This document shows positions 1-31,484 of a DNA stretch of 31,484 bases, in pieces; within the stretch, counting starts at the first letter, position 1, and each line of letters opens with the position of its first letter. The notes under the pieces were generated by a model. The model did no database searches. It was not told the DNA's origin and saw only the letters and a program-made list of their open reading frames with translations. A program made the translations under genes and the position numbers. This stretch comes from a virus, in IMG/VR virus record IMGVR_UViG_3300028394_000223, positions 1 to 31,484 of that record. One strand, written 5' to 3'.

Positions 1-12
1 CATAAGTTCTCC
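1..12 (-). promoter_or_regulatory. Ribosome binding site and ATG at the window edge
   Basis: On the minus strand GGAG (12-9) is followed by five bases and then ATG at 3-1. The gene itself leaves the window. If the window is a closed circle, this ATG reads directly into the bases at 31484 and downward, in frame with the small terminase gene, adding 20 residues in front of its annotated start. Otherwise it is the first codon of an unknown gene. Confidence 0.6.
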
Positions 13-66
13 ATGAATGACGAAAGACCCCGACGGATTGTCAAGGTCTGTTTCTTTTCGGGCGCT

Positions 67-84
67 CTGAGTGAATACACTCAG
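67..84. promoter_or_regulatory. Perfect inverted repeat, candidate operator
   Basis: CTGAGTG, four bases, CACTCAG form a perfect 7-bp inverted repeat. On the minus strand it overlaps the proposed -10 box (88-83) and the expected transcription start near 75, a usual place for a repressor or activator site. There is no T-run after it in the direction of the genes, so a terminator is less likely. Confidence 0.5.
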
Positions 85-113
85 TGTAGCACACCGTTTG
101 GAAGTCGTGTCAA
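83..113 (-). promoter_or_regulatory. Candidate promoter for the late (packaging/structural) genes
   Basis: Minus-strand TTGACA (113-108) is followed after 19 bases by TACACT (88-83), preceded by TG one base upstream (extended -10 type). The 19-base spacer is longer than ideal. It starts over the stop codon of the preceding gene and points toward the ATG at the window edge. It is the only sigma-70-like site seen in front of the structural block if the genome is circular. Confidence 0.4.
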
Positions 114-877
114 ACCGAATGTGCAGACCGAACTCGGTTGAACTCTTGCAGGTCTATCAGCTGACCCTTGCGCTTGAGTCTGTGCTTGCTGACTACATTG
201 CGAACCTGTCGCTCAGTGATGCCTGTCCAGTTGGCGATGGCTTCAGTGTCGAGCCAAATCTCAATGCCAGGTGTGGATGTTGCAACGGCAATGAGTCTGG
301 CTGGTGTCCATTGACTGCCACACTTGCGACAGGTGACAGGTTCGAGCAGGTCATCACCTTTGACTGGAATCAAGGCGTTGCAGGTTGTGCCGTCTTCGTT
401 GGTGGCAGGGCATGGGATGCGCTTGACTGGATCAAGGAAGCGTCGTGCAGCGGTCATGCCGGTCGAATGAATGTCGGCTATCTCTCGGGCGAACTCGTCA
501 ACCCATTCCTGCTCAAGTGTCCAGTCGAGGTGCGACAAGTGGAACTTGACAGTGAAGGCAACTTCAGCCTCGACTGTTGGTTGCTTTGGCACTAGGGCAA
601 CAGGTGAAAGGTTGCGGTCTGCCCGAATAACCTTCTCCCATTCGTGCAGGGTGTTCAAGATGGCTTGACCTGCCACGAAGTCTAGGGCCGACAGGTTCAC
701 CCCGATGGTCATCTCGCCTGTGTTTGTGCCATGTCCACCACGCTGAGGTTGAAGGCAATAGTGGGCTTCTTGGTGTAGTGCTGGCAGGTCTGCTAGGCGT
801 TGGCTAAGTCGTACGGCGCAACCTTTGCACAAGGGTGACACGCCTCGTTCTTCACGGTTACAGATTCGGCACTTCAC
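110..877 (-). CDS. Zinc-finger and helix-turn-helix DNA-binding protein
   Basis: A 255-residue protein. The N-terminus has a CxxC...CxxC zinc finger (C3, C6, C17, C20), a second zinc ribbon lies around residues 152-187 (C-x7-C, then CRKCG), and the last ~45 residues look like a helix-turn-helix segment (TGITERQVRNVVSKHRLKR). This layout suggests a DNA-binding regulator or a replication accessory protein; the exact role is not known to me. The start is a GTG that overlaps the stop of the upstream gene (TAGTG). It is the last gene of the early unit and the candidate late promoter begins over its stop codon, so it might act as a late-gene activator; that is inference. Confidence 0.7.
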   Translation of the reverse strand: MKCRICNREERGVSPLCKGCAVRLSQRLADLPALHQEAHYCLQPQRGGHGTNTGEMTIGVNLSALDFVAGQAILNTLHEWEKVIRADRNLSPVALVPKQPTVEAEVAFTVKFHLSHLDWTLEQEWVDEFAREIADIHSTGMTAARRFLDPVKRIPCPATNEDGTTCNALIPVKGDDLLEPVTCRKCGSQWTPARLIAVATSTPGIEIWLDTEAIANWTGITERQVRNVVSKHRLKRKGQLIDLQEFNRVRSAHSV

Positions 878-1239
878 TAGAATGGTGGCCTTTCGGTTGT
901 CATCAGCTCGTAACGGCTGGCGAAGTAGTTTGGGTGACCTTCTGCAATCATGCCTGTCGGGTCACATTCGTGCAAAGCCAGAATTGTCTTGTGATTGTGA
1001 TCGTCGGGCTGGATGTTGAACTGACTCCGAACGCTGGCTCTGAACCCTTGGTCGTGCCGTCGTATCTGGTAGGTGCGCCGCCCTGACAATCTCGCCAGAA
1101 TCTCACCGGTCAGGTCTAGTGGCTCAACTCCGAGTGTGGTCAGGATTCCCCCGACCCAGAGTGTCCAGGTTGGCGACTGACACTTGTGGCATGAATCTGG
1201 CTTGGCGGTCGTACTGACTAGGTGTTCGAAGTGTGTCAC
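877..1239 (-). CDS. Hypothetical protein with one CxxC pair
   Basis: A 120-residue protein I do not recognise. A single CHKC pair sits near the N-terminus (C17, C20), and C91 is the only later cysteine, so a complete zinc site is doubtful. The predicted start is GTG at 1239-1237 with AAGAGG touching the start codon, which is too close for a normal ribosome binding site, so the true start is uncertain. It ends in a TAGTG overlap with the next gene. The DNA upstream holds the GGGGCARTA repeat cluster, and one repeat (1245-1253) lies within ten bases of the start codon, so a protein binding that repeat could control this gene. Confidence 0.55.
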   Translation of the reverse strand: MTHFEHLVSTTAKPDSCHKCQSPTWTLWVGGILTTLGVEPLDLTGEILARLSGRRTYQIRRHDQGFRASVRSQFNIQPDDHNHKTILALHECDPTGMIAEGHPNYFASRYELMTTERPPF

Positions 1240-1333
1240 CCTCTTATTGCCCCAATGGGGTGGAATGGGGAAGTGTTGTTACATACAATCAACCCCCCCC
1301 TTATAGGGGGTGGGGTATATTGCCCCGTTCGGT

Positions 1334-1363
1334 TGGGGCAGTATGGGGCAGTATGGGGCAGTA
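1334..1363 (+). repeat. Three perfect 10-bp tandem repeats
   Basis: TGGGGCAGTA occurs three times with no gap (1334-1343, 1344-1353, 1354-1363). The 10-bp period is about one helical turn, so bound proteins would sit on the same face of the DNA, as in iteron arrays. Confidence 0.85.
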
Positions 1364-1368
1364 AGGAG

Positions 1369-1377
1369 TTATCCACA
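1369..1377 (+). promoter_or_regulatory. DnaA box (TTATCCACA)
   Basis: An exact match to the bacterial DnaA box TTATCCACA, six bases from the third tandem repeat and six bases from the stop of the replication gene. A single 9-mer can occur by chance; the neighbouring repeats make it worth noting. Confidence 0.5.
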
Positions 1378-1383
1378 GGCTAA

Positions 1384-3540
1384 TCATGCCAATTCTGCGT
1401 TGAATGTGGATGCCTCATTGACGTAGAATCGCTTCGTTTGGCCGTCAAGAACCATCCTGATTCGGTGCTGAAACTCGACTGTCTTGCGAGCCGAATCATA
1501 GTTGTCACTATTGCCACCGATGCCACGCTTCAGGTCTGTGGCCTTGATGCCAGGATTAGATCGCACGAAGTCCACAATCTCATCTTCCAACTTCTTCGCC
1601 CCAAATGTGCTGCGGTTGATTTCAGCGCCAGCGGTCACCTCACGGGTGGCAGGATTCCAACTGAGGTGGCGTTCTTCCATCTCCACGTCACGGCCACTAG
1701 CTGACAGGAATCGTTCACCATCTTTGTTCTTGTTGAGCATCCATCGGACATCTGCCCAGTCATCAAGTCTGGTTGCGCCTCTGGCTCGTTCTATGCCGTT
1801 TTCCTGCGCCCTACCGGTGTGAGTGGTCAGCAGTAGGTTGTCTACCCCTGCTCGTTCCTTGATAACGTCAAGCGTTTCTAGGAACACTCCGACCTCACTG
1901 TTGCTGTTTTCGTCGCCTGATCCTGAGAATGCTCGGGCGAATGGGTCAACAATCCATGTCTGACAGTTGAGTTCTTGCAGGATGTCAACCATCTGGTCTT
2001 CGATGTGTTGCACTGTCAGGGGCATTCTGCGCCCTCGTAGGTGGACTAGGGTGATGTGTTCGAGGTTGGTGATTCCTGCATCTCTGAGCCACCTGCGATA
2101 GGTTCGCTCGTCAACTTCATAGTTGAAGACCACAATTCGCCCTTGGTGCTGGTCAATGTCGAACTTTCCTAGAAATGCTTTCTGGTCTGCCAGTGCCTTG
2201 ATGAAGTTGTTGACCAGTGTGGTCTTGCCTGATTTGTAGGCAGCGGCTAGCAGGATGTTTGAACCGGTCGGGAACAGTTCCTTGATAAGCCATGTCGTAT
2301 CAACATCGGGAAGTTCAAGTTCTCGGGCGAGGTTGGCGGTGTAGATTGGCGGCTCGTAGAGTTTGGCTGCCTGTTCGTTCTTGAGGTGTTCCCTTGCCAT
2401 CTGACGAATCCGCTGTTGTTGAATCTCAGCTGCGAGCATGAGTTCTTGTCCTCGGTTTTGTCCCCCCTCTTCCAACACTTCACCTGTGTCTGGGTCGACG
2501 TTTGTGGGCATCTGGAACGCTGGCAGGGAATAATCTGGAACAATGGCAATACTTCCGTACCCTTGACCTCTGAGCGCCTTGGTGGACTGTTTGAAGGCAT
2601 CCTCACTTAGTGAACCGAAGGTGAACAGCGTGAATACGGCCCACTTCGAATAAGGCTTCTCTTGCTCGAACTGGGTTGAGGTGCTGAACACATAAAGGTT
2701 GTCAGACTCGGTGCGACCTGTCGTGGCGCTGATGCCGTGATCCTTGCCCGGTCTTGTCCATTGGGTTTCACCTGAGCGCATGGTCATGATCTTCTTCCAG
2801 CCAGCAGGAATGAGCAGTTCATCCCAAGTGGTTCGGGCGTTGTAGTCATCACCTGGGCTGAGGTTGCCGTCTGGAATCTTGGTGGTGATGGATCGCACGA
2901 TTTCTTCTTGCACTGGCATCTCATCGAACAGCATGAACAGCAGGTGCAACTCTTGGCGCTCATCTTCAGTGAACGTCACAATGTCGGCTGGGGTCTTACC
3001 TTCGAGCCTGACCCAAGGCTTGCCTGACGGGTGGACTGTGCCACCTGACGGAGCGACGACGACGAACCCACCTTCGCCTCGGGTTTCAATCCAGCATTCG
3101 GGGTTGTCGTTTGCGCCTGGTCGCTGGGCGAGTTTGGTGTTGCCTGGCACGTCACCGTCGATGCGGTAGAGCCAATGGATGCCACCTGACGGGGTCATCT
3201 CAATGTAGGTGGATTGCAGCTTGTCCCAGATGTCGCCAATTTCGGCCTTGTGGGCGAGTTCTCGGGCTTCATCAAGTATCCCTGCTGCCACTGCCCGACC
3301 TTCAAGTTCGAGCATTTCAAGGTTGCCACTGACTTTGCCAGTAATGATGCCGAACCCTTGAGCGTTGGTTGCCCATGTCACCAGTTGTTCTGGCGTTGTC
3401 ATGTCGGTCTGTGCCTGTTTCCATGATCCTGCCGGTGCTTTCGAGCCGTCTTCACGAACTGGCACGACATTGACACCTGCGAGCAGGAACTCTAGGGCGG
3501 AATGGAGTGGCGAGGTTGTCGGTTGTGGGTCGGGGTTCAT
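1384..3540 (-). CDS. Primase-polymerase/helicase fusion replication protein
   Basis: A 718-residue replication protein. Residues ~12-185 match the bifunctional primase/polymerase (Prim-Pol) fold: the acidic strand NLEMLELEG (73-81), the histidine motif PSGGIHWLY (117-125) and ETRGEGGFVVVAP (152-164). Residues ~405-640 are a RecA-like ATPase of the RepA/AAA_25 type: Walker A AAYKSGKTT (433-441), Walker B TWIVDP (528-533) and LTTH (571-574). The C-terminus (~650-710) resembles a winged helix. Together these would prime and unwind DNA at the phage origin. The catalytic acids of Prim-Pol appear as E78/E80 rather than the more usual D-x-D. The start ATG has AGGA six bases upstream. No DNA polymerase gene was seen, so the host polymerase is probably used. 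Confidence 0.88.
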   Translation of the reverse strand: MNPDPQPTTSPLHSALEFLLAGVNVVPVREDGSKAPAGSWKQAQTDMTTPEQLVTWATNAQGFGIITGKVSGNLEMLELEGRAVAAGILDEARELAHKAEIGDIWDKLQSTYIEMTPSGGIHWLYRIDGDVPGNTKLAQRPGANDNPECWIETRGEGGFVVVAPSGGTVHPSGKPWVRLEGKTPADIVTFTEDERQELHLLFMLFDEMPVQEEIVRSITTKIPDGNLSPGDDYNARTTWDELLIPAGWKKIMTMRSGETQWTRPGKDHGISATTGRTESDNLYVFSTSTQFEQEKPYSKWAVFTLFTFGSLSEDAFKQSTKALRGQGYGSIAIVPDYSLPAFQMPTNVDPDTGEVLEEGGQNRGQELMLAAEIQQQRIRQMAREHLKNEQAAKLYEPPIYTANLARELELPDVDTTWLIKELFPTGSNILLAAAYKSGKTTLVNNFIKALADQKAFLGKFDIDQHQGRIVVFNYEVDERTYRRWLRDAGITNLEHITLVHLRGRRMPLTVQHIEDQMVDILQELNCQTWIVDPFARAFSGSGDENSNSEVGVFLETLDVIKERAGVDNLLLTTHTGRAQENGIERARGATRLDDWADVRWMLNKNKDGERFLSASGRDVEMEERHLSWNPATREVTAGAEINRSTFGAKKLEDEIVDFVRSNPGIKATDLKRGIGGNSDNYDSARKTVEFQHRIRMVLDGQTKRFYVNEASTFNAELA

Positions 3541-3570
3541 TGTGTCCTTTGTTGTCCTAGGTCGTGCAGA

Positions 3571-3759
3571 TTAGTTGACGGTCAGTTGTCCACTTCGGTT
3601 TCCATGTCTATCCATGTGGAAGGTGTGGCCAGTGTATTTGTGCTGTGTGTAAGTATCGCACCTGTCACACCAGTAGTTGTGTGGGGTTCTCAGATTTGGC
3701 AGTGTGAAGCCATCAACCTTGGCGCATTTGACACACATAAGTTCGGCGTAAAGGGTCAC
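3571..3759 (-). CDS. Small zinc-ribbon protein
   Basis: A 62-residue protein with CVKC (9-12) and CDRC (31-34), a four-cysteine zinc ribbon. The role is unknown; such proteins often bind nucleic acid or act as adaptors. The GTG start overlaps the stop of the micro-gene upstream (GTGA) and has AGGAAGGG a few bases before it. It lies directly upstream of the replication gene and is probably translated from the same message. Confidence 0.65.
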   Translation of the reverse strand: MTLYAELMCVKCAKVDGFTLPNLRTPHNYWCDRCDTYTQHKYTGHTFHMDRHGNRSGQLTVN

Positions 3760-3887
3760 TTGCCCTTCCTCTTGTCACGCCATTCTTGGAACTCTGTCCA
3801 CATCATGATGAACATTCCAAACGATAAGCAAGCCATAGTGACGGCTAGACCGGCAACGATTACTCCAGCAATGATTGTTTCGGTCAC
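3756..3887 (-). CDS. 43-residue single-pass membrane protein
   Basis: A micro-gene between two overlapping neighbours: GTG start at 3887-3885 inside the stop of the upstream gene (GTGA), and TGA stop inside the GTG of the next gene. The product begins MTETIIAGVIVAGLAVTMAC. A hydrophobic stretch (~5-30) is followed by a charged tail (EWRDKRKGK), as in a one-pass inner-membrane protein with the tail in the cytoplasm. It is open, ends exactly at the next start, and fills the gap that would otherwise lie here. Function unknown. Confidence 0.7.
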   Translation of the reverse strand: MTETIIAGVIVAGLAVTMACLSFGMFIMMWTEFQEWRDKRKGK

Positions 3888-4270
3888 AACGCACTATCCA
3901 ATGCCAACCTGATGCGGTAGGCGGCGGTCTTGTAACTCATGACAGGTGCATCGCCAGTGGGGTCATTCTCTAGCTTGGTGACAAGGTCGAGGATGGCTTC
4001 AATCTGGTGCTTGTATTGCATCAAGTCCATGTATTCGCCCTGCTTAAGGTAGATGCCACGATCAGTGTCGGCGTTGTGTTTGCGGATTGTGTCGATGGCT
4101 TTGGCTACCTCGTCAGGTGTCGGGGTTTGCAGGTCGGCAGTTGCCTCTGCCATCTGAGCCAGAATTGCCCGTCGCATTGCCCGAACACTTTCAAGGGCGG
4201 TGTCCACCTCTCGGGTGGCAGTGGCAATGCTTGCCTGAACTCGGTCGTGAATGTTGGTGTTTTCACACAT
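3884..4270 (-). CDS. Hypothetical helical protein
   Basis: A 128-residue, mostly helical protein without cysteine pairs or known motifs that I recognise. Heptad-like segments (residues ~8-45 and ~80-103) suggest a coiled coil. The ATG has AGGA six bases upstream. The gene belongs to the early unit near the replication protein. Function unknown. Confidence 0.6.
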   Translation of the reverse strand: MCENTNIHDRVQASIATATREVDTALESVRAMRRAILAQMAEATADLQTPTPDEVAKAIDTIRKHNADTDRGIYLKQGEYMDLMQYKHQIEAILDLVTKLENDPTGDAPVMSYKTAAYRIRLALDSAL

Positions 4271-4272
4271 GT

Positions 4273-4596
4273 CTAGTCCTCATCTCGGTGGTTGATGTTG
4301 TCGCAGAATCGGTCATGCTTGATGCGACCGTTCACGACCTTGCAGAAGTCCCCGTCAGCGCAAGGTGAGGCTGTGACCTCTGACGTGAATGTCAGGCTCG
4401 TGCCGGTCTTTGTGGTGTTGTCAACCGTAAAGTTCGGAAGGCTGACACAGTGAGCGTGAATGTCGAGCAGTGACAACACTTTGGTGATGGCCTTTCGGGC
4501 GCAGTCGTAGCATCGACCGACACCGCCATCTGGGCATTCGTTTCGAACCTCAGCCATCAAGGCTTCACAGGCTTCTTCGGGTATTTCAATGGTCAT
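4273..4596 (-). CDS. Hypothetical cysteine-containing protein
   Basis: A 107-residue protein that starts MTIEIPEEACEALMAEVRNE. I chose ATG at 4596-4594 because AGGA precedes it by six bases, while the longer frame (to 4665) would read through a strong hairpin. It has several cysteines, including a CxxC pair (RCYDCA, ~C29 and C32), C11, C21 and two near the C-terminus (SPCADGDFCKV), which may bind metal. The stop (TAG) lies just before the next ATG. Function unknown. Confidence 0.6.
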   Translation of the reverse strand: MTIEIPEEACEALMAEVRNECPDGGVGRCYDCARKAITKVLSLLDIHAHCVSLPNFTVDNTTKTGTSLTFTSEVTASPCADGDFCKVVNGRIKHDRFCDNINHRDED

Positions 4597-4618
4597 GGTT
4601 TGTCCTAGTTGTGAGGTG

Positions 4619-4665
4619 TTGAAAGGCTCGGCGCGACCTTCCCCTGCCGACACCGAGCCTTTCAA
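4619..4665. terminator. 13-bp stem hairpin between genes
   Basis: TTGAAAGGCTCGG (4619-4631) pairs perfectly with CCGAGCCTTTCAA (4653-4665) around a 21-base loop, in the 78-base gap between the genes at 4675 and 4596. In the direction of the genes no T-run follows the stem; T-rich DNA lies on the other side, as for plus-strand termination. It could be an atypical terminator, an RNA-processing or attenuation structure, or a protein site. Confidence 0.55.
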
Positions 4666-4674
4666 GTTTTGTTG

Positions 4675-5142
4675 TTACTTGCTGGCGGTCAGCTGTGCGA
4701 TGAGTGCCGCGATGGCAGGATCGTTCACATCTGCCACTGGTGTTGCACTTGGAGCAGGTGTTGCACTTGGCGCAGGTGTGGCGATGTTGCCAGTGGCCTT
4801 TGCCTGGACATAGGCGACCGCCTTGGCGGTGTCACCGTCGTTGGCTGCTTCAAGTACCCAAGGCGCAGACTGTCCAGGTCGTGCGATGCCCTGACCCATG
4901 CGACCGAGTACCTGAGCGCCGATGTTTGACTTCAGGTTGGCGATGAGTCCACGCCCGAAGAACAGAACGTCGTGGTATTCCTCGTTAGTGTCTAGGTCGA
5001 CTACGTCAACAGCGATGGCTGATGACTCGCCGAATGCGGTCGTGATGGATTCCTTGAACTCAAGTGGAGTCACAAGGAGCAGGTGGCCCAGCAGGTCTGC
5101 TGGCTTGACCGAGTCTGACCCGGTCGATGGTGCTGCGAACAT
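4675..5142 (-). CDS. Candidate single-stranded DNA-binding (OB-fold-like) protein
   Basis: A 155-residue protein starting MFAAPSTGSDSVKPADLLGH, with a beta-rich core (LLLVTPLEF...VDVVDLDTNEEYHDVLFF, residues ~20-62), a GQGIARPGQSAPWVL segment (~84-97), then a flexible Ala/Pro linker with a repeated ATPAPS unit and a short C-terminal helix. The order (core, Pro/Ala linker, tail) resembles phage ssDNA-binding proteins, and it sits beside recombination nucleases. The assignment rests on layout and context, not on a diagnostic motif. AAGGACAAGTT precedes the ATG. Confidence 0.5.
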   Translation of the reverse strand: MFAAPSTGSDSVKPADLLGHLLLVTPLEFKESITTAFGESSAIAVDVVDLDTNEEYHDVLFFGRGLIANLKSNIGAQVLGRMGQGIARPGQSAPWVLEAANDGDTAKAVAYVQAKATGNIATPAPSATPAPSATPVADVNDPAIAALIAQLTASK

Positions 5143-5190
5143 AACTTGTCCTTCTTGTTGGTTGATCCGTTGACGGTTGCCAGCGGAAAT

Positions 5191-5385
5191 CTAGTTGGTG
5201 AGGTTGTCGTCTTTGTGCTTATCGTAGTCATCAGGCAAGACATCCCAAGGGTCAAGGTTGAAGTATTCCTTGCGAGCATCTTCTTCAGCTGACATTTGCC
5301 CGAGTGCTTGGCAGAACAGGGCGGCAAAGAATCCTGCCCCAATCCCGACAACAGATGAACCCACAATGATGATGAATGTTTTCAT
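5191..5385 (-). CDS. 64-residue membrane-anchored protein
   Basis: Starts MKTFIIIVGSSVVGIGAGFF, a single hydrophobic segment (~3-27), followed by an acidic soluble tail (DPWDVLPDDYDKHKDDN). I chose ATG at 5385-5383 because a long purine-rich ribosome binding site (GGGGGG AAAGC) precedes it and it overlaps the stop of the Cas4-like gene (ATGA). A longer upstream start exists but has neither feature. Function unknown; an inner-membrane protein is likely. Confidence 0.65.
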   Translation of the reverse strand: MKTFIIIVGSSVVGIGAGFFAALFCQALGQMSAEEDARKEYFNLDPWDVLPDDYDKHKDDNLTN

Positions 5386-6131
5386 GCTTTCCCCCCTGGG
5401 CATCCAGTTGATAGGTCGGTTGACCCTGGCACATACCAAGGGCAGTAGGAACAGTTCCTCGAACTTGATGCTGGAATCATCTCCCAGCGTTCAGGGTTGG
5501 TGTCAGGGTCTAGCATGGCAATCAGTTCGACGGTTGAGTCTAGGCGCAGCATGGCTTCAATCGCCACGTCTTTGTCATAGTCGCCGACCCAAGTGTGCAT
5601 CCCGGTCAGCATTCCCCCAAGTGGGTAGAACGCCAGCGCAATCTTCTTGACCTCGTATCCCTGCTGTTCCAACCCGTAGCCGTAGACATTCAACTGGATC
5701 ACTTGCTGTTCAGTTGGGCCGTCGCTCTTTCGGGTTTTCATGCTGGTCGCACCGACACATTTGTGGTCAATGACTGTTCCATTCTTGCGGTCGAACAGGT
5801 CAAGCGTTCCTGACAGTCCAGGGCGAGCCTCGACCCGATGTTCCACCAACCAGTCAGCGTCACCGTTGTCAGCCTCAAACGCTTCGGCTAGCCACGCATG
5901 AATCGCTGTGCCTGACACCGACGGCCAAGGGTCACTGAATGAATTGGTCTTGTCGACCTCTAACAGCTTGTAGGACAGTTTCCGCAGACACGGGTCGCCT
6001 ATCTCTGACGGCCCAATCCTGACCACTTTGGATCGTGGACTGTTGTCAGACTTCGCCCGAATGACGTTGGTGATGGTGTCCTTGAGTGCCTGTTCAGGTG
6101 TCACTGGTGAGGCAAAGGTCGGGGTGGTCAT
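5382..6131 (-). CDS. Cas4/RecB-like PD-(D/E)XK exonuclease with 4Fe-4S cysteines
   Basis: A 249-residue nuclease. The core has H78 (GTAIHAWL), D111 (SGTLDLF), then D122-H-K124 (VIDHKCV) and the Q/Y helix (QVIQLNVYGYG), as in RecB-family nucleases. One N-terminal cysteine (C48, in GDPCLRKL) and three near the C-terminus (C227, C230, C244) match the iron-sulfur arrangement of Cas4 and AddB. Such phage enzymes resect DNA ends for recombination or replication. There is no CRISPR array nearby, so a CRISPR role is not suggested. The ATG overlaps the upstream stop (TGATG). The small coiled-coil protein immediately upstream is a likely partner. Confidence 0.85.
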   Translation of the reverse strand: MTTPTFASPVTPEQALKDTITNVIRAKSDNSPRSKVVRIGPSEIGDPCLRKLSYKLLEVDKTNSFSDPWPSVSGTAIHAWLAEAFEADNGDADWLVEHRVEARPGLSGTLDLFDRKNGTVIDHKCVGATSMKTRKSDGPTEQQVIQLNVYGYGLEQQGYEVKKIALAFYPLGGMLTGMHTWVGDYDKDVAIEAMLRLDSTVELIAMLDPDTNPERWEMIPASSSRNCSYCPWYVPGSTDLSTGCPGGKA

Positions 6132-6454
6132 CAGTAGGACTCATTGCCGGTCAGGATGGTGAAGCGCTTGGCAACTGACTTCTTGGTCACCAGTTCCAAC
6201 ACTTGCGGTGGCAACACTTCACGAAGTTTCTTCACGTCGATGCGCTCAGATTCAACCGTTGCCCAGCGGACAACAGGCTGACCAGCCACAGTGCCAATCT
6301 CATGGTCGCCTAGTGCAGCCTCAATGTGGCTTCGTGCGATGTCGATTTGCTCGGCAATCTGTGCAGCCTCTAACTTCAGGCGCTTGTATTCGTCGACCCA
6401 TCGAGCGATGCTCAGGTCAAAGTCAATTTCGGTTGGGTTGATTTCGAGGCTCAC
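6131..6454 (-). CDS. Small helical protein coupled to the Cas4-like nuclease
   Basis: A 107-residue protein. The N-terminal half is a charged helix (residues ~15-50, likely coiled coil). The C-terminal half, with IGTVAGQPVVRW and then KKLREVLPPQV...KRFTI, resembles the tail domain found behind some phage YqaJ-type exonucleases. It starts with a GTG overlapping the upstream stop (GTGA) and ends in TGATG with the nuclease gene, so the two are probably made together and may form a complex. That resemblance is from memory and should be tested. Confidence 0.6.
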   Translation of the reverse strand: MSLEINPTEIDFDLSIARWVDEYKRLKLEAAQIAEQIDIARSHIEAALGDHEIGTVAGQPVVRWATVESERIDVKKLREVLPPQVLELVTKKSVAKRFTILTGNESY

Positions 6455-6690
6455 AGTTCAATCCCCGTTTCACGAGCGAGGCTGACACCGATTGGTGAAC
6501 CTGTGGCGTTGTCCTTGAGGGCCTGAGTCGCATTCCTTGCCTGAGCGAGTTTGATGCGCTGACGGTCAATCTCCATCTTCCCCATCAACTTGTCAGCTGC
6601 AATTCGCAGGTTGCGGATGGTCACGAATCTTCCCACCTGGTAGGCGGTGAAGGCGATGACGAGATTCGTCAGCCAGAATAGTGTGTTCAT
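6451..6690 (-). CDS. 79-residue single-pass membrane protein
   Basis: Starts MNTLFWLTNLVIAFTAYQVG: a hydrophobic N-terminal segment (~3-21), then a basic helical stretch (RNLRIAADKLMGKMEIDRQR) that would lie in the cytoplasm. I use ATG at 6690-6688 because GGACAA lies just before it and it overlaps the stop of the WhiB-like gene (ATGA); the longer frame starts inside that gene. Function unknown. Confidence 0.65.
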   Translation of the reverse strand: MNTLFWLTNLVIAFTAYQVGRFVTIRNLRIAADKLMGKMEIDRQRIKLAQARNATQALKDNATGSPIGVSLARETGIEL

Positions 6691-7106
6691 TTGTCCTTGT
6701 CCTTTGTTTGTTGTTTCTTGCCTTGGTTCTTCCACTTCATGAACGATGCCAGCAGAATGCCAACCTCGTCACAAGCGTCTTGCAGTGTGTAACCCAGCCC
6801 CATCAACCGAACGACTTCGTTTGAGTTGCCACGCCTGACTCTACTTCGGTGTGCCGACATTTTCCGACGCTCTTCAGGTGACACGCCGCCGAAGTATCCG
6901 TTGAAGTCTTTGTTGTCCAGTGCCATTTGTAGGCACTCACGCTTCATTGGGCAGCCTTGACAGATGGCCTGAATCATTGGTTCAGATGCCTCAATCTCTT
7001 CCAGCGAGGTCGGAAAGAACAGGTCTGGAAAGATGGTGTCTGCACAATGGGCGGTTTCCCACCTGGTCGCATTGCCAAAGGCGAAATTGAAAGATTGCGC
7101 TTTCAT
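6687..7106 (-). CDS. WhiB-family iron-sulfur regulator (first copy)
   Basis: A 139-residue protein with the four WhiB cysteines C21, C49, C52 and C58 (AICQGCPMKRECL), and the turn GYFGG (70-74) followed by SPEERRK, where most WhiB proteins have G[VI]WGG. WhiB proteins bind a 4Fe-4S cluster and act with the host sigma factor; phage copies can override host regulation. The C-terminal ~40 residues (VVRLMGLGYTLQDACDEVGI) add a helix-turn-helix-like segment that is not part of the short WhiB core. It overlaps genes on both sides by ATGA. Confidence 0.88.
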   Translation of the reverse strand: MKAQSFNFAFGNATRWETAHCADTIFPDLFFPTSLEEIEASEPMIQAICQGCPMKRECLQMALDNKDFNGYFGGVSPEERRKMSAHRSRVRRGNSNEVVRLMGLGYTLQDACDEVGILLASFMKWKNQGKKQQTKDKDK

Positions 7107-7444
7107 AGACCTGCCCTCTTCAATAACTCAGTGGCTTCACTCAGTGGCATGATTGCCCACCAGTTGCCAGTGTTCGCTGATCCAACCCCGACAGGTTTCA
7201 CCACAAGGATTCCAACCTGTGCCTTGGCGTTGACCTTTTCCACCGCCAGTTCCTTGAGCCATGCAGGGATGGAATAAGACTTGTGAGCCTTCACCTCAAT
7301 GCACACACCTGGCAGACCGGCAATGTCACCTTTATCGTTGACACCTGCCAACGCCCGACGCTCAGCGTGAACGTAACCATTGGCGATGAGGTAGTTGACA
7401 ACAGCGGTTTCAGCTGACGTGCCTTTGGCTTTGTTTCGGCTCAT
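7103..7444 (-). CDS. Holliday-junction-resolvase-like PD-(D/E)XK nuclease
   Basis: A 113-residue protein from ATG at 7444-7442: MSRNKAKGTSAETAVVNYL... The Hjc/VRR-type core is visible: E12 in the first helix, D40 (DKGDIAGLPG), then E50-V-K52 (CIEVKAH), and a following Q/E helix. These residues bind metal and cut branched DNA. I use the internal start because it forms an ATGA overlap with the 32-residue gene upstream; the longer frame would cover that gene. It probably resolves recombination or replication intermediates with the Cas4-like enzyme. Confidence 0.8.
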   Translation of the reverse strand: MSRNKAKGTSAETAVVNYLIANGYVHAERRALAGVNDKGDIAGLPGVCIEVKAHKSYSIPAWLKELAVEKVNAKAQVGILVVKPVGVGSANTGNWWAIMPLSEATELLKRAGL

Positions 7445-7539
7445 CGGGTGAACCCTGAACAGTATCGGCAGAGCCAAATCTTGCCCTTCTCGTACCACCG
7501 AAGTTCTCGGCAGCAATCGCCACATAACGGATTGCTCAT
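7441..7539 (-). CDS. 32-residue zinc-ribbon micro-protein
   Basis: A micro-gene with ATG at 7539-7537 overlapping the second WhiB stop (ATGA) and TGA at 7443-7441 overlapping the resolvase start (ATGA). The product has C6, C9 and C10 (LCGDCC) and, 14 residues on, C24 and C27 (LCRYC), a compact four-cysteine zinc ribbon. Exact coupling at both ends and a functional-looking motif support it as a real gene despite its size. It may bind nucleic acid or a neighbouring protein. Confidence 0.7.
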   Translation of the reverse strand: MSNPLCGDCCRELRWYEKGKIWLCRYCSGFTR

Positions 7540-7889
7540 GCCACATTCTCCTGTTCGGCTTTGCGCTTTGCCCGTTGCCTTCGGGCTGAAATGGCGGCAT
7601 CACTTTGAGCCTTCATTGCGTCGGTCGTATATTGGGTGTGAATCTGGACTGCCTTGATGCCCAAATCTCGGCGAAGGTGTCGGCGCTGATTCACGCCAGT
7701 GCCAGCCCATACACCGTCAACCTCAACGTGCAAGGCATAGGTGAGGCAAGCTTTGGCGACCGGACATTCAGCACACATCTTCTTGATGGTCTGGCAGGTG
7801 TTCACGCCAGTTTCAGGGAAGAACAGTTCGGTGTCGATGCCAACACATAAGCCTTGGCTCAGGTCTGGGAACTCGTATGGATCACTCAT
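7536..7889 (-). CDS. WhiB-family iron-sulfur regulator (second copy)
   Basis: A 117-residue protein with cysteines C15, C39, C42 and C48 (KKMCAECPVAKACL), an extra C32, and the WhiB turn GVWAG (59-63). A basic C-terminal tail (ARRQRAKRKAEQ) could contact DNA. It differs clearly from the other WhiB copy, so the pair is not a recent duplication. It overlaps neighbours by ATGA at both ends and is likely to redirect host transcription early in infection. Confidence 0.88.
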   Translation of the reverse strand: MSDPYEFPDLSQGLCVGIDTELFFPETGVNTCQTIKKMCAECPVAKACLTYALHVEVDGVWAGTGVNQRRHLRRDLGIKAVQIHTQYTTDAMKAQSDAAISARRQRAKRKAEQENVA

Positions 7890-8110
7890 GCCACCTCAAC
7901 CCCTAGCGCTGCGAGTTGTGCCAGGGTGTCATTGTGGGTTCGAATCCAGGTGTCATACCACTGCTTAGGCATGAACGTGATGCCATCCTTACGGCCAAGC
8001 GAGGCGATGATGTAGGTCTGTGGAATGCCTTGCTTGGCAAGTAGACCTTCAAGTTCTTCTAGCCATTCGACGGCTGACATCTCTGTGAAGGGTTTGTCTG
8101 TGGCACTCAT
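7886..8110 (-). CDS. Hypothetical protein, 74 residues
   Basis: An acidic-to-neutral protein with a helical start (SAVEWLEELEGLLAKQGIP) and a WYDTWIRTHNDTL segment. I do not recognise it. ATG overlaps the stop of the 38-residue gene upstream (ATGA) and its own stop overlaps the second WhiB start. Because the ribosome binding site is weak, translation probably depends on coupling. Confidence 0.55.
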   Translation of the reverse strand: MSATDKPFTEMSAVEWLEELEGLLAKQGIPQTYIIASLGRKDGITFMPKQWYDTWIRTHNDTLAQLAALGVEVA

Positions 8111-8223
8111 GCGACACCGCCAGAAGGTAGGTGGCGCTCAACCTCGTAGGACAAGTGCAAGGGAGCGCCACCAAGGTGAGCGTTCGAACTCTCATGTCCA
8201 ATCATAGTGGAATTGGTAGACAT
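8107..8223 (-). CDS. 38-residue micro-protein
   Basis: ATG at 8223-8221 overlaps the upstream stop (TGATG) and TGA at 8109-8107 overlaps the next ATG (ATGA). The product begins MSTNSTMIGHESSNAHLGGA and shows no motif I know. The frame is open and exactly bridges two genes, but it also contains a 10-bp hairpin, so the DNA may serve as an RNA structure instead of, or as well as, coding. Confidence 0.5.
   Translation of the reverse strand: MSTNSTMIGHESSNAHLGGAPLHLSYEVERHLPSGGVA
8130..8172. promoter_or_regulatory. 10-bp stem hairpin
   Basis: GGTGGCGCTC (8130-8139) pairs with GAGCGCCACC (8163-8172) around a 23-base loop. It lies about 20 bases before the start of the 74-residue gene and inside the 38-residue frame. 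No T-run follows on the minus strand. It could slow ribosomes, protect the message or act as an atypical terminator. Confidence 0.45.
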
Positions 8224-8381
8224 CACTTGTTGCTCTCCAATGCACGTTCTAGGCGTTCGGTGATGTAGTCCAGTGCAACAGCGCCGTCGGGTGAGATTTC
8301 AAGGTTGTGCTTGAGTTCAGTCAGCACCTCGCCAACCCGAACTAACCTTTCCAACATCTCAAACACGTTCTCCGGAATCAT
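8223..8381 (-). CDS. 52-residue helical micro-protein
   Basis: ATG at 8381-8379 overlaps the upstream stop (TAATG) and TGA at 8225-8223 overlaps the next start (TGATG). The product begins MIPENVFEMLERLVRVGEVL, is strongly helical and amphipathic with two charged helices split by ISPDGA, and has no cysteine. It could be a small oligomerising or partner-binding protein. Function unknown. Confidence 0.6.
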   Translation of the reverse strand: MIPENVFEMLERLVRVGEVLTELKHNLEISPDGAVALDYITERLERALESNK

Positions 8382-8506
8382 TAGCGCCACCGACTTGGTT
8401 CAGACATGATGAGAATCGTGACGGCAAACATCAGCACAGCCTCAACTGTGTGCTTGACCTTGCGACCTCGGGCAGTCCAAGGGGCGTTGTTCCATGCGTT
8501 CAACAT
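8381..8506 (-). CDS. 41-residue membrane micro-protein
   Basis: ATG at 8506-8504 and TAA at 8383-8381, each in a TAATG overlap with a neighbour. The product has a basic N-terminal part (WTARGRKVKH) and one short hydrophobic segment (AVLMFAVTILIM, ~24-35). It may insert in the membrane or bind a host membrane protein. Function unknown. Confidence 0.55.
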   Translation of the reverse strand: MLNAWNNAPWTARGRKVKHTVEAVLMFAVTILIMSEPSRWR

Positions 8507-8691
8507 TAGGCGCTCGCAATCTTGTCGTGAAGAACTTCTGACTTGACCATTTCATCCAGACCTTCAAGGCGGTCTTTCAGGATTCGTGCGATTCGTGCGT
8601 CATTGTTCCAGTCGCTCATGTCTAGGCGAGTGCGAACATAGGCTTCTTCTCTGATTGCAAAACGTAGTTCTTGAAGTTCTTGCTGTGTCAT
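8506..8691 (-). CDS. Hypothetical helical protein, 61 residues
   Basis: A charged helical protein (TQQELQELRFAIREEAYVRTR...LKDRLEGLDEMVKSEVL) without recognised motifs. ATG overlaps the upstream TAA (TAATG) and its TAA overlaps the next ATG. Probably a small early protein that acts on a host target; that is a guess from size and position. Confidence 0.6.
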   Translation of the reverse strand: MTQQELQELRFAIREEAYVRTRLDMSDWNNDARIARILKDRLEGLDEMVKSEVLHDKIASA

Positions 8692-8912
8692 TACGCACCA
8701 ACCTTGATGAGTGAGCCAGTTGTCTGAACTACGAAGCCGAAGCCCTCAACCTCAAAGACAAACAGTTCGTCAGAGTTGAATCGTGGGTTGGCATCCTTGC
8801 GAGTGTAACTTTCGAATGCCTCATCGGCGGTCTTGTATAGGTAGAAGATTGCTTCTTCATGAGCTGCAACTCGTTCGTTGTAGTGGTTCTCTGAGATGGT
8901 CATTAGTTTCAT
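8691..8912 (-). CDS. Hypothetical protein, first gene of the early unit
   Basis: A 73-residue protein (MKLMTISENHYNERVAAHEE...) I do not recognise; a helical N-terminal half and a beta-rich C-terminal half (ELFVFEVEGFGFVVQTTGSL). AGGA precedes the ATG by nine bases. It is the first gene after the early promoter. The second ATG (residue 4) is an alternative start. Confidence 0.6.
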   Translation of the reverse strand: MKLMTISENHYNERVAAHEEAIFYLYKTADEAFESYTRKDANPRFNSDELFVFEVEGFGFVVQTTGSLIKVGA

Positions 8913-8931
8913 GTTCTTTGTCCTTTGTCCT

Positions 8932-8951
8932 TGTCGGTTGTCCTACCGACA
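8932..8951. promoter_or_regulatory. Leader hairpin of the early message
   Basis: TGTCGGT (8932-8938) and ACCGACA (8945-8951) form a 7-bp stem with a six-base loop. It would lie at the very 5' end of the message made from the promoter at 8985, where a stem can protect RNA from decay, or it could be a short operator. Confidence 0.45.
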
Positions 8952-8956
8952 GTTAG

Positions 8957-8985
8957 AACATTACTCCCCTGAAATCCAATGTCAA
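8957..8985 (-). promoter_or_regulatory. Candidate early promoter
   Basis: Minus-strand TTGACA (8985-8980) is followed by TAATGT (8963-8958) after 16 bases, or AATGTT after 17. The -35 box is a perfect consensus; the -10 box is only partial. The surrounding DNA (8965-9055) is visibly AT-rich compared with the rest of the window. It points at the chain of early genes 8912 to 110. Confidence 0.55.
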
Positions 8986-9055
8986 GCATTTTGGCAAATT
9001 ATTTTCAGAAAGTTTTCAAGGGTCAGAAACCCCATTGTTTCGGGCATAAATAAGA

Positions 9056-9115
9056 ACCCACACATGAGGGATGGCGCACATAACGTGCGACTGATAATCC
9101 AACAGCGGTGTGGGT
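9056..9115 (-). terminator. Terminator-like structured element at the end of the late unit
   Basis: ACCCACAC (9056-9063) pairs with GTGTGGGT (9108-9115), 8 bp, and encloses a second hairpin CGCAC/GTGCG (9075-9079, 9085-9089). On the minus strand the outer stem is followed by TTCTTATTTATG, T-rich as in an intrinsic terminator. It lies after the last gene of the late block (stop at 9148) and before the early promoter. Together with the promoter it explains the 235-base gene-free stretch 8913-9147. Confidence 0.5.
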
Positions 9116-9147
9116 CTGTGAGCCGTAAGCCCTTATTCAGTTATGTG

Positions 9148-9429
9148 TCACAGTCGGTCTGCGTTGACAAGTTCCCCTGCTATTGCCAAGTACGCTGCAC
9201 CGTCAATGTATGAATCCATGTTATCGGGGTTTCCCGACAGACGTGCAAGTTTCAACCCTGCCATGCACAGCGCCACCTGGAACGGTTCAACCTTGCGCCC
9301 GAGAATGACAGACCAGATTCGGGCGATGTTGTCGTGGTTGGAATACGGGTCACCATGCTGAGCATTACGGTCGCCAGTTGTCAGCGAAGTCGCTTGGTCG
9401 AGGATGTCTTTGCGGTTGAGGTCTTTCAT
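9148..9429 (-). CDS. DUF6378-like phage protein
   Basis: A 93-residue protein with the pattern ILDQATSLTTGDRNAQHGDP...NIARIWSVIL near the start and KLARLSGNPDNMDSYIDGAAY later, which I recognise as the phage family DUF6378, of unknown biochemical role and often found near nucleotide-metabolism genes. Length is typical for the domain alone. The ATG overlaps the stop of the epimerase gene (ATGA). It is the last gene before the terminator-like structure. Confidence 0.7.
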   Translation of the reverse strand: MKDLNRKDILDQATSLTTGDRNAQHGDPYSNHDNIARIWSVILGRKVEPFQVALCMAGLKLARLSGNPDNMDSYIDGAAYLAIAGELVNADRL

Positions 9430-10295
9430 CTTTGCTCTCCTAGTGCCATCAGGATCCCCTGTTCCAAACTAATCTTTGGCTCATAATAGCTGAGCATGAA
9501 CTCAGGACTGCCAACCCGATACTGAACCCCGACAGGCTCGGCGGTGAGGTGTTCAACTGGCGCATGATAGCCCGAAGCCAGCATGACCAGTTCGGCCAGT
9601 TGATTGAATGAGGTTGCTCGACCGCTGCACAAGTTTGATACCTCAATGCCAGCGTCAACTCCAGCCATCACTGCACCCACAATGTCGTCGATGTGGATGA
9701 AGTCCCGAACTTGCTTCCCATCACCCCACACTTGAAATGGTGTCTGGCGGTTCAGTCCTCGCTCGATGAACTTCGGGAACGGATAGTCCAAGTCTTGATC
9801 TGCGCCATAACCTGAGAACGGTCGGAACACCGACACCTTCAAGCCTTGTTCCCTGGCATGACTTGCCAGCATCTCGCCGGTCAACTTTGCCCAACCATAG
9901 GTGAGGTCAGGATTGCTGATGTTGCTCAGGTTGATGTGATTCTCTGTCAGTTGAGTTCGCCAGCCATTTTCCTGATACGAAATCGGGTATGCGGCAGAGC
10001 TGCTGAAGTAGACAATGCGTTCAGGTTTCGTGCGTAAAGCCCAGCCGAACATTTCAGCGTCAATGGACAGGTCAACCGCCAGCGCCAGCGGTGAACCTTC
10101 AATCATTCGTCGACCACCAACAACAGCCGCCAAGTGAATGACTAGGTCAAACTTGGTGCTATCAGTTCGGAAGAAGTCACGGGCATCTGTCCCGTTGACA
10201 ATGTCCACGCCAGTAATCTCGTGACGTTCGTTGGCAAAGTGTCGATGGAATGCTCGACCTACGAAGCCAGCGTCACCTGTGATGAGTATTTTCAT
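9426..10295 (-). CDS. NAD-dependent sugar epimerase/dehydratase
   Basis: A 289-residue extended short-chain dehydrogenase. The Rossmann motif TGDAGFVG (6-13), the serine cluster FSSS (97-100), and Y133-x3-K137 (YGWAK) are all in place, so it should be active. The closest known roles are GDP-fucose synthase, UDP-glucose 4-epimerase and related nucleotide-sugar enzymes; substrate cannot be told from sequence. It overlaps the glycosyltransferase upstream (ATGA), so the pair probably makes and transfers one sugar, onto virion proteins or a host glycan. Confidence 0.82.
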   Translation of the reverse strand: MKILITGDAGFVGRAFHRHFANERHEITGVDIVNGTDARDFFRTDSTKFDLVIHLAAVVGGRRMIEGSPLALAVDLSIDAEMFGWALRTKPERIVYFSSSAAYPISYQENGWRTQLTENHINLSNISNPDLTYGWAKLTGEMLASHAREQGLKVSVFRPFSGYGADQDLDYPFPKFIERGLNRQTPFQVWGDGKQVRDFIHIDDIVGAVMAGVDAGIEVSNLCSGRATSFNQLAELVMLASGYHAPVEHLTAEPVGVQYRVGSPEFMLSYYEPKISLEQGILMALGEQR

Positions 10296-10972
10296 GCGCT
10301 GAGTCTTTTCACTAGCTGACGATAGTCGTCGCTCTGAATGTAGGTGTGGAACATCTGAGAGTCGGCGTTGTTGATTTCGGCAGAGTTCACTTCCTGATAG
10401 CCAGCATCCCAGTCACCTTTGCCGGCGATTGGGTGAAGATGCTCGATGACAGTTTCGGGCAGGTAGCGGATGGCGTTCAGGTCTTGACCTAGGCGAAGCC
10501 AGAAGTTGTCCAGGTACAGGTGAGCAAACCCTTCAGGGATCATGCCGTTGAGTTCTTCCACAATGCTTCTAGTCATTCCGATGGCAGTTGGAAGTTGTTC
10601 ACGCTGGAATAAGTCGTCACCATAGACAAGCCCTGTGACAAGGTCGTCAAGGTTTGTGCGCCACACTTTGTCCCATTGGAAGGTTCGAGGTCGATGGTCA
10701 TCACCAACGAAGATGAAATACTCCCAGCGCTCATCTGTGATTAGTTGCCTTGCAGCGTTGTTGAGTGGGTCGGCCATGCCTTTCCGACCACGTTCGAAGG
10801 TCAGCACCTCGGTGAAGTTATTTTCGAGTGACAGGTATTGGTCAAGTGTTTCGTCATCCTCGTCGACTACCACAAACAGGCGTGACATTGTATGAGTGTC
10901 GATGAGTGACTGTTGCAGTTCTTTGATGTTGTGCGGTCGGTGTCGACTTGGCACGATGATGGCGGTGTTCAT
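10292..10972 (-). CDS. Glycosyltransferase-like protein (GT-A fold)
   Basis: A 226-residue protein starting MNTAIIVPSRHRPHNIKELQ, the usual first strand and helix of GT-A enzymes. The nucleotide-sugar/metal motif is probably VGDDHRP (89-95), with a later DNFWLRLG acid. It overlaps both the epimerase and the phosphoesterase genes (ATGA at each). It likely transfers a sugar; donor and acceptor are unknown. Confidence 0.72.
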   Translation of the reverse strand: MNTAIIVPSRHRPHNIKELQQSLIDTHTMSRLFVVVDEDDETLDQYLSLENNFTEVLTFERGRKGMADPLNNAARQLITDERWEYFIFVGDDHRPRTFQWDKVWRTNLDDLVTGLVYGDDLFQREQLPTAIGMTRSIVEELNGMIPEGFAHLYLDNFWLRLGQDLNAIRYLPETVIEHLHPIAGKGDWDAGYQEVNSAEINNADSQMFHTYIQSDDYRQLVKRLSA

Positions 10973-12165
10973 CTTTGCTCCCCTGCTAGAACTGACAAAT
11001 CTCGGCGTGGGTCGTAACCCTCACCCATAACAAATGACACGATTCCGGTCGGTGATTCCAACCCTGCACGATCACGCCACCAAGGTGAGCCGCCATCCAT
11101 CGCAGGGAGTTGCACCCATAGGCGTGGCCCAACTTGAGCCACCTTGTAATGGTGATAGTGGGCAGTGAGCAACACGTCAGCGTCACCCACTGGTGTTCGC
11201 CCTGTCGCCTGTCCTTGCCACCATTTGACCGCATCTCGGGACTGGTGACCATGCGCCAGCCCAAGGATTGACTCTGACACGTTCAGCGCCAGTGTCTGAT
11301 GGTCATGGTCGGGATAACGAAACTGGACATGGGCAAGGGCAGGGTTTTCAGCGCAAGCATCCTGCACAGCTGAGGCAACCTCAACCTGCCACGAGTCGGT
11401 GGCTTCCCCGATGACATACCGCTGGGATTCGTCATGGTTGCCAGGGACAACTGGCACGATGAGGTTGTCGGTCAATGGCGCAAACGCCTTGATCCATGCC
11501 AGAAGCATTCGACGGCCAACCCGAACCTGTTGGGTGACCGATAGGTCTGAGCGACCCAACACCTTGCCATTCTGGCTGACGTTGCCTTCGATGCAATCAC
11601 CCATCTGAGGCAGGATGATAGTTCCCACTGGTCGACCAATTCGGATGAGGTCTTTGTGGCGCTGAACCGATTCTTCAATGCCTGTCAATACACGCCTCAC
11701 AGTGCCTTCTGTACCGTCGCCAGCATCCTTGCCCCACTGAGTATCGCCGATGGCGTAGACAGCGCTGAGATTGCCTGTGTGTGCCTTGATTCGGGCGTGA
11801 GGTCGCCACCTTTCCACATGGTCAATGAGCGCCTGAAGGTCGGTGTCGTCAGCTGACGAATGAACCTGATCGGCAGGGACAATGCTGACCTTGGCAGACT
11901 CCAGCCACTCGCCGTCATACTTCTGCCACATCGACCGCCGAACGCCAGTGACACGCCACACAGATGGGTCAAGGTCGAAGTCGCCCAGCAGGTCAACGGC
12001 ATCTGGCAGGTCACCGGCAGTGCGAGGTGTAGACACAAAGAAACCGCCCGAAGCACTGTCAACCTCAAGTCGAGGTCGCCATGCTTCGGGCGTATTGGTG
12101 GTGCGAGTATCAGAGCCAGATTGACCGGCGCTGGCAAGTTTGGAAAGGTCGTCAGACAAAGTCAT
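10969..12165 (-). CDS. Calcineurin-like metallophosphoesterase
   Basis: A 398-residue protein. The C-terminal two thirds carry metallophosphoesterase motifs: GDTQWG (~140-145), GDCIEGN (~189-195), PGNHDE (~241-246), LAHGHQ (~302-307) and TAHYHHY (~333-339). The first motif is D-x-Q instead of D-x-H. The N-terminal ~130 residues are a separate beta-rich region. I chose ATG at 12165-12163 because it overlaps the HTH gene stop (ATGA); a longer start at 12180 is possible. Likely a phosphatase or nuclease acting on nucleic acid or nucleotides; substrate unknown. Confidence 0.78.
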   Translation of the reverse strand: MTLSDDLSKLASAGQSGSDTRTTNTPEAWRPRLEVDSASGGFFVSTPRTAGDLPDAVDLLGDFDLDPSVWRVTGVRRSMWQKYDGEWLESAKVSIVPADQVHSSADDTDLQALIDHVERWRPHARIKAHTGNLSAVYAIGDTQWGKDAGDGTEGTVRRVLTGIEESVQRHKDLIRIGRPVGTIILPQMGDCIEGNVSQNGKVLGRSDLSVTQQVRVGRRMLLAWIKAFAPLTDNLIVPVVPGNHDESQRYVIGEATDSWQVEVASAVQDACAENPALAHVQFRYPDHDHQTLALNVSESILGLAHGHQSRDAVKWWQGQATGRTPVGDADVLLTAHYHHYKVAQVGPRLWVQLPAMDGGSPWWRDRAGLESPTGIVSFVMGEGYDPRRDLSVLAGEQR

Positions 12166-12416
12166 CGGGGACACCGACAACCGTTCGACTCGCCACGATT
12201 ACGGTGACGGCTCACGGTGACAGCGCTCACATTGAAACCTCGGTCGGAAAGAACCCGAGCAAGGTCAGTGTGGCGAATCTGTCGGTTGTCTAGGGCAGCC
12301 AGTAAGGCTTCACGTTCATTGTCATCAAGACTGACAAGCGCAGTGTGAAGAGAACACAAAGGGCGAGCGACAGTCTTGATGACGTGCAGTTCGTTCAGTT
12401 CGGCTATGAAGTCCAT
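12162..12416 (-). CDS. Small helix-turn-helix protein
   Basis: An 84-residue protein. Residues ~45-75 (IRHTDLARVLSDRGFNVSAVTVSRHRNRG) have the helix-turn-helix pattern seen in small actinophage DNA-binding proteins. The first half is helical. The ATG has a weak ribosome binding site and follows the holin gene by 20 bases. Could regulate the sugar/phosphoesterase genes that follow it; that is inference. Confidence 0.6.
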   Translation of the reverse strand: MDFIAELNELHVIKTVARPLCSLHTALVSLDDNEREALLAALDNRQIRHTDLARVLSDRGFNVSAVTVSRHRNRGESNGCRCPR

Positions 12417-12435
12417 GAAGCCAGACTAAAGGCGA

Positions 12436-12651
12436 TTAGTCTTTCGTGACAATTCCGAACGCCGAGTCCTTCGGGTTCATCGCCCGAACTAGGACAGGCA
12501 CGAATGAAGCCCAGACTGCGTTGCCAATCTTGACCCAGTCAGCCTTGGTCATGGTGAACGGTGTCAGGTTCAGCGACATCATGACAGTGATGACACAGGC
12601 GAGCAGTGACTGAGCATAAGTTGCCAGGACTGATTGCAGTTTTGGGTTCAT
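12436..12651 (-). CDS. Putative holin
   Basis: A 71-residue protein, MNPKLQSVLATYAQSLLACV..., with two hydrophobic segments (~12-28 and ~45-57) and a conserved-looking MNPKDSAFG near the end, as in small actinophage holins encoded beside lysins. It would form pores letting the endolysin reach the cell wall. Its ATG overlaps the endolysin stop (TAATG). The call rests on size, membrane segments and position. Confidence 0.65.
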   Translation of the reverse strand: MNPKLQSVLATYAQSLLACVITVMMSLNLTPFTMTKADWVKIGNAVWASFVPVLVRAMNPKDSAFGIVTKD

Positions 12652-13097
12652 TATTTGCCACCTAGCTTGTGAATGATTTTGCGGAGTGGATTCCTGCCAG
12701 TGTAAGCCAGAAGGAACTTTGGATTCTTTGATCCGCCAGGAGTCCAGTAGCCCTTGTCTTGGATTTCAAAGTGAAGGTGTGGGCCGCCACTGTTACCTTC
12801 AACACCAACATCAGCGATGTGTTGTCCGAGTGTGACCTTGTCACCCTTCTTGACATAGCACTTCTCTACATGGGCGTAGATGGTGTACCACTTGCCATGA
12901 CGGATGACAGGCGAGAACTTGCCGAAACTAGAACCCCAGATGCCCACACCGACAACTGTTCCATTGGCGGCGGCAAAGACCGGGTCGCCAACTGGCGCTC
13001 CAATGTCTACGCCCTGATGCCAACCTGAAGTCCATTGACTGCCAGTTGTTCCGTAAGGACAGGTGACCCGTCGGGTCTTCTTTGTAGGCCATGCCAT
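12651..13097 (-). CDS. M23-family peptidase endolysin
   Basis: A 148-residue zinc metallopeptidase of the lysostaphin/LytM type. Zinc and catalytic residues are present: H27-x3-D31 (HQGVDIGA), H76 (YAHVE) and H107-x-H109 (HLHFE). It should cleave peptide cross-links of peptidoglycan to release progeny. There is no signal peptide and no separate wall-binding domain, so export needs the holin next to it. The short basic C-terminus (RNPLRKIIHKLGGK) might assist binding. AGGAG precedes the ATG. Actinophages more often use amidases or glycosidases. Confidence 0.88.
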   Translation of the reverse strand: MAWPTKKTRRVTCPYGTTGSQWTSGWHQGVDIGAPVGDPVFAAANGTVVGVGIWGSSFGKFSPVIRHGKWYTIYAHVEKCYVKKGDKVTLGQHIADVGVEGNSGGPHLHFEIQDKGYWTPGGSKNPKFLLAYTGRNPLRKIIHKLGGK

Positions 13098-13105
13098 AGT
13101 GACTC

Positions 13106-13411
13106 CTAGTTTTCAATGACGTGCTGGTTGAACTCGCCCTGAAGTTGGGCAACCTTGTCGCCGATAGCGATTTGGCGCTGTTCAATTTTGTCAATCTTGT
13201 TTGACATCTCATTGACCGCTTGACGTAGACCGCCACCGTTCGGCCCGAACTGAACCACGATTGCATCCAACTTGTCAGCGATTCTCACCTGGTGCAGTTG
13301 AAAGTCATTCTGGCGACGTTCGATGTGTCGCCAAAGCCCGAACACACCAGTCGCAACAGCGCCAAGGAAACTGGCAATCGTGACGAGGCTTGAGGTGTCG
13401 GACAAGTTCAT
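13106..13411 (-). CDS. Membrane-anchored coiled-coil protein of the lysis region
   Basis: A 101-residue protein with one N-terminal membrane segment (~8-27), then a long helix (ERRQNDFQLHQVRIADKLDA; later NKIDKIEQRQIAIGDKVAQL) likely to form a coiled coil. Its layout resembles the DUF2746-type proteins found beside lysis genes of actinophages. It may modulate the holin or act on the membrane at lysis. The ribosome binding site GAGAAG overlaps the preceding stop. Confidence 0.6.
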   Translation of the reverse strand: MNLSDTSSLVTIASFLGAVATGVFGLWRHIERRQNDFQLHQVRIADKLDAIVVQFGPNGGGLRQAVNEMSNKIDKIEQRQIAIGDKVAQLQGEFNQHVIEN

Positions 13412-13415
13412 GAGA

Positions 13416-13670
13416 TTACTTCTCGATTACAGCGACATAAACAGTCGTAGTGCCGGTGTTGGTCACTGCATACATTGCACCAACGTGAGTGTTGAAAGTA
13501 ATCTTGTCGCCAGAATCTAGGCGAAGACCGTTTGCGGTTGTGACATCTGGGCCACCAACATACAGCAAACCACCTGCGGTGTGAAGGTGAACTTCTTCGG
13601 CTGCGACCGAGTCGGCAACAATCTGACTTGCGGTTGTAGTTATTGAGTATTGTGCGGAAGTGATAGCCAT
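13416..13670 (-). CDS. Small beta-rich structural protein
   Basis: An 84-residue protein MAITSAQYSITTTASQIVAD..., made of short beta strands with Gly/Thr-rich turns (HTAGGLLYVGGPDV, NTHVGAMYAVTNTG), as in small phage decoration or tip proteins. I chose ATG at 13670-13668 because a strong AAGGAG precedes it and it overlaps the stop of the small zinc protein (TAATG). Exact role unknown. Confidence 0.6.
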   Translation of the reverse strand: MAITSAQYSITTTASQIVADSVAAEEVHLHTAGGLLYVGGPDVTTANGLRLDSGDKITFNTHVGAMYAVTNTGTTTVYVAVIEK

Positions 13671-13816
13671 TAGGACTCCTTGGTTTCGGTTGGTGACTTG
13701 TCGGTGATTTCCTGATGGCAACCGCCACAGATAACCAACGGCTCAGGGTCAGGAAACTGGACTGTGAAGTTGTCGTTGACACACTCGGGTGTGTGACAGG
13801 TGAGATTCCAAAGCAT
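13670..13816 (-). CDS. 48-residue zinc-binding micro-protein
   Basis: ATG at 13816-13814 follows GGGGAA; TAA at 13672-13670 overlaps the next ATG (TAATG). The product begins MLWNLTCHTPECVNDNFTVQ and has C7, C12, C30 and C33 (ICGGCHQ), a split zinc ribbon. The frame fills what would otherwise be a gap in the late genes. Similar small zinc-ribbon proteins occur among actinophage tail genes. Function unknown. Confidence 0.65.
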   Translation of the reverse strand: MLWNLTCHTPECVNDNFTVQFPDPEPLVICGGCHQEITDKSPTETKES

Positions 13817-13824
13817 GAGTTCCC

Positions 13825-14274
13825 CTAGTTGTTGTCAGCTGCCGCTGAGGTCATTTGGATAGCGTGATAGTGGATGTAATAACTGGTGATAGTTGTTGAC
13901 CCCACATTGAAGATGCGCCAAGTGAACCCTGTGGTTGTAACCAAGGCTGCATTGGTCGAAGCGTAAGCGGTTGACGGTGAGGTTTCAGCGGTCACTGTCA
14001 CGATTGGATTCTGGGTGAACCGAGTGGATCGTGCGAAGGTTACCGTTGCACCAGTTCCAGCGCCAGCGTTGACGTTAGTTGAGAATGACAACTTGTCGGT
14101 CGAGGTGGCAAACGGGACAGGTCGAAGCACTGAGTCAGACATGGACAAGAATGACAACTGGTTCGGATAAGTTGTCGAATAGGTCTGGTTGATGCCGGTC
14201 TTGAGTGTCGTCAGGTCGGCGGCTGAAAGTGCATTGCCGTCAGTGAAGACTGTGCTGACTGGAAGATTTGCCAC
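13825..14274 (-). CDS. Minor tail protein, possible receptor-binding (H-type-lectin-like) domain
   Basis: A 149-residue protein from a GTG with AGGAG upstream. The N-terminus (VFTDGNALSAADLTTLKTGI) is of a kind seen in many phage fibre or tip proteins. The C-terminal ~85 residues are beta-rich, with FTQNPIVTVTAET, TGFTWRIFN and YYIHYHAIQM, a pattern like H-type lectin domains that end trimeric fibres. Its place just after the large tail protein fits a tip or receptor-binding protein. Confidence 0.6.
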   Translation of the reverse strand: MANLPVSTVFTDGNALSAADLTTLKTGINQTYSTTYPNQLSFLSMSDSVLRPVPFATSTDKLSFSTNVNAGAGTGATVTFARSTRFTQNPIVTVTAETSPSTAYASTNAALVTTTGFTWRIFNVGSTTITSYYIHYHAIQMTSAAADNN

Positions 14275-14283
14275 TTGATACTC

Positions 14284-15741
14284 CTACAAACTTGATGGAC
14301 TGAGATTCATACTGCAACGCCAACTTGATGGGGTGATGTCATGGTTGATGGACTCAACACAGCAAGTATAGTTTGATTCGTCACGATAGGAAACCGTTCG
14401 CTTCACTGTCACCCTGTCGCCGAGTTCAGTCTGCAACAGCGAAGTCCACTCGGTTGACCCTAGGCCGTAAGGGTTGAACCCGATGGATTCGATTCGATAG
14501 GCAGGGATAGCCCAATGAGTTGCCATGTTGGTGGCGATAGTTCTCATGTCGGTGGCACTGTAATTGAAACTTGTCAATTCTCTACTGATTGACCCGTAGC
14601 GACTAGCGCTTGCACCATTGGTGACGGTGACAGACTTCGGGTCGCCTGTATCTTGGAAGTTGTCAACCGTCAGGGTGATGGTGTTGATGACATACTTGTC
14701 GCCACCAGTGACCGAAACTTCATCATACTCAATCGTTCCTGCGGTCTGTTGATCGCTGAAAGTGTTGCGAGCAGTTCGGTTGTAAAGGTTTTGGAACGGA
14801 TGGAACGTCGGCTTGCCTGAACGGTCAATAAACATTCGACCCATCTCGGACAGGGCGATGGTGTTGCAAGCATCCCAGGCACTCAAGAATTGTTTGATGT
14901 TTCCGTTGTTGTACGAACTGGCAAGGATTAGGCGATAAGTGGAATCCCATCCAGCACCGTTGAGGATCTGACCAATCTGGGTGTCAGCTGCAATCGGGGT
15001 GTCAGGGGTTGAGATGTAGGCAACACGCTTGGCCAGCAGGGTGATTGCATCGGCACATAACAACGTCACCGTTGGCGAGAATCCTTGCTCAATCTGAACA
15101 TCTTCAATGTAACCCGAATAGATTGCATACTCAGTGCCAGAACTATATTGGGCGGTAATCTGAACGCCAGTTCCACCAGCAAGAAGTGGGCTGAGGTCTT
15201 GCCCCATGTAACCCTTGAAGGCTACGCCTGTACCCGATGACACGCCAACCTGCGCCCAGTTGACTGTGAATGTTCCAGACCCCATCGACACAATCGGCAA
15301 GTTGTAGAAGTTCAACGAACCGCCTGAAGCAATTCCCAACCCCTGAACCGACACAATGTCGCCAACATGGAAAGGTTGCCAACTGCCTGAGTAGGTGTAG
15401 GTGTAAGTCGTAGTTGTTCCGTTGCCGGTGGCAGCCGTTACCGAACCAAAGCCAGCGCCAGGAAACTGTGGGTCATAGTTGCCCGACAGGTTGTCAAAGA
15501 CAATACTCGCCTGTCCAGCCTGAAAGGACTGATCCTCACGAGTACGGCCACGACGAATCGACACCGACCTCATGTCAGTGCTGGGCAACTGAATCTTTGT
15601 GGTGAATGGTGCATCTGGCACACCAAGAACATCAGCGCCACCGAGCAGGGAATACGACAAGATGAACTTGCCCGAAGTTCGGTTCGAGGTGTCAAGGTAG
15701 ATACGCATCACTGGTGCATTCGTGCCATCAAGTAACGCCAT
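14284..15741 (-). CDS. Minor tail protein (tail tip/baseplate hub)
   Basis: A 485-residue protein between the tape measure and the small tip protein, where siphoviruses encode distal tail and tail-associated proteins. An N-terminal segment (SVSIRRGRTREDQSFQAGQA...FDNLSGNYDP) is typical of actinophage minor tail proteins. The middle has AITLLAKRVAYIS and a GQILNGAGWD segment, as in tail hub proteins. No peptidase motif was seen. The start follows the tape-measure stop by one or two codons. Confidence 0.75.
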   Translation of the reverse strand: MALLDGTNAPVMRIYLDTSNRTSGKFILSYSLLGGADVLGVPDAPFTTKIQLPSTDMRSVSIRRGRTREDQSFQAGQASIVFDNLSGNYDPQFPGAGFGSVTAATGNGTTTTYTYTYSGSWQPFHVGDIVSVQGLGIASGGSLNFYNLPIVSMGSGTFTVNWAQVGVSSGTGVAFKGYMGQDLSPLLAGGTGVQITAQYSSGTEYAIYSGYIEDVQIEQGFSPTVTLLCADAITLLAKRVAYISTPDTPIAADTQIGQILNGAGWDSTYRLILASSYNNGNIKQFLSAWDACNTIALSEMGRMFIDRSGKPTFHPFQNLYNRTARNTFSDQQTAGTIEYDEVSVTGGDKYVINTITLTVDNFQDTGDPKSVTVTNGASASRYGSISRELTSFNYSATDMRTIATNMATHWAIPAYRIESIGFNPYGLGSTEWTSLLQTELGDRVTVKRTVSYRDESNYTCCVESINHDITPSSWRCSMNLSPSSL

Positions 15742-15744
15742 TAC

Positions 15745-17334
15745 CTAGACCCCCAAGATGCTTGGATTCAAACCTTGACGGCGCATCATGATTGCGATGT
15801 TGTCACGAACGCTGACCGCCAAGTCTTTCTCGCTAATCACTGAACCTGCCACGTTGACGATGACAGTCATGCCTGAACCGCCACCAAGACCGTTCGGGGT
15901 GATGCGACCACTGGTTGATGGTGTGAAGAGTTCCGGGCCATGTTCACCCACCAGGTAAGAACTGCGACCCATGACAGAACCGCCAACAGCTCGACCGTTG
16001 AGTGGAGCGCCATCAGGATGTGGGTTTGAATAGTCACGATATGTGCCATTGTTGCCCATGGCCAAAGACCAGTATTCACCCTTGTCAGCGTCATAGGTGT
16101 AAGAGATGCCGTTGTGCAGGTAAACTTGTCCACTTGCAAGTTTCTTCTTGCCAACTGCTGCTGACGCCTTCGCCTTTGCCTTTGTGCGTTTGTTGATACT
16201 TGCGGCAGTTTCTTCTTCAATGGGATTTACTTCGCCAGCATCCACGCCAACAAGGCCAAGCAAAGCGGCAGCGCCAAAAGTGGCAGCGATAGCGGCAATG
16301 GCAGGGGCGGCGATAGCAAGACTTGCACCACCAGTGGCAGCAGCCTCAGCACCAGCGGCAGTTGCTGCAAAACCTGTCAGGGTTAAAAATGCACCGCCGA
16401 GTGTTGTCAAAGCTGAAACTATTCCAGCAGTCTTGATACCAACAAAGATACCAGCAACTACTGAAGCAAATGTTTTTACAGTGTCTTGGTTATCGCTAAT
16501 GTATTGGATAACACCCTTGACCTTTTCGCCAAACTCATAGGCAGACTTTCCAGCAGGGCCAGCAGAGTTCTTCACGCCGGTCAGACTGTCAACAAATCCC
16601 TGCACGTTTGGAACAACAGTTTCAAGAACATAGTCTGCGAACTTCTGGATGACAGGCATCAAGGCGACACCAATTTGTTCTTTGGATTCGTTTAGGTGTT
16701 GTTGCATGATTGCCAACTTGCCACTGAAAGTGTCAGCATTAGTCTTGGCAGCGCCACCGAAGGTCTTTGCTAGAACCTTGGTGGCAGCGTCAAAGTCTTT
16801 GCTCTTGATAATGTTGTCCGAAAGCGGGATTCCAAGACGCTTCAATGCGCCAATGTTACCGTTGTGAGCCTTAGCCAAAGCCATCGAAACGGCTTCCAAA
16901 TCCTTGCCAGTTCCAGCGCTGACATTCATGGCAAGGCCGAGCAAGTCTTGCGACTCAGTCAAAGAGCCAGTGCCACGAGCAAGGTTGGCAAGTGCCGGTC
17001 GCAGCTTGTCATCGGCGATGCCGTAGGTCATCTGCAACTTGGTGATGAAATCTTCGCTCTGTTTGACCTGGGCATTTGTTGCCTTGGCCGTATTCTTCAG
17101 GGCCAGTGCCAACTGCTTCTGGCTCTTCTGATCCTCGGCAGCAGCCTTGGTTGCATCGTAAGCAAACTTAGCGGCGGCAGCGCCAGCGACAGCCAGACCA
17201 GCGGCGGCAACCTTGCCCATTTTGGCGAACTGTTTGCCGAGGCTGTCGGATTCCTTGCCGACCTTCTTCATTGCGCCAGTAGCCGACACATCCTTGCCAT
17301 AAAGGCTGAAGGTCAGTGAGGTATCTTTTGCCAT
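15745..17334 (-). CDS. Tape measure protein
   Basis: A 529-residue protein. An N-terminal helical part (1-230) with Lys/Ala-rich stretches, a membrane-like Ala/Gly/Leu-rich region (~285-370), then a C-terminal part with VGGSVMGRSSYLVGEHGPELF, the characteristic end motif of many actinophage tape measures. It sets tail length and may form the DNA channel at entry. At 529 residues it is short for the family, so the tail should be short. AGGAG precedes the ATG. It follows the two chaperone frames, as is usual. Confidence 0.88.
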   Translation of the reverse strand: MAKDTSLTFSLYGKDVSATGAMKKVGKESDSLGKQFAKMGKVAAAGLAVAGAAAAKFAYDATKAAAEDQKSQKQLALALKNTAKATNAQVKQSEDFITKLQMTYGIADDKLRPALANLARGTGSLTESQDLLGLAMNVSAGTGKDLEAVSMALAKAHNGNIGALKRLGIPLSDNIIKSKDFDAATKVLAKTFGGAAKTNADTFSGKLAIMQQHLNESKEQIGVALMPVIQKFADYVLETVVPNVQGFVDSLTGVKNSAGPAGKSAYEFGEKVKGVIQYISDNQDTVKTFASVVAGIFVGIKTAGIVSALTTLGGAFLTLTGFAATAAGAEAAATGGASLAIAAPAIAAIAATFGAAALLGLVGVDAGEVNPIEEETAASINKRTKAKAKASAAVGKKKLASGQVYLHNGISYTYDADKGEYWSLAMGNNGTYRDYSNPHPDGAPLNGRAVGGSVMGRSSYLVGEHGPELFTPSTSGRITPNGLGGGSGMTVIVNVAGSVISEKDLAVSVRDNIAIMMRRQGLNPSILGV

Positions 17335-17345
17335 AGTGGCAACTC

Positions 17346-17459
17346 CTAGCGGTTATTTACAGCGGTCAGCAACAGTTCGAACACGTCAGAATCCAAGTCC
17401 CATACATTCCAAGGTGTGATGCTTGGATAGTTATGCATAAGAAGTGGCAGGTTTGCCAT
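17346..17459 (-). CDS. Downstream frame of the tail assembly chaperone
   Basis: A 37-codon frame from ATG at 17459-17457 (TAATG overlap with the upstream frame) to TAG at 17348-17346, including LLMHNYPSITPWNVWDL, a typical second chaperone domain. The same frame is open upstream to a slippery heptamer at 17498-17492, so a -1 frameshift would fuse the upstream protein (to residue 108) to 48 residues ending here, giving a 156-residue G-T-like fusion. Expression by frameshift, re-initiation or both is possible. Confidence 0.75.
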   Translation of the reverse strand: MANLPLLMHNYPSITPWNVWDLDSDVFELLLTAVNNR

Positions 17460-17815
17460 TACTCGGTCGTAGACTCCGCCGGGGATTCGGCTAAAGGGTC
17501 GGCATCATCCTCAAGAAACTCAAACTTGTCGGTTTCGAAATCGTTCGCCTCAATGAATGACACGTTCTCGCCAGCACGACGACGAGCAACCCACACCATA
17601 ATGGCGAACACTTGACGCTGTTCCACCTCAATGGCTTCCCTGCGTTCTTCGGATAGCGACTTGAAAGCCTTGGGCGAGATGTTGACATTGGCAAACAACT
17701 TCTCAAGTGGGCGCTTGAACTCACGCTCAATCATCAGCTGTTCGCCCATTGTCAGGCCACGCTCGCCAGAATCATCTGGTGTCTTGTAAATCTTGCCGTC
17801 AATCTTGATTGGCAT
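17459..17815 (-). CDS. Tail assembly chaperone, upstream frame
   Basis: A 118-residue protein, MPIKIDGKIYKTPDDSGERG..., helical in the middle (EQLMIEREFKRPLEKLFAN; RRAGENVSFIEAND) with an acidic tail. Size, position just before the tape measure, and the frameshift site identify it as the gpG-like chaperone that coats the tape measure during tail assembly. AGGGGAGATGCA precedes the ATG. The C CCT TTA slippery site lies at codons 107-108. Confidence 0.82.
   Translation of the reverse strand: MPIKIDGKIYKTPDDSGERGLTMGEQLMIEREFKRPLEKLFANVNISPKAFKSLSEERREAIEVEQRQVFAIMVWVARRRAGENVSFIEANDFETDKFEFLEDDADPLAESPAESTTE
17492..17498 (-). other. Programmed -1 frameshift site (C CCT TTA)
   Basis: On the minus strand CCCTTTA lies in the zero frame as C CCT TTA, the X XXY YYZ form of a -1 slippery heptamer. 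The -1 frame is closed by a TGA only three codons upstream of the site and stays open from there through the second chaperone frame. The position, near the end of the first chaperone gene, is where lambda-type tails use this mechanism. Confidence 0.75.
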
Positions 17816-17836
17816 TGCATCTCCCCTTGTTGGTAG

Positions 17837-18370
17837 TTATTTGAAAACGATGCCGACCTTTGTCAGTGCATCAGCGAAAGCCTCATTGACTTCTTTTGCA
17901 AACTCATCCTTGTGCCTTTTGACAGTTTCGTCAAGATAGGGTGATGGCTTCTGGATCGGCCAATCTTCAGGCTTGTCCATTTCAGCGCCGAACACAGGAT
18001 GCTTCCAGCCACGCTTCGGGCGACCCTGGACATACCAAGGCAGGTTGGCATTGTTACGCCCAGAGGCGGCAAGGAACTTCTTCTTCTTCACCCGAATGTG
18101 AACGCCAGCGCCCTTGCGAGTTGTTCGAACCTCAGCAACAACCGCCTTGGCAATGGCAGCTCGAAGGCTGATTCGTTGCCCCTGCCTCACCCGAATGGAT
18201 GTCTTGCCTTGGCCAGACGGAAGCGATAACACTTCCGCCTTGACCTCGGTGACAACAGGCTTAGCAGTCTTCTTGAGTTTGGCTTTGAGTTCCTTCTGGA
18301 CTTCTTTGTCTAACTTGCCGATACGGGTGGCGAGGCGGTGGAAATCCTTTCCGCCCTTCACCTCAATCAC
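17837..18370 (-). CDS. HK97 gp10-like tail completion/connector protein
   Basis: A 177-residue basic protein. The start (VKGGKDFHRLATRIGKLDKE) and the KTAKPVVTEVKAEVLSLPS segment, then PSPYLDETVKRHKDEFAKEV near the end, match HK97 gp10-type proteins that join head and tail. The basic middle region (IRVKKKKFLAASGRNNAN) is long. GTG start overlapping the tail tube stop (TAGTG). Confidence 0.75.
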   Translation of the reverse strand: MIEVKGGKDFHRLATRIGKLDKEVQKELKAKLKKTAKPVVTEVKAEVLSLPSGQGKTSIRVRQGQRISLRAAIAKAVVAEVRTTRKGAGVHIRVKKKKFLAASGRNNANLPWYVQGRPKRGWKHPVFGAEMDKPEDWPIQKPSPYLDETVKRHKDEFAKEVNEAFADALTKVGIVFK

Positions 18371-19365
18371 TAGAGTGTGGAATCTTTTGTGACGTAGTTG
18401 ATCGTGAACGGTGCATTCGTGCCATCATCATAAACAGTGAACGTGAATGACACGTCGATTGTTCCTGGGCCTTCGACAACTGGATTGTCACCATCAAACT
18501 TGCAAGCAGGAAGAATAACTTCTAGCAGTTCATAGGTTGACCCTGCTGATGTGCCAATGTCTGCACCTCTGAAAGTAACCTTCAGACCGGCAGTGGTGTC
18601 AGCGATGAACTTGTCTAGAAGAACCGTGTCAGTGAACTCAGCGGTGATTGTGCCAGTGATGGCTCGGAAACCGTTGATGATTTGTTCAGCCTTTGCACCA
18701 GCTGCACCGAGGTTGTAACGATCGGTCTTCAAGGTGTTGTCAACACTCAAAGAGAAGTCCTTGATGTTGGCGTAAGTTGTTGACACATTGTCAGTGATTG
18801 AACCCTGGGCAAAGTGGAACAGGTTAGTGGTGGCGAAGTTTGAATAAGCAGGTGTTGCCGAGGTTGATGATGTGCTAGTGAAACCTGCACCATCAAGCGT
18901 GAACTTTCCCTTGGCAATTTCGCCAGCACCGACAGACAGTTCGAACGAGCCAATCTTGCAACCGGTCAAGGTCTTGTAAGTGAGTGTTCCACCATACTGA
19001 GGAACAGCAACCTGAGTGGTGAAAGAATCACTAATCAAGTCTTGAGGCGTGAATGTGTAAGTGTAAGCGCCATTAGCAAGAGTGCCAGTTGGAACAGAGC
19101 CAGTTGCAAGACTGAGCAACAGACCTAGACCACGACTCGGCAAGTCAATTTCAAAGTCGCCTTCGCTTGCAAAGGTGGTGACAACACGACGGTTGGCACG
19201 AGGCACAAGACCGCCTGAACGAAGTCCCTGCCCAGCGACAGTGTTCTTCATATACTTGGTGCTTTCACTGTTGAACTCGTAGAAACGGTCAACAGTGACA
19301 GCAGTGTTGAAAGATGATTCTTTCTTGATGCCTAGCCACGAGCCAATGCCAGAACCGATTGCCAT
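18370..19365 (-). CDS. Major tail tube protein
   Basis: A 331-residue beta-rich protein, MAIGSGIGSWLGIKKESSFN..., whose opening (G-x-KKES-x-N-x-AVTVDRFYEF) and inner repeats (SFELSVGAGEIAKGKFTLDG) are typical of phage tail tube proteins. It stacks in rings to form the tail tube. The strong GAGGAG site before its ATG fits a highly expressed protein. It lies between connector genes and tail chaperones, as expected. Confidence 0.82.
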   Translation of the reverse strand: MAIGSGIGSWLGIKKESSFNTAVTVDRFYEFNSESTKYMKNTVAGQGLRSGGLVPRANRRVVTTFASEGDFEIDLPSRGLGLLLSLATGSVPTGTLANGAYTYTFTPQDLISDSFTTQVAVPQYGGTLTYKTLTGCKIGSFELSVGAGEIAKGKFTLDGAGFTSTSSTSATPAYSNFATTNLFHFAQGSITDNVSTTYANIKDFSLSVDNTLKTDRYNLGAAGAKAEQIINGFRAITGTITAEFTDTVLLDKFIADTTAGLKVTFRGADIGTSAGSTYELLEVILPACKFDGDNPVVEGPGTIDVSFTFTVYDDGTNAPFTINYVTKDSTL

Positions 19366-19367
19366 TG

Positions 19368-19571
19368 TTATTTCTCCTCTTGAAGGTCAGCCGTTGCGAC
19401 TGGATTGGGTGATTGTTTCTTACTGTCCCCTGTTGCCCAGTTGAATGGCGCTTCGAGCATTCGGGCGGCCATGTCATCTGGAACTTCGACAACTTCGTCA
19501 AACTTGATTTCGATGCCAAGTTCAGGCACATAAAGGTCGCCCAGTGGGCAGACGTTCTTGATTTTCGCCAT
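19368..19571 (-). CDS. Small structural protein before the tail tube
   Basis: A 67-residue protein MAKIKNVCPLGDLYVPELGI... with a beta-rich core (IEIKFDEVVEVPDDMAARML) and a flexible polar C-terminus. The start is ATG at 19571-19569, preceded by AGGAG; the longer frame has no such site and covers the upstream gene. Similar small proteins occur between connector and tail genes in actinophages; function unknown. Confidence 0.6.
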   Translation of the reverse strand: MAKIKNVCPLGDLYVPELGIEIKFDEVVEVPDDMAARMLEAPFNWATGDSKKQSPNPVATADLQEEK

Positions 19572-19579
19572 GATGACTC

Positions 19580-20038
19580 CTAGGTTCTGGCTCGGTAGGT
19601 GATAGTGAAACTGATGTTGACCGCTGCACCCTGATCGGTTTGCAAGTAGGTCATCTGATGTGAGGACAACAAACTGTAAATGCACGAACCGGCAAGGGTT
19701 GAATCTGCACGAATGGCGGTGTCAATCGCAGACAATAGAACGCCAGCCCTAGTCCGACGTGCTGACAAGCTAGTGCCACCATCCCAAGTGGAAAGGAAAC
19801 AGTCAACCGAACCATCTTCGAATTGCTTCATGTTGCCAAGTTGCTCAAAGATTTGGGTCACACTGGCAACTGACACTTCGCCATCTTCCGAGCCATCGTG
19901 ACCGACAGCGATGAAGTCGCTTGGATAACTCATGTCCACTTCAGGGCCGTCAAAGATTCGGACACCCGTCAGACCTGACGATGCACCGAGAACGGAAATG
20001 ATGCCGTTGATAACTTGAGGAATCGCAGTGGTCGCCAT
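19580..20038 (-). CDS. Tail terminator-like protein
   Basis: A 152-residue protein MATTAIPQVINGIISVLGAS..., with an alpha/beta layout: helix, strand GVRIFDGPEV, strand FIAVGHDG, then a VDCFLSTWDG strand and a helix RRTRAGVLLSAIDTAIR, like the gpU/gp17-type proteins that cap the tail. Its place between the head-tail adaptor and the tail tube supports this. The ATG overlaps the adaptor stop (TAATG). Confidence 0.65.
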   Translation of the reverse strand: MATTAIPQVINGIISVLGASSGLTGVRIFDGPEVDMSYPSDFIAVGHDGSEDGEVSVASVTQIFEQLGNMKQFEDGSVDCFLSTWDGGTSLSARRTRAGVLLSAIDTAIRADSTLAGSCIYSLLSSHQMTYLQTDQGAAVNISFTITYRART

Positions 20039-20886
20039 TATGCAAGACCTGGCAAACTGGCAGGATCGAGCAACTCCATCGCCCGACGTGGCAGGGAATA
20101 GGTCGGGGTTGAATAGAAGTCATCCCCAGCGCCCATGCGGTTCATGACGGTTGCAGCGCCACGTTGAGTCTGCCAAAGGTGGCGCAGGATTTCCAACACA
20201 CCTTGCTGAACTGCTGGCGGTGTCACTGTGAACCCTGCAACATAAGTCACCGTTACAGCATTCACGCCCGAAGCCCAATAACCATAAGCGCCGAACGACG
20301 ATGAAGCCGAAAGGGTTGAGGTGGTCAGGCGGTAAAGTCGCTGACCGGTGTCATCCAACTTGTAAGAATTAGAATCCAAGGTCACGCCCGACTCAATGAC
20401 CTCTGTGATGCTAATCGCCCTGGGTGAACGAAGGCGAAGCACGTCAGTCTGCCCATCATAAACTTCAGTGAAAGTGCGACGGCCAAGGACAGCGCCGACG
20501 TAATTCTCGGCAAGGTCTTGGGCAGCGTCAATGAATCGGCGAATCTCATCCTCGTCAGCTGACGCGGCAGGGATGTTGAGGTGGCTCAGAGCCATGTCAT
20601 AAGACACGACCGGCAAAGTTGTCAGATCACGAACAGTGAACTCGTCAGTAAACGCTGAAGCATTCGTGCCAGTAGCCACCCAGCGGACTGTGTGACGACC
20701 TGAAAGGGTTGGAGTGTAAGCCACATCATAAAGACCAGCACCGCTGTTGGTGACGCTAGGCGTGACCGTAGAGCCGTCAGGCTTGGTGATGGTACAGACA
20801 ACAGCGGTGGCATTCTGCGGTGTTCCTGCGGTGTTGGTGATAGTCACACCAAGGGCAGCAACATCACCCAAGTCATAAGATGCCAT
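20038..20886 (-). CDS. Head-tail adaptor with N-terminal Ig-like domain
   Basis: A 282-residue protein of two parts. Residues ~1-87 are an immunoglobulin-like beta sandwich (VTITNTAGTPQNATAVVCTI; SGAGLYDVAYTPTLSGRHTVRW). Residues ~95-282 are a gp6-like head-tail adaptor: helices DEIRRFIDAAQDLAENYVGA, a beta sheet (FTEVYDGQTDVLRL, AISITEV), and a C-terminal helix (GVLEILRHLWQTQRG). Adaptors normally lack the Ig domain. The Ig part would project from the neck and might bind cell or particle surfaces. Confidence 0.72.
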   Translation of the reverse strand: MASYDLGDVAALGVTITNTAGTPQNATAVVCTITKPDGSTVTPSVTNSGAGLYDVAYTPTLSGRHTVRWVATGTNASAFTDEFTVRDLTTLPVVSYDMALSHLNIPAASADEDEIRRFIDAAQDLAENYVGAVLGRRTFTEVYDGQTDVLRLRSPRAISITEVIESGVTLDSNSYKLDDTGQRLYRLTTSTLSASSSFGAYGYWASGVNAVTVTYVAGFTVTPPAVQQGVLEILRHLWQTQRGAATVMNRMGAGDDFYSTPTYSLPRRAMELLDPASLPGLA

Positions 20887-20889
20887 GCG

Positions 20890-21141
20890 TTATCTCGCTT
20901 TCATCGTGGCGGTCGGAACGGTTCGTGGTTTCGTGCTAGAGGTGGCAACGGATCGAGGCTTAGCGCCAGCAGTAGCCACAGCCCGACGGTTAGCGGTTGC
21001 AACTGGTCGAGTGACAAACTCCATCGCCCCAGTAGTTGACGCTTGGTTGTAGGTCAGTGGTGAATTGTAGGCGACAAGGCTGTTGTAATACGTCCCCACA
21101 CTTTGTGAAGTGGTCGGGATTCTAGGCTTCATCGCAGTCAC
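20890..21141 (-). CDS. Basic repeat-containing small protein
   Basis: An 83-residue protein from a GTG (or ATG at 21132). The N-terminal half is Tyr/Ser/Asn-rich (TYYNSLVAYNSPLTYNQAS). The second half has a degenerate ~10-residue repeat (RPVATANRRA, VATAGAKPRS, VATSSTKPRT, VPTATMKAR), basic and low in complexity. Basic tails of this kind may touch nucleic acid or the capsid surface. No strong ribosome binding site was seen. Function unknown. Confidence 0.5.
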   Translation of the reverse strand: MTAMKPRIPTTSQSVGTYYNSLVAYNSPLTYNQASTTGAMEFVTRPVATANRRAVATAGAKPRSVATSSTKPRTVPTATMKAR

Positions 21142-21145
21142 AAGG

Positions 21146-21244
21146 TCACTTCACTTTCAAAGAAGTCTTATCTATCGAAATACCCTGGCAGCAAGTGGCA
21201 TAGTCAGGGCAGTCTTGGGTCGGGCATCCGGTACGACAGGCCAT
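21146..21244 (-). CDS. 32-residue cysteine-rich micro-protein
   Basis: ATG at 21244-21242 in a TAATG overlap with the upstream gene and GGAGG just before it; TGA at 21148-21146. The product has C3, C7, C12, C18 and C19 (MACRTGCPTQDCPDYATCCQ), five cysteines in 17 residues, suggesting a metal site. It sits between the fibre and connector genes. Function unknown. Confidence 0.6.
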   Translation of the reverse strand: MACRTGCPTQDCPDYATCCQGISIDKTSLKVK

Positions 21245-21354
21245 TAGTCCTCCAAAGGAAATGTTTGATTGGATCCTATTTCGTTGCCGTTCTCGTCACG
21301 AATAATGACAAGAATGGAACCATCGTCCAGGGTAATTGGATTATCTAAAATCAT
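21244..21354 (-). CDS. 36-residue micro-protein
   Basis: ATG at 21354-21352 overlaps the fibre stop (ATGA) and TAA at 21246-21244 overlaps the next ATG (TAATG). The product MILDNPITLDDGSILVIIRD... looks like one beta hairpin and is AT-rich in its codons, like the 3' end of the fibre gene. Function unknown; it may be a small fibre-associated protein or chaperone. Confidence 0.55.
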   Translation of the reverse strand: MILDNPITLDDGSILVIIRDENGNEIGSNQTFPLED

Positions 21355-23654
21355 GTAAGCCTACTAAATACTGCTGATGCTACGCCACCAGATGTTGCAG
21401 TAACCGATGCCGGTAAATCAGTTTGAGAACTGGTACTTAAAACACGGTACGGGGTGAGTTGTGGATATTGATCTTGTATACCAGCAAAAGACGGTATGCC
21501 AAAAGTTCCACCAGTGTTGTAGGCCATCATAGCAAAAGCATAAGTCGTTCCAGCTGTAAGACTGTAGGTTGACGGATAACCACCAGTTGTGTTCAATGCT
21601 CTTGTGTAAATTGTTGAAACGGTATTGCCCAAGGTAGCATCGGATGCCGTTCGGGCAACAAGGGTCATAGTGGTGTTATTTGTTCCACTGGCTGTGTAAA
21701 GACCCATACGCCTAACACTCGTACCGCCAACATCTGTGCCGGCAGTGGTGCAATAAATACTAAAATTAGTCATAGTGAAGTTCTCAGCAGGGGTGAACAA
21801 AGCGTAATAAACTACACCATTTGAAAGAGATCTGGTAGCGTTTACAAGGATTCTTGGTGCAGTATCGAGAGACGATGCTAAAGCATAATCATCAATCTTT
21901 TTTCTTGTAACTGTGTAGGCAGTTCCACTAATCTTTGTGGCGGCAATGGCGGCCGAAGCATTGATGTCAGCATCAAGAATTGTGCCATCTAGGATCATAT
22001 TTGATGTGACAACGTTTGTGTCATTAGTGCCCACAAGTTTCCCACTGTTGCTTGGGAAAGTGACAACAGCAGAACTGTTACCACTGTTACTGATTTGAGC
22101 ATTAGTTGTCGGCCCATTGACTGTAAGTGTTGTCGTTTCAATGTCGTTAGCATTCAAGATGGACTGCCCGAACATGTCCAATGTTCCAGTCATAGACAAA
22201 CTACCATCGAGCGGTAATGCAGCATTAGCAATACCCAAAGCGTTACTAGCTGTTGCCTGTGCAGCAATAGCAGCATCATTCGCCGTTTTGACATTCTTAG
22301 GCGTTGCAGCAGTAGTCACACTGGTGCTTGCTACTGAGTCGGTCAACTGAACAACACCAGCAGCCGAAGTGCTGGCAGATGGCAAGTCAGAAGCAACTAA
22401 GGCCCTAAAAGAGGCAGTGCCATTGGTTGCATTTGGTGCAGCATAAACATGCTTCTGAGTTTGAGTGCCGGATAAGTTTCCAGCAGTTGTTGCAGTTGTT
22501 GCAGTGGCAGCGTTGCCTGTTGTGTCTTGATTCAATGTCGCGACACGGGCAGCGGCAAGAGTGCCAGAAGTGATGTTGTCAGCATTAGTGGTGTCAGTCG
22601 TTGCCGAAGTTGCAAGGCCCGTCACCTGGCTAGAAGCAACAGTGACAGGATCAGAACCAGCCACACCATGAGTTGAAGCGTGAGCCGTCGGAGTTCGTGC
22701 ATCGGTTAGGCGTGAATCAGTTGTGTCAACCTTGGCAGTGTCGCTTGGGTGAACATGGTCAGCCCTGGCGTAACGAGTTGAAGTTCCAACAGCGGCAGTG
22801 CTGTCCATTGCTGGAGTAGTGGCCGAAGCCTGACCGATGACAAAAGCCGTTGAGGCAATCTGGAAGTTGTTAGTTCCAACCGCAGCTGTCGGTGTTGTTG
22901 GAACACCTGTCAAAGTTGGCGAGGCAGACCGCACAGTGTTACCTGTACCAGTCGAGGTTGTCACACCAGTGCCACCGCTAGTGACAGGCACAGTGGCAAC
23001 AGTTCCCAGCAAACCTGCCGAAGTGTTTGTCACAATGCCGGCAACGTTCAGGGCAGAATCGGTGACGTTTGAAGCGGTGATAGCGCCAGCAGAATCGACC
23101 TTGAAGATTGGCGTGGTGCTTGAATTCGGCTGAACCTGAATGACATCTTGTGTTGGACTTGCAATCTGCTTGATGGCAATCGAACGCTGGTCGCCAGCAT
23201 AAGAGTGATCCAAGCCGAGCAGGGAGTTTGTCGCCGCAGTTGATGATGAAGAACCCACACCAATTTGACCATTGGGTCGAATGCGAGCAATTTCGGTTGA
23301 GCCATCAGATTGGAGAATGCTCAACAGGTTTGCCGATTGCGTAGCGGAGAATCGCTGAATGATTAGACCCTTGACTGCATCCGCACCAGTTCTAATGGCT
23401 TGAGCGCCAACAGTAAAGACATTGGAAAGCGACAGCCCAGCCTTGCCAGCAACAGTTGTATCCAACGCCCCTAGGCGAGCCACAACGGTCGCAGAGCCAC
23501 CTTGAGGATTCACCCCAAGTGTGGACTCAATCGCCTCAATAGCATCGTTAGCGTTGCTGTGTTGGTCAGCATGAGGCACTGTGGCTGAGTCAAGGGTGTC
23601 CGTTGCAGTTGGATTGGTGAAAGAATCCAAACCGCCAGGAAACGCAGAGGCCAT
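21351..23654 (-). CDS. Long fibre protein (tail or head fibre)
   Basis: A 767-residue Ser/Thr/Ala-rich protein. The N-terminus (PGGLDSFTNPTATDTLDSAT, then HSNANDAIEAIESTLGVNP) is a common phage structural-protein start. The shaft carries fibre repeats: YARADHVHPSDTAKVDT, RTPTAHASTHGVAGSDPVT, AAGVVQLTDS and ATPKNVKTANDAA. The last ~180 residues are a distinct beta-rich C-terminal domain (from ~590) likely to bind a receptor. It lies between the capsid glycosyltransferase and the head-tail adaptor, not among tail tip genes, so a head fibre is possible. AAGGAG precedes the ATG. Confidence 0.75.
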   Translation of the reverse strand: MASAFPGGLDSFTNPTATDTLDSATVPHADQHSNANDAIEAIESTLGVNPQGGSATVVARLGALDTTVAGKAGLSLSNVFTVGAQAIRTGADAVKGLIIQRFSATQSANLLSILQSDGSTEIARIRPNGQIGVGSSSSTAATNSLLGLDHSYAGDQRSIAIKQIASPTQDVIQVQPNSSTTPIFKVDSAGAITASNVTDSALNVAGIVTNTSAGLLGTVATVPVTSGGTGVTTSTGTGNTVRSASPTLTGVPTTPTAAVGTNNFQIASTAFVIGQASATTPAMDSTAAVGTSTRYARADHVHPSDTAKVDTTDSRLTDARTPTAHASTHGVAGSDPVTVASSQVTGLATSATTDTTNADNITSGTLAAARVATLNQDTTGNAATATTATTAGNLSGTQTQKHVYAAPNATNGTASFRALVASDLPSASTSAAGVVQLTDSVASTSVTTAATPKNVKTANDAAIAAQATASNALGIANAALPLDGSLSMTGTLDMFGQSILNANDIETTTLTVNGPTTNAQISNSGNSSAVVTFPSNSGKLVGTNDTNVVTSNMILDGTILDADINASAAIAATKISGTAYTVTRKKIDDYALASSLDTAPRILVNATRSLSNGVVYYALFTPAENFTMTNFSIYCTTAGTDVGGTSVRRMGLYTASGTNNTTMTLVARTASDATLGNTVSTIYTRALNTTGGYPSTYSLTAGTTYAFAMMAYNTGGTFGIPSFAGIQDQYPQLTPYRVLSTSSQTDLPASVTATSGGVASAVFSRLT

Positions 23655-23673
23655 GCCTACTCCTTGAGATTAG

Positions 23674-23711
23674 AACTTCACCCGAAGTCAGGGGAAACTT
23701 CGGGTGAAGTT
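23674..23711. terminator. 15-bp perfect hairpin before the fibre gene
   Basis: AACTTCACCCGAAGT (23674-23688) pairs perfectly with ACTTCGGGTGAAGTT (23697-23711) around eight bases. It fills the gap between the glycosyltransferase stop and the fibre ribosome binding site. On the minus strand only TCTAATCTC follows, so as a terminator it is weak; it may lower downstream expression or guide RNA processing after the capsid gene. Confidence 0.6.
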
Positions 23712-23714
23712 GTC

Positions 23715-24401
23715 TTATTTGCTTGACAGCCAGAGATCGTGCTGGCGCTCATCAAGCCAGAATTGTTTGTGATGACCCAAGATTGCGCCAGTGTGGGCAA
23801 AGATGGGGAAACCTAGAGCCGTCGCCTTACGACAGAACAGCAAGTCTTCACTGAACCAACGGCCAGCGATAGCACCGTCAAAGAACCAACACCAGTCAGT
23901 GCCTTGGTTAGGGTTGGCATTCTCACGCATTGACTCAAGAACCGAACGATGAACCATAAGGCAACCAGTGCCAGCCCCGTCGATTTGGACAATCTGATTC
24001 TTCGGGTATTTGTCCAACGGAATCATTGCCCCGTCAGCTGCCAACTCGTAGATTGCAGGGACAGGTCGAAGTGCCTCATTCTCAAAGAACGCTGCGAAGA
24101 CAAGACCGGCAACAATCGGGCGGTCATCCTTGTGGGCAGTTTCAATGAGCAGGTCAAAAGCCGACAAAGGCAACGTCTGGTCTGAGTCAATCATCAACAA
24201 CCAGTCGGCGTGAGAATCATCAAGGAAGTTCTTCACAATAAGATTGCGAGTTCGAGCCAGAAGTCCAAGCCCTTGAACACATTGCAGTGAGTCAATCCTT
24301 GGGCGACGTTCACGCATCAGGCCGACAAGGTCAATCGTCAACTGTGTGTCAATAGTGCCATCGTGAGGAATGGCGATGCACACAGTTTCCCGTGACCTCA
24401 T
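23715..24401 (-). CDS. Glycosyltransferase-like protein next to the capsid gene
   Basis: A 228-residue GT-A-like enzyme: start VCIAIPHDGTIDTQLTIDLV, the metal/sugar motif MIDSDQT (70-76), GAGTGCLMVHR (~142-152) and the acid motif SEDLLFCRKA (~184-193). Phage enzymes of this type can glycosylate virion proteins. Its ATG overlaps the stop of the small gene upstream (ATGA), two genes from the major capsid protein, so the capsid or fibre is a likely target. Acceptor is not known. Confidence 0.72.
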   Translation of the reverse strand: MRSRETVCIAIPHDGTIDTQLTIDLVGLMRERRPRIDSLQCVQGLGLLARTRNLIVKNFLDDSHADWLLMIDSDQTLPLSAFDLLIETAHKDDRPIVAGLVFAAFFENEALRPVPAIYELAADGAMIPLDKYPKNQIVQIDGAGTGCLMVHRSVLESMRENANPNQGTDWCWFFDGAIAGRWFSEDLLFCRKATALGFPIFAHTGAILGHHKQFWLDERQHDLWLSSK

Positions 24402-24544
24402 CGGGTTTCACGATCCGTTGTCGTCACCCGAATGTCAGAAATCTGGTCGACAGTTTCCAACACTTGCTCAATCGTGCCGTCGGCTTCAAGCACCTTCTCG
24501 ATGGCAATAGCAGCCTCAAGAAGTAAAGTTTTCATCTTGCCCAT
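24398..24544 (-). CDS. Small helical protein after the major capsid gene
   Basis: A short protein (48 residues from ATG at 24544-24542, MGKMKTLLLEAAIAIEKVLE...), helical and acidic. I chose this start because AGGGG lies nine bases upstream. A GTG start at 24610 is possible, but it would translate a hexanucleotide repeat (CCTAAG-type, about 24587-24603 on the plus strand) and has no ribosome binding site. It overlaps the glycosyltransferase by ATGA. Function unknown. Confidence 0.5.
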   Translation of the reverse strand: MGKMKTLLLEAAIAIEKVLEADGTIEQVLETVDQISDIRVTTTDRETR

Positions 24545-24624
24545 GTAGTCCATCCCCTGATGTAGTGAAGTGCCAAGTGGCAGCCCTAAGCCTAAGCCTA
24601 GAGCCGCCACCCGACGGATTCAGA

Positions 24625-25977
24625 TTAGTAACCTGAAGGTGTCACAGCGCCAGTTCCACTGATAGCGGAAACAGACTTTGCGAAGCGGTGAATCAGTGCA
24701 GCGTAACCGTAGACCTGGAAACGAACGGTGAGGTTCGCTGACAGTACGTCCGGAAGAACACGAGTCTTCACGCCTGATTCGAACAGGTAGCTGTCGCTGA
24801 ACTTGCCAACCAAGATTGGTGACTGGTTCGTGCTTGCACCAGCAGTGTTCTTGAGTGTTGCGTCAACGTAGACAGGCACACCGTAGATAGAACCAACAAG
24901 ACCAGCAGCAGCGCCAGGAGCAGTTGTGATACCGCCAGCGTTGAATGGGCCGTTTGCAGTTGGAACGATGAGTGGGCGGCTTGAGCCATCCACCTGTGCG
25001 GCCAACCAGTACCAAGTAGCCGGGGCCATTACGATAGCCTCTACATCCTTGTAACGGTTAGTGACAACCTGTGAGATTGCCTTCGTGATAGCGCCAAGGC
25101 CACCAGTTGCAGATGGAGTGGTTTCAGTCCAAGTGGTTGGGATACCGTTTGTGCTATCCGTACCAAGTGTGACGAAGCCCTTCAGTGAGCCAGCAGTTCC
25201 AGCGCCATTGCCTGAAACAGCAGAGTTCAACTGCAATGCGTAGTCAGCCATCAAGTCGCCGAAGATTAGCTTGTCAAGACCGCCACTGATTGGTGACTGC
25301 TCTACTAGCTGAATCGACACGTTCTGGAAACCGCTGATGGTTTCAACACGGCCAGTGACCGTTGATGTAACCATGTCACGAGGTGACGTTGGTGCGTAGG
25401 TGCTTGAGTTGTCAGCAGCCTGGAAACCGGTGCGAGTACCTGTGGTGATAGCAGGAATGTTGATGCTATCAGTGCCAGCAGGAAGCGCCATGTTTGTGGT
25501 CAGGTTAGCGGTGACACGGGCAGCACGAGCGAACTCTGCATACTCGTTGATGAGGTACAAAGGTGGAACGAAGTCACCACCGCTTGTGTCGGTGCGGTTG
25601 ATGTCACGAAGTTCAACAGACATTTCTGACTGGTGACGATTCAGACGGTCGAACGCATCACGGTCGCCACGAAGTTGAGCGTTGATCATGTCACGAGCGA
25701 AAGAGTTATCTGAACCCTTGTCGTAAGTCATGGCCTCACGGGTAACAACGGCAGAACCGAAGGTCGGAACATTCGCAGCAGAGCGAACTTCCTTGAGTTC
25801 AGCAGTGCGAGCCTCTAGGGCTTCTGCTGCGTCAATCTTGCTGTCGAGATCCTTGATCTCTGCGTGACGTGCTTCTGCTGCATCTAGTGCCTCAGTAGTC
25901 ACTTCACCAGCAAGGAGTGCCTCAGCATCAGCTGCGGCGGTTGCACGAGATTCGCGCAAAGAGTCCAACATGGACAT
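24625..25977 (-). CDS. Major capsid protein (HK97 fold)
   Basis: A 450-residue capsid protein. Residues ~1-75 are a charged coiled coil (TEALDAAEARHAEIKDLDSK; AEALEARTAELKEVRSA), the delta/scaffold domain removed by the protease. The rest has HK97 features: GGDFVPPLYLINEYAEFARA (N-arm/E-loop region), the P-domain GFQNVSIQLVEQSPISGGLD and the A-domain end KTRVLPDVLSANLTVRFQVY. It forms the icosahedral shell. The strong AAGGAG before its ATG fits the most abundant protein. A separate scaffold gene was not seen. Confidence 0.92.
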   Translation of the reverse strand: MSMLDSLRESRATAAADAEALLAGEVTTEALDAAEARHAEIKDLDSKIDAAEALEARTAELKEVRSAANVPTFGSAVVTREAMTYDKGSDNSFARDMINAQLRGDRDAFDRLNRHQSEMSVELRDINRTDTSGGDFVPPLYLINEYAEFARAARVTANLTTNMALPAGTDSINIPAITTGTRTGFQAADNSSTYAPTSPRDMVTSTVTGRVETISGFQNVSIQLVEQSPISGGLDKLIFGDLMADYALQLNSAVSGNGAGTAGSLKGFVTLGTDSTNGIPTTWTETTPSATGGLGAITKAISQVVTNRYKDVEAIVMAPATWYWLAAQVDGSSRPLIVPTANGPFNAGGITTAPGAAAGLVGSIYGVPVYVDATLKNTAGASTNQSPILVGKFSDSYLFESGVKTRVLPDVLSANLTVRFQVYGYAALIHRFAKSVSAISGTGAVTPSGY

Positions 25978-26054
25978 GGCTACTCCTTCAAGTAGTTAGT
26001 GGGTTAGTGAGTCGCCGAGGCAGAAGCGTCGGGGACATCTCTAAAGGATTGCCC

Positions 26055-27632
26055 CTAGAGAGAATCAAGTTTGAACTTCAAAGCAAGTTTGCGCTTGCGA
26101 AGTTCTAGTTCATCTTCAACGGAATCTTCCGAACGCATTCCGACAGATGAAGCGTCATAGGCTGGCCATGTCACAACTGAAACCTCAAACAGGTTCAGGT
26201 CAGTGAGTGTGCGAAGACCTTCCTCACGAGTGTCACCGCCAGGAGCAACACTGAAAGCGAATGACATCTTGTCAACGTCGCCACGAGTAAGAGCCGAAGC
26301 CAACTCAGCAGCACGAGGATTGGATGGGTCAAGGGTTGCTTCCATGCGAAGACCGACCTCATCCTCAGACAGGGTCAACGTGCCACCCTGCGTCGAGGCA
26401 AGAGGCAACTGGTCAGTGTCATGGTTGACAAGTAAGAACACAGGGTCGCCAGACTTGAGCGATCGAGTGAAAGCGCCGGGCGCAATCATCTCACGGAAGT
26501 TCAGGCCAGTGGCTTCCTTGTTGAACTGTGCAGCGTAGCCACCAATTCGAAGTGAACCGTCGTCAGTAGCGATGGCACGAACCTCAGCCTCAAAGGTGAT
26601 GCGCTCGGCAGATGCAATGGCAGACTTGCGTTCTTCAATCATTGTCACTTCTTCCTGTTGCCCTGTTGTTTCCTGCGACTCAATCAAGTCTGAATCTGAA
26701 CGAAGGTCGTCAATCGACTGCGCCATGTAATCCATTGCGGTCACATCTTCAGCCACGTCATCTTCATCAACACCTTCGGTGTCAAGTGAATCAACCGCTG
26801 GCTCAGTAACTTCTTCACCAAGTGAAGCGGTCAGTTGCCACTTGTAGAACTGTTGGTCGTCGATAGCGCCAGCGATAAAGTTGGCGATTCCCTGCTGGTT
26901 GTAATTGTTGGCACACTCAAACACATAGGACAGTTGATTGAGGAACACATCATTGGCAGTTAGTAGGTCACGGGCAAGGCTCATTGGATCTTGACCAGGA
27001 GTTGCATCCTGCAAGTATCCAAGCTTGATGAAGTCGGCAAGATTAGACGGAGCAACCACACCAATCTTGCGAAGGTTCTCAGCGATAGGGTCAATCAGTT
27101 CATAAGCGGTTTCATAAATCTTCTGGAACAGTTTGTGGTATTCGCTGAAGTCAGCGCCCTTGACATTCCAGTGTGCGCCATGCGCTCTGAAGTAGAACTG
27201 AACAGCAGTTCCAAGAAGTTCAGACAACTCTTCGGGCAAGTTCGAAGCTGTTTCAGTTTCTTCCATGTCACGAGATTCCATGCTTTCGCCTTCCAATGAA
27301 GCCACTCGGGCAGATAGTTGTTCTCTAATTTTCGACGACCAAGTGAAACCTGCATCGCCGCCCCAAGCAGCCCAAGCAACTCGACCGGCGCTCGGATAGC
27401 CTTCATCGCCAGGGTTGAATCCCTGACCCTTCTTGTCGACCTCGTGACGTGCTAAGAATGAATACATCCTCAAGACAACATCGAGCGACACAGACTTGCC
27501 AGTCGCCAAATCGCTTGCACGTTTGCGACCGGTATCGGTGAAACCTGAACCAGCCTTGCCATCGGCAATCCATGCCAAAGCCCTCTTGGCTTCGTCACGA
27601 ACTCCCTGCGGTGGTCGGAATGTTTCGGCCAT
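26055..27632 (-). CDS. Head maturation protease fused to a Dps/ferritin-like domain
   Basis: A 525-residue three-part protein. Residues ~1-110 are a phage morphogenesis-type segment (DLATGKSVSLDVVLRMYSFL; YPSAGRVAWAAWGGDAGF). Residues ~128-275 are a Dps-like four-helix domain: H154 (AHWNVKG), H166 (EYHKLF), D181 and E185 (LIDPIAEN) have the same spacing as H51, H63, D78 and E82 of the E. coli Dps ferroxidase site; Q170 stands where Dps has D67. An acidic linker (~273-330) follows. Residues 331-525 are an HK97-type protease with H404 (LVNHD), S457 (KMSFAF) and E483. An internal ATG at 26642-26640 (M331) has AGGAAG upstream. The start overlaps the portal stop (TGATG). Confidence 0.88.
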   Translation of the reverse strand: MAETFRPPQGVRDEAKRALAWIADGKAGSGFTDTGRKRASDLATGKSVSLDVVLRMYSFLARHEVDKKGQGFNPGDEGYPSAGRVAWAAWGGDAGFTWSSKIREQLSARVASLEGESMESRDMEETETASNLPEELSELLGTAVQFYFRAHGAHWNVKGADFSEYHKLFQKIYETAYELIDPIAENLRKIGVVAPSNLADFIKLGYLQDATPGQDPMSLARDLLTANDVFLNQLSYVFECANNYNQQGIANFIAGAIDDQQFYKWQLTASLGEEVTEPAVDSLDTEGVDEDDVAEDVTAMDYMAQSIDDLRSDSDLIESQETTGQQEEVTMIEERKSAIASAERITFEAEVRAIATDDGSLRIGGYAAQFNKEATGLNFREMIAPGAFTRSLKSGDPVFLLVNHDTDQLPLASTQGGTLTLSEDEVGLRMEATLDPSNPRAAELASALTRGDVDKMSFAFSVAPGGDTREEGLRTLTDLNLFEVSVVTWPAYDASSVGMRSEDSVEDELELRKRKLALKFKLDSL

Positions 27633-28849
27633 CAGCTAAGAACTCCCATGACAGGTGCGCTCGGATCAGCATCTTGTCCAAGTTCTTGGCCGTCGTTCAC
27701 CAATGCACCAGGCAACGCCTGATGGAATCCGTCGCCGCCATCGTAAGGTTCAAAGCCAAGGGTTTGACGTGCCTCGTTGGGACTCATGACACCTGCCATG
27801 ATTTGAACCGAGTTGACCCTTGCACGAGTCATTGAGTCGGTACGCAATAGCGAAGCCAAATCGAACACAACATCCTGACCAACTGGCAACAGTTCAGACA
27901 GGGCAGTTTCAAGACGGCGAACCCAAGGGGTCAACGTATGTGTCAAGAAGTTCAGGTTCGCTTGCTCTACGTTTTGATAGGTCTGGTTGTCGCCAGTAGC
28001 GCCAATGAGGTGACCGGGGATTCGGTAGACCCGAGCGATGTCACGAATCAACTGCTCACGGGTTGCGATCATTTCCATGTCAGCTGCACTGGTCGTGATA
28101 GGCGTGAACTTCAGGCCATCAGACAACACCGCTGGACGACGACGGCGACGGTGGGTTGCTTCCCATGTTCCCTGAATTGTGCGAGCCTGGTCAAGCGTCA
28201 ACTTCTGGTCAGTGCTAAGAACGCCAGAAGGGGTTGCGCCTTCACCGTAGAACTGTGACAGGTGACGATCCATTGCCAGTGAAAGACCGACAAGGGTTCG
28301 TGACTGAATCAAAGGTGACACACCAACCAACGACTGTGGCGGTGTGAACCAACGGATATGCATCAAAGAATCGTTTGAAATCTCATTGCCGAGGTGAAGA
28401 TACTTGCGACCAATCTGGTCACCTGTTGGCAGAACCTGCATCTGGTATGGATGCAGTGGCACTAGACCAATGATGTTTCCACGAGCGTCACGGTCTTTGT
28501 GAATGTAAGCGTTGCCGTGAAGGACAAGCGAAGCCATGATTTGATGGATGAACTCGAAGGTGTTCGTTCCTGAAATGATGTCAGGCTGTGCCAAAGCGCT
28601 AGGCAATGGGACACCCTTGCGCTGACCGTCGATGATTTCATAACAGCGAAGCGGAAGCGAAGCCACTGAATCACACAACAAAGTGACAGCAGACATGACG
28701 CTCGAAACGCCAAGGGCAGTCCATTCGTCGATGCGTTCGCCAGAACTTGAGGTGACTTGAGTCTGGCCATACAGCTGGGACAGTGGCGCAACATAGTTGT
28801 TGAACTGCGGATAACGCCCAACTACCGAAGACCGGCGGAGAATGCTCAT
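27632..28849 (-). CDS. Portal protein (HK97 family)
   Basis: A 405-residue portal. Typical motifs are visible: VSSVMSAVTLLCDSVASLPL at the start, the hairpin region with SLVLHGNAYIHKDRD, then RDIARVYRIPGHLIGATGDN and QANLNFLTHTLTPWVRRLE near the end. It forms the twelve-part ring through which DNA enters and leaves. The ATG overlaps the stop of the membrane micro-gene (ATGA) and its own stop overlaps the protease start. Confidence 0.92.
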   Translation of the reverse strand: MSILRRSSVVGRYPQFNNYVAPLSQLYGQTQVTSSSGERIDEWTALGVSSVMSAVTLLCDSVASLPLRCYEIIDGQRKGVPLPSALAQPDIISGTNTFEFIHQIMASLVLHGNAYIHKDRDARGNIIGLVPLHPYQMQVLPTGDQIGRKYLHLGNEISNDSLMHIRWFTPPQSLVGVSPLIQSRTLVGLSLAMDRHLSQFYGEGATPSGVLSTDQKLTLDQARTIQGTWEATHRRRRRPAVLSDGLKFTPITTSAADMEMIATREQLIRDIARVYRIPGHLIGATGDNQTYQNVEQANLNFLTHTLTPWVRRLETALSELLPVGQDVVFDLASLLRTDSMTRARVNSVQIMAGVMSPNEARQTLGFEPYDGGDGFHQALPGALVNDGQELGQDADPSAPVMGVLS

Positions 28850-28992
28850 TCGTTACCTGCTAAATAAGAGAAGACAATGGCGAAAATACCGCCAACAATT
28901 AGACCGAAATCAACCCCAAAACGTAACCCGACACCGGCACAGATAGAACCAGCGCCAGCAATCTCAACTGCCGTCGTGATGTTTTCACGCAT
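28846..28992 (-). CDS. 48-residue membrane micro-protein between terminase and portal
   Basis: ATG at 28992-28990 lies within the last codons of the large terminase gene, and TGA at 28848-28846 overlaps the portal start (ATGA). The product begins MRENITTAVEIAGAGSICAG and is hydrophobic over two stretches (~8-22 and ~28-44), Gly-rich, with a charged N-terminus. It may be a membrane protein that acts in entry, exclusion or assembly. It fills a 137-base gap exactly. Confidence 0.65.
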   Translation of the reverse strand: MRENITTAVEIAGAGSICAGVGLRFGVDFGLIVGGIFAIVFSYLAGNE

Positions 28993-30544
28993 CAAAGTCA
29001 CCCATTCCATCTAGATCATCAAGGTCGAAAATCATTGGCAAGCCGCCACCCTGTCCTTGCCACCACGCTGCACGTTCCAAACCCATGACAGCGGCAACCG
29101 CCAAGTCGATACGTCGAGCCGAATGTCGGCTTTCCTTAGACAGGCGAGAACCACGAGAGTCGACCCGAAGCGTTGCATTGCCAACATGACGAGCGAACAT
29201 TGGATCACCGTCATGCGTCATTGACTTATTCATGACCGCTTCATAGAACCGAGTTGTTGCTGGGGTCATGCGTGAAGCCGATTGTGGGAACAAAGTCACA
29301 GGAAGATTCTCATCTTCAAGCACTTGGAAAGTTCTCGCCCATCGGTAAGGGTCGCAAGCAATCTCTTCAACCTGCCACTTCAGGCAAGCATTACGGATTG
29401 ACTGCTCAACATCTGCGACCGGAACTTGCCAGTCAGCAGCCTCATTGTCAGGCTTTTCCCATGCCTCAACCACGAAAGCGTGAGGCACTTCCTCGACCGT
29501 CACGCCAACAATGGCAGTGCAGTCACCGTTGAACGAACCGTCAAAGGCAAGCACGACGGCAGTGCCATCGTCAATAATGCGCTCAGTGGCAATGCCATCC
29601 CAAGCGCCAGCCGGAAGCCAAGTGTCTGAGGTCGACATCCACTGATTACAGCGCTTTGTTCGGAACTCAGACTCAGGCGTTCGGTTGATAACCGACTCAA
29701 AATCTGAGGCGGCAACAATGTCATCAAAGCCAGGATTGGCATCAAGCCAAGTCTTCGGGTCACGATGATCCGAATCAGCTAGTGCTTCCCACCAAGCGAA
29801 GAAGAATGACGGGTCGGAAAGTTCGCCAGTGGCAACCTTTTGGCCGTACTGATACAAGCCATAACACAAGGAATCCCGACCGCTGGAATCAGTCTTGACC
29901 CCTGCGGTGGTGATGCCCACCATCATTGGTTCTTTGCGAGCGCCCTGAGCAAGGCTCATAACATCCCACAGTTCACGGTTGGGTTGGGCGTGAACCTCAT
30001 CGAAGATTGTCAGCGTAGGCGACAAGCCTTCCTTGGTGAAACTTTCCGATGAAAGCGCTCGGTATGTCGTGCCACTTTTCGGGTTGTAGATCGTATCCCT
30101 GAACACCTGTAAGAAGTCAGACAACTCAGGTTGAAGGCGAATCATTTCTTTCACAGTGCCGAACACAATCTTCGCCTGATCACGGTCAGCAGCGCAAGAA
30201 TAAATCTCACCGCCAGAAGGGCCGAGAACCAAATGCTCAAGGGCAAGAGATGCAGCCCAAGCCGACTTGCCATTCTTGCGTGGCAATCCAATCAAGGCGG
30301 TTCGGTGGCGAAGTGTTCCATCGGTCTTGAGTGCAAACAGTTGACGGGTAAGTTCCCGTTGCCAAGGTCTGAAAGTCATCGCCGAACCGGCATCACCAGC
30401 AATAGATTCTTTGGTGATTTTGCACAGTGCCTCAGCGAAGTCGACAACCTCTTCGCCACGACTGCGTTTCAAATCGGCAGGTGGAACAGGTGTCAACCAA
30501 CGTGGTGGCCATGCCTGAATCTTGCTCTTCCCCTGAGCCGCCAT
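28985..30544 (-). CDS. terL: Terminase large subunit
   Basis: A 519-residue packaging motor. ATPase: Walker A GLPRKNGKS (~86-94), Walker B LTIFDEVH (~178-185) and the coupling motif GITTAG (~210-215). Nuclease: acids in LAFDGSFNGD (~D335), ACDPYRW (~D398) and RRIDLAVAAV (~D480). It cuts the concatemer and pumps DNA into the prohead. I use ATG at 30544-30542 because it overlaps the kinase stop (TGATG); an earlier ATG at 30580 is possible. Confidence 0.93.
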   Translation of the reverse strand: MAAQGKSKIQAWPPRWLTPVPPADLKRSRGEEVVDFAEALCKITKESIAGDAGSAMTFRPWQRELTRQLFALKTDGTLRHRTALIGLPRKNGKSAWAASLALEHLVLGPSGGEIYSCAADRDQAKIVFGTVKEMIRLQPELSDFLQVFRDTIYNPKSGTTYRALSSESFTKEGLSPTLTIFDEVHAQPNRELWDVMSLAQGARKEPMMVGITTAGVKTDSSGRDSLCYGLYQYGQKVATGELSDPSFFFAWWEALADSDHRDPKTWLDANPGFDDIVAASDFESVINRTPESEFRTKRCNQWMSTSDTWLPAGAWDGIATERIIDDGTAVVLAFDGSFNGDCTAIVGVTVEEVPHAFVVEAWEKPDNEAADWQVPVADVEQSIRNACLKWQVEEIACDPYRWARTFQVLEDENLPVTLFPQSASRMTPATTRFYEAVMNKSMTHDGDPMFARHVGNATLRVDSRGSRLSKESRHSARRIDLAVAAVMGLERAAWWQGQGGGLPMIFDLDDLDGMGDFDA

Positions 30545-30981
30545 CAGTTCCCCCGAACGATTGTTTCTATGCTTCCCCAAGGTTCAAGGTGGACAGTGCG
30601 AAGCGCCTTCTTGAAGTCGAGGTGATACTTGCTGACAATCGACTTGGCGACCGGTGCAGTTCGATGATCCTGCGCCTTGTAAAGCAAAGGCAGGGAAGTG
30701 TTGAAGATGATGAGCCGAGTTTCAGCGCTGGACTCGCCAGCTAGTTGAAGCCAGAAGGCACGATGTCGGCGGTCAATGTGAGTGCCGTCGGCGATAACGT
30801 CAAGGCCATCATGGGCAGCCACCTCGGCACGACGGCGCAACTGGTTCATGAAGATGTTTGAATCAAGTGAGCGGTCAGCCCGAAGAGGCTCGGTGCTGGC
30901 GATGTGTTCGTCACCTGAAATGTTTCGGGCGAGCCACGTCGACTTCCCTGCACCAGGTGCGCCCATCAAGACCGTGATCAT
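30544..30981 (-). CDS. P-loop polynucleotide-kinase-like protein
   Basis: A 145-residue P-loop protein: Walker A GAPGAGKST (7-15) and DGTHIDRRHRAFWLQLA (~65-81), the pattern of AAA_33/polynucleotide-kinase type kinases, with a later basic lid-like region. It would transfer phosphate to a 5' end or small molecule. Its position between the terminase subunits, overlapping both (ATGA with the small, TGATG with the large), is unusual and suggests a role at DNA ends during packaging; that is inference. Confidence 0.78.
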   Translation of the reverse strand: MITVLMGAPGAGKSTWLARNISGDEHIASTEPLRADRSLDSNIFMNQLRRRAEVAAHDGLDVIADGTHIDRRHRAFWLQLAGESSAETRLIIFNTSLPLLYKAQDHRTAPVAKSIVSKYHLDFKKALRTVHLEPWGSIETIVRGN

Positions 30982-31427
30982 TTGGCCTGTCGCTTGGCGA
31001 TGAGGTTGTCCAAAGCGCTGGCACGTTTCACTTCAGCCACACCAAGGCGTGAACGTGAAGTCGGATCAAAGCCCAAACTGGCAAGCGCATCAGACAGCGA
31101 CTTGGTCAAAGCGACAACTGCACGAGCGTCGGCAGGTTCAGTGGTCGCCCGATACCTAGCACGAGCGATGGTCAAGTCGTCAGCTGCACGACAAGCGTTC
31201 TCGATTGCTGACAAGTCTGAATCTGGTGACAGCCAAGTGATAGCCATCGACCAGGCACGACCCCAAAGTTCCAGACCATCCTTGCCAAGGTCGGCTGGTG
31301 CGTCAGGAATCTTGATGGCCATCGGCAAAGTTTGGACAACAGCCAGTTCAGGAAGTTTGCGTCTTCCGGGATTTCCCTGCGCCCGTTTCAACTCGGCTGG
31401 CTTGGGCGGTCGACCGTTGGTTGCCAT
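30978..31427 (-). CDS. terS: Terminase small subunit (P27 family)
   Basis: A 149-residue protein with the P27-type start GRPPKPAELKRAQGNPGRRK, a central helical region (ADLGKDGLELWGRAWSMAIT) and a C-terminal helix-rich part with FDPTSRSRLGVAEVKR. It recognises phage DNA and recruits the large subunit. AGGA lies ten bases before the ATG used here. The frame has no stop up to the window end, and across a circular junction it would begin at the ATG at position 3, adding 20 residues; both starts are possible. Gene-free bases 31428-31484 hold only this possible extension. Confidence 0.85.
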   Translation of the reverse strand: MATNGRPPKPAELKRAQGNPGRRKLPELAVVQTLPMAIKIPDAPADLGKDGLELWGRAWSMAITWLSPDSDLSAIENACRAADDLTIARARYRATTEPADARAVVALTKSLSDALASLGFDPTSRSRLGVAEVKRASALDNLIAKRQAK

Positions 31428-31484
31428 GAGCGGAAGTCCTGCCTCGGGAGCGATTTCAAAGTTTTGCGAAAGTGTGCGAAATGG

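Follow-up and report, generated by a model that had tools for sequence, protein, structure and literature searches.

A single open reading frame (ORF) in the window, as we call the whole 31,484-base viral record of metagenomic origin that was analyzed, encodes a Dps mini-ferritin joined to a prohead protease. The ORF (26055..27632, minus strand) starts with the ATG at 27632 and codes for 525 aa; the first-pass annotation had its coordinates right, and the strand is added here. Such fusions, often with other swappable modules, are made by a group of aquatic phages and suggest that in these phages an iron-handling enzyme is loaded into the growing head and cut free there.

The fusion ORF is located between the gene of the portal protein (27632..28849; E 1.5e-76), with which it has one base in common, and that of an HK97-type major capsid protein with an N-terminal scaffold-like (delta-type) region (24625..25977; Phage_capsid E 6.1e-14, phrog_2263 E 8.5e-49). 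This order of portal, fusion, and capsid genes is the one in which an S78 protease is placed. The protein begins with an N module, to which no function is assigned (residues 6-101; 27330..27617; phrog_2859 E 8.5e-38; helices over residues 9-118 in the model), and continues with the Dps domain, recognized by profile matches and predicted fold (residues 129-272; 26817..27248), an acidic disordered linker that is the site of extra modules in relatives (residues 274-326; 26655..26813), and the serine protease domain of the S78 head maturation family (residues 349-502; 26127..26588; Peptidase_S78 E 7.8e-40, phrog_80 E 9.5e-49). All of these features are on the minus strand.

Elsewhere in the window there are two WhiB-family genes (6687-7106 and 7536-7889, both minus strand), so an actinobacterium is the likely host. 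The window also encodes a 718-aa replication protein with Prim-Pol and AAA domains (RepA-like; 1384-3540, minus strand). Directly after the capsid gene is an ORF with a weak glycosyltransferase-like match (23715-24401, minus strand), perhaps a capsid glycosylation module; glycosyltransferases occupy the same place in phage phiPsal1.

The Dps/ferritin-like domain proposed in the first-pass annotation was confirmed by searches and by structure prediction. Pfam Ferritin matched residues 135-272 (E 3.5e-11), phrog_3636 (Dps-like) matched the fusion ORF (E 2.5e-19), and a phmmer search against solved Dps proteins retrieved V. cholerae Dps (E 1.6e-13). An AlphaFold model of the domain, made with 36 related sequences, had a mean pLDDT of 90.5 and a pTM of 0.83 and contained five helices (14-38, 44-71, 80-86, 98-125, and 129-152 of the model), which form the four-helix bundle with a short BC helix that is typical of Dps. 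Foldseek ranked B. brevis Dps first in the PDB (TM 0.93 by target), the PDB matches listed were Dps-family entries, and VIA-align superposed the model on L. innocua Dps with a Z of about 22 and an rmsd of 1.6 over 148 residues. Neither a different fold nor a misalignment of the ligands was found.

The four ferroxidase ligands are at the positions that had been read from the sequence: H154 (27171..27173), H166 (27135..27137), D181 (27090..27092), and E185 (27078..27080), all on the minus strand and with the Dps spacing of 12, 15, and 4 residues. Each of them, together with W155, was identical in 174 of the 174 phage Dps domains collected, and this invariance argues for iron chemistry. A second part of the earlier proposal, protection of DNA by binding, was not supported. 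The phage Dps domains had a mean net charge of −14.3, the 40 residues that follow them averaged −8.8 and the 25 residues before them 0.1, and by charge count the domains lacked the basic terminal tail that characterizes the DNA-binding subgroup of Dps proteins, though not all Dps. Because the domain is acidic and has no such tail, DNA binding is predicted to be unlikely, and we rejected a nucleoid-type DNA-binding function as the principal role because of these charges.

The protease assignment was also borne out: Peptidase_S78 scored 137 bits against a family cut-off of 21, and across 27 sequences H404 was invariant and S457 and E483 nearly so, the catalytic pattern from which activity is predicted.

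The search for the fusion in other viruses, which the first-pass annotation had proposed as a check, revealed that it is recurrent. Scanning viral contigs yielded 457 related stretches, and a scan with the Dps profile found at least 553 relatives. Among the loci retrieved, 112 ORFs encoded the Dps domain and the same protease in one frame, a count in which some loci overlap on the same contig and which, like all the counts given here, is inflated by related sequences. Contigs of two binned genomes had the same fusion. Like the window, the relatives are of metagenomic origin, the source from which a spurious fusion could arise; recurrence in frame in so many ORFs, from many separate contigs, rules out an assembly error or frame accident, and with the ligands invariant as well we give such an origin practically no credence. 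Taken together, the invariant ligands and the 112 fusions place the observation far beyond chance. No isolate with the fusion was present among 50,697 phage records, in which the best full-length match was the isolate Pontimonas phage phiPsal1, with a HiPIP-like module, the N module, and the protease, without Dps. Dps searches of these records gave only low-identity stand-alone genes.

The N-terminal slot of the protease is modular, and the N module, Dps, a HiPIP-like iron–sulfur module, and a Hva1/TUDOR-like module were all found in it. The fusions had the order N module, Dps, and protease, or Dps and protease, or carried one or two extra modules between Dps and protease. One of these is the TUDOR-like module (Hva1_TUDOR, E down to 5.9e-9). 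Another, module A (~115 aa; '...KYGKAFFYVDE...GSYKLQFAD...GGVDIP...'), matched no Pfam family; it was observed in this position in loci L016, L062, and others, and in one case it preceded Dps, in a different protease lineage (L228). The N module is found widely among head proteins, and in Roseobacter phage CRP-811 (L082) an 816-aa ORF combines it with a TUDOR-like module, an S78 protease, and the capsid domain.

In some relatives a Cys-rich HiPIP-like module, which is not in the window, precedes or replaces Dps. Its profile (A4) matched PDB entry 3h31 with an E of 4.3e-7, the matches listed were HiPIP-type chains only, and four Cys with HiPIP spacing in an aromatic context predict cluster binding; single members were mostly under the Pfam cut-off. 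The module was seen in head-protease or N-module proteins of many phages (L081, which is phiPsal1, L072, L084, L090, L125, L126, L185, and L186), alone or beside Dps, and could be a second iron protein of the prohead. Other relatives have the N module and the protease, with or without the HiPIP-like module, and no Dps, which indicates that Dps is dispensable for assembly in those phages.

Two candidate internal starts were identified in the window, both on the minus strand: GGAAGG followed by the ATG of M118, before Dps (27279..27294), and AGGA followed after a 10-base gap by the ATG of M331, from which the free protease would be made (26640..26656). Of the 38 distinct contexts of the ATG before the protease in relatives, 36 had a Shine–Dalgarno-like site. 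Such sites preceded in-frame ATGs in only 5 of 133 contexts within the Dps domain, in 10% inside the protease, and in 32% in the N module. The Glu codon that forms the site before the protease was GAG in a ratio of 34:3, whereas comparable Glu codons at other places in these ORFs gave 144:330 (Fisher p 8e-14, an optimistic value because related sequences are not independent). At the pre-protease position, ten distinct contexts had GTG or TTG and five had no start codon, and members such as L005, L029, L037, and L071 had no ATG there; the internal start is thus common, not universal. In the window and in many relatives, a similar site precedes the Met with which Dps begins and probably marks a ribosome site there as well. 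From these signatures we infer three nested products: the full fusion, a Dps-protease, and a free protease.

The full-length model contained two linkers with pLDDT below 50 (residues 111-129 and 274-326), as expected of flexible joints that can be cut. Arg followed by Ser, Ala, or Asn (R[SAN]) occurred in 48 of the 70 linkers left after dereplication, compared with a mean of 24.3 and a maximum of 34 in 1000 shuffles (APRSED, FEGRAAAAR, and MGRSATG are examples). The enrichment was modest when only Dps-protease linkers were counted (8 of 19, versus 5.8 in shuffles). No strict cut-site motif could be fixed from the linkers, and R[SAN] is an enrichment and not proof, so we regard these positions as candidate protease sites; the best one in the window is between R311 and S312 (26697..26702, minus strand). 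The HK97 protease cuts its capsid protein after Lys and before Ser. In the capsid protein of the window, alignment of relatives places a candidate site at the end of the N-terminal scaffold-like region, between R65 and S66 (25780..25785, minus strand). At this junction 40 of 41 aligned relatives had Arg and one had Lys, and the following residue was mostly Lys or Ala.

The Dps profile also retrieved members of the same clade in the reverse order, C-terminal to divergent prohead-protease domains, in three groups: L189, L212, and L228 (group a; S78 E between 2e-6 and 3e-8), L197 and L216 (group b; phrog_9427 E 2.9e-50 for L197), and L193 and L202 (group c; phrog_3270 E 2.4e-6 for L193). In groups a and b, long acidic scaffold-like tails follow Dps. 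Stand-alone Dps genes were found inside head gene clusters in L192, L125, and L137. The order in L192 is portal, unknown, N-module protein, Dps, unknown, and major head protein; in L125 it is portal, head-morphogenesis protein, and a HiPIP-N-TUDOR-protease, which the Dps gene then overlaps. The ORFs with HiPIP-like, N, and protease domains in L125 (2864-5083, 740 aa) and L137 (3002-4813, 604 aa) matched in their C-terminal part PHROGs annotated as 'RNA ligase' and 'DNA methyltransferase' as well as head maturation proteases, and those two families are likely mislabelled. In a maximum-likelihood tree of 50 phage rows and 32 cellular rows from about 400 genomes, both sampled for their resemblance to the phage profile, all 50 phage rows were on one side of a branch with a support of 99/100. 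The phage Dps form one phage-specific clade, well apart from the cellular Dps sampled, and the gene context switches several times inside it. The pairing of a single Dps clade with several divergent head proteases, with either partner first, points to the prohead.

The domain resembles the Dps, Dpr, and NAP mini-ferritins of bacteria in fold, BC helix, and ligands, and differs from them in being embedded in a multidomain head protein, in its greater acidity and lack of a basic tail, and in its separate clade. Likewise, the protease shares its domain and the portal-protease-capsid gene order with HK97-type prohead proteases, but has about 330 extra N-terminal residues (Dps and the unknown module) and the internal-start signature. 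Stand-alone Dps of phages (phiEco32/SU10, Lactobacillus, gut, and Streptomyces phages) have the same fold; unlike the domain described here, they are separate genes with 20-36% identity and no protease fusion, and in SU10 Dps is a middle gene. Six peptides of SU10 Dps (35.8% coverage) were detected in a preparation that was PEG-precipitated and not CsCl-purified (PMC4281155). The first-pass annotation knew of no described example, and in the open-access literature searched there was no description of a Dps-protease fusion. Stand-alone phage Dps are known, however, and UniProt has automatic entries from uncultured phages ('DNA-binding protein Dps', 622 aa; 'Prohead protease', 763 aa) with this fold in their predicted structures. 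New here are the acidic linkers rich in Arg followed by Ser, Ala, or Asn, with a matching conserved Arg in the capsid protein, and the internal ribosome-site signatures.

We see a little more than an even chance that the prohead protease carries the Dps mini-ferritin as N-terminal cargo, which is freed and active on iron in the head. The ORF would give the full fusion and, through internal ribosome sites, shorter products including the free protease. The protease would join the capsid protein in the prohead, as HK97-type proteases do in about 60-90 copies, and carry Dps along. Proheads of HK97 have about 60 protease copies and those of D3 about 90 (PMC12749128), so even if part of them were fusions, there would be subunits for several Dps dodecamers per head. 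As long as Dps is joined to a long protein, formation of a dodecamer may be hindered. According to the motif enrichment, the protease would cleave on the C-terminal side of Arg, both within the disordered linkers and where the scaffold-like region of the capsid protein ends, and this would leave Dps and the other modules free inside. There the subunits, perhaps as dimers or dodecamers, could oxidize and sequester Fe2+ through the invariant ligands, which would lessen Fenton damage to virion DNA and protein; in some relatives the HiPIP-like module would share or replace the Dps slot. We count that module as an alternative iron module in the slot, and it supports the cargo model, as do the several gene arrangements of one Dps clade that keep to one place, the head cluster and its proteases. 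Against the model, purified Prohead 2 of the HK97-like phage D3 gives only the band of cleaved capsid protein (PMC12749128), so released cargo might leave the head or be degraded. The relatives that do without Dps, the modest R[SAN] enrichment in Dps-protease linkers, and the possible hindrance of a dodecamer by the fusion also weigh against it. The first-pass reading, a Dps body placed in the capsid and released by proteolysis, holds in part: the fold, the intact ligand set, the protease fusion, and linkers that could be cut are there, and DNA binding is not expected.

The intact ligands would serve equally an enzyme that acts in the cytosol, where the fusion or the cut Dps would lower free iron and reactive oxygen late in the infected cell and the link to the protease would only tie Dps to late expression. 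Ferritin is among the oxidative-stress genes of freshwater phages (Kavagutti et al., 2019; PMC6802176, whose main text does not include the fusion), and gut phages carry stand-alone Dps together with Mn-catalase, for which a host-protection role was proposed (PMC8008677). We nevertheless find this unlikely, though worth keeping in view: a separate gene would do equally well, the protease is kept in all nested products, and Dps is located in head clusters and repeatedly fused to divergent head proteases. A location in the head is shared by the idea that Dps mainly oligomerizes into an internal core or spacer, which would bring proteases together and set how the head assembles, with iron chemistry secondary. 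The fold is that of dodecamer-forming proteins, and some fusions have long acidic scaffold-like tails. However, none of the 174 domains has lost any of the four iron ligands, an N-terminal scaffold-like region is already part of the capsid protein, and related phages do without Dps, which makes such a role quite improbable. We hold it very doubtful that a packaged Dps is ejected with the DNA, as T4 internal proteins are, to protect it or deal with iron as infection begins, since the portal channel is narrower than a folded Dps cage and the domain is acidic. The precedent for ejection is that head proteins of T4 and giant phages are sent to the prohead, cut by its protease, and in some cases ejected (PMC5694885), but that cargo bears a targeting propeptide, whereas in the fusion a single polypeptide comprises both cargo and protease.

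Encapsulins offer a possible working likeness to the cargo model, as HK97-fold shells that hold a ferritin-like protein (PMC9321382, PMC8346489). They are cellular compartments with no phage genome, and their cargo is loaded by recognition sequences. Here, in contrast, a protease would carry the cargo into the head of a phage. There is a reasonable chance that this way of carrying cargo in a virion is of a new type. We know of no phage with an iron-oxidizing enzyme inside its head. The broader proposal, that phages of an entire class use fusion to the protease to load their HK97-type heads with a functional ferroxidase cage and, in relatives, with HiPIP-like modules, by way of a swappable slot and nested translation, is tentative, and we put it at rather less than an even chance. 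If it is true, these virions would have their own iron chemistry, as a viral counterpart of ferritin-loaded encapsulins, and would be actively defended against iron-driven oxidative damage in sunlit water. The origin of HK97-type shells that hold ferritin could then be tested from the viral side, and a natural cargo-loading system with release by a protease would be at hand. Because one Dps clade has been joined repeatedly to different head proteases, a function in the prohead is a sharp and testable prediction.
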